64,000 nt of DNA from Morinoia aosen (Eukaryota > Arthropoda > Malacostraca > Amphipoda > Talitridae): contig CM059577.1 of NCBI GenBank assembly GCA_030386875.1, forward strand, positions 20,657,038 through 20,721,037, given 5' to 3'. Shown piece after piece: positions 1-64,000 of the stretch (its first letter is position 1; the number at the start of each line of letters is the position of its first letter). A program made the position numbers and the translations under genes. The notes under the pieces were generated by a model, which did no database searches, had not been told where the DNA came from, and saw only the letters and a program-made list of their open reading frames with translations.

Positions 1-1800
1 CTTCCGCGATTTTCCAATCATATTAAATAGGAAAAATTACCTTCGCTGCAACGGAGTCGCATTTTATCACTCAAGTCATGAAAAATTCAATAAAATATTT
101 ATAGAATTTTCTTGATAAAAGCGAGAATGAAAAAATAAAATTCAAGGATTTGCGGCGCTTTGTCGTAATTCGAAAATCTATTGATGAAATACGTACAATC
201 CTTAACAAGTTCTTCAGCACATTATTAGTGAACTTGTAATTATTCTCTATTCTCTAACTAGGAATAAATAAATTTAATCAGCATTTGAAAACTACACGAT
301 ATCCTTATATTTGTTGTATCACGACTGTACAATGATAAAAAATGAAATTAAACATTGGAAGTTAAATAAAATGCTTATCAGAATTTATCATAGGGAAAAT
401 ATCAAGGGCTGCCTATGTTAAGGAAACCGTCCCACTTTTTCAACTTTTTTCGTCCGATTCGTTTGAAAATTGGACAGTATATGTCTTTTGTAAAAGTAAA
501 CTGTTTTTACTCCTGTGATTTTTTCGATTTAGGCCTTATTTTTTTTTTGACGAAAAATGAGTTTTTGGTATATTTTTATTGAAATTTCAGATGGAAACTC
601 CCTATTCAGTTTTGATGGTAGAACAAAAACAAAGACAGTTTTAGAACCCTTGGAACATTTCTAACAAACTCAAATTTGGCTTTTTTTGAAATTTAAATTT
701 TTTCTATTTTTTCAAAATTTTTTGATATTTCAAAAATCAGCAACATTTTTTTGGGTTTAGAGCTATATATTTTTTCAAAGAATTCTAATTTGAAAAAAAG
801 GCGAATTAGAGTTTGTTAGAAATGTTTCAAGGATTCTAAAACTGTCTTTTGATTTGTTCTAGCATCAAAACTCGAAGGCGAGTATCGTTTTGAATGTTGA
901 AAATTACTTTTTTTGAGTATAAGCCATAACAAAATATTTGGTTGAAGTGTAATATAATGAACAATTGATGTAATTGAATGCAGTTTTAATTTTTATTTTA
1001 ATAAAATCCATACATAACTTCATATTCAAAGTGTGAATTGTGATTTAAAAAAAAAAAAATTATCATTTTTTTTTTCAACAAAATGAATTTTTTTATTTTC
1101 AGTCTGATTCTTATAAAATTTGAGTATGATATGTAACCTTTGAAAAGAAACACAATTGATTCCATTCATTTTTTTTATTCAGGCCTTAGATTTTGCAAAA
1201 ATTTGACATATTGGTTTTCAGATATTGATATTTCACTAATATTGATATTTCATAATGGAACTCCTCCATCAGTTTTGATGCTAGAGCAAAAGCAAAGACC
1301 GTTTTAGAATCCTTGGAACATTTCTAACAAACTCAAATTCGCCTTTTTTTTAATTTCCCATTTGTTCTCTTTTTATATGGGGTCAAAATCGGGAAAAAAT
1401 GGAATATTTTGGGTGCTTTTCATTTATATTGATATTTCAAAATGGAACTCCTCCTCCAGTTTCGATGCTAGAGCAAAAGCAAAGACCGTTTTAGAATCCT
1501 TGGAACATTTCTAACAAACTCAAATTGAGCTTTTTTTCTATTTCCTATTTGTTCTCTTTTTATGTGGGGTCAAAATCGGAAAAATTGAAAGAGTTTGGTC
1601 ACCTTACCCCCCCCGGGGGGGGAAAATTATTTTCCGTAGCGCCATAAAATTTTAGGAACGAATAGTCTACCACCTAAGGGTCCTTTTACAACAAAAGCAT
1701 GCAAAATGACCATGGTATCGACAGAATCTGGCAAGGGCCTGGGACGGGTTCCTTAAATTAGAAAATATTTAGTCCTGTATCCCTCGCAGACTTGATAAAA
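1..1800. repeat. AT-rich region with four copies of a ~95-bp block
   Basis: No gene is visible. A block beginning ATGGAACTCC and running through CTTGGAACATTTCTAACAAA occurs at about 591-690, 1,251-1,350 and 1,438-1,543 in direct orientation, and as its reverse complement at about 791-874. The first and the inverted copy could fold into a stem with a ~100-nt loop. The last two copies lie in a ~187-bp tandem duplication that also includes a TTGTTCTCTTTTTAT segment. At about 1,610-1,622 a C-run directly abuts a G-run, forming a G/C palindrome. The block is probably part of an unclassified dispersed repeat. Confidence 0.6.
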
Positions 1801-1804
1801 TATA

Positions 1805-3308
1805 CAGGGGGGGGGGGCAAAATAATACAACACATTAACTAAACTGCCAGATTCCACATTGCTAAGCCACGTACAATTACGGAAATTGGACTATATATAA
1901 ACATTAGTGTAAAAAGCTCAATAATATGTCTAAAATCGACAAATGTTTAATAGAAAAAATATATAAGAACATGTGTGATAAGTGCGTGAACAAAAGTTTG
2001 CAATACCCGGATTTTTTCTCGATATTATTCATTAAAATTATTGTAGTAGTATTCCAGAATGTTGTAATACATTCTAATATTTGGTAAACGAACTTACGTC
2101 CGCATTCATCTCCAATAACGTGTCATTTGTACAGTAGCTCTCGTTCTAAAAAGTCGCAAGCGTGGGAAAGAATAAGAACACCAGCCAAGACCTTCGCGAA
2201 CGTAATCTGGAGCTCTATAATGAAGGTTTGGGATATCGGAAAGTATGTGCCCCACTGAGTGTTCCAATGGCCTCGGTTGAAACCATAATATATAAGTGAA
2301 AATGCCGGAATACGACTCTCAGAAAGCCTCGAACTGGTCGTCCACGGAAAATTAACGACCGTGCTGCTCGAAAATTGGTCCGAACAGCTGTACAGAGGCC
2401 TCAAACTACTCGTGAAGAATTGAAGGATGGTCGCAAGGCATCTGGATTAAAAGCCAGCAAACACACGATCAGCAGGACACTACGCCGTGAACGATTTCAC
2501 TCCCGCACCCCTCGTAAGACACCTTTTCCAGAAACGTTACGTCAAGGTCAGGCTGAAGTATGCCATGCCAACGACCCTTTGAAGAAGCCAGCAGCAGTTT
2601 GGAACTCATTACTGTGGTCAGATGAAACCAAAATCGAACTATTTGGGAGAAACAGCACAAACCATGTTCGGAGGCAACGAAACGAAGAGTATAAACCAAA
2701 GGGCACCACATCCACTGTTGAGGTTGGAGGTGGCTCAATCATGGTATGGGGATGTTTCAGCGTATCAGGGATAGGTAAACTTCACATCACTGAAGGAACC
2801 ATGAATGGCAGGAAATATTGAAAAATGTTGGAAGAACAACTCTTACCTTCAGCTCGTTTGTTAAAATTGAAACGTGGTTGGACCTTTCAACATGACAATG
2901 ATCCATAGCATTCTGCAGACGAAACCAAGAAATGACCGAAGATGAAGAAGATAAACATTTTAGAATGTCCAAGTCAATCACCGGATATGAATTCGATCGA
3001 AAACTTTTGGAGGAAGATTCAAAAGAGAGGTTCCAGTAACATCACTGAACTCAAAGAAATTTGTATTCTTGAAAAATGGAATATGATTACACCCTAAATC
3101 TTTAAAAGGCTGGTAGTGACTTTTGTTCACGTATTTAGAATATATGTTCCTGTATATTTTTTCTATTACATATTAGTAGGTTTTAGATATATTATTAACC
3201 CTTTTATATTATTGTTCATACATAGTCCAACTTTCGTAATTTCACGTGGTATAGAAATGTGGAATCTGGCGATTTAATCAAGGTTTTGTATTATTTTAAC
3301 CTACAGTG
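1805..3308 (+). mobile_element. Tc1-family DNA transposon, decayed
   Basis: Cut-and-paste transposon of about 1.5 kb. Its ends form imperfect inverted repeats of roughly 80 bp. The left arm (about 1,805-1,895) contains AAAATAATACAA and GCCAGATTCCACATT, then TACGGAAATTGGACTAT; the right arm (about 3,222-3,308) holds the reverse complements in mirror order. The right end terminates CAGTG followed by TA, and the left end starts CAGGG preceded by TA, as expected for Tc1 elements, which insert at TA. A G-run has expanded at the left end. The single internal gene is broken (see the transposase entry), so the copy is non-autonomous. Confidence 0.8.
2140..3099 (+). pseudogene. Tc1-like transposase pseudogene
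   Basis: Remnant of a DDE transposase that would cut and rejoin the ends of its own element. The best open stretch (2,375-2,821) reads through the end of the DNA-binding region into the catalytic domain, with WSDETKIELFG around the first catalytic Asp and GGGSIMVWGCFS after it. After a TGA at 2,819 the same frame continues with FQHDNDP, an in-frame stop where family members have Lys, then SPDMNSIENFW around the third acidic residue, and a final segment near 3,090. An N-terminal helix-turn-helix part is recognisable near 2,140-2,370 but interrupted. At least three stops show that it is inactive. Family identity is clear from the motifs and from the flanking inverted repeats. Confidence 0.85.
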
Positions 3309-5602
3309 TAAATATGTGTTTCTGAACTAGCATGAAATCTTTGGCAACAGATTGATGCATAGCTCTGTATTAGCATGCTTAGAACATATTTCATTGTTTC
3401 ATCCCCGTCTGAATCCTATACTAACGATGATAGGGTCAAGTCAAAAGTATGTGTCCAAGTTGTTATTAAACTAATTTTAAGATAATGTATAATGGAGGGG
3501 GCAACTGAGGCTTGTATGATACAATACGAAACCCAGCTGGTCATGGCGTCTAATGATAAAACAATGTTAGTTACTGCCCTCAAGCTCTGTCCTCTTCAAA
3601 AACTACTAGTTTTAGTTCATAATCAGGGTTTTGTAATCAAAGTAGCCAACTACTACCATGAAAATTCTATTAAGAAATTAACAGACTTTCGGTCGAGTGC
3701 ATATGCTTCGAGCGGCACGACGTTGAGGAAAGTCAAAGACAACCATTTAGTGATAAAAAATCAACCGCCAGCAAAACATTTTTTACCCGCTTTTGCTGGT
3801 ACAAAGTTCAGCCCCGTAATTTTAATCTGTCTTTGAAGTGTTATTCATGTAACGAGGTCATTTTGGATAGAGTGAATGTTAATTAAAACGGCTACGAATG
3901 TTCACAACTGCTAAATAAAAATTTTAAAACAATATTCAGTGTTACGAGGCGATGATGAGTTCAGCAAAAACTTCGTTTTTCTCACTATTTTTCATTCGAT
4001 GTTGCAGTCGACATACTGAATGTAAGTCGCGAAGTCGCTTGAGGACATGACTGAAATGAATTGACAAAAATGATTTCGTTTCGAATTTAGTTAAATTAAA
4101 TTAGATCATCATGAACATTTTGAGCAGAAGAATTTATTTCTCATTGGAATCGTAGGTGTTGAGGCTATCGTCCGCTAAATGAACTGTAAGGCGAATTTTT
4201 TTGATGGTGATTTACCCTCGGTGTTTTATACGCTCAAAGAACGTTATTTTACAAAATGATCTCGCAAACTGAACGTCTCTGGGCAAGGCGATTAAAGCAA
4301 TACGTTATGATCATACCATGTGATCAAACTATCCCATATTGACAAATGATGTATACTACTGATGACTCGAGTAGACTATGCTATCTTAGGACAGAATTAA
4401 TTACGGTAGTTGAAATGTGATGTTTGGTTTAAACACAGGAAGTCGTTAAAAATTTAGGCGAGTCTAAGTAACTTTTCTTTAAAGTAGAACGTAGTGCATG
4501 CATATTCTAATAGTTATCTGCCTCACGCTAACATTTTCTGAAATCCTAAGGAAACGAGTACTTTATTACTTCTGAGAGGGGTATGAATTCATATTTTAGT
4601 GTGATGACTAGCGCCTGCAAAGACTTTGTATTTTTAATTAGAATACGATAGTTGGTGATTTTAGAGCAGCAGTTACAGTTTCAGTGCGAGAATGTGTTAC
4701 GGTATATGGTTAAGATTTATAAAACGTTTCACGTATGTAAAATTGACGATTAAAACCAACACTGCTGCCCTTCAGAAAAGTCACCATCTGCCGTAAATTC
4801 TATCAGCTATGATTTATAACCTACAGCTGTTGATTCAAAGAAGAGTATAATTCCTGTACTGTAATTCAAATTTATTTCACGCCGACTTGAGCAAGAGTAT
4901 TTTCCTCACTTCGTAATAAATCTCTTACAGTACGGGCCAGTTGTCATAACGACTTGTACAAATATCTTCATCTTCATACCTCATCAGCATATCTGCATTG
5001 CGTCTCAGGTTGTTCTTTCGTCTAACAATCGCGAGCTATACTGACAGAGACAGTGGAACTTTACATCAGTAGTGTACCTTTCGATTTATATTTTCTAAAT
5101 AAATCTTACAATTTAGGTTACCATAAATTCCTATTTATCTCTGAATACAATGAGGCTTGTTACTGAAAGTCGATCCCAAGGTGAAAATAGTGCTCCTGTA
5201 TAATTCACGGGAAAATTGAAAGCATTCTTTTTTGTGATTTTTTTAGTTTTATCTTAAGATAAAAACGATGTTTGGGCTTATTTAAGTACTACTTTGTGTG
5301 GTCTGCACTTCACTATTTGAGTTTGCAGTGATGTTCGTTGAAAGACGTATAATATTTCTCAATCAAAATTAGTTGATGAGTCTAAAACCAAGCTTGATTT
5401 CCATTTTTGAATGCCTTACTTAGAGAACAGACATCAGTGCTACGGTTGCAACAGAAATCCCAAGCTTGCTATTCAAAAATTTCTCATCAAGAACAAATTA
5501 GAAACAAATCTATTGTTTGTCAAGGTGTATCAGTTAATTAAGAGATCCATTAATTCGTACGTGTGTAACTCGTAACTTTACCCTTTGTTCCGTAACCCCC
5601 AG
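3309..5602. other. No gene recognised (probable intron of the COE gene)
   Basis: AT-rich sequence with no exon-like block. An ORF at 3,492-3,836 has no recognisable domain and no splice or promoter context. If the COE gene is intact, this stretch lies in the intron that separates its DNA-binding exons, outside the window, from the IPT exon at 5,603. Confidence 0.5.
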
Positions 5603-5769
5603 GCGTATACCCCTCAGGTCTATACCCTCCCCTCCCCGCCACGCCCTGCGTCAAGGCCATCTGCCCCTCTGAGGGCTGGACCACCGGCGGCGCCACTGTC
5701 ATCATCGTGGGTGACAACTTCTTCGATGGACTGCAGGTGGTCTTCGGCAGCACCCTCGTGTGGAGCGAG
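5603..5769 (+). CDS. kn: COE/EBF transcription factor (collier/knot), IPT-domain exon
   Basis: First exon of the COE gene in this window. COE proteins are dimeric DNA-binding factors acting in the nucleus; in insects the single member (collier/knot) specifies neurons, muscle, head segment and blood-cell fates. The frame reads [18 protein letters not shown] and then [18 protein letters not shown], followed by [13 protein letters not shown]: the start of the IPT/TIG immunoglobulin-like fold, diagnostic for COE. The exon ends at GAG followed by GTCAGT, in phase 0. Two in-frame acceptors exist, AG at 5,601-5,602 and AG at 5,616-5,617; using the second would drop five residues. The zinc-knuckle DNA-binding exons are not in the window. 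This exon is much more GC-rich than its surroundings, as are the other COE exons. Confidence 0.93.
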
Positions 5770-8641
5770 GTCAGTTCTGCCTATAGGGCACATTTGGGGC
5801 AAATGCGCCAGTCATTACTCCGAATACATTGTTGTCGATACCGTCGTGCGGTCGATGTAAGGGTTCGTGGAAAAGGGGGCTGTCTTCTGTGCAGCTACCT
5901 TTTTCCGGGGCGCTAGCTTTTCTTCGCAGCTGCCCTTCCTGAGGTTCGTGTGGGTCCCGCCTACGCCGTAATCAGTCCGCTAGGGCAACAGAAGTAATTT
6001 CTGTTAGTGCCGAACTACGTCGGTACCGTCGTGTGTGTGGGGTGAGGTTTGTGTGGGTACCACCTGCGCCGTATTCAGTCCGCTAGGGCAACAGAAGTTA
6101 TTTCTGTTTTGTGCCGAACTACGGTGGCACCGCTTGAGTGAGGTGTGTGTGTGTGGGTACCGCCTACGCCGTATTCAATCCGCTAGGGCAACAGAAGTAA
6201 ATTCCGTTTTCTGCCGAACTACGGCGGTACAGTTAGGAAGACGAGCAACTGTCTGCGCCGTATTAGACCGCTAGGGCAACAGAAGTGAATTCTGTTAGTG
6301 CCGAACTGCGACAGCGTCTTCCTAATCGACCAACTATGCGAAATAAATTTTCCTTCCGAGGTGGCTCCTTAAACCCCTTATTAGGCGAGGTCTCGTATGA
6401 AACTAAAGCCTGTGTCAATAAGGAGAAAGGAAACTTTTTTGACATTATTGTCTGAGTGGGATGTTGCTGAATCTCTTTGAAATCCCTATTACATACACTG
6501 ATATATTTTAACAAAGACAGTGATTTATTTTCTGTTGCAAACATAGTGCGTACACACATGAGTTACTGCATAACAAGGTACAACACTCAAAATTGCATTT
6601 AAAATATTAGTCTTATTTAGCTAGGTAATCAAAGAAACATTGTAATATCGGCATGTAATACAAATGATATTAAGGGCTAACAAAAGGAAATGCACAGACG
6701 CAACATCAGCGCAGAGAAACAGGCAAGTCGGCGTTCAGGGAGCTGGACACATAAAGAAAATACTTGGGATTATGGGTAACTAACACAAAAGGCTCAGCAA
6801 CCCTTGTGCGGCCTGACAATTGTTTTTTACTTCTGAGGGAGTGTATAAAATTTATAAACCCTCTAAAAACGATTAAGTGCAAAGTTATTGTCTTGGTGGG
6901 AAGTATCTCCCGATTTTTTTTTTAAGGGACGAGCATAATATAGCAGCAAGTGTTGAGTTTTCTTGCTGCGCTGCGATTGCGTTCTTCAATTTTTCATATT
7001 TTCTACATTTTCCGCTTCAAGAACGTTGTACGTGTTTCTTCTATGAATTTGTGGCTGAAGGCCGTTGATTCCGGAACTGCATTTTTTATTTAAAATGTTA
7101 TTTTGTTGAATTCAGCATTTGGCCGGACGACGTGCCGTCGGTCCGTACAGTAATGCTTGAAATAAGAAATAAAATAATTAAATAGCTTACAGATACGAAG
7201 AAATTAATCAGTTAGGGGATAAATATTATTTCATTAATAGAGTACAGTGATATATAACATACATTCAAAAATAAGCATATTTTCTTAAATGAAGATTATG
7301 CTTTAGAAAGATTTGAGGTAACCAGTAATTTTAAGTTGTACACTGTTATGGCGCGTCATTCATTGAGCGTTGGCAGTAGCATTGTTCCAGGAAATAAGGC
7401 CAGTTACCTTAATTTTTGCAGCGCTTGCTGAAAACCATTGACGACGACCTGTGTTTATCTCGGTTGAAATTTGAGCTCAAGGTTAGAGGTTTTCAGTAAT
7501 TGAATCTGTCTGACTGGTTTCGTACAATGACAGATATAAGATGGTCAAGTTCGTGAATCTCATCGACGGACATCACCCAGCTATTCATAAGTCACACATG
7601 TCCTATAGTTTAGTGATAAATTTTTGAATCTTGGTCTGCTAACGAGAGAATGAAGAATTACCACGTATGAATTCAATAGTAAAAAACCAATTCATCTCAT
7701 ATGATACTCAAAAGTGTGTTTGAATATCCGTAGATTTATGCATGTAGATCATTTTGTTAGTTTTTTAATACTTCTACGACCTTTCCAAAGTTAGTCGAAA
7801 AATTTACGAAGTAGTCATAAAGCTTATAAAACTAGAGACTTCAATTGTATAATAACTTAGGTTAACTGATGAAAATTTCGTATATTTTAGAGCAAACTCG
7901 GCAATACTTGTACGAATAGGTATACATTTTCAAAAAGTATATTTGCCCAAACTTTCATAATTCTTCATCTTGTGAACTACGGGCCGATGATAGTTTTCGC
8001 AATGTATGCATGCCTGTAAACTAATTTTTATTTCTTTTACACGGTTATATGAAATTTTTCTTTCAGGAGGTTGTCTGGATAATGTACCTATGAAACGAAG
8101 TTTTCAATTTCTTCCTTTGGTTGTAAGAAACCTGGCTTGGTTCCCTAAAAACAGAAGACCAGGCTTACTCTACTCATCCAAACACGCCTTACTGAAATTA
8201 ATAGCACTCAACATTCTTGCTTGTAGTGTGATTTGTAATGCAACTTACAGTATTTGTACTGTAGTGTGATTTTTAATGCAACTTTGTAATGCATTGTAAT
8301 GCATGTATATTGCTACGAGCAAGATGACTTTAAGCCTAGCTCAAACTGTGAAAACTTTAAACGTCATTCTCGGGGTAATGTGACTGTTGGGAATTTTTAT
8401 TATTTTGGTCCTTGCGGTTTTTAAAAATTAAAAACAAGCTAATACGCTCATATAGCGTGATATATCATGCGTTATTAAGGTTGCAGTATTTCAGGTGTTC
8501 TATTTCCTACTGCTTAAGTTTTCGTGAGTTCGACAGAAAAGGATTCGCTGATGATGCTAATAGAAGAATATTGGTGCCTTATTAGTAAAAGAATGTTGGT
8601 GTCTTGTTAGTAAAAGAATATGTTGGTGCATGTGTGTTCAG
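5770..8641 (+). other. COE intron with ~100-bp tandem repeat
   Basis: Intron of about 2.9 kb with a GT donor at 5,770 and an AG acceptor at 8,640-8,641. It carries a tandem repeat just after the donor (separate entry) and otherwise AT-rich sequence. A ~60-bp segment at about 8,400-8,460 recurs at 10,431-10,493 in another COE intron. No other gene is seen inside. Confidence 0.75.
5930..6320. repeat. Four-copy tandem repeat, 88-103 bp units, with internal hairpins
   Basis: The string CCGCTAGGGCAACAGAAG starts at 5,977, 6,080, 6,180 and 6,268, giving spacings of 103, 100 and 88 bp. Each copy continues with a short stem AACAGAA/TTCTGTT, then TGCCGAACTACG, and most are separated by a GTGTGTGGGTACC-type spacer. 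The block sits about 200 bp downstream of the COE IPT exon and is GC-rich for this region. Function unknown; it could be an eroded satellite fragment or an intronic regulatory cluster. Confidence 0.8.
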
Positions 8642-8768
8642 ATGATCACCCCTCACGCGATGAGGGTACAGACGCCGCCCAGACCGGTGCCTGGGGTCGT
8701 GGAAATAACGCTGTCCTACAAGAGCAAGCAGTTCTGCAAAGGATCGCCTGGTAGATTTGTTTACATCT
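8642..8768 (+). CDS. kn: COE/EBF transcription factor, second IPT exon
   Basis: Completes the IPT/TIG domain: the frame reads [20 protein letters not shown] and then [20 protein letters not shown], ending in YI. It starts after TTCAG (phase 0, matching the upstream donor) and ends at ATCT with the donor GTGAGT, leaving one base (phase 1). The IPT fold contributes to dimerisation in this family. Sequence agreement with the COE family is close to residue-for-residue, so the call is firm. Confidence 0.94.
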
Positions 8769-9454
8769 GTGAGTAATGCGCAAACTATTTCTCGGGTAAC
8801 GATGGTTCCCTTTTTAGTTTTAAATGTAGTTACTTAAAAATTAGGTGGTATTTAAAGTGAGAGTATATCTCTGATTAGTTCAGTATTTCATTTATGTTTG
8901 TTATAATTATTTGAACACACTGCCGTTGTTTACATTTGTTTTATTAGAGTCATTTCTATTTTTTAAGAATTTTTATGCCATTAAGAACAGGTATAATTAT
9001 CAGCTTCTTTTCAAAAGTGAATTCATAAGGAATCATTTTACAGTCAAATAAACGAATTTATGGATCAAATCTTGCTGAATTAGAAAATATTAAAAAATTA
9101 TCCGAGCATTTTACTATTGTTATTATTGATCGAAATGCTCATTTGTAATCTTAACTGATTGATATCCGTAAGCAATACATAGAACAACATTCAGCTAAAA
9201 AAGTCACCTATTCATGCCATAAATTATTTTTAAATACAACAACGTTATTCAAATATCCTTTCTTTAGATGAGAAACAAACTACATCATATAAGTTTTCGT
9301 TTTCAAATTTATTTAACGTAGACTTGAGCAAAACTGATGAGTAAAATTGTTTATTTGTCTCGACACATCATTTTTAATATGATTTCGGTACCCGAAAGTA
9401 GCCTCACCACGCCCTGGCTCTCCTCAACACCGATCCTCTTCATGTCGCCCACAG

Positions 9455-9558
9455 CTCTCTCTGACCCCACCATCGAGTACGGTTTTCACCGCCTCCACAA
9501 ACTCATTCCGAGGCATCCAGGAGACCCTGACAAACTGCCCAAAGAAATTATACTGAAG
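9455..9558 (+). CDS. kn: COE/EBF transcription factor, HLH helix-1 exon
   Basis: Encodes [20 protein letters not shown] and then [15 protein letters not shown]: the conserved linker after the IPT domain and the first helix plus loop of the atypical COE helix-loop-helix, used for homodimerisation. The acceptor is CCCACAG at 9,454 and the donor AAG followed by GTAAG at 9,559 (phase 0). Joining to the previous exon leaves the linker one residue shorter than the usual S-A-L-N-E-P-T-type spacing, a small lineage difference or a sign that the exact splice position differs slightly. Confidence 0.93.
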
Positions 9559-9696
9559 GTAAGATTTCATCACCAGATTATGATGTAGCAATTCAAATAT
9601 ACATTAAAAGTGTGTCTTCACGGGATTCCTTCACTCGCTTGATAAGCGAAGCTCAGAACCAGCGTGCGTTGGCCGACCTCAACGTAACTTTTTCAC

Positions 9697-10078
9697 CGGA
9701 TAAATGGATAAGTTTAAGCCTCACTATAAGCGCAACAAAGGTGTTTCCAAGAAAGGAAGAAGTAAAATACTATTTGATGCGAATTTAAAGGGAATGGGGA
9801 ATCTATGCACGAGATGTATATCCACCCCTGGAGCAGAGAAAAAGCGAGACAGAGAAGTCATCAAACTTGGTAAAGTTGAAGCAGCAAATTATATGTGCTA
9901 AGAGAAAGAACAGTATAGTGGCCCGAAAAAAATTGGTCGGTTATTAAAGAAAACCTATTCTATTCTAACAAGTGGAAGGCCTACTTAATTGAGCTTTAAT
10001 TAAATCGGAACATTACATTCTCCCCATGGGAGTACTAATTCCCATACATAAAACAGTTGCAGCCCGATCGAGGGATTT
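9697..10078 (-). mobile_element. SINE-like retroposon, copy 1 (diverged)
   Basis: Most diverged copy of the SINE-like family, in the COE intron between 9,558 and 10,675. Read on the + strand it starts near GTTTAAGCCTCACTA, carries the inner GGAATCTATGCA and GAAAGAACAGTATAGTGG landmarks, and ends near 10,078 in a degenerate form of the hairpin head (GGGAGTACTAATTCCCATA). Sense strand is minus. The target duplication is no longer clear, consistent with age. Confidence 0.7.
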
Positions 10079-10674
10079 CGCATGAACATGTATCACTTGA
10101 GCCGCCCAGAGGTTATACTTGAAGGGTTGTATACTTGGGCGACTAAAATTATCGATACTCCGGCGAAATAGTTAGGCTAGGATTTATAGAATACCTAACA
10201 TACCGACGACAACTGACAGATTAATCATAATCAGTGTATATATACATACGCATTGTTCGCTTTGTTTAAATAATAAACATTGATACATATTTACCGTCGT
10301 TATCCATACATCGTGAGTTTTTAATATCAATTATAGTTTGTAAGATAAATATGAAGTACTGTCTATAACTCTTTTGAAGTTATATGGGACAAATTCGTTC
10401 CCAATTGTATGTGCATTGTTATTATTGAAGAGCTATTTTGGCCCTTGCAGTTTTCAAAAATTTAAAAACAAGCTTATTTGCTGAAAGTGTGATAGGAATT
10501 AAATCACAAAAATTCAAATTGAATTAAATTTTGACAGAATTTGTCGTGAAATTTCACTCGTTCCACTTTTACCTAATATTTCACGTTAGCAAGCTTAGCT
10601 GCCTAGCTCGGTCACTGGCCGCGGTTTTCTATACTCTTACCCAAGTCTAAAGTGAAGTAACTCTGGAATTTCAG

Positions 10675-10867
10675 CGAGCGGCGGACCTGGCGGAGGCGTT
10701 GTACACAATGCCCCGCAACAACCAATTGTCGCTGCCGACTCCGCGGTCACCCGCCACGATGAACCAATCAGCGGCCGCCGCCGCCATGACCGGCTTCAAC
10801 AGCTACACAGGCCAGCTCGTCAGTGTGCAGGACACGGCCGCAAATGCTGCCGCTGGTTGGGGGGAAG
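10675..10867 (+). CDS. kn: COE/EBF transcription factor, HLH helix-2 exon
   Basis: Begins at RAADLAEALYTMPRNN, the second helix of the COE helix-loop-helix, and continues with a Pro/Ala/Ser segment containing TGFNSYTGQLVSVQD and ending WGE. Only one second-helix copy is present, the invertebrate arrangement; vertebrate EBFs duplicate this helix. A run of five Ala lies before the TGFNSY motif. Acceptor AG at 10,673-10,674 (phase 0); donor GT at 10,868 leaves one base (phase 1). Confidence 0.93.
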
Positions 10868-11581
10868 GTCAGTGTTTTGAATTAATTTCTGGTAGGCCTA
10901 AATCCGCCATTATGCCTGCATATGGGAGGATCAGCCGTTATGCTCACGTATGCAAATGAAAACAATACTCTTTAAGGTATAATTACTTGAAACGAAATCA
11001 TGTTTTCTGTTATCCTAAGTGAAACAATAATATTCAAGTTAACACTAAGAAATGTCGATTTAACAACAATGTGTCAATTTTCAGCGCTTAAATTGATCGT
11101 ACGTGCGTCGTTTCTGTGTTCTATTAACTAATATTCTGGTTATATTGAAATATCAGCCACAATCAAAGTTCACTCGCGAACACGGTCGAATGTCCACATC
11201 TGAACCCTTGATTCGTCGTCATGACTAGACAATTCTTTCTGGTGTATTCACAAAGAATTATTGACGTAACTGATCTTTGAATTTAATCCTACAGCTTTTG
11301 TTCAATGCGGTTAAACCTGATGTTAGAATGTTAAATTGAGTAAATAACTTTTGCTTGCGAGCCCAATTGTGATAACTTTGAGCAACTTTTTTCAATTCGA
11401 CATAGAGCAGACACTATTTTAGCCTTATTGTGCCAAGTATTTCTCTGAATCGGTCTCCTGTCCACTTCGATTTCGGTTTCTGTAGTTCTTCCCTTTTAGC
11501 ATCCTCGTGATCTCTCTCACTTTCTTCTTTCTTTGCATGACTGAGACCAAACTTTTTTATATCTCAGGTTTTTTCTTCTAG

Positions 11582-12412
11582 ACGACAGAAGTCACAACAA
11601 CGGCAGCAGCGGCAGCGGCAGCAGTGGCAGCAGCGACGGAGTTCCCGATGATAACCTCAACAACAACAACACCACAAACAATAACAACAACGAGGACAAC
11701 ACCTACGAAGCTTTAAAAGAACAACCTGGAAAAATCAACAGTAGCAGTGACCTGTGTCGACTAGCAAACCTCAAGCAAGAGGCTGACGCTCTGAAGCATA
11801 ACTCTCTTCTTACAGTAAAATCCAGCGATAGCTCAGTCCTTTCTGACCCACTCTCCTCTACGTGTCTCAATAACAGGTTCACTTCGCCTGTATCAACATC
11901 AACTCCAACGTCGTTATTTAGCTCAGCATCACAGTTACCCGTAACATCACAAACATCACCTCTAGCGGCAACATCACCTCCAACCTCTTTGCTAAGCAGC
12001 TGCTTAGTCTCGTCTTTGGCGTCACAGTCGAATTACCACCATCAGTTCCAGCACCAGCACCAGCAATACTCGTCTCTAACTCCCCCGATCTCATCATCAT
12101 CTTCTTCGTCGTCGTCATCATCTTCGTCCCTTTCACTGAACGCACCATTTTATCAGAACCAAAATTCTGCATTTACTCAACATTCTTCGTCAACCTCTTC
12201 ACCATCTCTTGGGTCTTCCCGAACCAGCACCACAAGTTCCCTGCACCATCACTCGCTCTACCCCAACTCTCTGAACTACGGACCCTCTTACTACGGGTCC
12301 CTGAACAGCGGCTACGGTACAGCAGGACTTGCTAATTACGGCAGCGGGTACGGCGGAGCAGCATCCAACATGGCAGCCATGACTCCCCAGGAGCTCTACG
12401 CGGCGCAATCCA
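11582..12412 (+). CDS. kn: COE/EBF transcription factor, low-complexity C-terminal exon
   Basis: Long exon encoding the presumed transactivation tail. After joining it begins E-D-D-R and stays open for 276 codons. Features in order: Gly/Ser-rich start, Asn-rich run (NNNNTTNNNNN), a more complex stretch near CRLANLKQEADALKHNS, Ser/Thr/Pro-rich sequence, His/Gln-rich QFQHQHQQ, a run of 13 Ser, then Tyr/Gly-rich SGYGTAGLANYGSGYGG and finally MAAMTPQELYAAQS. The acceptor after TTCTTCTAG at 11,581 matches the upstream phase; the donor GTGAGC at 12,413 leaves one base. Without that splice the frame would run on to a TAG at 12,580-12,582. The long homopolymer tracts are typical of insect developmental regulators and likely vary in length. 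Confidence 0.88.
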
Positions 12413-12566
12413 GTGAGCAATTTACTTTTTATGGCTTGGGTATTTGTCCGGAGAGAAAAAACAACGTTCATTTTGAATTTGAGCATACGAACGTCTACAA
12501 GTACGATGTAAATTACAGGGGGTTTCCCATTCAAGCTAAATTCGCTAATAATTTACTCCATGGAAT

Positions 12567-12924
12567 TAGATTAGATTATTAGTTAGTTTAAGCCTCCCTA
12601 TCCGCAACAAAGGCGATCCAAAGAGAGGAAAGAAGAAGGCACCATTTAGTATGGAGTTAAGGGAACGTGGAATCCATGCAGAAAGGGCATAGACACAGTA
12701 AGATGAGAAAGAAGTTCATGAAACAAGATCAAAATTGAAGAAGAAAGTAGTAGGTGATAAAAAACAGGACAGCAGTGAACCGAAAAAAGATGGTCCGTAA
12801 CAAAATAAAAACCTGTTCTATTTCAACAAAAATAAAGCCTACCTAACCTTTAGCTCAGGCCCTTACATAGTCCCCCTGGGAGCGCTAATTCCCATAGATA
12901 CAATAGTTGTATCCCCCTGAGGGG
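12567..12924 (-). mobile_element. SINE-like retroposon, copy 2
   Basis: 358-bp insertion in the last COE intron. It is flanked by TACTCCATGGAAT (12,554-12,566) and TACTCTATGGAAT (12,925-12,937), a 13-bp target duplication with one mismatch. On the minus strand it begins with the hairpin head CCCCTCAGGGGGATACAA and ends in a short (GATTA)n-like tail next to the left duplication, the polarity expected for target-primed reverse transcription. No polymerase III A or B box is recognisable, so it may derive from a non-tRNA RNA or a shortened LINE. Confidence 0.85.
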
Positions 12925-13586
12925 TACTCTATGGAATAATGCTTTCACCGCCCAAACAATAAACAAACTCGTCACTCGCCCATGCACTGACCAAATAATC
13001 TCACTTTCTGCATTACTATACTAAAACTACAATGTGAGCATAAAAAATGCGACTAAATGGTGAAGTTAGGCGAATCAGTTTCTAAAATGAAATTAAAATA
13101 AGGTCATTGCGGTTAATACTTACCAAGTTATGAGTGTTTGAACTTTTTTCGACCACCTCCCGGAAGCTCATTTTTGGCTCACCGTGCCTAGTCCTCTCAA
13201 ATCTGGTCTTTATAATTATGCATCCTTAATTCAAGTTCACTACCCAGCGCACTTCAACAATCTTCATATACCATTATCGATGATGCACTATTTTAGATTC
13301 AAAAATATTGAATATTGTATAATAAGTAACTCTAAAGTTAACAACTTTTTTGCATCGTTCAGAGAGTGAAAATGGAACGCACTGTTAGGGTGTATCTGAA
13401 ATAAAAAAATGAGAAGAAGAAATATAACTTCCAGACAACTTCTTCAACGATTTAGTATTGTAATATGAGACGTAAAATTACATAGCTATTTATTTTCTGT
13501 AAATTTATTCCAAGAAACATGCACAAGAAGTGCACATGACAACGTTTTAAATTATTTATGAATTACCAGTGAAATTCTCATTTCAG

Positions 13587-13615
13587 GAATGATGAGCGGA
13601 TTCTCGGGCTTCTAG
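13587..13615 (+). CDS. kn: COE/EBF transcription factor, terminal coding exon
   Basis: Tiny last coding exon. The acceptor ATTTCAG ends at 13,586; the two leading bases complete an Arg codon with the single base left by the previous donor, and the frame then reads MMSGFSGF followed by TAG at 13,613-13,615. Phase agreement and a good polypyrimidine tract support it, but the peptide is too short to be diagnostic and isoforms with another C-terminus are possible. An AATAAA at about 13,682 could serve as a polyadenylation signal. Confidence 0.7.
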
Positions 13616-16058
13616 TCATCTGCTCCACCATCACTCAAGTCACCAAGACCGTAACGCACAAATCGAGAAGAATATTGCTAAAATAAACACTGGATGCCAT
13701 TGAAACTCCTACATTTTACTTCGAGAGGCTCTGCAGTTTTCAATGAAGGTCCGAATATTGGCATCAGATGCTCCAATTTTAATGTTGATATTTTAAGTTT
13801 CGAAGGAGGGTCCTGAAATTTGACTTTGAATTCTACTACATCGACGATATCTGCAAATTTGATTAGGAATACTGCACATTCTAAGACGAATTTGGCAACT
13901 TTTACGCTAAATTCTAATTCGCTAATTCTGCAACAATTCTATATTTCAAGTTCATATTCTGTATTATTAACATGATACGATTGTCACTTCGTCAAAAGTG
14001 TGCAATAGTAAACTGGGTGCGTTAAATACAGTTTTAAATTTTTCATTTACGTAGAGGGGTTGTGATTCTTGACTAATATATTATACGTCGAAAAAATCGG
14101 TTCCCTCATCCTAGTTACTGTGCTCCTGGAGATGATACTTTACATTGTCATAAATATTTCAAATTCACTTACCATGTGACATTCAAAAAATTACAAACAC
14201 AATACGTTCACTTTGCAGCAATGTAACATCACCTGTTCCAGTACCGCGTGAACATATTTCGTGCATTTCGTACTGAAAATGGACCTATACCGATCACTCC
14301 TAACGGTCCGATATACTTGCTCGCCAAAATAACACCTAGTTCATATTGTTAAATAAGTGCATTTGCTTCACTTTCAAACTATATCTAATGTGATAATCAT
14401 TTTAAAATGAAGACATTTCATTATTGGAGGGCCCTTTCAGAGCGAATCACATTTCTCACACAAAGAAAGCACAAGAAGATACATCACGCCCAGTTTCCTA
14501 ATACATTTGTATCTAACATTATCAATTTGGTTTGATCTCTTCCTTGGTTTGCGGATAGATGAATGCTATATATTTGGCTCTGATTTTAACTTGAAATCAT
14601 TTTATCTATGTTCACTCAATTGATTTTACTTAGTTGACATGATTACCTTAAAACTTATTTTGTAACTTAACAGCTTCTTCAACAACTGATACGCAAAATA
14701 TATTCAATCTATAATTTTACTGATGGCTAAACTGTATTTTGCTGCATTTTATCAAATCTTTGTTCAATTTTTTAGACAGGATGAACAGGGCTTTCGTTGG
14801 AATACATATCAAGACAGTAGATATAGGGTAAAATAAAAATTCTTTCAAATTTATTCACAAAAAATATAAATTTTTCAAATGTGAATCACACTCGCAAAAG
14901 CAGTTCATCATTTTTCAATTTTAATTCAGGAAAACAGAGCGATCATACGCAAGAGCAAGACCAACTGCAATTTGGAAGCCTCACACTGTCATTGTTTGTG
15001 TAAATAAACCTATTTCGGCTCATGCTCCTTCGCTTGCTAACTCGAGCGAAAGCCTCCATTTCCAGCGTCCGATTCCGGAGTCGTGAGTTATATGGCTTGT
15101 AAATGCTTTTGTGATTTAGGATTTTTTTATATTCAAAGTTCGAAGCACTTTAGTCAGATTCGTAGTAATTTGATGACGTTCCTTTTTCTTCAAGCTGTAA
15201 TTTTGGTTCCGTTCATTGTGCTTCTGAGAATTTGGTTAAGCGTTAAATTATACCTTTAATGTCAACTTCGAGGTGGAAGGTCAGCTTGAAATTTTCATCA
15301 ATAATTTTTCATTGCTGCAGTTGTACAATGTCCCATTTTTAAACTGAGTTGTTGATGTTCAGCGGCGGCAGAACTTCAAGTTGTGCAAAACGTGAAGAAT
15401 AAAAGAGCCCCACCGCGACATGTGATATAACTTGTTGTTTAATGTTAATTCCCTGTTGTTATGTTGCTCTAATGTAAACATGAATCATTTTTTATGCTAT
15501 AAACTAACACATGATTGAAAATGAAAACGTGCTCTAATGCTTCATAAAAATCAGGAATCACTGCTACCAAGAGAAGAAACTCCTTTCCATTTGTTTTTCG
15601 TAGTATTTCAACAGCTTTGAAACAATGCATAATACGTCCGCCATTACCAATGTGTTACACAACCCTTCATTTAAACTCATACTAAAATACCGAAGACTGC
15701 TCGTAAGACGAACAGAATAGCAATATGTTCAACTCCTTGAATAGCTTACACGTATGACCATCCTTTTTGTAGGTCCCTTCTTGCGGCGTGCGAGTGATCA
15801 AGGTAACCGCTTTCATTTACCGAACTTAATTATAATACGTATGCTCAGATTAGTTTTAATGCCGAAAACAGTTAAAATAGTGGGTAAATTGCTCGACGCT
15901 TAAGGGCAAATGAGGCCCTTAGAACCATACGGTACCAAGCGCCGCTTTTTAAACACACACGAAAGAAAACGGTATCAAAGTTTGGCGACTTAGAAAACAT
16001 CGCTCGCATTTCAGCAACTTAGTAGAGGTGTTCAACATGTTGTAGTTATCTTCCTGTA

Positions 16059-16060
<2 letters not shown>
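13616..16060. other. COE 3' UTR then intergenic, no gene recognised
   Basis: Probable 3' UTR followed by AT-rich sequence without a convincing coding exon or RNA gene. Candidate polyadenylation signal near 13,682. A degenerate AC/AT stretch leads into the TA microsatellite at 16,061. Confidence 0.5.

Positions 16061-16138
<78 letters not shown>
16061..16138. repeat. (TA)n microsatellite
   Basis: Seventy-eight bases of TA dinucleotides interrupted only by CATATACATA and GTA steps. Perfect TA runs can extrude cruciforms. It lies 47 bp to the left of the fold-back element at 16,185. Confidence 0.95.
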
Positions 16139-16141
<3 letters not shown>

Positions 16142-16184
16142 AACAGTCTTTCTTTCAAGCATATTTCATTAAAAAGTGAATGTG

Positions 16185-17205
16185 TTCCATTGAACGTGTT
16201 AAAGCGTCCAAAATTGCTTCAGTTGCGACAAATGTCCAAGTTCGTGGATGTTGCGCGCACACAGAAGAGGAGTCTCACCGCCCATAGTTTTGTATACATC
16301 ACCATGAGAACATGAACGTTAGTTTTTACGCTATTGTGAATTGTGATGATCTCAATACCGTCGCTTCAGCGATTAAAATATAGAATAATGTTTAATCTTC
16401 TGAAAGACTACAATGTTCAAACTGATTAGGCCACGTGCACCGTGTGAGTTGCACGTGGCCGCGTCGACCGACTGTACGCCCCACCGATTCGACATAAGCC
16501 ACCAACAAAGCCAATCCACATTGGCGACTGTGCCACCCTACCTTTCATTTGATCTCGAGCAGCCATTACAGTAGCACCTCAGAAATCATAGCTGCATTTT
16601 ATTTACATAGCTTGAGAATGGCGCAAGAGCGCCGAAACGCGTCGACTATTAGCGACCTTTTTAACCTCCTTAGCAATGATGCTAGAAATATATTTAGGAA
16701 AATAGAAAATCTTAATAAAAAACTAATCAATAATAAAAACGGCGTACTTTTTAATGAAATATATATATATATATAACTAACTCTCCAGACTAAGGAAAAT
16801 TTGAGGACGATAGCGGTATACATAACTCATTTTCGCTAAATGTATTTGGCGCTTGGTTCCGTATGATTCTAGGGGCCTCATATATAAATGCGGCGAATTA
16901 TCTTGAAGACGGTGCACATGTGTTTAAAAATGATCAAATCTTCGGTAATAATTTCAGAGCCTAATCAGTTTGAACATTGTAGTCTTTCAGAAGAATAAAT
17001 ATTATTCTATATTTTAATCGCTGAAGCGACGGTATTGAGATCATCACAATTCACAATAGCGTAAAAACTAACGTTCATGTTCTCATGGTGATGAATACAA
17101 AACTATGGGCGGTGAGACTCCTCTTCTGTGTGCGCGCAACATCCACGAACTTGGACATTTGTGGCAACTGAAGCAATTTTGGACGCTTTAACACGTTCAA
17201 TGGAA
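16185..17205. mobile_element. Fold-back element with 247-bp inverted arms
   Basis: The arms at 16,185-16,431 and 16,959-17,205 are reverse complements of the same length with only a few differences (for example GTTGCGACAAATG against CATTTGTGGCAAC). The left outer end is TTCCATTGAACGTG and the right ends CACGTTCAATGGAA. The 527-bp middle has no intact gene. It contains a hairpin GGCCACGTGCA/TGCACGTGGCC (11-bp stem, 10-nt loop, 16,429-16,460) overlapping the inner end of the left arm, and a Penelope/hammerhead-like motif at 16,611-16,646. No clear target duplication flanks the arms. Confidence 0.85.
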
Positions 17206-19499
17206 AAAGTACAATACAATTTGGAGGACTGAAAATAGAAAGAAACTATCCATCTTCCCCAAGCGTAGCTTGCATGTAACGGTAATTCTTCAAAAAATTA
17301 CGCGCAATTTAGTCACTCTGCTTCACACAGAACAATACTGGTGCTGCTATGAGTCATTTTGCCGCCAACTCCTGTTAAACTGTATAAATGTAAATATCTT
17401 TTATTATTACAATTACACCATTATTGACCATTGATATTCTTCTATGTTCAGCACTAGAATTCCTCTCATTATCGTCTTACGTAAGAAGGTTGAGGTCGTG
17501 TATAAATTTGAAGTGTTTCATAGAAGTCTTATGGAGTCGCGACTGGAGTAAATTCCCACGGTATGTCTCGTTGAGTGGCGATGGAGGGAAAAATATTTTC
17601 TTTATTGGCCCTTTAAAATTTGTTTCACTACTTACAATAACGTGTAAATCTTATTGGCGTAGCTTGATTTTTGAAAATTTCTATTTCACGAGTAGTTTTA
17701 CCCATCAATGTTCTTTTACGGGGATCAAATTAGCGCTCCATATGAAACTTGCTTATGAAGTTGAGAATTTTCTTATTCTACGTTACTCGTGACCTCGACG
17801 GTCATTTTCTCGGCAAACTCAATGTGTCAGTGGAACATATTGTATGTGCTAACATTTTTCTACAAACGTATGTGATGTACCTTAGGTTCCACATCTTTCT
17901 TCGTATTTTATACAAAATGATGGATTTCTTAGTTTGTGTTCCTCCATATCTCCGTGATTTCCTCTCACGTTTTAAATTTCAAACTGTTCGAGCAAAGAAT
18001 TTCACATTCGGGAAACTGAAGCTAAGGAAACTTTCAAAATGTGAGCTTACAAATAAAATAATTTTCCGGGCAAAATTTTTTTTATGACTCCGAATAAATT
18101 TTTGCCACGCAGTTAGAAATTAAAGAGCAAAGTGTGAGGAATATTTGAAGGAATATTATTTGAACAATATTTTTTTCATCATTGGTTTTATGACGTCTAT
18201 TCTTTATCACGTGTACTCAAACACAGGATAGGTAATTTATGAAGTGAAATGAAAATTTTCATTATTTGGTTTAAAAACTCAAGCTTTTGATTTTTAGATA
18301 AATAACATTTTGATGTCTTTTTTGAACCCCTGTCCGCGTTACCAATACGAGATCAGACAGGGTTTGTTAAACAGATTTAAAAAATTGCCGCTATCACGAA
18401 GTTGTCACACCTATGGTCGGCTTCGGCAATTTGTAGTGTTTGTTATACCGTCATTATCACTTCATTGATCGTCCTAATATGAACAAAATAGTATTACGGG
18501 AATTACGTATGTCCAGTTCATATGTTGCATTCCCTCGGTGTATAATAAACTTTTCTCTACCATCAAAGAAACACATGGCGTTTCATTTTTCCCAAACTTT
18601 CCTGGTTCATCCATTCCACATTAGCTCGTCGGATGCGAGCACATGTGGCGACGGAGAAAATCTGGAATATTCAAAACATTTTCAAGCAATTATTTGGTAC
18701 TTTAAGTCTAAATACCTGCGAAAAAAACCTGTTCGCTTGCTGGGCTTGTGTGGTCACCGAGAGGAACTCACACCTCGGTAATGGACACGATCAAGAAATA
18801 CCAGTTGCACAAAGCTTAATTAACAGAAGCCCTTACCGCATCAAAATAATATCAATTCGTAAGCCTAATCATTAAAATATTTGGTATCATGAGAGACCAA
18901 TTTGAACTTGCTAAGTTCGATAGTGTTCTCATAGCATAAATTATGGCATCTGATAGAGAGCATGCAGCGACTGGGATTGCACTCCTGCTTCACTGATCTG
19001 TCGTCAAAAGAAGATTTTTTTAGGCAAACGTCACATCGTATGCAGGGTGTTCTGCCGATGATATAAAGCATCACTACTACAAAAGTTACGCTCGTATTCA
19101 ATGATGTTGAACCAAGGCAACCGTTAACTATTTTGAGCCGTAAACTGTAATGAATCGCCTATAAGGAGGTGACAATGGTTAAAGACTATAATGACGATAA
19201 TGACGATTAAAGTTAACTACTCAACCTACGTTCCCTGTTTTTACATGACATATAGAATACGTCTCACAAAAGTGTCGAAAAAGTGCCTTTTTTATGTGAA
19301 CGGTTATATGGGAACAGAGCCTTACAATTTAATTACGAACACTTCAATAGTACAGTTGACAATTCTATATCTTACAACCGGCATAGCGATTTACGCTGTC
19401 GACATTTCATTCACTGCCAACTGACTTTTTCTCAAAGCACTCATCAGATCCAATCTAAGATCTGTTGCGCCCAAAATCATCAGATCATCTTCAGCCTTC
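17206..19499. other. No gene recognised
   Basis: AT-rich with several ORFs of 80-122 codons (17,424-18,875) that overlap in different frames, lack known motifs and show no codon bias. Not annotated as genes. Confidence 0.5.
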
Positions 19500-20640
19500 A
19501 CCGCTAGCGCATCAACTTCTGGCCCTCACCATCTGGACCAGCTCCGCTACCTCATCATCCGGCACGGCTTCTTCCGCCGTCCGTCCAATCAGTGTGCTCT
19601 GGTCTTGTTGACGCACTACGGTCGGCATGGGAGGATGCGGCTAAGCACCCTGTGAGCGCGAGTGCGCACCCGTCATCATCACCTCACTCACCGCATGAAG
19701 ACACTTCGCTTCGTCATTAGAGCAGTAAGTAAGTCGCAGTGCTGTCGTGTGTCGTGCGTAAGCATTAGATTGTTCGGCTGAAGCTCATTGAAGTGTTCCG
19801 TTCCCTCCTGTTAAATAATAGCGCCTAGGGTAATCAATCTATATATTAACTAGTTAGAATTAGATCGGAGGTGTAGATCAGATTGGGGTGTGTTCATTTA
19901 CGGGTTTAGGTGCAGATCAGATCGGGGTGTGTTCATTTACGGGTTTAGGTGCAGATCAGATCGGGGTGTGTTCATTTACGGGTTTAGGTGCAGATCAGAT
20001 CGGGGTGTGTTTATTTACGGGTTTAGGTGTAGATCAGATCGAGGTGTATTTATTTATGGGTTTAGGTGTTTGAGATCAGATCGGTGGTGTAACGGTAGTT
20101 GGGGTGTTTTAGATCAGATCGGTGGGTGTTACGTTAGTTGAGGTGTTTGAGATCAGATCGGTGGGTGTAAATTTAGTTGGTGTTTATAGGTATCAGATCG
20201 GGGTTAGTTTGGGTGTGTTTAACTGATTTATTCTCCAAGCCAGTCAGATCATCATACATCGTATTTACTCCTTTTATTTAAATTTTGCTATTTTGTTTCA
20301 CCTAGGTGCACTAACGGAAGGCGCGGGGTTTGCGCCTGGAGTCACGACAGCGGCTCCGACACTTCGGGCCGAGTCTCCGACGCAACCATCGAACGAAAAC
20401 CATCGTTCTCCATCACCTAATTTATTTTTCATTGCACGATTATTTATTTATTTATCGGCATTGTTAAATATTCTGGTGGTACTATTAAACTTTTATTCCA
20501 TTGTCTGTATTTCATATCCCCCCCGCTCGCTTTTTTCGTTAAAAAGACATGGATAGGCTACCACGTATGATTCTTGTCGTGGCGAGCCGAAACGCAAGCG
20601 CTAATCGTAATCCCGACAATTTCAGCTAATTTAATTATCT
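19500..20640. other. GC-shifted block, probable retroelement debris
   Basis: GC-richer patches at about 19,500-19,760 and 20,305-20,410 surround a 39-bp tandem repeat (separate entry). The first patch is open for about 45 codons (LDQLRYLIIRHGFFRRPSN) and ends CTG-TGA; the second, preceded by CACCTAG, reads GALTEGAGFAPGVTTAAPTL. Neither matches a domain I recognise. The layout resembles a leader and gag region of a decayed LTR element, but exons of an unknown gene cannot be excluded. Confidence 0.35.
19868..20225. repeat. 39-bp tandem repeat, about nine units
   Basis: Units begin AGATCAGATCGGGGTGTG and continue with TTCATTTACGGGTTTAGGTG. The first five are nearly identical; later ones diverge to AGATCAGATCGGTGGGTGT with a different second half. 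Because 39 is divisible by three, artificial ORFs run through the array in two frames, which explains why they look like repeat proteins. Confidence 0.9.
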
Positions 20641-21859
20641 AAAGCAAAAATGATAAAATAATATTAGTCACAATATGTCAACCAGAAAAAATTAATAATA
20701 TTTTATAAATGAAAATGCTCATAATTAATTTGCTTAATGAAGGTTTAACGAGAGGAATACTTAGGGAAATACTCAGATCTAGATTGGTTGACGCCACTAA
20801 AAAAAACGTTATATCATTCTCACTTCCGACGACCACAGAATAAGTTAGTTCTTTTTGAGATTTCAATTAATGAACTGGAATCCTTTATTCGCAAAAAAAT
20901 TGTTTTCATGTGTGCTGCTTTCATTGCATACTACTTTTATTAATGAATAGATTAGTTGTAGAGTATATTTGAGAAGCCAGAGAGATAGTTAATGCTAAAA
21001 GCACTTAATAACACACTCTAACTTGTCTTCACAGATCTTAACTTATTTCATAAAAGTACTCAAATCATTTACCTACGTTAGTAATTTTACAACAGCATAT
21101 TTTCAGCCAACGTCAGCTTCCCTCATCTCAATATTGCACCAAAGACTAACAGTGAGCCGTGTGAAGCAATGAGAGGAATAACATTAAAATCTCTCAAACA
21201 CAGCAGTTGAGTCATGCCACCGCAGTCAAAAAAAATCAACATGCAATACTTTGTTCATGTAATACTTTACACATTTCCATTAACCCCGATTTTTCAATTA
21301 CTTCCGACGCAGCCGTTGCTAATCACAATAAGGTCTTCAGTTAAAATAAAAGTTTCTTCGAACTTATGCAGTCTCCACAGCTAAATCTCTAGCCAAGAAT
21401 GAAGAACCATAAACCATAAACCATAATCTCAGAAGTGATCAACAGCTACCCACACCTCCCGCAGACCACACTCCGGTAAGTGAGTGAGCTCTTTATGGGC
21501 ATTGAAGAGCTTAAAGTATTTTTGACCAAGTCTGGCCTGATAAAACTTTGCATCTCCGAATCATTGTTCGTTTTAAAAAAGATTTTAAATAACACACAAT
21601 CAGCATTCTCCTTGCAACTAGAGAGTAGAGTTAGTTGTTTTTCGCGTTTCATACAATTTCATACATATCTTCTTTTGATAATTTGTTCTAAGTTTTAATT
21701 ATTTGATTGACTTCATTAAAGATCGTTCATTCATGAAGAAGTTGAAAATGATCAAATTGGTCGAAACGTTCTTCGCTGTCACTTATTTTAGTACAATGTG
21801 ACGAAAAACGATGCCGTTCCCCTTAGTCTCATATTCATAATGAGAACGATAAAATAAAG
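20641..21859. other. No gene recognised
   Basis: AT-rich sequence. It contains one Penelope-type motif at 21,741-21,771 (GATC-loop-GGTC followed by GAAACGTTC) but no ORF with a known domain. Confidence 0.5.
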
Positions 21860-22380
21860 CTAAATTAGATTATAAGTTAGTTCAAACCATCCTAACCACA
21901 ACGGAGGAGTCCCAAAGCGAGGAAGAAGAGAGACTCCATTTACCTCGGAGTTGGCCCTTTATCGATAATCGTCTTTGCTGAAAAAAGTTAAGAAATCACT
22001 CACATCGTTATATTCTAGATGCTTCGGTAGAAAGTTTGCATCGTAATGGGTTTCATGGATGATAATTTTAACGATGGTCCCGAGAGGCATTTTAGGAAAA
22101 TATTGACATTGTTTTCCCCCACTGAAAAAAGAAAAAAGTTTAAAACGTTCGCAGTTCCTTTATATCAAAAGAAGGAGGAACCTATGAAACAGGCATATTC
22201 CCACTCAACATCCCCTTCCCACAGAAACAATTGGTTAGGAAATTCATTCATGTAACTAGACAAAAGTTGCAGAAGCGGGTAGTAAGTCCTGAAAAATAGG
22301 ACAATAATTTGCTGAAAAAACATGATCCGTAACTAAACAAAATCCTAATCTATGTATTCTAACAAAAATTAGGCCTACGG
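21860..22380 (-). mobile_element. SINE-like retroposon, copy 3 (5'-truncated, with internal insertion)
   Basis: The + strand starts with TTAGATTATAAGTTAGTTCA and AGGAGTCCCAAAGCGAGGAAG, matching the tail end of copies 2 and 5, and ends with GATCCGTAACTAAACAAAATC and TAGGCCTAC. About 160 bp of unrelated sequence interrupts it after 21,958. The hairpin head is missing, so the sense (minus) strand is truncated at its 5' end, a common outcome of target-primed reverse transcription. Confidence 0.75.
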
Positions 22381-22856
22381 GCGTCTACTAAAAAGTAGCC
22401 AATAAAAAAATGCTGTAGTTTGTGAAATATTAATGCGAGAAGGCTAAAATAGGTTTCATTGGAAATAACAAGATTTAACATTTTATTTTATTTCAATAAT
22501 TTTGCCTATTTGCCATACTTTTCAAATAAATGTGAAATTCATCACTAAAAATTACGTTATCCAACGATATTTGATCAGAACTGCTCATTTTTTTTATTCT
22601 GCTGCAAAATAATAACCTCCGGTCTTTATTATGAGGTGAAATTTCTTGATGACATTGTACATATGGATTTAAATAAAGTTCTTTTTGAGAATAAAATTGA
22701 CAGTAGTTTTCTTTACCCGTGTCTCGGCAGACAATTTTCTCACTTATTTCATTTTATCGTTAATTAAAATCCTTTACGTGTCCATTCTTGTTTCTGTCCT
22801 TCTGGTATTCCAAATAGAAAAAATATTTAAAATAGAATAAAGTAAATAAAATAAAG

Positions 22857-23887
22857 TAGGCCACCACGTCAGTAGTGTAGGCCATCACGCCAGTAGTGTA
22901 GGCCATCACGCCAGTAGTGTAGGCCATCACGTCAGTAGTGTAGGCCATCACGTCAGTATAGTGTAGGCCATCACGTCAGTAGTGTAGGCCATCACGTCAG
23001 TAGTGTAGGCCATCACGCCAGTAGTGTAGGCCATCACGTCAGTAGTGTAGGCCATCTCGTCAGTAGTGTAGGCCATCACGCCAGTAGTGTAAGCCATCAC
23101 GTCAGTAGTGTAGGCCATCACGTCAGTAGTGTAGGCCATCACGTCAGTAGTGTAGGCCATCACGTCAGTAGTGTAGGCCATCACGTCAGTAGTGTAGGCC
23201 ATCACGTCAGTAGTGTAGGCCATCACGTCAGTAGTGTAGGCCATCACGTCAGTAGTGTAGGCCATTACGTCAGTAGTGTAGGCCATCACGCCAGTAGTGT
23301 AAGCCATCACGTCAGTAGTGTAGGCCATCACGCCTGTAGTGTAGGCCATCACGCCAGTAGTGTAAACCATCACGTCAGTAGTGTAGGCCATCACGTCAGT
23401 AGTGTAGGCCATCACGTCAGTAGTGTAGGCCATCACGTCAGTAGTGTAGGCCATCACGCCAGTAGTGTAGGCCATCACGTCAGTAGTGTAGGCCATCACG
23501 CCAGTTGTGTAGGCCATCACGCCAGTAGTGTAAGCCATCACGTCAGTAGTGCAGGCCATCACGTCAGTAGTTTAGGCCATCACGTCAGTAGTGTAGGCCA
23601 TCACGTCAGTAGTGTAGGCCATCACGCCAGTAGTGTAGGCCATCACGCCAGTAGTGTAGGCCATCACGCCAGTAGTGTAGGCCATCACGTCAGTAGTGTA
23701 GGCCATCACGTCAGTAGTGTAGGCCATCACGCCAGTAGTGTAGGCCATCACGCCAGTAGTGTAGGCCATCACGCCAGTAGTGTAGGCCATCACGTCAGTA
23801 GTGTAGGCCATCACGCCAGTAGTGTAGGCCATCACGCCAGTAGTGTAGGCCATCACGCCAGTAGTGTAGGCCATCACGCCAGTAGTG
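22857..23887. repeat. 21-bp minisatellite, about 49 units
   Basis: Unit contains GTAGGCCATCACGTCAG followed by TAGT. Nearly all units are exact apart from one alternating position (TCACGTCA or TCACGCCA) and rare changes such as TAAGCCATC and CCATTACG. One unit near 22,955 carries two extra bases. The unit length is a multiple of three, so three long ORFs on the minus strand spell MAYTTDV/MAYTTGV repeats; no promoter, splice site or flanking coding sequence supports a protein. Each TCACGTCA resembles a cAMP-response element (one base off TGACGTCA). Confidence 0.97.
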
Positions 23888-25221
23888 AAGGCAGGAAATC
23901 GAAAAGCCCTGTTCGCACTGTTCGATTTTCATAGTACTTTCCTTGAAGAACACAGAGAACGGGCGAAATAAGTTTAAGAGGGAATACTTCCTCTCACATG
24001 AACTCGCACTTCACCACATACTCCAGCCGTTCAAGTCAGGATGTTGAATAAAAAACTTTACTTCAACGCAACTGATATAATAGAGCGACTAACAAAGAAA
24101 GCTGAAAGATGTTTAAAATATTCAGGGCTGAGTGTACCTTTCGAGTACATTTAAACATATGCTTTTACTATTAATAAAATACTTTCAACTATTACTATTA
24201 TATAGAATCTATGTAGCTGCTGGTATCTATAATGTTTAGTATCTAAAATTTAATATCTATAATCTCTCACCTAGCATCTGGCACGTGGTATCTGGCTTCT
24301 AGCATGTGCAATTGGTATGCGGTATGTGGCCTCTTGTTTGTCCCGTGTGCACATACCGTGTTTGTCCCGTGTGCATGTGTCCCGTGAGACATGGCACATG
24401 AATTTTGGCAATTTGCATTTGGTGCTTGAATGCTTTAAAAATATTAATGAGTCAGATTTGTTCACCGCAGAAAATCCCAGTAAATTTGAGTGTGAGCTTT
24501 TGCCTTTGTTGCAACACGTCACGGTATAAGAAACCAGTCTTTTTTTTCGTCGACCATGCGGCAATGCTGACATCATGGCAACAAACCAATAACAGCGCTC
24601 ATACTGCATCTGGCAACACTATAGCCCCAAATCTGGCACCACTATCTTACGACATGACGCAATGGTGATGTCATAAAGTTTTTTTGAAATAAAGCCTTTC
24701 TATTGGCTAGCCGAACAAGAGGAGGTGTATTTTCCCCCATAGAAATGACTCTACTTGGTTTCTTCTACCGTGATCTATGTCGAACACAAGCGTTTCCTCC
24801 CTATAGTACACCCAAATATTATGTTCCTCTTTCGGGCTGGAGTTGAGCAGGTTTAATGCAATCTATGTGCAAGCTAGCTTCTCTCACATGATACCAGGTG
24901 CTATATAGATACCAGCTACCGGTGCTAGAGGCCAGAGGTATCGGATGCCAGGCCCCAAGTGCTGGTGCAAAGCCAAGTACAGTTGTTCAAAGTTTTTTCA
25001 ACATTATTAGTTTCTTTTTTATCGACGTTTGAAATCGTTGCATCATTTATCCGGCTCTTGTTCAATTAACTACTGTAAAATATTCTTCGGGCATCCGACA
25101 TTCGTAACAGGTCGTAGCCACAATACAACTTGCAGGTAGATTAAATTTTGCCCTTTATTAGTACCGAAATCAGAGCAGCACATTTGGCAATATTATTTCA
25201 GAAAGCAGGACACTGAATCTT
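23888..25221. other. No gene recognised
   Basis: Contains loose short repeats: TAGTATCTGGCA-like words at 24,170-24,320, TTTGTCCCGTGTGCA twice at 24,338-24,375, and a related patch at 24,890-24,960. No convincing exon. Confidence 0.5.
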
Positions 25222-25542
25222 TGTTATAACTGAGAACCCCTCAGGGGGATACAACTATTGTATCTATGGGAATTAGCGCTCCCAGGGGACCCATGTGTGG
25301 GCCCGAGCTTAAGGTTAGGTAGGCTTCCTTTTTGTTGTAATAAAATAGGTTTTTGTTTTAAAATGAAGGTTATAGCGAAGACAATAGATTTAAAATACAT
25401 ATCTATTAAAAATTAGGACGTTTCGATCATCTAGATCATCATCAGCTATTCTGAAATACAAGAAATGACAAATTAAGACCGGTAATAAAAACCATTCAGT
25501 AAGTAATATAGTATGTACACGAATGAAAATTAAAAAAGAAAA

Positions 25543-26793
25543 TTACGTAATACCTATTTTCAATGGATAGGAAGACTGCATGTCATTAAGGTTAGGTTTC
25601 AATTTGCTAATAAAGAGGGATTCAAGAATGCGTAAATTAAAACAAGAACCTGCAGAACCTAATATTGAAAAATTTTCGAGCGAGATATTTGTATTACATT
25701 TTTCAGCATGGATTCTAATAGCGGAATGGGAAGGCCTACTTAATGGAATACCAGTCCTAAAACTTCTACCACTGTGTTCAAATACCCTCGTAGATAGCAA
25801 CCGAGATGTCGAACCGACATACACAGACCCACACAGTGGGCAACAGTACTTGTATACAACAGAGGAAAGCATTGAAATGGGTAGTCTATCTTTAAAATGA
25901 AAAAATGAACCAATTTTGAAATTATTAACCAAAATAATTTGAAGGTCAACACAGGGAAAATATTTCACAACTAATGAGAGCAATTGTTCTTTTAACTTCT
26001 CAGACTGAACACCGAAGTAAGGAATGGTGACGAACAATTTCTTCTTATCTACAGTCAACACAGTAGCAACGGTGGAATACTTTTTATTTAAAAATTGCTT
26101 GAGATACTTTTGAATATAATATAAAGGATAACCATTTTTTACGAAAAACTGCTTTAAAAATTCAAACTCATTATGCAATAATGAATAACTTGAACATATT
26201 TCATAAGCCCGAAAAAAAAGGGTTTTCATGCTATTGATTTTAAATAAAAAAGAAGAATACGAGAAATAACTTAAACCCAAACCAGTAAAAGTGCTTTTCC
26301 TGTAAACAGAGGTACAAAAAGTGGAGCCTGATCGTTGGACAAGACAGTCTAAAAAAGGTAATTTATTGTTTGCTTCAGTCTCCATGGTAAATTTAATATT
26401 TTGGTGTTTACTATTAATATAATCAAGAAACAAAAGAGAGTGGTTTCTATCTCGGAACAAAACAAAAGTATCATCAACGTATCTGCGGTAAAATATTGGT
26501 TTAAAATTATTTGGACATTCAGACAGCCATATTCGTTCATGATGTGACATAAAAATATTCGCGAAAGTTGGACCCAAAGGCAGCCCCATACCCAATCCCT
26601 CGATTTGTTTGTAGTATTTGCCATTAAAAATGAAAAATGAGAACCTAACTGCAAGATCTAACAGGGTTTTAAATGCTACACGACTAAGGTTGCAAACGGT
26701 CTGTTCCACTTCAAATAATTGCTGCAAACAAATATCAATTGTTTCAGTTAACGGAATATTGGTAAACAAATTTTCGACATCAAAAGACGTCAT
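25543..26793 (-). CDS. Penelope-like reverse transcriptase with GIY-YIG endonuclease (left arm, 5'-truncated)
   Basis: 416 codons open from ATG at 26,793. In Penelope-like elements this protein nicks the target and reverse-transcribes the element RNA. The frame starts inside the RT domain at FDVENLFTNIPL (residues 4-15, catalytic Asp 5), then GLPLGPTFANIFM (70-82) and YVDD (105-108), the polymerase active site. A linker with a CPLC zinc-finger-like pair (318-321) leads into the GIY-YIG nuclease: VYVGSTSR (324-331), EH (339-340), a late Glu at 391 and KPNLN (399-403). The N-terminal RT motifs are absent, so the protein is roughly half the usual family length and unlikely to work. The product is identical to that of the right arm. 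Confidence 0.93.
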   Translation of the reverse strand: MTSFDVENLFTNIPLTETIDICLQQLFEVEQTVCNLSRVAFKTLLDLAVRFSFFIFNGKYYKQIEGLGMGLPLGPTFANIFMSHHERIWLSECPNNFKPIFYRRYVDDTFVLFRDRNHSLLFLDYINSKHQNIKFTMETEANNKLPFLDCLVQRSGSTFCTSVYRKSTFTGLGLSYFSYSSFLFKINSMKTLFFRAYEICSSYSLLHNEFEFLKQFFVKNGYPLYYIQKYLKQFLNKKYSTVATVLTVDKKKLFVTIPYFGVQSEKLKEQLLSLVVKYFPCVDLQIILVNNFKIGSFFHFKDRLPISMLSSVVYKYCCPLCGSVYVGSTSRLLSTRVFEHSGRSFRTGIPLSRPSHSAIRIHAEKCNTNISLENFSILGSAGSCFNLRILESLFISKLKPNLNDMQSSYPLKIGIT

Positions 26794-26805
26794 GTAAAAT
26801 TTTAC

Positions 26806-28056
26806 ATGACGTCTTTTGATGTCGAAAATTTGTTTACCAATATTCCGTTAACTGAAACAATTGATATTTGTTTGCAGCAATTATTTGAAGTGGAACAGAC
26901 CGTTTGCAACCTTAGTCGTGTAGCATTTAAAACCCTGTTAGATCTTGCAGTTAGGTTCTCATTTTTCATTTTTAATGGCAAATACTACAAACAAATCGAG
27001 GGATTGGGTATGGGGCTGCCTTTGGGTCCAACTTTCGCGAATATTTTTATGTCACATCATGAACGAATATGGCTGTCTGAATGTCCAAATAATTTTAAAC
27101 CAATATTTTACCGCAGATACGTTGATGATACTTTTGTTTTGTTCCGAGATAGAAACCACTCTCTTTTGTTTCTTGATTATATTAATAGTAAACACCAAAA
27201 TATTAAATTTACCATGGAGACTGAAGCAAACAATAAATTACCTTTTTTAGACTGTCTTGTCCAACGATCAGGCTCCACTTTTTGTACCTCTGTTTACAGG
27301 AAAAGCACTTTTACTGGTTTGGGTTTAAGTTATTTCTCGTATTCTTCTTTTTTATTTAAAATCAATAGCATGAAAACCCTTTTTTTTCGGGCTTATGAAA
27401 TATGTTCAAGTTATTCATTATTGCATAATGAGTTTGAATTTTTAAAGCAGTTTTTCGTAAAAAATGGTTATCCTTTATATTATATTCAAAAGTATCTCAA
27501 GCAATTTTTAAATAAAAAGTATTCCACCGTTGCTACTGTGTTGACTGTAGATAAGAAGAAATTGTTCGTCACCATTCCTTACTTCGGTGTTCAGTCTGAG
27601 AAGTTAAAAGAACAATTGCTCTCATTAGTTGTGAAATATTTTCCCTGTGTTGACCTTCAAATTATTTTGGTTAATAATTTCAAAATTGGTTCATTTTTTC
27701 ATTTTAAAGATAGACTACCCATTTCAATGCTTTCCTCTGTTGTATACAAGTACTGTTGCCCACTGTGTGGGTCTGTGTATGTCGGTTCGACATCTCGGTT
27801 GCTATCTACGAGGGTATTTGAACACAGTGGTAGAAGTTTTAGGACTGGTATTCCATTAAGTAGGCCTTCCCATTCCGCTATTAGAATCCATGCTGAAAAA
27901 TGTAATACAAATATCTCGCTCGAAAATTTTTCAATATTAGGTTCTGCAGGTTCTTGTTTTAATTTACGCATTCTTGAATCCCTCTTTATTAGCAAATTGA
28001 AACCTAACCTTAATGACATGCAGTCTTCCTATCCATTGAAAATAGGTATTACGTAA
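26806..28056 (+). CDS. Penelope-like reverse transcriptase with GIY-YIG endonuclease (right arm, 5'-truncated)
   Basis: Exact mirror of the left-arm gene: the same 416 residues on the opposite strand, starting 12 bp after it, with the two start codons facing away from each other across the palindrome centre. It begins at the A motif of RT and retains YVDD and the complete GIY-YIG domain. The absence of any amino-acid or antisense-frame difference between arms implies a very recent event or active homogenisation. As in the other arm, the start codon is an internal Met of the ancestral protein rather than its native start. Confidence 0.93.
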   Translation: MTSFDVENLFTNIPLTETIDICLQQLFEVEQTVCNLSRVAFKTLLDLAVRFSFFIFNGKYYKQIEGLGMGLPLGPTFANIFMSHHERIWLSECPNNFKPIFYRRYVDDTFVLFRDRNHSLLFLDYINSKHQNIKFTMETEANNKLPFLDCLVQRSGSTFCTSVYRKSTFTGLGLSYFSYSSFLFKINSMKTLFFRAYEICSSYSLLHNEFEFLKQFFVKNGYPLYYIQKYLKQFLNKKYSTVATVLTVDKKKLFVTIPYFGVQSEKLKEQLLSLVVKYFPCVDLQIILVNNFKIGSFFHFKDRLPISMLSSVVYKYCCPLCGSVYVGSTSRLLSTRVFEHSGRSFRTGIPLSRPSHSAIRIHAEKCNTNISLENFSILGSAGSCFNLRILESLFISKLKPNLNDMQSSYPLKIGIT

Positions 28057-28153
28057 TTTTCTTTTTTAATTTTCATTCGTGTACATACTATATTACTTAC
28101 TGAATGGTTTTTATTACCGGTCTTAATTTGTCATTTCTTGTATTTCAGAATAG

Positions 28154-28183
28154 CTGATGATGATCTAGATGATCGAAACGTCC
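28154..28183 (+). ncRNA. Hammerhead-ribozyme-like motif of Penelope-like element (right arm; mirror at 25,416-25,445)
   Basis: CTGATGA, then a self-complementary GATC-TAGAT-GATC stem, then GAAACGTC, in the order of the hammerhead catalytic core (CUGANGA, stem II, GAAA). Penelope-like elements are known to carry such ribozymes near their ends. Stem II here would be short and has an unpaired base next to the core, so cleavage activity is uncertain. The mirror copy on the minus strand lies at 25,416-25,445. Confidence 0.5.
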
Positions 28184-28542
28184 TAATTTTTAATAGATAT
28201 GTATTTTAAATCTATTGTCTTCGCTATAACCTTCATTTTAAAGCTTTGCCGTGTGGTGCAACCTAATCTAATTAAGGTTTTTGTTTTGTTACGGACCATC
28301 TTTTTTCAGTTCACTGCTGTCCTGTTTTTCAGCACCTACTACTTTCTTCTTCAACTTTTTTTCTTGTTTCATGAACTTCTTTCCTAGCTTACTGTTTCTG
28401 TGCACCTTGTGCATAGATTCCACGTTCCCTCAACTCCATACTAAATGGTGCCTTCCTCTTCCCTCTCTTGGAACATCTTTGTCGTGGTTAAGGGAGGCTA
28501 AAACTTTCTTATATAATAATAATAATAATGTTATAACTGAGA

Positions 28543-29570
28543 GCAGAACGTGGACAGTGGCAACCATACAACGATAAAACATAAAAGCAAACAAGGCTAT
28601 CAGAAGCGTAAACAATAAGTGAATAGATAAGACGAACAAAGTAATGCTCTAAAAATAAAGGCGAATTACAAGGAGGGGATTCCGGAAAGTGAAAGTTAAT
28701 TGTTTGCGTCTGAAAGTGAACGCTCGAAAAATCGGAAGAAAAGCTTGTAGAAAATATAGAAACTTTAAAAATTGAGTCTGCAGGGGTGCTTAAAACAAGC
28801 TATTGGAGCTCAAATGGAGCAAGTTCTTTTGACGGTTTAATGAACGAGACCGACAAAAATTTAATCTCATATTTATTTCTTGAAGCCTGATGAAATATTT
28901 TAATTTCTATTTTAGTAACCTGAACTTTTTTATACACGAGAGCACGAGTGCGAGTGTTACCAACTTTTGCCTAACGTTCAGGTTTGAACGCCGCCTTCTG
29001 CGATGTGCACCAACTCCGAGTGGTAGATAGACTAGTAAGCTCATGATGCGTTATTCTTCATTTATGTGCTTATATCGACACGCCATAATCGCATAATAGT
29101 CGTAAGTACGGTAGAAGTTATTTCTGCGTCCAAAGTGTCCAGCGTTGCAAAAATCGCTCAGGATCGAATGATACAATGGTGAAATGAAATGTATGTACAT
29201 AGATTGAGTAACAGTTAAAGCAAGGCATACAAGGATACTTTACAAAAAGCAAACTCATATTTCAAAAAATTCTCATCCAAATGAAAGTAACCCAGGTAAA
29301 TATCACCTGCCATTTCGCAAGTGTGAAACACGAAGTAACCTTTTACTGTATTGATCATTACAATGGTATGATGGAGTAGAATTGAATAGTGAGATGTGAG
29401 ACACCATAGCGATAGCTCAACCGCTTGTTACCACGGCTAGGTGGAATCTACCTATTTTACTTTTCAGAGTCTGCGGGGTGAAGTAGAGAGAGAGACAGAG
29501 TGAGCTCGCTTGAGAAAAAATTACACTATGAGAGAAATTCCAAGTAAAAGAAGTAGAATACGTGAATGTG
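28543..29570. other. No gene recognised
   Basis: AT-rich sequence with no supported exon. A GA-rich patch (AGAGAGAGACAGAG) lies at about 29,487-29,500 just before the 37-bp repeat array. Confidence 0.5.
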
Positions 29571-29579
29571 AGCTGGATT

Positions 29580-30060
29580 GGAAGGAAGTCTTCTGGCGCC
29601 TACACATTACAGTGTTGGAATGCAGTCTTCTGACGCCCACACATTACAGTGTTGGAATGCAGTCTTCTGACGCCCACACATTACAGTGTTGGAATGCAGT
29701 CTTCTGACGCCCACACATTACAGTGTTGGAATGCAGTCTTCTGACACATATACTAAGCTGGATTGGAAAGCAGTCTTCTGACGCATACACATAACAGAAT
29801 TGGAATGCACTCTTCTGATACAGTGACACATACACTAAGCTGGATAGGATGGTAGTCTTTTGACACATACACTAAGGTGGATTGGTAGGTAGTCTTCTGA
29901 CGCGTAAGCTAAGCTGGATTGGAAGGTAATCTTCTGACGCATAAGCTAAGCTGGATTGGAAGTATAGTCTTCTGACGCATAAGCTAAACTGGATTGAATG
30001 GTAGTCTTCCGACGCATAAGGTAAGTTGGATTGGAAGGTAGTCTTCGCACTCAGAGAAAT
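29580..30060. repeat. 37-bp tandem repeat, about 12-13 units
   Basis: Early units read ACATTACAGTGTTGGAATGC then AGTCTTCTGACGCCCAC and are nearly exact; later ones drift to AAGCTAAGCTGGATTGGAAG with GTAGTCTTCTGACGCAT. A single unit of the later type is found again at 40,856-40,900. ORFs of 65-83 codons through the array on both strands are products of the repeat. Confidence 0.9.
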
Positions 30061-33000
30061 CTTGACACACCCAGGTGTGTCAACCTTGACGCACTCACAG
30101 GTCGGGCGAGAGTGTAAAGTCACGGCCAGGAAGACATAAGTATCAGTTACCTGTTTGGGGGTTTTGTTGATCCAAATTTCACATTTTCAAGAAAATATTC
30201 AATTAATAAGTCATAACAACTAAATGTAGGCAAATATATGTCCAGTTTCTTTCACTTTTCGAAGTTAATGAGGTGAATAATGGAAAAATGTTAGGTAATT
30301 GCGTACGTTTTTTTGCACGCATAAACGACTTTATTCAGTTCATTCCAAGATATAAGATTTCACTTCAAGTGACAAGTTTCTTGCGTTTTGGGACTATGTG
30401 TACCACTAGGTAAATCACTTATTTCCATACCCGTTTAAATTATTGACAGTTCATCTAAATCAAGATCTTTTCAAAAGAAAAATATTTACATTCCGAGCTG
30501 AAATGTTATCATGCATTTGTATTTCTCACATATCTCAGGAAGTATAAAATGTGTGCAAGCAGTGAAATCTATTTCCCAATTCTGCCACTTGCAACGTAAC
30601 CAAACCAACCATTAACAACCGCAAAAACGCGGTGAACGTGTTAATAACTAAAATGCAAGATATTAATGCCGATATACGAGAAGGAACTCACTATGAAAAA
30701 TTTATAATGCAACACTTGTTTACGACTCAAGCTTGTAGGTGTAATAAATTAACTAGCACTTTCAGCAGAATTATGCTGTTAAATTAGACGTGGCCTTTCA
30801 TATTAAGAAAATGAAGTGCTTGCTAGAATGAAAACTATTAAGAAATAGCGCATGATGAGTGAAATTATCTCCAGTTCGTCGATCACTGATCTATTTATCA
30901 AGTACCGAAGTAAATAGCTCATTTGTGCTGTTTTCAACTTCGTGAGAAGCAACCGCAGCTCACGCAGATATCCCGCGGCCTCGCCACCATGCATGCATGC
31001 AATGGACTTGCCAATGGCATGATTAATTAGTATCGGTCAGCCTGTCATTGCGTGTAGTCACGCGTGCATGTGTAATCCGCGAAGCACCCATATCCAGCGT
31101 ACTTTTCGTAAGAAAGTGGTGTCCACTATCTTAGTGGTCTCATTCAAGACCCGAGTGATTTGTTTGGTGTATAATAAAAGCCATGTGTACTTGTGCACCT
31201 GTTAAAACATATTGCATTCAATTACGTAGCAGTGAAACAGCTACTGTGGCATCTTCATTTCTGGCCGCCATGATTTTTGTACCCGGGCTAACCTAGTTCA
31301 TTCACTTCATGATGATAACCTGAAAGTCATTCGTTCCAAAGCCTGTTTAATGTTTTGATTTTATTTCACGACTAAAGAGGATATGTGTTTGAACGTCAAA
31401 TATGATTTTTATGCATCAGCCGAAATACGGGCTTGTGGGTTGATAGATTACAGGTGACTCATCTTGAGCGTCGTTATGCGACCTTCGCGTTCAAGTTCAA
31501 GGTCGCATCCTCGACGGTTCGAATTTCTTTATCGTTTTCGGAAGGAATAGTGTAATAATTTATGTTGACATATAAATAAATGGGTTTGAATTACTGGTAA
31601 CTAATTTTTAATGATGCGAATGTGTAAAGAAGTAATTAATTAGAATCAAAAGCAATAGGGATGAAATACAAAACCATGTGTTACAGTTTCATGTATGTGG
31701 GACATGGATCAACCTTTGCAGTCAAAATCATGTTATTTTGTTAATAGGTAATGAATGAATAATCAGCAACAGTATTATGATTAGATAAAATCAGGTATGA
31801 TATGATTATTTTACTGAAAATTATCATTGATATGAAAATTCATTTAAACGCAGCCACTGTATATGTATCTTGCTTTGGGAAATTCATTTATTCAATCATG
31901 CTCCTGAAATTTCAAGTTCAATATTACATTCAGCAATGGCCATATGTTTCAAAAAAATAGCTTTGAAGAAAACCAAACAAGCAGGTATAAAACTATATTA
32001 CCTGATTTTAGAACTAGGCTAAAGTTATTAGTCACGCTAAAAGAACCTGGTAAAACCATGAATGTAATTTTTTTACAATTATTATTGGCTTTAGTCATAT
32101 TGTTGGATAGCCTAACTTTTTTTCTTTTTGCTTGCTTTTCACTAAGACCTTACTTGATACTCATTTGGTATGTTCTTTTTCAAAAATATATCCTAATTTG
32201 TTTTAAAAGTTTTTGATATTTTTTCAGCTGTTGAAAATGAATTACAAACAGTGTTCCCTTTATTCTTGCAAGTCCAGATTTATAGCTTCACTTGAATATT
32301 ATTCAACTAAACAGATCATTGGCCCAGTAATGGCTTGATAAAATTATTCTCAGTTCCTTCAACTTGTGCTTGGAGTGAGCCTTCTCCATTAACCAGTGGT
32401 TTCGAGTTCACTCAATCAAGGACGAAAACTCATGTAAGTACTACTGCTCAATATATTATTAGTGCTTCAATTTTCTCTGCATGAAATTCTTATTATAATT
32501 GATTTATGGATTAGCCTATATTAATTATTAGGTTATTAACTTGTAAATGGTACATAAATTATTGAAAATAGTTTTTCTTCTAATCCAATTTCAGTAGAGT
32601 TTACTGATTAGTAGGTATGGGAAAGAAAGGCTTTAACTAAAGCGTAATATATGACCCAAAGATAATCAAGTATTTTGGTTGCACGTGAAAGTATTTCTAT
32701 TAATTTTCTGTAGTTTGATGTTTTTTACAGGTTATTGTTAATGTAAATATCTATAAATAATGACTTTATAGCAGCCCTCTCAAGGATATATACCTACAGA
32801 ATAGGATATGAGAAGACTGTCCTCAGAAAAGTTTGTTATAATGAAATAATTGTGCACAACTTCCAACTCAAAAGTGCTTGATAATCAATGAAAATATAAA
32901 TCTTTGTTACAGTCTACAATTCTTTTCAACATGTTCAGGCTACAGAGGATTTTTTTTATGCAAAATGAAGAAAAGTAGTATTAAATTCTTTGTTATCTTC

Positions 33001-33620
33001 AAAATAAATGTTTTGACTTACTGCAGTATATGTGACAGCCGAGTTCATACTGTATATATGTATAGATAATCAAAGCAACAAATATGCTGAACATAGAGTT
33101 GCCAGTTAGCTTAACCAATTCATAATTCATGATTGGAAATTCTTGAAACTAAAATAGATCCAATCAGAAGTTGATTTTGATAAGAAGATGTGGATTGCAC
33201 TTATGTTTTCTGCACAAATAAATGAAGAATGAACATAGTTTAAGGTATAATAGCTTGAATAGTTATGTTAGAAGAAGTACTTTAGTATTAATTTCTAACC
33301 AATAATTACGTCTGACAATATAAAGTTCCTGTCTACATTTTCATGTTCCAGAGTAACTGGAATTAACTAATCGTAAAAATTTGTAAATTTTAACATTGGG
33401 TTTCCGCACGTATGTTTCGCGAATTCCACACACAACGAAGGCGGGCGAGCATTGACGTTCGTCTACAAAATGAAAATTTTGGCTATCGGATGTTTCACAT
33501 TGTGATGATGAAAATAAAACACAATAATAATTGTTCGACGAAAACTCTCTAGGTGAGGAAAAAAATCATGCGAGAGTATATTTTTTGTCTTTCTTGAATA
33601 ATAACATAACCTTAATTTTT
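30061..33620. other. No gene recognised
   Basis: Begins with an inverted pair TGACACAC-CCAG-GTGTGTCA at 30,062-30,081 next to CGCACTCAGAGAAA. The remainder is AT-rich with no ORF showing a known domain and no RNA gene that can be supported. Confidence 0.5.
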
Positions 33621-34601
33621 TCAGATATGCGTTGAATTTGTGGGAATCACTGAGATGAATATCATCGAGGCAATGCGAGGGAATCTCCTGGAAATATGCA
33701 GATGGAATACTTCAAGTGTCTCGTGAGGTGTCCATACCTCGCCCTGTGAAGACGAGTAAAAAGGTAAGAATTTCATACTATTGTTATTTTGGCAGTTTTT
33801 GTCCCTCAATTATTAAGAAAAAATGAAAATGAAACATTTGTCTTCTAAAGGCAGTTGTTAAAATAGTCCACAAGCGAACGCAAGAATGAAGGCAAAAGTT
33901 TCATTTGAAAAAAGTGAAAATTATTTGTTATAATTTCATAATTATTCCTTCATTGTAGAGTTGGCGTGCAGAGTATAGATTAAATTATTACACTAATGAA
34001 GGAATCCTGGATTTTGCTGCTGTCTTGGAGATAAATATTTTTTAACGAATATTGACCCAGTGTTAAATCATAACAAGTAATTACCCATCAAGTCAGTCTT
34101 CATATGGAAGATATTAGAGACATGAAGATCTAGAAAAATAAGTATTTAAACCCATCATGTTCGTACTACAATGCGAGGAAATTTATTTGAACCCTACGTT
34201 ATGACTGAAAATGTAGTCGAACGTTATTCTCATAAGCATATCATGGATGCTTATGAACTTACAAACGACCAAGCAAGCATTTAAACAAACTAAATTATAA
34301 AAGTTTTATTGAATTCATGTCAAATTTCTCAAGATTATAAATGACACACATACTAAAATTTTTCTTTTTTCACCCAGGAGCCATTACCGATGATCATCTT
34401 CGACGGTCCAAACATTTGGCTCCAGCCACACGCGAGAGACTTGTGGCAGAAGGAGGAGAGGTCTGCGCTTTTGAAGGACGCTGACATAGCAGTCGGGCTT
34501 GGAGGTTGCTACGGTTTCGATTGCTGCCATCCTAAATGCTGTTGCGCGACTTTCCATAAGATAAAACTCAAGTAAGTGACAATTAGGTCTCGTCTTCAGA
34601 C

Positions 34602-34790
34602 TACACCTTTTCACTTCAAATTAATCTAAGTCAAATTCGAATTAATCCAAGTCAAGTTAGAATAATCCAAGCCTAATTCAAATTAATTCAAGTCAAGGTC
34701 AGTTTAATCCAAGTCAAGCTCCATTTGATCCAAGCCAAAGTTAAATTAATCTAAGTGAAATTCAAATTGATATAACCCTAAGGTGGAGTC
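34602..34790. repeat. Diverged fragment of the AACTTGACTTGGATTAAT repeat family with a fold-back terminus
   Basis: Starts CTACACCTTTTCACTTCAAA, the same terminus (as reverse complement) that closes the large array at 39,045. About eight degenerate units follow (TTAATCCAAGTCAAGTTAGA and similar). Either an older, separate copy of the fold-back family or the outer left end of a larger element reaching 39,045. Confidence 0.7.
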
Positions 34791-35367
34791 GAAGTCATTA
34801 GCTGTACAACTGTGATTAAATACTTGTTCAGAAAATTTAGGTATTGACTACCCAGTTCTTAATTCAAGGTACACTCCGCATTATACTCCGTCTAACGAAG
34901 ATAGTGAAATTCACAGCACTCATGTCCCCAACAAACTTACCTACTTAGTATAAAGTCTTAATTATTCAAACAGTCTCCTTTGTATCATTCATGAAAAAAA
35001 AATTAAAATTTCATTATAAAGCAGAACTTCCCTTTCTAGTTCCAGGTTGCGTTGATCAGCTGATCAAGGTTCAGTGTTGATTAGCTGATCTCAGAGCAGA
35101 TCATACAATTCATAGCGCAAGTTGTAGGAGGCATTATAAAGGCAATAGGATACTGCTGGGTTACCTCATCTATTGATAGGCCTTTGAGACTTCTTTCTTT
35201 CGCAACCACCTGGGTTTTTAGTTTTCATATCCTCTTCGTTGACTTTCATGCCTTTTCTTTTTCTATTGCAATACTAACCTGCTGTTTTAATGTGCAGGGT
35301 ACCCTTGGTGGGAATCCCTTCGTGCATAAGTTCAATGTTTTTTAACAGTCGATACTAAATGTTTGTC

Positions 35368-35734
35368 CCCTCAGGGGGATACAGCTGTTGTATCTATGGG
35401 AATTAGCGCTCCCAGGGGAATAATGTGAGGGCCCGAGCTGAGAGTTAGCTAAGTAAGCTTCTTTTTTTTTGTTGGAATAGAATAGGTTTTTGTTGTGTTA
35501 CGGACCATCTTTTTTCGGTTCACTGCTGTCTTGTTTTTCACCACCTACTACTTTCTTCTTGAACTTTGATCTTGTTTCATGAACTTCTTTCTAATCTTAC
35601 TGTTTCTGTGCCTTTTCTGCATAGATTCTACGATCCCTCAACTCCATATTAGATGGTGCCTTCTTCCTTCCTCTCTTTGGATTGAATTTGTTTCGGATAG
35701 GGAGGCTTAAACTAACTATTGATCTAATCTAATC
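35368..35734 (+). mobile_element. SINE-like retroposon, copy 5 (complete)
   Basis: 367 bp flanked by an exact 15-bp target duplication, TACTAAATGTTTGTC (35,353-35,367 and 35,735-35,749). The 5' end begins CCCTCAGGGGGATACAGCTG and forms three successive hairpins by about 35,420. The middle carries AGGTTTTTGTTGTGTTACGG and TCTACGATCCCTCAACTCC; the 3' end is GGGAGGCTTAAACTAAC followed by a short GATCTAATCTAATC tail. Non-coding. Best reference copy for the family. No tRNA-like A or B box seen. Confidence 0.93.
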
Positions 35735-36450
35735 TACTAAATGTTTGTCTCTTCTCCTTGCTTTCTTTGGATCGCGTATGGTGTGGTTAAGAGAATCTTA
35801 ATATTAAGCGTACGAATAAATTATTAATGAAAATTAATAACTGAACTTTAGCAAGACCACGAATCTGACCCTACTGATTAATAACACTGTTATGAAGTTG
35901 TGTCTACCTATACCATAGATGCTCATCAAAGCAACAGTTTTACTAACATCATATAAAAAATGTGTCAAATTTGTTGATAAAAATTTATTGCATGTATTCT
36001 TACTTGAGCAGGACAGGCTAGCAGGATCCGGTGCCCGTAACTCCACCAGGAGATGCGACAACCTCGTCCAGTCCTCACCTCCACCAAAAGATCTCGGTAT
36101 CGCTGCCAGTGGCCGTCAACACATCCGAGTCATGGCCATTTGACATAGCTTAAGGTTGCGTTGTGAAATTTTAGTCTGGTGTAAACATTTTTCGTTCAAA
36201 CTCGTATGTAGATCCAAAGGAACACGCTTACTTTACAGTGAATGAGAATTTCATTTGTGCGATAATAAGAAATAGGAAATTATTTCACCGTTTCAGAATA
36301 GAGAGAATGTTTCCTTATGTTGAATGAGACCTTTTTCGTTAACTTGAAGTAAATATGATACTAAAAGGATTAATATAGCTTTTCGCTTGTTCATACATTC
36401 TCTAATTTATGTAGAAATATCCGTACTATTGTAAAAAAAATTAATGGTCA

Positions 36451-39045
36451 CCACACCTTTTTCAGTTCAAATTAATCCAAGTCAAGTTCAAATTAATCCA
36501 AGTCAAGTTCAAATTGATTCAAGTAACAATCGAATTAATCCAACCCTCAGTTGAGTTAAAAAATTATACCATCACTTGTTAATTCGAGCTTTTTTGTGTT
36601 ATATATGGATCGATTGGATGTGATGAGCAAGACAGGTTTCGAGGTTTTATTTACACTCGAATATATTTATATACGTGAAATTTCACTTTATCACATGTAT
36701 GAAATCATATATGCAAATACAAAAGATTATCATTGGACGGTATGTAGTTTAATCTTTAAAAGGAATATTGAAATGCGATTCACTGAGAACGAATGTACGA
36801 TTCCGTTTGATTACAATTCAAAGGTGTACATTACTACACTGATACATTCATGCATTAGCAATGAAAATATTGCCATCCATTCTAATTCCGTGTTAGTCAA
36901 TGTGGAGAAATGTAGGATCCTCTTACAATACACAATAATAATACAAAAACAATATTTCTAACTTAATGCTGATTTTATTTGTGTGTGTTTACAATTCGAT
37001 ATATGATGCTTTCAAGACTTAAATAACTTTTATGATAATCATTTAATAAATATTCAAGTCTTGATAAAATTATATATTGAATTGTAAACACACACAAATA
37101 ATATCAGCGTTATGTTAGAATTATTGTTTCTTGTATTATTATTGTGTATTGTAAATGGATCCTACATTTCTTCACATTGACTAAAAAGGAATTAAAATGG
37201 GTGGTAATATTTTCATTGCTAGTGCAGGAATGTATCTGGGCAGTAATGTAATTGTACTCAAACGGAATCGTACATTAGTACTCAGTGAATCGCATTTCTA
37301 TATTCCTTTCAAAGTTAAAATCTACATATCGTCCAATGATAATCTTTTGTATTTGCGTATATGATTTCATGCATGTGATACAGTAAAATTTCACGTATAT
37401 AAATATATTCGAGTGTAAATAAAACCTCGAAACCTGTCTTGCTCATCACACCCAATAGATCCATATAAAACACAAAAAGCTCAAATTAACAAGTGATGGT
37501 ATCATTTTTTAACTTAACTGAGGGCTGGATTAATTCGATTGTTACTTGTATTAATTTGAACTTGACTTGGATTAATTTGACCTTGACTTGGATTAATTTG
37601 ACCTTGACTTGGATTTATTTGAACTTGACTTGGATTAATTTGACCTTGACTTGGATATTTTTGAACTTGACTTGGATTAATTTGAACTTGACTTGGATTA
37701 ATTTGAACTTGACTTGGATTAATTTGACCTTGACTTGGATTAATTTGACCTTGACTTGGATTAATTTGAACTTGACTTGGATATTTTTGAACTTGACTTG
37801 GATTAATTTGAACTTGACTTGGATTAATTTGAACTTGACTTGGATTAATTTGACCTTGACTTGGATTAATTTGAACTTGACTTGGATTAATTTGACCTTG
37901 ACTTGGATTAATTTGACCTTGACTTGGATTAATTTGACCTTGACTTGGATTAATTTGACCTTGACTTGGATTAATTTGACCTTGACTTGGATTAATTTGA
38001 CCTTGACTTGGATTAATTTGAACTTGACTTGGATTAATTTGAACTTGACTTGGATTAATTTGAACTTGACTTGGATTAATTTGAACTTGACTTGGATTAA
38101 TTTGAACTTGACTTGGATTAATTTGAACTTGACTTGGATTAATTTGAACTTGACTTGGATTAATATGAACTTGACTTGGATTAATTTGAACTTGACTTGG
38201 ATTAATTTGAACTTGACTTGGATTAATTTGAACTTGACTTGGATTTATTCGAACTTGACTTGGATTAATTCGAACTTGACTTGAATTAATTCGAACTTGA
38301 CTTGAATTATATTGAACTTGACTTGGATTTATTCGAACTTTACTTGGATTTATTCGAACTTGACTTGGATTTATTCGAACTTGACTTGGATTAATTTGTA
38401 CTTGACTTGGATTAATTTGTACTTGACTTGGATTAATTTGAACTTGACTTGGATTAATTTGAACTTGACTTGGATTAATTTGAACTTGACTTGGATTAAA
38501 TTGAACTTGACTCTGATTAAATTGAACTTGACTTGGATTAATTTGAACTTGACTTGGATTAATTTGAACTTGTCTTGGATTAATTCGAACTTGACTTGGA
38601 TTTATTCGAACTTGACTTGGATTAATTTGTACTTGACTTGGATTAAATTGAACTTGACTTGGATTTATTCGAACTTGACTTGGATTTATTCGAACTTGAC
38701 TTGGATTAATTTGAACTTGACTTGGATTAATTTGAACTTGACTTGTATTAAATTGAACTTGACTTGTATTAAATTGAACTTGACTTGTATTAAATTGAAC
38801 TTGACTTGTATTAAATTGAAATTGACTCTGATTAAATTGAACTTGACTTGGATTAATTTGAACTTGACTTGGATTAATTTGAACTTGACTTGGATTAATT
38901 TGAACTTGACTTGGATTAATTTGAACTTAACTTGGATTAAATTGAACATGATTTTTATTGAATTGAACTTGATTTGGATTGAATTGAACTTGATTTGGAT
39001 TGAATTGAACTTGACTTAGATCAATTTGAAGTGAAAAAGGAGTAG
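36451..39045. mobile_element. Asymmetric fold-back element with one expanded repeat arm
   Basis: The inverted arms are symmetric about roughly 37,038: for example 36,968 GCTGATTTTATTTGTGTGTG mirrors 37,089-37,108, and 37,012-37,020 mirrors 37,056-37,064. Symmetry extends outward through the unique region (36,540-37,000 against 37,080-37,530) into the 21-bp repeats: the left arm has three to four units (36,466-36,545), whereas the right arm has about 70. The outer termini are CCACACCTTTTTCAGTTCAA on the left and the near reverse complement ending GTGAAAAAGGAGTAG at 39,045. No transposase gene. A 121-codon ORF at 36,596-36,961 lies in the arm, but the opposite arm carries stops, so it is probably not coding. 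Confidence 0.85.
37540..39020. repeat. 21-bp minisatellite, about 70 units
   Basis: Unit TTGAACTTGACTTGGATTAA plus T. Variants: TTGACCTTG, TTTATTCGAACTTG, TGTATTAAA and, near the far end, TTGATTTGGATTGAATTG. Because 21 is a multiple of three the array is open on both strands (NLTWINL repeats on +), which explains two apparent 235-263 residue proteins; no start context, splice signal or non-repeat domain supports them. The array forms the right arm of the fold-back element. Confidence 0.97.
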
Positions 39046-40690
39046 AATTATCTGATTTTATAGCGTACATTTCTTTTAACTGCGGTTAGTAATATGTAAT
39101 GTTCTATTAGTCGTGTAAAAAATACTATTATTGAGCTGTTGAGCCACAGTTATTATAAGAATTCTTATAAGTGATGAAATCGGGTAGAATTCTTTTGGCT
39201 GTTACAACTTGAAGAATATTTTCTCTACAGGTTTGTTAGACTTTGTCCAATTCTGCAACAACTCCTGTTTTTTTACGGAACCCAAAGTGAAAAATAATAT
39301 ATTTTCCGTTCTTTCGAAAGCTCCTGGATTTATTCAGGAACGTTCAAACAGACGTTTTAATATTTGATTCTTCACTTTCATTTCGTTACTTGTGTCAAAG
39401 TGGAAAACTTGACCGGTATAAATAATTGTCAAAGTTTTTATTGAATGAAAATATTATCATTCTGTGTGGAGATGAATCATGATTTCATTTGTGCGAGATA
39501 AGTGTTTGGAAAGTTATTTCAATTTTCGCAATGAAATCTTTTCACCTTTGCTTAAGACATGCGTTATTTTACAAAAACTTAAATTAATTATGAAATTAAT
39601 AGCAGAACTAAATGATTTCCTTCCGTATGAATATTTCTAGGTTCACCTGGAAATGAGTATAGAGCAGAATTTTTTTATTTCACTTTTTTCACCATAATTT
39701 TTATTTCACCATAATATAATAATACTCTTCATTAACTTGATCTGTGATTGATAGAAAAATATTTTATTTTTTTCTTGTGTAAAATGCGGTTTAACATTTC
39801 TAAAGGTATTGCGAGAAAGTGGAATGTTACTCGTGTGGCTTTTGTTTTGGGAACTTTTCGTTTCAAAATAGAGAATTCTTGTACTATAGCGTGAGACCTT
39901 TACGCTTCATATTAAATATGAAATTAAAATTGAAAAAATATGTTTTTAATTGTTAGGACATTTCTTGATTACGCATGCGGAAAGGTTCTCACAGATGTAC
40001 ACAGAATTTATCCTAAATGTTGAATAATTTTTATCACTTCCAGTTCTAAGTAGATAAACATTTAGTGCTGAATTTGTTTCACCTTTTTTAGTGTTTAGAC
40101 TTCAATTATTAATTTTCTAAGAAATGAATACCGAGAAAATGTGTATTTCAGTGCTGAATAAAATGGGCGAACTGAACTGATGCTGTTTTTATTTGAATTA
40201 AAGAAGGATGTGGTCATGTTGAAGCCTATCTTTAGCACGTGAAAGTTCTTAGTTATTTAGAATACAATTCGTTATGAATTCAGGGCTTTCTTCGTTCGAT
40301 GAATGTATAGGTATTGTAACCGTCACAGTGATTCAAGCTCATATATCGTGTTAATATACATTTAACATTGTTGGGGAGAAGTTATTGAAGCTGTTCTCAA
40401 TTTATTTGCTGATTTCAATTAATCTGTTTTACTCAATAAATCTTTGAAGTTTCTCTACACTACGGTATGCAATGTTTTAATGCTGTCTGCAAAATTGCTT
40501 AATACGATGACTTTATTAGGAACTGATTTTGTTCTGTGGAAATATAGTGATAATTTTAAATTTGAAAGTCAAGAGTTGATACACCATAAGCCTCAAATAC
40601 TCGTAGTTCAATAATCCTGTTTAACCATTTTTCTTGGTCCACGGGCGAGTCAGAGGGGTATGGTAGGAGTAAGTTGAATCTATGTTTTAG
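39046..40690. other. No gene recognised
   Basis: AT-rich; no supported ORF, RNA gene or repeat beyond short homopolymers. Confidence 0.5.
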
Positions 40691-40694
40691 GTTC

Positions 40695-40905
40695 CGTAGA
40701 TTTCCCCTAGGTGTGTCATGACGGCCCTAAGTGTGTCATGTAACACACTTAAGTGTGTCATGTCGCCTCCATGACACACAATTGTGTGCCGGTTTTGCGA
40801 CAAACGTATGACACGCTTAAGTGTGTCAAAATGACCCTATATTTTTTCTCAGTGCGGACGCATAAGCTAAGCTGGATTGGAAGGTAGTCTTCGGACGCAT
40901 AAACC
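40695..40905. repeat. Cluster of TGTGTCA palindromes plus one 37-bp unit
   Basis: Within 150 bp there are six or more TGTGTCA/TGACACA words, including the palindromes ACACACTTAAGTGTGT (about 40,743) and CACACAATTGTGTG (about 40,783). These are followed by TTTTTTCTCAGTGCG and a single AAGCTAAGCTGGATTGGAAG unit of the 37-bp family found as an array at 29,580-30,060. The same three parts occur at 30,045-30,081 in inverted order. Confidence 0.75.
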
Positions 40906-42060
40906 GCAAACATTCGCAATAAACAAATCTAAATTCTTTTTAAGCGAATTTTTAGTAATGGTTCTCTTGACTCAACATCACTGTAGACTGGAGCGACTAT
41001 GGTGCACGATCTAAATGGATAAATGTTGTTTACAAATACTATAGCACCCTTTAACCAAAATCTTTATTTTGAAGCATGGATAAGTGGCTCACTGGTACTG
41101 CATAAACTTCAAACTGACAAAACTAAATAAGGCTCTTTTCACCCAACATAAAAAACAATGGAGTAATCATAAACTCAAAAAACAACGCCCTTAGAGAAGA
41201 TTCATTCAAATACCAGGGAATGCTCACGCTCTCTGATCTCTATCTCCTATCCTATTGCATTCCATATCTAAATCTTTGAATGATGAATGATATTTATTCA
41301 AGAAAGATCGAAGCCCTCGAACACGAACCACCTGACTAGAATGACACCTTCACAAACCCTGAGTATTAAATTCTGTCTTATTTTTATAAAATAACAAACA
41401 TAGCTCCAGAGCAGATACGTTGAAAGTACAAAACTCTACGGGAAATATCGATAACACGCCTCAGTTGTTATTAGTTTTTTTTATAAAATCACTTTAACAA
41501 ATTATGACCCAGTAAAAATAACTTTGAAACATACCAAAAATACTGAAAATCTTGACTTGCTGGGAACATTGAAAATCTACTCTAGTTTGTGTTCTTGGGA
41601 TAAACAGTTTGTATCTTACCAAACTGGCAATCATCATTGAAAGAGAAACCAGTGTAAATTCATACTCCCTTACGTGATCTGAATGAGGAACCCGTTCTGA
41701 ACATAGTTCCCATTTCATTGGAATTAGAACTTGGAACTCGCCGTCAATTTTAATATCTGTGAGGAAAAAATGTTGGAGAGCATTTAGGAAGAGTCATATA
41801 TGCATTTTAATATTTACAGCGTGCATTATAAAAATATAGCTCTCACGAAATATTAGTCTGCTCTCCATTAGTTGTCTCAAAATGATAAGTTAATAAAGCT
41901 GTTCTGAAATGAAATAAATCCAAAGTCTTTTCCAGAACGAGCAGTTTTTATTCGAACTGTTAGCGTTATGTAGCAAATTAACTGCATTTTCCATTCATGC
42001 ACCCTTAAAAAACTATCCGGGCAGTCTAATGTACGTTCATAATAAGTGTTCTAGCAGAGT
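40906..42060. other. No gene recognised
   Basis: AT-rich; ORFs up to 74 codons without recognisable motifs. Confidence 0.5.
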
Positions 42061-42350
42061 AAAAAAAAATATATCGCCGGCATGGGATATATCGCCGCAA
42101 TCAATAAGCGCTATATTCGTGTAGAAAGGCCGCGCCTGCGTAGAAATGTCCATTTTAAGGCAGGCACTGACACGCCGCAGAGAACCCAGCCAAAGCCTGA
42201 ATCTTTGCCCTGGCGCTGGACCCCAAGGCTCACGGCCGCCCTGAAATGCGCCAGCGCGAACCTGACGGGGCTGTGTATGCGCTATGCCGTCGCGGCACTA
42301 TATATACGGAAGTACACTCGGCCGAATGATATGTGACTGTGGAAATTAAC
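42061..42350. other. GC-rich island with TATA-like element
   Basis: About 270 bp markedly richer in G and C than its flanks, with many CpG, ending GCGGCACTATATATACGGAA and then CGGCCGAATGATATGTGAC. The TATATATA at about 42,298-42,306 could act as a core promoter element. An 84-codon ORF crosses it with no domain. It may be a solo LTR or another element's 5' region; no paired repeat is found in the window. Confidence 0.35.
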
Positions 42351-42499
42351 TGTCTACCCTTCCCCACTACTTCCAACCAACTGTTAGGTGAGCAGAGAGG
42401 GAGAGAGAACGAGTTAGCGTGTTTTTATTAAGGACAAAAAAAATTTAAAAGAAAAAATAAAATTTTGCAGAAGAACTTTGCTTTAAATACAAATATGCG

Positions 42500-42830
42500 T
42501 TTGAAAGTAATTACTTATGAGCGTACGTATACACATGTGAACGTACTTACTTTCGTAAGTACTTACTAAATAACATACGTGATAACACTCGTACTCGCTT
42601 AAAACTTTACATCCGCACCTACTTACTCACGTGTGTACGCACATACCTATTATGGTAGTAGTAGTAGTAGTAGTAACATAGGTTTGCTAGCGCTTCAGTT
42701 ATTTAAACTATATCGCACCGAAGGATACCTATTATGGGCCTACGTACGTACTTGTATGCGCGCATGCGTTCCTACGTTTCTATATAAATACTTAAGTGCG
42801 TAAGTATCAGGTCGTACCATAAGACCAGGA
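42500..42830. repeat. TACG/GTAC-rich simple sequence with (GTA)n
   Basis: Dense in overlapping GTAC, TACG and CGTA words (for example GCCTACGTACGTACTTGTA at 42,739) with a (GTA)7-like run at 42,655-42,675. Similar sequence (ATTCGTACGTACATGCGTG) reappears at 43,830-43,980 on the other side of the mariner remnant. Confidence 0.7.
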
Positions 42831-43039
42831 CGTTTTCATGTGGTAAAAAGTTTGAACTTTCATTACATCGAAAGGTATAAATTTGTGATCTATTCTGCGA
42901 GGTAATCAGTTCACTGTGGTCTTCCATACGCTTTGCAGTGAAATACATGGATATTTAATAATTTTTTAATATGAAGCCATCAACCGAACATATGTGCCTG
43001 CGCATTTTTTGCATTTCCTTCAATTGCAAATACATTTTT

Positions 43040-43551
43040 TTGAAAGATTTGTTACCGGAGACGAAAAATGGATTATGTACAGCAATATTAAACGTTAACA
43101 TCAATAGGTCGACATGCAAGATCACAATCACAACCTAAAACAGCATTCCATCTGAAAAAGGTTTTGATGTGTAGTTGGTGCACGGAATATGAGAAGAATT
43201 ACTAATGACAAGCTTCTTTAAAACAACCAAACACTCACAGCAGAACTGTACGATCAACAGTCGCAAAGACTAAATACCGCTTTAAAGGAGATGCGCCCAG
43301 CTTTGGTCAATCGAAAGGGCGTCATCCTTCAGCACGACTATGCGCGTCCGCATACAGCAAGAATGACTTTGGACACAATTGAAACGCTAAAATGGGAAAC
43401 ATTGATGCATCCGGCATGTTCTCCAGACATTGCTCTTTCAGACTTCTATCTCTTTAGGAGACTAGACAATCATTTAAGGGGAAAAACTTTGAAAGACAAA
43501 AACAATATCGAAAATGAACTGCAAGTCTTTTTTATTCAAACGAGGCGTTAA
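43040..43551 (+). pseudogene. mariner-like transposase remnant
   Basis: C-terminal half of a mariner-family transposase. The open part (43,291-43,551, 86 codons) reads RPALVNRKGVILQHDYARPH, with the second catalytic Asp in HDYARPH, then HPACSPDIALSDFYLFRRLD around the third Asp, giving mariner-like D-to-D spacing. Upstream, 43,050-43,290, FVTGDEKWIMYSN-like sequence is recognisable, covering the first Asp, but several stops interrupt it. The N-terminal DNA-binding part and the inverted repeats are not recognisable. Inactive fossil. Confidence 0.88.
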
Positions 43552-43639
43552 AAATTGGTCATTAGGTGATCGGAAGTTATTACTAGCGATGGAGAATATG
43601 TTGTTGAAAAAATGAATGTTTTTACTCTCCATATTATAC

Positions 43640-44320
43640 TAGCAAAAAACTAACAGAACTTGTGGTTCGAGCTGATACTTGCGTGCACAAGTACATAAAC
43701 TTGTAAATATTCTGAAATCTTTGCATCATTTGGCCTTGAAGTTGAACCTACTTCTCGTAAATCAGTTTTATTTTAGGTATGAGAATATTCTTTTTCAGCA
43801 GTGATTGCGTGCAGAGTTCACTGATCGTACGTAATATATATAATAAGTACGAACTTATTTATTTATTTTCGTTTGCACATAATTACTTGTTCACCTACCT
43901 TCTCACCTATATTCGTACGTACATGCGTGTGTGCGTAAATACGTACTTGCAGGCATGCTGCATACACTTTTCCGACTTGTAGGTATTAGTGTATACATGT
44001 TCGATACGCTAAACTTTAAAGCGACACTTACCCTCACGTCAAAAAAGGTAACATCTTGACTACTCTTTTTTGTGTATGATTATTACTGAAAAATGGTCGC
44101 ATGTGTAATTTAGAGGATTTCAAAATCCATTAAAGTCTTAGTGTAACTATATAATAACAAATTGTTTTCAAAAACATGCGGCACTTTCTTCTCCCCCAAT
44201 CGTAGAGCGCAGCCTGAGCATTAACAGCTGTGCCCCTTGACCTTCCAAGAATCACCCGCACAAACTTCAAAATATGACGGGAGTAATCATGTCTGCAGAT
44301 ATTATAATGGTTGAGCTGCT
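43640..44320. other. No gene recognised
   Basis: Includes the second TACG-rich patch at 43,830-43,980. No ORF with a known domain. Confidence 0.5.
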
Positions 44321-44329
44321 ATGAATCAT

Positions 44330-44650
44330 CCGAAGCTAAACTTTCCGCAGAACTACGGAGGTCTGCCCTCCTGCTCGCGACGTTGGCCTAAGGTGCCGTT
44401 GTATGGCCTCGGCCGAGGGCCATTTGCCTGCTCTGCGCTCCTTGCAGCGGCTGCTTGCGCCAAACGGCGCCGACCTGCGCAGTCGCACCGAAAGGTTGGC
44501 CGGTGCCTAAAATGGATCGGAAGCCTAAGCTGTTGTGGATGCAACTACGCTCATCGGCGCCAATGCTGGTGGCATTTTTTATTTGGATGTCAAGGGAAAT
44601 TCTAGACGTGGAAAAAAGCGATTTCAAAGAATGCGGTAGCAACTCCTCTT
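44330..44650. other. GC-rich unclassified block
   Basis: About 300 bp of CpG-bearing sequence, open in four frames for 63-94 codons, none with a recognisable domain. Words such as GGCCTCGGCCGAGGGCC (self-complementary, about 44,405-44,421) and GCAGTCGCACCGAAAGGTTG stand out against the AT-rich surroundings. Could be an exon, a CpG island or a SINE-like insert; no splice sites or target duplication decide it. Confidence 0.3.
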
Positions 44651-45715
44651 AATTAGTTCTAAGTATTGATTTTGGTGAAGTATTACTATGGTGGAAATAT
44701 ATTGTTTACGGTGTTTGTTTCTTTAAAATATTCAGAACGTTTTTTTTCCTGAATCGATTGGCAGTGTGTCTCCATGAGCGACGTGTAGTGTATAAAAAAA
44801 TTATTTATGAGATAAAAGGTTAAACTCACGGAAATTGATGCGCATGTAACCTTGTTCGTATTCATCAAGGTTAGAGCTAAATTGGCTAAGTCTGCATTGC
44901 TTATGGGTAAGAAAATAGAAAACAAAAAATTCATAGAGTATAGAATTCACTAACTGTTAAACATATCTCAATTCACGTTAGGAGCTCCGCTGGAATGAGA
45001 AACGCAGCAAAACTAATTCGCACACCGTGCACCCCCGCCGCCCTTTTTATGGGCATCGGTTCGTCTCCCCAGCACCAGCCTGCACTTCTCTGACCCATCG
45101 ATCCATTAATTTTCATTTAGGACATATTAAAATAGATAAAATATATATAAAAAATAAAACAACGCACTGTGTCCGTCAGAATCCGATGATTTGACTCTGT
45201 AAATCTTAACTATAACCAAACTCTAGCTTCAAAATTACAAGTGCAACTGTTTAAAATTTTCCAATATCTCGTGATGGAATTGGGAAAAGTTTCATTTCTG
45301 TATGTCATGACGTGTGAATATATTGTATGGGAGTTAATTTTCTATAAATATTCCTTACTTAGAGTCATCACAAGTCCCTTCCCACACAATGCTGTTCAGC
45401 AAAGCAGCTTTATTCATTTAAAAAGCTGCGACCAAGCTGTCACCGAACACACAGGCATGCATAACACACTCATAACCGGACCACAGCGGGGAAATTGCTT
45501 AATTCAGCACGACCTGCACGTGAGCTTTTACTTTTTTTCAAAGGTTTGATTCAGAAATTTACTGATAAGAAAATATGATGGCGAATTTTGTATGTCGGGC
45601 TACCAAAAAATTTAAAATTATCAAAGCAAGATACAGTAGGAGAAAACCACATTTAACCATTTCACTATAGTAAGAATCGAAGTAAAGAATGGTGTTCTTC
45701 AGCTGATGCTACATC
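44651..45715. other. No gene recognised
   Basis: AT-rich with a short C-rich patch at 45,025-45,060 (CACCCCCGCCGCCC). No supported exon. Confidence 0.45.
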
Positions 45716-45719
45716 ACTA

Positions 45720-46090
45720 GACATGTCTATCAAATGAGATGGTGAGCACATTAGCAAAGGCTCGAGTCCTACCTACAGACTTGGTCTCTACCCTCAATAC
45801 GAAGCGCGGCCACTGCGAGCGGAGAAGTTGTCGGCGAGCGTTGCCGGTCGAGCATCGAGTCGTCCGAGAAATAAAGTTAGGCTGCGGTAAGAGGCTCTGT
45901 GGTCTCAGAGGACATCTATTGATCCAAGGGGAGCGAGAGCAGCGCCAAGGGAGTTCGGGCCCCCTTGAGAATGCTTCACGACACTTCGGTTTAGACCTTC
46001 CCCTCCTCCCCCGCACAGCCTGGCCTCTCTAGGGGGTTGCACTCCCTCAGCATCCCCACCTCCCTCTTCCCTGGCCGTCTTTTTTTTCCT
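45720..46090. other. GC-rich unclassified block with pyrimidine-rich end
   Basis: About 370 bp, with CpG-dense sequence from 45,800 to 45,960 and a C/T-rich run (TTCCCCTCCTCCCCCGCAC) near 46,000. Open on both strands for about 100 codons, with no domain. AATAAA occurs at about 45,871 and 46,091. The GC profile, polyadenylation signal and pyrimidine tract recall an LTR-like or pseudogene insert, without a second copy here. Confidence 0.3.
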
Positions 46091-46099
46091 CAATAAACA

Positions 46100-49000
46100 T
46101 CCAAGCTTTGCTCTGCTTCTCCAGTTCCAGCTTATTGCAGTATTTTTAATGATATTGTCTCTGTTTTTTTTCTAGGTTTCGTTTTAAACTTTAGTATACA
46201 TTAGAGTTAGCCTTGCCTTCGATTTTTCCACCACAGTTTTTCACAAGTTTTAATAGTGAACTATTAAGCTTCACAGTAGACCATTTACATAGTTTATGAA
46301 ATTTGCCATCGGATATCCAACTGTTGAAACCATAACAAAGTACGAGTTTATCTTGAGCAGCCAATAATTTGATATTTTAATACTAAAAAATAAAGCTTGT
46401 AATTGGAGGCAAAACGGTGGTTGAGTGAAAGAATACGCGAATAAAATTATTTGGACGCATTTTAAGCAAATTTTGTTGTGCCATGTGTGTTGTGCCATGT
46501 CTGTGCCATGTTTATTTCATGAATGACACTGTTCTGACGTGAGGCGGCATGGCACACAAAACTGCGTCGACCATGACACTCATAGAGCGGTATTTTACAA
46601 GAAAAATTTACTCGCTCAGACTATCAATTCGCTCTTAGTTTGAGAAAAATTGATAATATATTTACAAACAACGAACAATTCGTGATTCGTGAAGTAAGTC
46701 CTACTAAATTCGTAACGCTCACTCGCCAATGTTTAAATAAGAATAAAGATTAGTGCATTAAGAAAATTAGATTCAAAATTTCGGCACACTGATTTTTGAG
46801 AATTTGTTAATGTAAAAATCATTGTACCTAATTGATGGAAATACTACACTTAGTGCCATAATGTCCATGAAAGTGTTTGAATCAACTGATAGGAAAACAA
46901 AGAATGTTCTTCCTAAGATAGTCATATATTAGAAAAATGTAAGAAAACCTAAAACACTCCACTGACGGAAAAAATGAAGGAATTGAGACGTTGATAGAAG
47001 ACTGCTCTGAAGTAAATAGCTTTCACATTGAAACATGAGCTAGGAAGTTGTACAATAATGACCGGTGGTGTTGAGAGTATGAGTGAATAGAGCTTATATG
47101 TAACGAAAGTTGTGCGGCAGCAATTCGGTAATAAGGTGTGCACTAATCGTAGAGAACATGCTTACCGCATGACTGATTTAAAAATATAGAGTCAATATAA
47201 TGCCGACATAAATTATTCTCTAGTTATGCAGAAGGATTAGTTAATATAATTCACGAAAAGCATTCTACAACACGCATAGCTATAACAAACGGATAAACAC
47301 ATCAAAATAAATTTCACTGTTTACACATAATACAGTGAATGAGAATCGGTATGATAAATGATTTATAAATCCCAAGCAGTCTATTGAGTTTCTTTTATAC
47401 GTGTTGATTTGTTGATTATTTACTTATTTATTTGTTGATTTTTTATTTATTCATTATAATTTTGGGATACAGCAATATATGACTCGCTCAGGAGTAGTGA
47501 TAAATCTCTTTTTGAAGCAGTGAGCCAACGAACTCGTTTTATTAACTGAAACCCCTCTTTCGTTTCTGATTAATAAATAATTGCTTGATAAACGCAGAGC
47601 GTTTTATGAGTGCAATTGTCGTGATTGTTTGTTATTTTGCAATGAAATGGGAAACACAGTTCTTTTTCACGAAATTAACACCTGTATTGCACAAGTGATT
47701 GAAATAGAGGGGTCATAAATTATTGAGAGCGTAAAATTAATTAACTAGTTTTCAATTTTCTGATAGAAGCATCGGAAAAATCGAGTTACAGTCAAAGCTC
47801 ATAAACTTTTTAGGTTTCCACGTTCTTTCAGTATTCTAAATAAAGATGAAATCCAAACACTGGTATATCAGATGCAATGATAACACTGTGACAGGTTAAC
47901 TTTGCTTAAAATTAGCAAAAGGACACACAATTTTTACCTCTAAATTACATAGTATAAAAGTAGAGTATTATGGTATAAAAGTAGAAGGATATGAATTGAT
48001 ATTTAGGAATTTTAGTATTGGAATGCTCTTATGAAGCATTTGTTTCAAATCAATAGATTACATTTTATTTCTGCTACGGATACCGTATTTTCTGTAGCAC
48101 TGCTCAGTTTGTTAAAGAAGAATAAGCTCTCTGAAAACGAAAGGAATTCAAGTATTTTTCTTCTCTTAGGTCTTGGCAAAGGGATAAATATTGGTATTAT
48201 GGGTATAGCGAGATCCCTGCCATAGAGCGAAGGGAGAACGGTTAATTTACTGATCATTAGAGATGCTAGTGTTCCTGCGTGTGCAAGTATACTGGCAATC
48301 TTTAGTTTCTGTATTTTCCATCTTGAATAGGTATGGTCATCTTAATTATTATGATTTATAATGAAGAATACATTGAATAAAACTAAAGAAAGATGGCAGC
48401 AAATTCTGAAACATGAGGGGTTTGACGATGAACATATATCCTATACAGGTTAAAGAAACTATCTTCGGAACAGGTCTATTTAGAAATGCGAAGCAGATAT
48501 GCAGAACCAAAAATATTGAGAAAAAACATCTCCATACGAGTAAAATAATGAGTAACTTAAACATAGAACGTCCAGCTCCCCAGAATTTACGATACTGATC
48601 TTGAAGAAGCGCTGACAAACGTTCCATTTCCAAGTGAAGCAATCCAGAAGAACGAGATAATACGGCTTGAAACTTATTGTCCATGACACACATACACACG
48701 TGCGTAGATTGAGCTAAAAAAATTTTGCTGTACAAAAATGGAACATGTTATTTAACTTTGTTTATCGCTTGAACACGTGCTCATGGGTGTAAGAGTGAAC
48801 ACATTCAGACGCATCAAGATTCCTTTGATTGTTCCCCTATTGAAGCATGTTCTCTGTGATATTCGTTAATCTTGATTTTTAAACTTACAAACTTGAACTT
48901 TAACATAGGGTAACCTGTTTAGAAGGTTAGTTCATTTGCTGCTAGCAATGATAATCACTAATACTAGAACACACGAGATTATTGAACATAAGCATACAAG

Positions 49001-49196
49001 TGATTAATATGAAACGAGATATAGCATATATGAGATTAATATGATGCGAAGGAAGTAACGCAAAGTAGATACTTAATAATTAATTTACCTAATAAATAGT
49101 CACACAGTCGTATTTTTAGCAAAATGGTAACTTGTCACGTCTGAAACGTTATAGTCGCAAAAATAGTTATAGGTGAAACAATACGTTGTAACGTTG
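46100..49196. other. No gene recognised
   Basis: AT-rich. It holds a small cluster of GTGCCATGT words at 46,480-46,510. The part adjoining 49,196 may include the 3' LTR of the gypsy element on the minus strand, but the boundaries cannot be placed without a second LTR. Confidence 0.4.
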
Positions 49197-52100
49197 TCAT
49201 TTCCTTTTACTTAGGGGTAACACATGGTTCATGTTACTTTTATGGATTTTATCTCCTATTTTGATTTCGACCCAGTGTCCTTTGATTTTCGTAATCAGGC
49301 CCGGCCCCTGCCATGTAAGCTGAAGTTTTTTTGTCTTGTAATGATTTTTTAACAAAACCCTGTCACCTATTCTGAAATCTTTGTCCCTTCTTTTTAGGTT
49401 CTGGTACATTGTACGTGCAGAAGTATTATTCAAAATTAGATTTCTAACGTTTTCTACGGTTCGCACCGCTTCCCTTGCACGAAAATTCACTAAGTCAATT
49501 TCGTCATCGTAACTGTATGAAATGGGGAGATCTTCCCCGCGGAAAAATGCGCACGTGTCTCTATTGAACAGTACATAGCTAGGTGTATCACCTAAAGTAG
49601 AATTATATGCGTTGTTGATGGCGTTCTCCACCATCTCCAAACAATAGTCCCATTCGGTATGAGACAGGGAATTAACATATGATTTTAGTAAATTGCTTAT
49701 TTTCTTGTTATTTCGTTCAACAATTGCATTTGAATGGGGGCTAAAAGCTAGAACTTCTTTTTTAGCAATTGCGTGAATTTTTGCAAATTGTTTCACTGCC
49801 ACCGATTTAAATTCAACTGCGTTGTCACTTATTAGAGTTTTAGGGTACCCGAATACGGAGAAGCAGCTTCCTAAACATGATATTACTGTGACTGTTCGAG
49901 GGTTAGAGGTAGCGTATAACCTACAGAAACGTGAAAAAAGGTCTATCACGACTAATGTGTATTTATTCCCACTATCGGTAGTTTTAAGGGGACCAAGAAA
50001 ATCCATAGAAACTACTTCAAACGGTTCCTTTGCTATTGGGGCTTTTAATATTTTAATAGGTACGGTAGGATTTGCTTTAAGAAGTTTGCACACTTCACAA
50101 TCCTGAACAAATTTTCTTACAACCGTTTTCTCTAAAATATTGAAGTACTTTAGTCTAAACTTGAATAGCGTGTGCAACGCATCTGTATGGTACATATAGT
50201 GTATGCTTAAGATTGCTTTATTCAGCAACGAAGCTGGCATTACCGCTGTTAATATTGTTGTAGTTCGGGAGTCAATGCGTCGTCGTCGATACAAAATGTC
50301 ATTGACAATTAAATAACTCGGTAAGTCACTAATTGTAGACGTACTTTTATGAAGTAATGCTTCTCGAACTTCAATACAAAAGGGATCAAGCTTTTGCTCG
50401 TCAGTGAACTCTTTTAAAGTCCATGAGATCTCTTTTTCTGTCGGGACATAGTCAATTAATTTTGGTGTCAACACGTCGTTATCGTGTGATTGCATCGTCT
50501 GGTCAGTGAGAACGTCTTGCTTTGCTCGTGTCTTGGCTCGCGTCTGCGCTATACATGTCTCAGATTCAAGTTCAGACATTAATGTGTCACAGCTTTCTAA
50601 TTCTTCAATTGTGAGCTGATCATTGTTGTTTGGTAGCCTACTTAGGTAGTCAGCTACGACGTTTTGTCTACCTGGTAAATAATGAACAATAGGGTCGTAA
50701 GAATGTATGTTAATACACCATCTTGACATGGCTGTGTCGTCAGGCAATTTTCTTGTGAAAAGAGGCGCTAATGGGCGGTGATCTGTGTACACATGAATAG
50801 GATACCCAATAATTAGGTATTTGAATGCTTTAAGAGCACTATAAAGTGCGAAGAATTCTTTTTTCGTGGTTGAGTATCGTTTTTGACTAGAGTTTAAAGT
50901 TTTTCTGTAATATGCAATTGGACGCATCAATTTATCGCCTGCATTTTCGGGCTGCATCAAGACAGATCCTATGCCAGAATTTGAAGCATCAGTAAATATG
51001 TGAAATGTCTTCGTAAAATCAGGGTGTCGTAAAACAGTGTCAGAAGTCAGAGCTGCTTTTATGTAGTCAAAACTTTTTTGACAGTCGTTTGTCCAGTCGA
51101 AAATAACACATTTCATTAACAATCTGTACAGGGGATTAGCAATCACTGCGAATTGAGCTATGAAGTTGCGGAAATAGTTTGCTACGCCAAGGAATTGTTG
51201 CAATTCTTTTACGTTTGTTGGTGCTGGACAATTTTGCAATTTCTCGGAGTATTTACAATGTATACCCTCTGCCGAAATAATATGCCCTAGGTACTCTATT
51301 TTTTTCTTTAAAAATTGACATTTTTCGAGTTTGATAGATAGTTTGCCAGAACGGAGCGTTGAGAGGACAGTTCTAATATCGCACAAATGTTTCTCATTAG
51401 TTTTTGAGTAAATTAATATATCATCCATGAATACAAAGCACAATTCTCCTAAAATAGGTGCTAGAACAGATGACATTACGCTTTGAAGAACGCTCGGACT
51501 CGAAGCGAGCCCGAACGGTATACGTCGGAAATGAAATTTTTGATAATTTACACTAAATGCTGTAAATTTCCGACTCTCCTGTTCTAATTCCACCTGATGA
51601 ACGGCACTTTTTAAATCTAGAGAGGAAAATACGGTATTGCCACCAAGGGTAGACAATATTTCGTCCACTCGTGGTATCGGATATGTCTCCTTGATCACTA
51701 TTTTATTTAAGGCTCTGAAATCTATCACGGGTCTAATTTCACCCGTCTTTTTTTTCACCACGATAATTGGGAAATTGAACTCTGATGTTGATTTTTCAAT
51801 AATTCCCTCTGAGAGCATTTCTCTGTTGACCTTGGCCAACTCCTCCTGGTATTTGTGAGGTATGCGATATGGCGGTATGTTTATAACTGGTGCATCAGTT
51901 TTTAATACAATCTTATGTTTGGTCACATTCGTGACACCTATAGTTTCGCCTTGTAACGTGATCACGTCACGGAAATTGTTCATCAATTCCAGTAATTTTA
52001 GTTTTACATCAACTTCATCGCATGTTACATCATTACATGTTAACGGACGGCGTACGTCCTTCTGTACATTAGATACACTTTTGACTTGTGCACCACACTC

Positions 52101-52265
52101 ACAAAAATCTCTGCGACCATTGACCTTCGACTCAAGTCTCTCCGTGGCTATGGTCTTTGTTTCACCAAGTCCTGAGATGATTTTGTTTGAATCCGATGTA
52201 AATTCAGAGTATATCTCGACATTATTCGCCTCATTAAGCGGTAATAACCGTAATAGGGAACCGTA
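49197..52265 (-). CDS. pol: Ty3/gypsy Pol polyprotein (RT-RNase H-integrase), 5'-truncated
   Basis: Retrotransposon polyprotein that copies element RNA into DNA and integrates it. The frame is open from about 52,265 down to a TGA at 49,197-49,199; numbering from the TTG at 51,986 gives 929 residues, with about 90 more in frame upstream. RT: Asp 124 in SSLDLKSAVHQV, FGLASSP near 158, FMDD 186-189. RNase H: TDAS 332-335 and YTDHRPL near 400. Integrase: zinc-binding H2C2 with C630/C633, then catalytic Asp 662, Asp 721 and Glu 757 in the DDE core, ending in a basic tail. No stop or frameshift, so this half is well preserved. Gag and protease are missing: homology ends at 52,265 in a short duplicated CCGTAATAGGGAA. 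Probably dead because of truncation. Confidence 0.95.
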   Translation of the reverse strand, partial: YGSLLRLLPLNEANNVEIYSEFTSDSNKIISGLGETKTIATERLESKVNGRRDFCECGAQVKSVSNVQKDVRRPLTCNDVTCDEVDVKLKLLELMNNFRDVITLQGETIGVTNVTKHKIVLKTDAPVINIPPYRIPHKYQEELAKVNREMLSEGIIEKSTSEFNFPIIVVKKKTGEIRPVIDFRALNKIVIKETYPIPRVDEILSTLGGNTVFSSLDLKSAVHQVELEQESRKFTAFSVNYQKFHFRRIPFGLASSPSVLQSVMSSVLAPILGELCFVFMDDILIYSKTNEKHLCDIRTVLSTLRSGKLSIKLEKCQFLKKKIEYLGHIISAEGIHCKYSEKLQNCPAPTNVKELQQFLGVANYFRNFIAQFAVIANPLYRLLMKCVIFDWTNDCQKSFDYIKAALTSDTVLRHPDFTKTFHIFTDASNSGIGSVLMQPENAGDKLMRPIAYYRKTLNSSQKRYSTTKKEFFALYSALKAFKYLIIGYPIHVYTDHRPLAPLFTRKLPDDTAMSRWCINIHSYDPIVHYLPGRQNVVADYLSRLPNNNDQLTIEELESCDTLMSELESETCIAQTRAKTRAKQDVLTDQTMQSHDNDVLTPKLIDYVPTEKEISWTLKEFTDEQKLDPFCIEVREALLHKSTSTISDLPSYLIVNDILYRRRRIDSRTTTILTAVMPASLLNKAILSIHYMYHTDALHTLFKFRLKYFNILEKTVVRKFVQDCEVCKLLKANPTVPIKILKAPIAKEPFEVVSMDFLGPLKTTDSGNKYTLVVIDLFSRFCRLYATSNPRTVTVISCLGSCFSVFGYPKTLISDNAVEFKSVAVKQFAKIHAIAKKEVLAFSPHSNAIVERNNKKISNLLKSYVNSLSHTEWDYCLEMVENAINNAYNSTLGDTPSYVLFNRDTCAFFRGEDLPISYSYDDEIDLVNFRAREAVRTVENVRNLILNNTSARTMYQNLKRRDKDFRIGDRVLLKNHYKTKKLQLTWQGPGLITKIKGHWVEIKIGDKIHKSNMNHVLPLSKRK

Positions 52266-55200
52266 ATAGGGAACACATATAATTAAAATAAACTTTTATT
52301 ATAAGAGGCATAATGACTCTATGCAGCGTAGCAAAGCTACATTTGTAGAATTAAGATAACAATAGATGAGTGACGCACAGCTTAGATCAGAGTTCACTCT
52401 TAGATCAGTCCTATATGAGCATATATACAGAAAAATCTTTTAACAATACAAATTCTGTACCACAAAAAATTACGATTTAAAATAAAACTGGACGAGCGAG
52501 CAATTTTATTGCAGGTATCTAAGATAAAATTACATTTTATTTAGGATACACTTCAGTTATTGTGACACAGAATGCACAATGGGCGCTTTGAGTTGACCGA
52601 AGAGAAGCAAGCGAAATTACCACTTTCACTCAGCCGAACCAAAAGTAAGACTGCCGTCGAATGTTGGCAGAATTCATTCCACTCCATCCTATTGGAATGA
52701 ATTTCTATTGTTGATTGGGACATTTCAGCACAGACTGCTTCTCATGTGCGTGAATATGTAGGAAGAATTACTTCATCAGAACGTTTGAGAAGTCTTCTCC
52801 GACATTATTTTTTTACTCTGCTCTGCCTTGCGCGACACTGACTAAGGAAATTTAAGTAATATTTTCGAATTGATAGAAATGTGAGAAAATATTAATTTTA
52901 TAGAACGCAGTACAGTTGCATGTGCTAAATTGTGTCAATTGTTGACACTGTTCAACAAGGCTTTTCAGACATCATTCGGTTGTGTGGTAGTCTAAACCAG
53001 CTATGCATTAGATATAAAAGCACGAAGATCGAAAACTCAAATTTCCTTCCTTAGCTGCAGCTTACACAGTGCGACAAGTGTTGGAGAGACCTCAGTAAAA
53101 ATATTGCAAGACAAATGTTTCATTTATTTATAATGAGGGCAACAATGAAGATCGTTCGGTTATGCAATCAAAAGCAAGAAAGTTAAAAAGTCAGCTCCAT
53201 GAATTACAACAAATCAGTGTCTGGAATGTAGCTGTTTAGTGCCAGGAGTTCCATACATTAAGCCACATTTTGAAAAGATAGGCGCATTGTTTTCCGTTTA
53301 GTGTTCATGGTTGCATCAAAGAACAGCTGATTCAGACTAGATGATTTCAATGGCAATAAAAAAATTAAAACGGGCGGCAATATTCCTCCAAGGCACCTTG
53401 CCGTCTCAGCGAGCGAGATGTTCTTGACTGATATGAGTGACCCTGATTTTAACTTTAGCTTTATACTATTTTACCTTGATACTATTTTGATGCGGGGTTG
53501 CTTAGGACAAAGAAACCTCATGACGTGGAATTGATTGATTGATGAATTCTAGTATGGTTGAAGAACTGCCCGCAAAGTTACCTATAATAATCAAAAGTAC
53601 GGTTCCTGATTAAGTTGGAGCACGCGTCAGCAATCAAACGTCTTTTTTTTGCTGATGGGGATTTTTTCTATTTTAAGCGAGTCCTTGGGGCACCTGTGGG
53701 TAACATCGTTCGCGTGATCGATGAAACACACAATTTTGCTGCACTAAAAATACACTTTTTAAAAATACAAATACATATTTTTGCATATAAAACTGACTTG
53801 CAATTGCACAACAGCCTATCGATTACACGCGAGTCTTACAAAAAATTCAGTACATAAATCATCCCCTGAAAAAACAGTGATTGCAAACTCATAATTTCGT
53901 TCCCGGATATAATCTCTACAAGGCAAAATAACTTAAGGCAAAAACCATCTTAATTAAACTCAAATATTCAGTAAATCAAAGCTTAAACATATGAACATTC
54001 ATTAAATCTATACGTGATTACGCTCCGTCAAGTAAGTTCAAGAAATATTTCTTTGAAAATGAATTATTTAAATATAAAACGTGCCATAATTATATGTAGA
54101 ACTTCCAGCTCCGCTGACATGACAGTTAACTGAATAACAAAATTCATTCTTTTCTAAAAATTAGCTCAAGTGGAAACAGAAAATGGTTTACATTGTGGTT
54201 TTACTTCTGTAAAACTAAAAAATTTGTTCAACCTTACAAAATCGTAACTCATAAGAGGGAACACTAATCTGTAGTTTTATTCAAATCCTACTTCGCCGGA
54301 CAGTAGTTTAATTTGGGCATCGCAACAGCGCAAGTCCTATTGTGCTTTTTAAAATTCGATTTTTACTCCTAGGTGACGAAACTCTAAGGTGTTGGAAACG
54401 AGAAAAAACATAAACATTCGTAAGAAAGAACATTCGTCTTATCGCTTGACTCGTACCTGAGCTTTCAAAGTATCACAGAGCTGCAGGTTTAGCTTCAGTC
54501 TTCTACTTGAAGTATTCTCTTATAACAACCATGTACATCCGTATTGCATGGAACCAACATCGCTCGCGGTTGAATCATCCTGTGTTTGAAAGATTGCTTT
54601 CTTTAGACGTAAATATGAAACTCTGGTTACAATCAAAAGAGAAATGAGATTGCGAATCTTTGGGACAAATACTATGCCTCCAATTGCTAACATCAAAAGG
54701 CATTGACTTGGTGCCTCGTCTTCAGTTCGTTGGGAGGATTCGCGCCTTAGTAAAGATAATACGTAACAAGGGAACAAATTAAAGATTAATTCTAATAGAG
54801 TTACCAATAACTAATACTAATATAATCAACTAATACTATTCCTATTAGAATGATGATTCATGCACGTGTGAGTACATGAGTCATTTAGACTTCTGTAACT
54901 CAGAAATATCGTAAACAACTAATTGTGATGTTGACGAGTACGATTTACTTCGAGCCGGGGCGTTGTAGTAAGGAGGAGTCGTGAGAGATCAATGGATATC
55001 TAGAACAAAACGGAAACTGTGAAAAACTGAACTCTTAGTACAAGCGCACAATACTATAGCGACACATAAACGAATCAAAGTTAGAACAGGAAAAACACAG
55101 GAAATTATAGTCTAAAGTAACGCTTACAAATAGCATGATCATTAAAAACACGAACACGGAGGAACAAGTAGAGTGAATGTCATTCGTCGCCATACTTTTC

Positions 55201-55735
55201 TCGCAAGCAAATCCTCTCATCTTGTGTGTCCCAGGAGTCTCGAAAGGGTAAACCTTTTCTAAAACACCCTGGAACAATTTAAACGTACTATTTATTACCA
55301 CAATCTAACATCAATATTTAGAACTATTTTCATGGACATATGCTGAGATATTACTACTTATTGGCGTGACAACAGTGTGATTTCTAGGGCATCCCGTGTA
55401 AATAGTATTCTACGTTTACAATTTCAGTTCTTCAAGTACATAAATTATGCAACGGACTCAGAAAGAAACTCTGCAACGCCAATTTTTCACTAACTTGTAT
55501 ATTACACTAGATGCAAGTTAGCTGATCTTAATCCGTTAGGTACCATTAGATTTAGCGTCCTTTACTCATATAGTTAGCATTATCATTTGTGTTTTTAAAA
55601 ATATTATTCTGGCGCTCTCGTTGGTTTTAGAAAAAGACTAATCAAAAAAGTAAAAGAAACTTCAAACACCGCAAAAATATTATTTTTAATTTTTAGTTTG
55701 AAATTATGTTTAAAACAAAATCAACATGTCAATAT
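52266..55735. other. No gene recognised
   Basis: AT-rich flank of the truncated gypsy copy. Short ORFs at 53,615-53,857, 54,520-54,807 and 55,035-55,301 have no known motif. Some of 52,560-52,760 is more balanced in composition but not classifiable. Confidence 0.5.
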
Positions 55736-55739
55736 TTAG

Positions 55740-56470
55740 TAGAATAACCTATCTGGGATTTGACAACTTGCAATCCCTTCAGCACTTCCACGATTACTTT
55801 CCACAGAAGGTTGGAGGGAGGGCGTCCCACTTTATACTTATTTTAGCCCATAGTTCATCAAGAGTATTGGTGTCTTTGCGAAAATGTTGTTTGATATGGT
55901 GGCATACGTTCTCGCTTGGAGTAAGATCTGGTCAGTGGGCAAGCCAATCCAAACTAGAAATGCTATGATCGCGAAGGAATTTCTTGACATTCGACACTGT
56001 GTATATGGGAGCATTATCCTGCATGAAGATGGCTTAATCTTCCAAATTATCTTGATGAAAAGAACTTGATGGGCAATCGGTCGGTCTTCAGACCAGTTCA
56101 ATACTTTCTTGCACCTCTCCAATCGAAATTCTTTCATCTCCTTGGTTAGGAGATATTTCCTGTCATGGTGTGTAAGAGGTTACGGCAAGGCCTAAGATCG
56201 CTCTGAGAATTGTGATACTGATGAGCCTCTTCTTCGCCAAAGTCGATAATGACACGGTTAGATTGCATTTGACCCTTCTTTTGGGGCCGAGTGGAAAATG
56301 AGTTTTACATATCTTTTTTTGACTAGAATTTGGTCAGACTCAACAAAACGCTCACAAACATCGTAAACTGCCTGCCTAGAATATAGATAGATTTTTCAAT
56401 ACAGGCTGCTCTTCTGGTCGTACGGCGAAGTAGACAAGAAGCTGAACGCCTCGACAGCTCCATCTAGTAA
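55740..56470 (-). pseudogene. Tc1-like transposase pseudogene
   Basis: Reading the minus strand from about 56,470, weak Tc1 similarity passes through LERCKKVLNWSEDRPIAHQV (56,120-56,060) into QDNAPIYTVSNVKKFLRDH, which surrounds the second catalytic Asp at about 56,025, and then LDWLAH, a stop, and PDLTPSENVCHHI around the third acidic position (about 55,915). Frame changes and stops show a dead copy. The longest clean stretch is 99 codons and partly in a neighbouring frame. Inverted ends were not found. Confidence 0.75.
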
Positions 56471-56479
56471 TGTTGGTGC

Positions 56480-57935
56480 AACGAACTTTATTTGTTACGT
56501 GTGGGCTACATAGATATTTAAAAATAACTGTTGCACACCAGTGTTGCCAATTGATAAAGGAATAAGAATTGCAAATCTTTTATTAAATTTGTACTGATTT
56601 ATCTCAAAGAAATTGTAGACTTGGTAAATGTAAGTATGTATAAAAGTTGAGGCAACGTAATTCGATACGCAAAAATTGGAAAATTGAAAAAATGGTGATA
56701 TTGAATAGCAAATGTCTGCATATAGCAGAAAATATTAGCTAAGCTTTCAAACATAAAAGAAATTGATGTAATAGTTAACAAACAATGAGCATAATACACA
56801 CGTGTCATGATTATATTTATCCGTTTAGAACGTGAAATATCGCTAATAGATATTTAGATAGATACATTTTCAAGCTTCAAACTCTTATCTCATTCGTAAG
56901 CAAAGTACCTCAGATTGATAGATTTTTTTAACTGGTGTCAGGTGAAGAAGACTTTACTGACTTGACTGAAGACTTTACTGAAACATAGTTTCACTGATTT
57001 GGTCTTTCGTTGATAGTGATGGAGGAAAAGATTCGGTATATTCTGTAATACTTTTAGGGATGTAAAGAAATGAGAATACATCTTGGGTTTATATGAATGA
57101 GAAATTTGCTTTAAGTCTCTTTTAAAAGGAAAAATATTTCTGATAACAAGTGATATTATACGAACATGCTGGACCATACACTGAACAAAATAAGAAGGAA
57201 AAACAGTTTATATCTAATAATAAAGTTCATACATGAAAGGTATTGCATGGATTTTTAAAATATCGCACTGCATCAGAAACATCCTTAGTTGGAAAACACG
57301 TGTACATGGGTATTATAGCAGTCGTGTGATTGTTTCAGAAAAAAATTCAGAGAAAACATGAAAATGTATTCCCTTGGTCCCGTTCTCCTTAGTTTGAGGA
57401 AGCTTAAAGATACTGTTAATGCTAATGAATAATATACATTGGATGGAAATCTTCCCTAACATTCACGCGCGATACTGTTGTATTTAATGGGTGTAAGTAA
57501 ATGATTCTACACCCAAAACTACACCCCGTGACACGCTTTCAGCGTAATTTGATTTTAGACGTTTTTTAATTATTTTGAGTCACGGAAAGCTCTTGGGAAC
57601 TACATGATGGACGCATGTCAAGTCAACACCCACTTTATGTTGTCAACACATTGCATTTCCATCGTAACGTGTCAATGCTGTTTGATCACCAGGTGAATGA
57701 TTTAGCCGTATCGTGATGTTAACGTACGTCACGTTGAAAATCATATTTAAATTTGCAGGAGGTTGCGCGGAACGTGTATAATTATGAGTACTCGTACACA
57801 TGATTGTGCAATGTTAACTTTCCCTAGCCAACCCAGTTATGGTGCATCTCATAACGAACCAAACAAATACCTAATATACAACATTATGCACATGAACAAA
57901 GTGCCTTGAGAACGTTACCGTTCGACTAGGAACAG
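56480..57935. other. No gene recognised
   Basis: AT-rich; no supported exon or structured repeat. Short partial duplication GACTTTACTGACTTGACTGA near 56,950. Confidence 0.5.
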
Positions 57936-57941
57936 AATTAG

Positions 57942-58560
57942 CTAATTTTCGTAATTTGCTACGAGACACATAGATAGCCGACACCTGAATAGGTCTCCAT
58001 AAATCTTTTTTTGAAGTGTATTGCCTATCATCTCAGTAAGTGTCCTTCTTCTGAATCCCCACAAGTCCTCGATTGGGTTCAAATCGTAAGAGCAAGATGG
58101 GCGTACCATATAAAACACATGCCAACGTACCCAAATGTGGCTGAGAAACCTTACGTGTTCTTCGTACAATGTGACGACGCGTTATCATGCTGAAACACAA
58201 ATCTGTTGCGTCTTTACAGAGGCACATCATCCAACCACAGGAGCTAATCACTGCTAATGTGCTTCCAGAAGTTAGCAGTGAGACACGGAAGTTATCCTTT
58301 ACACCTTCCGGTACTCTAAATGGTTCATCAATCAGCTCATTGCTAGCTATTCCTGCCCAAATTATTCAACCTCCTCCTCCCTGTTGCCGACGAAAACGAT
58401 AATGACGCTTGCGATCATTTCTGACCCAACCTCTCCTTAAACATTCCTCTCTCTCCAGAGCTGTTCTCGTCTCATGTGTCAACATCGCACGCTTCCTGCC
58501 AATCGTCATGCACATTTCAGCCCATTCTAACCGTATTACCTACTGTCGCAGCGCCAACGA
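57942..58560 (-). pseudogene. Second Tc1-like transposase pseudogene
   Basis: On the minus strand the order is NDRKRHYRFRRQ (about 58,420), GG-stop-IIWAGIASNELIDEPFRVP (58,390-58,300), FQHDNASSHCTKNT (58,195-58,150; second catalytic Asp), then CSYDLNPIEDLWG near 58,070 for the third acidic residue. At least two stops and a frame change interrupt it. The sequence is a different Tc1 lineage from the 1.8-kb and 55.7-kb copies, judging by motif spelling. Confidence 0.85.
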
Positions 58561-58772
58561 GGGAGGTCGTGTTTCTAGCATAATATTCTTCCCCACACCT
58601 ATGAATGGCCTGCACCTCGTGGATTTGGACAACTATTTGCCAACTATTAACATGAGTATTACGACATCCATGCGTGTGTATATCAATTAAGGATCTTCGT
58701 GTTAAGACATTTTAATAACCAATGATTTTTTGCATCAAAATAAATATGATAGTAAAGATACCTGATTTAAAA

Positions 58773-59214
58773 ATCATTTTAATTAGTGAACGTTTCGTCT
58801 TCAAGCTCAAGCCGTTATCAACACCTGTAAAATATAATTGAAATGCAGAAAATACGACATGGCTAGAAGACAAAAAGAATACAACTTAAAATATTACAAA
58901 AAAGGGAATGGAGAGATTACAGTGCAATTATTTTTGAAAATCAGGCTATTTCTAACTGGAATGATGACAACATTGAATTAATTTAGAGCTGGTTTCAATT
59001 ATTCAATGTAAAGAGATTCTAGTATATGTAGGTCGTTTTTATTTGCACAGAAACTTGAAATTAATAAATCTGGTTTGCTTACTATTACAATACGCTGCTC
59101 TGCGTAATCCCTAATGTCTTTTAGCCATGTTGTAATTTCTGTATTTCAGTTCGCTTTTACAGGTGTTGATAATGGCTTGAGCTTGAAGCCGAAATGTTCA
59201 CTAATTAAAATGAT
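58773..59214. mobile_element. Small inverted-repeat element, 60-bp arms, with Penelope-like end motif
   Basis: 58,773-58,832 and 59,155-59,214 are reverse complements over 60 bp with about three mismatches, separated by 322 bp of AT-rich, non-coding sequence. Each arm contains GGCTTGAGCTTGAAGCCGAA followed by ATGTTC (or the mirror with GAACGTTTCG), a hairpin-plus-GAAA arrangement like those at 16,611 and 28,154. Target duplications are not evident. Confidence 0.8.
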
Positions 59215-61625
59215 TTTTTGTATCATCTATGTTGAAAATAAATATTTTGTTTTTTCTTTTGTATTGGAGACAGATGGGACAATGTCTTAGTCAAAAATAG
59301 TTTCGGGTGTAAGACCAGACATGCCTCAACATCTCCAAAGAGAGTCACAAAAATGTACGAAATATGAGAATGAGAAATTAGAATCAAGTATCTGTAAAGC
59401 TTCTTTATTATCTCACAAAGGGTTAGAAAATAATGGAAAGGAAGGCGTAGTACGCCAATCCATACAACTTTCCATGAAATTTCCTTTGGAAGGGAAAGAA
59501 CTGTTAACCACCTCCGAAGACCCAATACTGCAAGTTCAAAAAAACAAAATTTACTACTTTGTTGTAACTTCGAAATTCATTATTATGTCGAAACGTTCAG
59601 TCTAAGCATCTTCTTCCAAATCAAATATGCACTTGTAGCTCAAGGCGTTGATAACCAGTCTCTCCAGAAATGAATTCCCAAGCAAGAAACTCCCGCCGCC
59701 AAGGTCAGTGGGAGCTAACCCGAAATCGCATGAGGAAAGTTATTTCAATTAAAATTAATGAACGTTTAAAGAAAGCGCAACATAGCTTCACTGTGTACAA
59801 AAGAATTTCACAGGTTTTTCATGAAATTTAACGTCGTAATTTTCCACTTATCTTCATATACTGCGACATAAGAAATGGTTCAAGAACGAACCTTCTTACC
59901 AGAGAGAAATTTAAAGGTTAAGTTAAAATGTATGGAAAGTCTCGCCACTTCTCATAATTGCTCTCAAATACTTCAGAATTTTAATTCAATAAAATCAGAG
60001 TAGTTTTTCTTCTATTATAGTGACTTTCGTCAACATTTAAATCGACAGAGGATAATTACGTAAGCCGCTATGTAGATTAAATTTCAAGATATTAAACGGT
60101 CAATATTCATATAAGTTTCAAGGTATTTAGGAAAGAAACCATTGATTAGGCTGCTAATTTAATGTCATAATTTTAATCACGGCTAGACCCCAAATGAAAT
60201 AATAAAATGACACGCAAATCGAAGTAAAATCGTAAAAGGAAATGAAGAACACTGAGCCCCAGTAACGAAAACGAGAAAGGAAGCAAAGTATCAGAAGAAA
60301 TAGAGATACTTAAGAACGGCACCTCACAACCTCTCCAAAACTGGCTCAAAATCGTAATAAAACCTCTCTTCAAACAATGCATCAATCTGCAGTTTCGAAA
60401 ATTAAATGTTGCGTTCAGTGAGATATGTTCAAACGAACATGAAAATTTATCGGCCAAGGTGGTATGCACAGTTGAATTCAAGAACAGCGATCATGCAACT
60501 CCTCTCCTAAATAAACACTGCTGGACTCCTCAGAGTAAAATTCCTCACTCATTAAGCCCAATAAGTAATTTTCTTTATATATCTCCCTCAGAGCAAAATT
60601 GAGAGTGTAATATTCTTTCCCCTCACTGTAACCAACCAAAAGCCAAATTGGAGAAATGATGTCGTAGTCAACTACGGTTCGTCTGACATTAATCAGAAAG
60701 CTCTGTCAATATCAGGCGCAATACTTCTGCAGAGTATCAAAATCCTTAAAACAACGAAAGAATTTAAGACCATAATATCACGTCATTTTGCGTCACCACA
60801 ATAATTGCACGCTGCAGTACATACTGAAGAAATAGTTACGAATTTCTTTCGCCCATTACCCTACATAACTAAATTTTCGATCCAAAGTTTTTGTAGTGTG
60901 CGTAATCGCGTATGCGATGTGATCGTTTGTACGCTAACATGTACGAGTATTATGCCCACTCGCACAGCAGTTGGTGCAAAATTGCTGAGCGAGCGACTTG
61001 TATTTTTCTATGAATTCCAAATTTTTTCTATTAGCTATCAACTTATTATGTTACCAAAGACACAATTTCCTTATATTATTGTCAAGGAATACTATGGGAA
61101 ATATTTTTTGTGTGCTGTAAAGCATGTTCTTTAAGGCAGTAAACTTAGTACTATTTTGAAATGTTCGCGCGAAAAGATAGTATCGAATTTCTGACATTTC
61201 GAGCTCTTAATTATGAATACAAAATAATTTACTTCCGACCATTTCACTCTCAAAATCATTTCCTGATATGTAAATCAATCTACGTGGAGACTGTCAACGA
61301 CATTTCACCACACTGTGTCCGTCTTCATATTTTTTATTACAATCATTCATAAATATAATCAAACTTGAAATAACTTAGCATTGGGAACACGTATTTATGT
61401 TTTTCTCCCAATCTCTGGCTCAAACATTGACTATTATGACACATACTGTCTTTCTATAAGTACCTCTATAGGTACTTAAACTCAACAAACTCTAATGTTG
61501 GACGTAGAGAGGCATTTGTGCCTAATTTGAGCCAAACCATTTCTATACTGTGAAAAATTTTATTTAATTGAATTTGGAATAATGAGTATACTTTTCCAAT
61601 GAAAATACATACATACATACATATA
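59215..61625. other. No gene recognised
   Basis: AT-rich. ORFs of 94-109 codons at 59,321-59,605, 60,173-60,481 and 60,805-61,134 carry no motif and no splice context. Confidence 0.5.
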
Positions 61626-61840
61626 CCGGGCTTATCCTCCCCATGGAAGGGTAGCCCGACAGCAGGCCACAATCACCACACTTAGCCACTAGGAGGCGAG
61701 AGAGGCAGCACTGGCCGCACCTGAACTGCAAGGATCAGCAGCAGCCCAGCACAACCACCTTCCACAGTCAGGCCCGACAGCATCAGCTGGTTTACCCCGA
61801 CCGCTTTATTGAGTGCAGCCCCTCCCCCGCACAACGAAAA
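61600..61840. other. GC-rich block next to (CATA)n, possible SINE or LTR piece
   Basis: (CATA)5 at about 61,604-61,622 is followed by 200 bp of GC-rich sequence beginning CCGGGCTTATCCTCCCCATG. GGGCT and AGCCC near its start can pair across GGAAGGGT. No ORF or domain, and only one copy in the window. Confidence 0.35.
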
Positions 61841-62299
61841 TACAACAAGCAATAACCTTCATCCCCGAGCATTTTTGCTAATTAATTGATAAAATTTTAC
61901 AAAATTGCTGATTGAAAACTGATAATGAAATTATTTAACAATGCTATTGCTACGTGTTGAGATCGATTTCACATGAATGAAGAATAAATAGGAAATTTAC
62001 ACGTAATTCAATCACTAAAAACTGAATTGAAAAAAAAAAAAATTTCAGAGTTCAGTTTTATCTTGAATTCAGCTTGCAGGAAAAATGAGAGCATTGCTGT
62101 TGCAATGTCATGTTTTACTGTCATTCGTTCTACATAATCCTCCATGCATAACTGTCTTCAAAAATTATATAAAATTTTACCGGGTTATAACCGGATTTAA
62201 ACACATTGTGTGAATTATATTAAAACTTTATTAGGAACATGTTTTTTCTATCGAGGAAGCATCTTTGAAGGAAGCTTCTTTATCGATTGCATCATCTAT

Positions 62300-62712
62300 A
62301 TAATTTTCTGCTTGTTCCTTCTTGTTGTATAGTGACGCTCTTGGGATATTTATGGAGGTTCCGGCTGCGGAGATTTATGAGTCTCGCTCGCTCGGAGTTT
62401 CCGGCGGAACCGCCTATGCGCGCCTGGTATTTACAAGCGCCGGATAGGTCGGAAGCGCGCCTACTGCCGGGCGGAAGTTCATTGTTCGAACTAGACTTAA
62501 GAGCAAGCTGTGTGAACTTGAGATCAGTACAATACCAGTGGTCCTGCTGTTCGTTTTGCTATCCTCTTGCCTAGTTTACGGCTAGGCTAACCGATCTACA
62601 AGTGCTGTCCAGTAAACCTTATATCTTGCTGAAATTCCAAGATATTACAATTGACGATGAGGCTTCGAACTTGCGAAGTGAATTTGAACTTTAAAAGTGC
62701 TCTGAAATTAAG
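62300..62712 (+). promoter_or_regulatory. Probable 5' LTR end, primer-binding site and leader of a gypsy element
   Basis: GC-rich sequence from about 62,330 contrasts with its flanks and leads into gag without an ORF. A candidate LTR end is ...GATATTACA at 62,649, followed at 62,651 by TTGACGATGAGGCTTCGAAC, which resembles the complement of a tRNA-Ser 3' end including the TTCGAA of its T-loop. The leader then runs to the gag ATG at 62,713. The LTR start cannot be fixed because the 3' LTR lies outside the window. Confidence 0.5.
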
Positions 62713-63690
62713 ATGGCGTATTCTACAGTCAGCTGCCCTCCGTTCGACGTGGAAGTAGAAACAGTGAGTGAATTCTTGGAGCGCTGGAGAGTACAAAGTG
62801 CAGACGCTCTTCAGAAAGCAGGAAATAATGGCGGTAAAAAAGCTAGTATTTTAATCAAAGCTTTGCCTGTAAACATAATTACTGATCTACAACGAAGAAT
62901 TAAACCTACGTTACTCACTGAGGCTACATATGAGGAACTTGAAGAAAAATTAACACAGCAATTTGAAATTAAAAAATCCATCGTCGGTGCATCGGTTACA
63001 TTTCTAAATAGAAAACAAGGTGCTAATGAATCCATAGAAAGTTATGCTAAAACGTTAAATGACTTAGCATCTGCATGCAATTATGGTAATTGCTGTCGTG
63101 ATCGTTTATTAAGAGATGCCTTCGTGGCTGGGCTACACTCAGCGCAAATTCTCAGCGCGGTTCTACAGAAGTGCGATAGCAAGTCCTTCAACGAATGCGT
63201 TGAACACGCAAAACTTATCGAACAATTAAGCTCCGACGCTCAAGATATCATTCGTGAGGATTCATCTTCATCGTATTTCACTACAGAAAAACTCCCGCCG
63301 AACTACATATGCATTCGCTGCGGAACCAAGCAAAAGCATCTTGCAAAGAATTGCTATGCTTTGAAATTGAAATGTCACACATGTGGAAAATTAGGCCACA
63401 TCTCTAAGGTTTGCAAATCTACAACTGCAGCTCGGCCTCCTCCTGCTATGCCTACACGAAGGGGACCTACGCAAGGAAAATTTGACGCAGCTCGCACTTA
63501 CACAGTGCAGTCGGGAAGAAGCGGTTGCTGTGGCAACGTTGGGAGAGAAGACGTGTTAATGAAGAATTCACGGATGCCTCTACAGAAGAACGAAGCTGTG
63601 TTGCAAAAACCTGGGAGCGAAGGTGGTGACGGTAATCATCTACATGAGTGTTCTGATTATTCCCCAAATGATTCTAATTTTTTAGAGTAA
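62713..63690 (+). CDS. gag: Ty3/gypsy Gag polyprotein
   Basis: Structural protein that forms the particle packaging the element RNA. 325 codons open from ATG at 62,713 (AAGATGG context) to TAA at 63,688-63,690. Residues 10-175 resemble retrotransposon gag capsid, with FLERWRVQ, the basic KGGKKASILIKALP-like helix and YEELEEKLTQQFEIKKS. Two zinc knuckles follow: C200-C203-H209-C214, with one extra residue before the His, and C221-C224-H229-C234 in perfect C-x2-C-x4-H-x4-C spacing. The C-terminal ~90 residues are Arg/Pro/Gly-rich. No stop interrupts the frame, so this gag looks recent. It is on the opposite strand to the pol at 49,197 and belongs to a separate insertion. Confidence 0.95.
   Translation: MAYSTVSCPPFDVEVETVSEFLERWRVQSADALQKAGNNGGKKASILIKALPVNIITDLQRRIKPTLLTEATYEELEEKLTQQFEIKKSIVGASVTFLNRKQGANESIESYAKTLNDLASACNYGNCCRDRLLRDAFVAGLHSAQILSAVLQKCDSKSFNECVEHAKLIEQLSSDAQDIIREDSSSSYFTTEKLPPNYICIRCGTKQKHLAKNCYALKLKCHTCGKLGHISKVCKSTTAARPPPAMPTRRGPTQGKFDAARTYTVQSGRSGCCGNVGREDVLMKNSRMPLQKNEAVLQKPGSEGGDGNHLHECSDYSPNDSNFLE
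63678..63684 (+). promoter_or_regulatory. Programmed -1 frameshift slippery site T-TTT-TTA
   Basis: In the gag frame the codons are AAT TTT TTA GAG TAA; the heptamer T TTT TTA fits the X-XXY-YYZ rule for -1 ribosomal slippage and sits just one codon before the gag stop. After a -1 shift the frame stays open (VNTTVIPVTKEPTMIACNLN) straight into protease sequence. A downstream stimulatory structure was not identified by eye. Confidence 0.75.
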
Positions 63691-64000
63691 ACACCACTGT
63701 AATTCCCGTCACTAAAGAGCCCACTATGATTGCATGCAACTTAAATAGTTAACCTATTGAATTCCTGTTGGATAACGGCAGTGCCGTGTCAACTATACGT
63801 AAAAGAGATGCAATCAAAGTTGGTGCTGTGGTAAATCCTACATGCACAAAATTCTCGGGTACAGTGGTGTCTCGGTAAACCTGCTTGGTCAAGCTTCAAT
63901 AACTGTCATGTACCATAATGTTAGTTTTAATCATAAGTTTCTCATTGTGGAGGATGATAGAATCAACTTACTGGGCCGAGATATTTGTTCTAAACTAAAC
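63685..64000 (+). pseudogene. pol: Gypsy protease region of pol, damaged and cut by window end
   Basis: Aspartic protease that would cleave Gag-Pol. In the -1 frame relative to gag, after a TAA at 63,750-63,752, the sequence reads PIEFLLDNGSAVSTI: the catalytic Asp with DNGS in place of the usual D-[ST]-G. After FSGTV there is a one-base frame change, and the adjacent frame continues GVSVNLLGQASITV and FLIVEDDRINLLGRDICSKL, where LLGRD is the conserved C-terminal protease motif. The stop and the frame change make this copy non-functional here even though gag is intact. RT and integrase would lie beyond 64,000. Confidence 0.85.

What the first reader, a model, noticed from the sequence alone, without database searches (positions are those of the whole stretch)
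25347..28287. Perfect 2.9-kb Penelope palindrome inserted as one unit
Two identical 5'-truncated Penelope-like copies (1,443-bp arms) meet head-to-head with no spacer, and the whole palindrome has a 13-bp target duplication (AGGTTTTTGTTTT) inside a SINE-like host that lacks the insertion in its other copies. A sequencing fold-back artefact would mirror the flanks too, but they differ right at the duplication, and the right side has 32 unmirrored bases. The structure therefore appears to have integrated as a single event, for instance by second-strand template switching at the point of truncation. Zero visible divergence means it is very young or homogenised; long perfect palindromes are usually unstable.
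Basis: partly seen in the sequence, partly recalled or inferred. Interest (0 to 1): 0.8.

Follow-up and report, generated by a model that had tools for sequence, protein, structure and literature searches.

The report
Mirror-image Penelope insertion, found twice
A jumping gene of the Penelope group sits here as two identical halves joined head to head, most likely because both cut ends of the host DNA were extended on the element's RNA, and the same mirror-image unit also occurs at a second, independent place in the genome.

Summary
Two 1,443-bp arms of a 5'-truncated Penelope-like element (PLE) meet with no spacer at 26799/26800, inside a 13-bp target duplication in a SINE-like repeat whose other examined copies lack the insert. 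The "unmirrored bases" are the PLE "tail".

Head-to-head insertion is usual in this family. The 41 exact tails in the genome mark 37 independent insertions; 26 have a tailless head-to-head partner. In all 26 the tailless arm ends within a 6-nt stretch, about 33 nt upstream of the tail end. The tail lies on the shorter arm in 14 of 26, which snap-back of one cDNA does not predict. Arms of one insertion share source variants (229/242, against 51% between insertions). I infer that both target strands primed reverse transcription at two adjacent start sites and that the cDNAs were joined. Both-strand extension is known in vitro for an Anolis PLE.

Unusual: the same palindrome, junction and tail (2,920 aligned bases, 100%) occur at a second site with other flanks and duplication, plus a segmental duplicate. 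Three of its private variants were found in no other copy. Either a palindrome was itself copied, or one short RNA was used twice.

The parts
25347..25359 (.). target site duplication, left copy AGGTTTTTGTTTT (last 3 bases also belong to the perfect arm)
   Evidence: exact repeat of 28275-28287; present once in unoccupied copies of the host repeat
25357..26799 (-). left arm: 5'-truncated PLE copy, tailless end outermost (inner start site)
   Evidence: perfect reverse complement of the right arm
26791..26808 (.). head-to-head junction CATGTAAAATTTTACATG, zero spacer; AAATTT is present at this spot in ordinary copies (GACAAATTTTACATG)
26800..28242 (+). right arm: 5'-truncated PLE copy
28243..28275 (+). 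33-nt PLE tail GCTTTGCCGTGTGGTGCAACCTAATCTAATTAA (between the two inferred reverse-transcription start sites)
   Evidence: 97 genomic matches to a 35-mer over the arm end and tail with up to 3 mismatches, reversed-pattern control 0; in L019 the tail lies between pseudo-LTR end and ORF
28275..28287 (.). target site duplication, right copy
26806..28056 (+). open frame of 416 codons, C-terminal part of the PLE polyprotein (RT and beyond), N-terminus missing
   Evidence: Pfam RVT_1 E 1e-8 over residues 1-136
25543..26793 (-). the same 416-codon open frame in the left arm
28154..28182 (+). hammerhead-ribozyme-like core CTGATGA...GAAAC in the pseudo-LTR (assigned by eye from recalled core letters)
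   Evidence: string found; no Rfam family at gathering score and no hammerhead family listed at E<=5
25417..25445 (-). mirror copy of the hammerhead-like core
   Evidence: symmetry of the palindrome; CTGATGA on the minus strand at 25439-25445
28199..28275 (+). ATG in the pseudo-LTR opening a frame that runs through the tail; in L011 and L019 the letters after the tail continue into ORF sequence
25240..25346 (.). left flank tested: SINE-like host repeat
28288..28400 (.). right flank tested: the same SINE-like host repeat

Best explanation
This is one insertion of a Penelope-like retrotransposon made by target-primed reverse transcription on BOTH target strands. The element's nuclease cut a T-rich site in a SINE-like repeat with a stagger of about 13 nt. 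One 3' end primed a cDNA at the outer start site (end of the 33-nt tail); the other primed a second cDNA at the inner start site (TTTTAAA, about 33 nt upstream), on the same RNA or an RNA of the same source. Both cDNAs ran toward the RNA's 5' end and stopped at the same place; their ends were joined (here over AAATTT) and filled in, giving a palindrome flanked by a target duplication. Shown here: anatomy, duplication, unoccupied copies of the host repeat, the one-tail/one-tailless pattern in 26 paired insertions, common source of the two arms. Inferred: dual priming, use of one RNA twice, end joining. For the recurrence at a second site, the favoured reading is that a palindromic copy was itself transcribed and reinserted.
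For: Of 97 tails (up to 3 mismatches), all 41 exact ones were looked at. After removing 3 segmental duplicates and 1 tail internal to an element, 37 insertions remain, with no further shared loci among them by flank comparison: 26 have a tailless head-to-head partner, 1 is complex, 10 show no partner in the slice fetched. In all 26 the tailless arm ends at position 1439-1444 (two rulers one base apart). Exact target duplication of 7 or more bp in 24 of 26, against 44 of 328 mismatched pairs. Tail on the shorter arm 14, longer 9, equal 3 of 26, which snap-back of either cDNA does not predict. At 25 balanced subfamily sites the two arms agree in 229 of 242 comparisons (25 insertions), against 3,206 of 6,250 between insertions; 0 of 2,000 permutations reach it. 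Junctions: of 24 measured, 11 overlap by 1-11 bp, 2 are blunt, 9 carry 1-20 extra bases, 2 more. Equal truncation (within 1 nt) in 2 of 25 insertions, the window and L009 counted once; 38 of 20,000 permutations reach that. PMC11167929: purified PLE protein cleaves and extends both strands in vitro, from two adjacent internal sites that bound the tail. Recurrence: 2,920 aligned bases identical at two sites with different duplications.
Against: Ten of 37 tails show no partner in the 2.9-3.5 kb fetched on the element's side (in L063 the element is interrupted and may run beyond the slice), so one-armed insertions may be common; L049/L050 is a one-armed tailless insertion. Of the 18 non-palindromic loci first fetched, L013, L025, L026 and L019 are head-to-head but show no tail at an insertion end, and each has one end (L019 both) away from the two start sites. 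PMC11167929 reports no apparent difference in start site between strands, yet here one tail per paired insertion is the pattern (one exception seen, L039, with two). L017/L027 has a short fold-back then a jump at the junction, so self-priming or template jumping also happens. L065 and L020 lack a clear target duplication (6 bp each). Thirteen of 242 arm comparisons disagree. Truncation points were read from BLAST ends by hand (that of L011 lies beyond the ruler and was estimated). For re-mobilisation: in vitro the Anolis RNA needed the first 172 nt of the ORF, but these palindromes keep about 77 nt, and no ORF 5' sequence was found beside them in L009, L010 or the window beyond 13-18 nt chance matches.
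Confidence: 0.72

Rival explanations
1. Run-off on a short RNA, used twice (compatible with dual priming, a rival only for the recurrence): a source RNA whose 5' end lies exactly at the junction was copied to its end by both primed strands. Two separate insertions from this RNA species gave the same palindrome independently; no palindrome was ever a template.
For: Needs no copying through a 1.4-kb RNA hairpin. Arms within insertions come from one source. A second zero-spacer palindrome, L065 (both arms start at 800), joins with no shared bases by BLAST ends, as run-off predicts. L053 shows that the same source lineage also made another head-to-head insertion.
Against: It needs a defined RNA 5' end at position 1 and a source locus; three diagnostic k-mers (positions 15, 474, 731) matched only the six palindrome arms genome-wide. 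A fourth (1120) adds only L053, whose arms begin at about 858-875. No other insertion in the tables is truncated at position 1.
Confidence: 0.3
2. Self-priming: one cDNA or an antisense RNA folds back on itself and is extended, giving the head-to-head pair (the proposal in PMC3846280 for rotifer PLEs).
For: Explains identical arms and palindromes at junctions; a fold-back of about 39 nt is seen in L017/L027.
Against: The tail sits on the shorter arm in 14 of 26, and the tailless end stops at the inner start site, not in flank or tail, in 26 of 26. Fold-back of either cDNA predicts otherwise.
Confidence: 0.12
3. Two separate PLE insertions next to each other, or two RNAs from different source copies.
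For: L013 carries a three-site patch of another subfamily in one arm; L018, L025 and L046 disagree at two balanced sites each.
Against: One duplication around the pair and one tail per pair; arms concordant 229 of 242.
Confidence: 0.03
4. Assembly fold-back artefact.
For: Perfect long palindromes are typical of chimeric reads (recalled); no reads were available.
Against: Asymmetric tail and target duplication, unoccupied host copies, and the same unit at another site with its own duplication.
Confidence: 0.02

Closest known systems
Endonuclease-containing Penelope retrotransposons of Adineta vaga (Pen2a_Av and others; PMC3846280, passages and Discussion read)
   Different: There interpreted as self-priming on an antisense template; no identical palindrome at two sites was described in the passages I read. 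Here the two ends are two fixed start sites and the shorter arm often bears the tail.
Poseidon of Anolis carolinensis, PAc (PMC11167929, parts 1-2 of 4 read, i.e. the main text and start of Methods; passages)
   Same: Two adjacent internal reverse-transcription start sites bounding a tail inside the start of the ORF; both target strands cleaved and extended; AT-rich targets; hammerhead motif at the ORF start.
   Different: In vitro data and tandem loci; head-to-head genomic insertions are not discussed in what I read (the word 'inverted' occurs once, for a blocked primer), and no start-site difference between strands was seen.
LINE-1 twin priming (recalled)
   Same: Both target strand ends prime on element RNA.
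   Different: Twin priming gives an inverted 5' part next to the 3' part from one RNA with little overlap; here both arms begin near the RNA's 3' region and overlap, here wholly.

Membership tests
Penelope-like elements (EN-containing, Penelope/Poseidon type) | reverse transcriptase domain | tested here: met
   Pfam RVT_1, E 1e-8, residues 1-136 of the 416-aa frame; that it is of the PLE branch was not tested by a tree
Penelope-like elements (EN-containing, Penelope/Poseidon type) | GIY-YIG endonuclease at the C-terminus | tested here: inconclusive
   no Pfam match to GIY-YIG at E<=10, no PDB match at E<=1, single-sequence model too poor to use (mean pLDDT 42.2); the C-terminal motifs resemble PLE endonucleases only by recall
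Penelope-like elements (EN-containing, Penelope/Poseidon type) | pseudo-LTR repeated upstream of the ORF, with a 30-40 nt tail inside the ORF start | tested here: met
   L019: pseudo-LTR end, tail, ORF in order; ATG at 28199 and frame through the tail
Penelope-like elements (EN-containing, Penelope/Poseidon type) | inverted/variable arrangement with one tail and short target duplications at AT-rich sites | tested here: met
   26 of 37 independent exact-tail insertions head-to-head with one tail; duplication >=7 bp in 24 of 26
Penelope-like elements (EN-containing, Penelope/Poseidon type) | hammerhead ribozyme in the pseudo-LTR | tested here: inconclusive
   core string present but no Rfam match at gathering score and no hammerhead hit at E<=5
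Dual-primed target-primed reverse transcription | both insertion ends lie at start sites of reverse transcription on the same strand of the element | tested here: met
   26 of 26 paired exact-tail insertions; not met in L013, L019, L025, L026, which lie outside that set
Dual-primed target-primed reverse transcription | extension of both target strands by the element's protein | not testable with these tools
   shown for PAc in vitro in PMC11167929 only

The most novel reading that the evidence does not exclude
A palindromic retroelement that propagates as a palindrome: the head-to-head dimer is transcribed, its RNA is copied by both target strands, and because the two cDNAs are then complementary over their whole length they rejoin without loss, so the junction and the identity of the arms are renewed at each insertion.
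Probability: 0.45. Interest if true: 0.75.

Novelty: new variant of a known kind. Interest (0 to 1): 0.56.

Why it matters
How PLEs finish an insertion is open: PMC11167929 says further steps are yet to be validated, and PMC3846280 offered self-priming. The family in this genome gives a natural record that fits dual priming from two start sites, with testable rules (one tail per paired insertion, tail on either arm, arms from one source). The repeated palindrome adds a case in which an inverted-repeat product seems able to serve as, or recur from, a template, and it could give the host a perfect double-stranded RNA source for silencing the family (inference).

Tried and rejected
Rfam for the hammerhead: nothing at gathering score; five weak matches at E<=5, none a hammerhead. 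Testing whether the two arms are each other's closest relatives (10 of 27 insertions) was not decisive, because younger copies have shorter branches; the balanced-site test replaced it. GIY-YIG by Pfam, PDB and a single-sequence model (mean pLDDT 42.2) led nowhere; plasmid records gave nothing. Using (540 3' ends, only the first 100 listed) for a genome-wide pairing count was dropped because the list is cut. L013 looked like a full palindrome in a self-alignment, but its arms end 74 nt apart. Shared junctions in L044/L045, L017/L027 and L049/L050 were checked and are segmental duplications with shared flanks, unlike the window and L009. In the junction count L017 was left out because of its fold-back, and the window and L009 were counted once. 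Papers: searches. I opened four of the listed papers: PMC11167929 (parts 1-2 of 4, and passages), PMC3846280 (passages and Discussion), PMC12910113 (passages) and PMC7599744 (passages); the rest were seen as listings only. In what I saw, none links both-strand extension with head-to-head PLE insertions or reports the same PLE palindrome at two sites; the library lacks most subscription papers. The paper asked for was not held.
Full report
OBSERVATION. The palindrome is real in the sequence: arms 25357-26799 and 26800-28242 match without a mismatch over 1,443 bp, with no spacer; the next longest such palindrome in the window has 15-bp arms. AGGTTTTTGTTTT flanks it at 25347-25359 and 28275-28287. 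The right arm is followed by 33 bp that the left side lacks (28243-28275). The host is a SINE-like dispersed repeat: the flanks joined at one copy of the duplication match 40 of the 40 places scored (of 2,672 candidates) at 98%, 39 of them full length, and the four alignments printed show the single copy.

WHAT IT IS. Each arm holds a 416-codon open frame with a reverse transcriptase match (RVT_1, E 1e-8). The unmirrored 33 bp is the PLE tail. In L019 the order pseudo-LTR end, tail, ORF is seen, and an ATG at 28199 opens a frame through the tail. The tail would then be the stretch between two reverse-transcription start sites, as reported for the Anolis element PAc in PMC11167929 (parts 1-2 of 4 read). 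A GIY-YIG domain could not be shown with the tools, and the hammerhead core is by eye only.

THE FAMILY. The tail pattern has 97 matches with up to 3 mismatches (reversed control 0); 3' ends number 540. All 41 exact tails were inspected. Three are segmental duplicates (L010, L045, L027) and one is internal to an element (L019), leaving 37. Comparing 80-bp flanks of these 37 found no further shared locus, only shared host repeats. Of the 37, 26 have a tailless head-to-head partner; 1 (L055) is complex; 10 (L051, L054, L058, L059, L061, L062, L063, L067, L068, L069) have none in the slice, which holds 2.9-3.5 kb on the element's side; some of these may be one-armed, and L063 is interrupted and may run on. 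No second tail was seen in the 37; L039, outside this set, has two. The tailless arm ends at 1439-1444 in 26 of 26 (two rulers one base apart). Exact duplications of 7 or more bp are found in 24 of 26 (median 12), against 44 of 328 mismatched pairs. The duplication often overlaps the TTTTAAA of the tailless end. Not all loci fit: of the 18 non-palindromic loci first fetched, L013, L019, L025 and L026 are head-to-head but show no tail at an insertion end, and one end (both in L019) lies away from the start sites.

MECHANISM. If one cDNA folded back on itself, the arm made first would be the longer one, and the far end would copy the tail or the flank. Instead the tailed arm is shorter in 14, longer in 9 and equal in 3 of 26, and the tailless end stops at the inner start site. 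Two separately primed cDNAs explain this. They come from one source: at 25 balanced subfamily sites the arms of one insertion agree in 229 of 242 comparisons (25 insertions; the window and L010 left out as copies of L009), arms of different insertions in 3,206 of 6,250, with 0 of 2,000 permutations reaching the observed value. The 13 disagreements are three in L013 (a patch), two each in L018, L025 and L046, one each in L011, L020, L044 and L052. Junctions look like end joining: of 24 measured, 11 share 1-11 bp, 2 are blunt, 9 carry 1-20 extra bases, 2 carry more (BLAST ends, limited by the ruler in L011 and L020). Equal truncation of both arms occurs in the window/L009 type and in L065, 2 of 25 insertions; 38 of 20,000 permutations reach this. 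That fits one RNA copied twice to its own 5' end. All of this is inference from products; both-strand cleavage and extension is an in vitro result of PMC11167929.

THE RECURRENCE. The same junction is at C12:18999426 (L009) and C22:21233083 (L010). L009 and L010 share flanks (99.95% over 8 kb) and are one insertion duplicated. The window shares with them only the palindrome plus tail: 2,920 aligned bases, 100% identical to L009 and 99.93% to L010. The duplications differ: AGGTTTTTGTTTT and TAAATATATTTT. Of the junction-sharing sets that I found, it is the only one with different flanks. The palindrome arms carry 12 alleles seen in at most one other sampled arm. k-mers over three of them matched only the six palindrome arms genome-wide; a fourth also matched L053, a head-to-head insertion about 1-2% diverged whose two arms share two of the private alleles, so it comes from the same lineage. 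Among full-length arms the best other copies are 98% identical; one short arm (L048, 293 bp) is printed as 100% (40 of 2,687 candidates scored), with 1 difference in the 259 columns compared. So either a palindrome was the template of the second insertion, or a source with a fixed RNA 5' end at the junction, not found in the assembly, made both. Against the first: in vitro the Anolis RNA needed the first 172 nt of the ORF, while the palindromes keep about 77 nt and no ORF 5' part was found beside them. Against the second: no such source and no other insertion truncated at that point was found.

KNOWN OR NEW. Head-to-head PLE insertions with one tail and a duplication are known from rotifers, and PMC3846280 calls such variable structures conserved among animals with EN-containing PLEs (passages and Discussion read); it explains them by self-priming on antisense RNA. 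So the structure itself is a member of a known kind. What I did not find in print is the two-start-site pattern across a family as evidence against fold-back, and one perfect palindrome at two sites (searches; four papers opened, others seen as listings; the library lacks most subscription journals).

LIMITS. One assembly, no reads, no RNA. Truncation points were read from BLAST ends by hand. The 56 tails with 1-3 mismatches were inspected only in part.

Noticed in passing
L065 (C21:95543420-95546480), 91-1406: A second, older zero-spacer palindrome (both arms start at 800). Its arms differ at 22 of 640 positions, but not at all within 149 bp of the centre (0.26% of uniform placements do as well), as if the centre were homogenised.
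   Followed up: partly
L064 (C21:4201380-4204440), 2250-2962; also L062: L064 is another PLE insertion whose both flanks match the window's flanks (83-85%), so it hit the same spot of the same SINE-like repeat with its own duplication AAAATGTTTTTT; one flank of L062 lies in the same repeat too. A possible target hot spot.
   Followed up: partly
L017 (C21:19554600-19562600), 4232-4270, and duplicate L027: Junction with a short fold-back (about 39 nt) followed by a jump to position 1044, the clearest sign of self-priming or template jumping in the set.
   Followed up: no
L013 (C20:54129000-54137500), 1286-5982: 4.7-kb near-palindromic insertion; one arm carries a three-site patch of another subfamily (positions -135, -93, -90), suggesting a template switch, a second RNA or gene conversion.
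   Followed up: partly
L039 (C21:71834370-71837660): The only insertion seen with tails at both ends.
   Followed up: no
L049 and L050 (C11, two copies of one locus): One-armed tailless insertion with an apparent AATATGAC duplication (by eye): a start at the inner site without a partner arm.
   Followed up: no
L009 and L010: At least 8 kb shared at 99.95% between two contigs, with tandem repeats in the flanks: a recent interchromosomal duplication, or an assembly duplicate, that carries the palindrome.
   Followed up: partly
L029, L034, L036, L056: Very small head-to-head insertions (arms of about 20-70 bp) that still keep one tail and both start sites, possibly near the smallest products of this mechanism.
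   Followed up: partly
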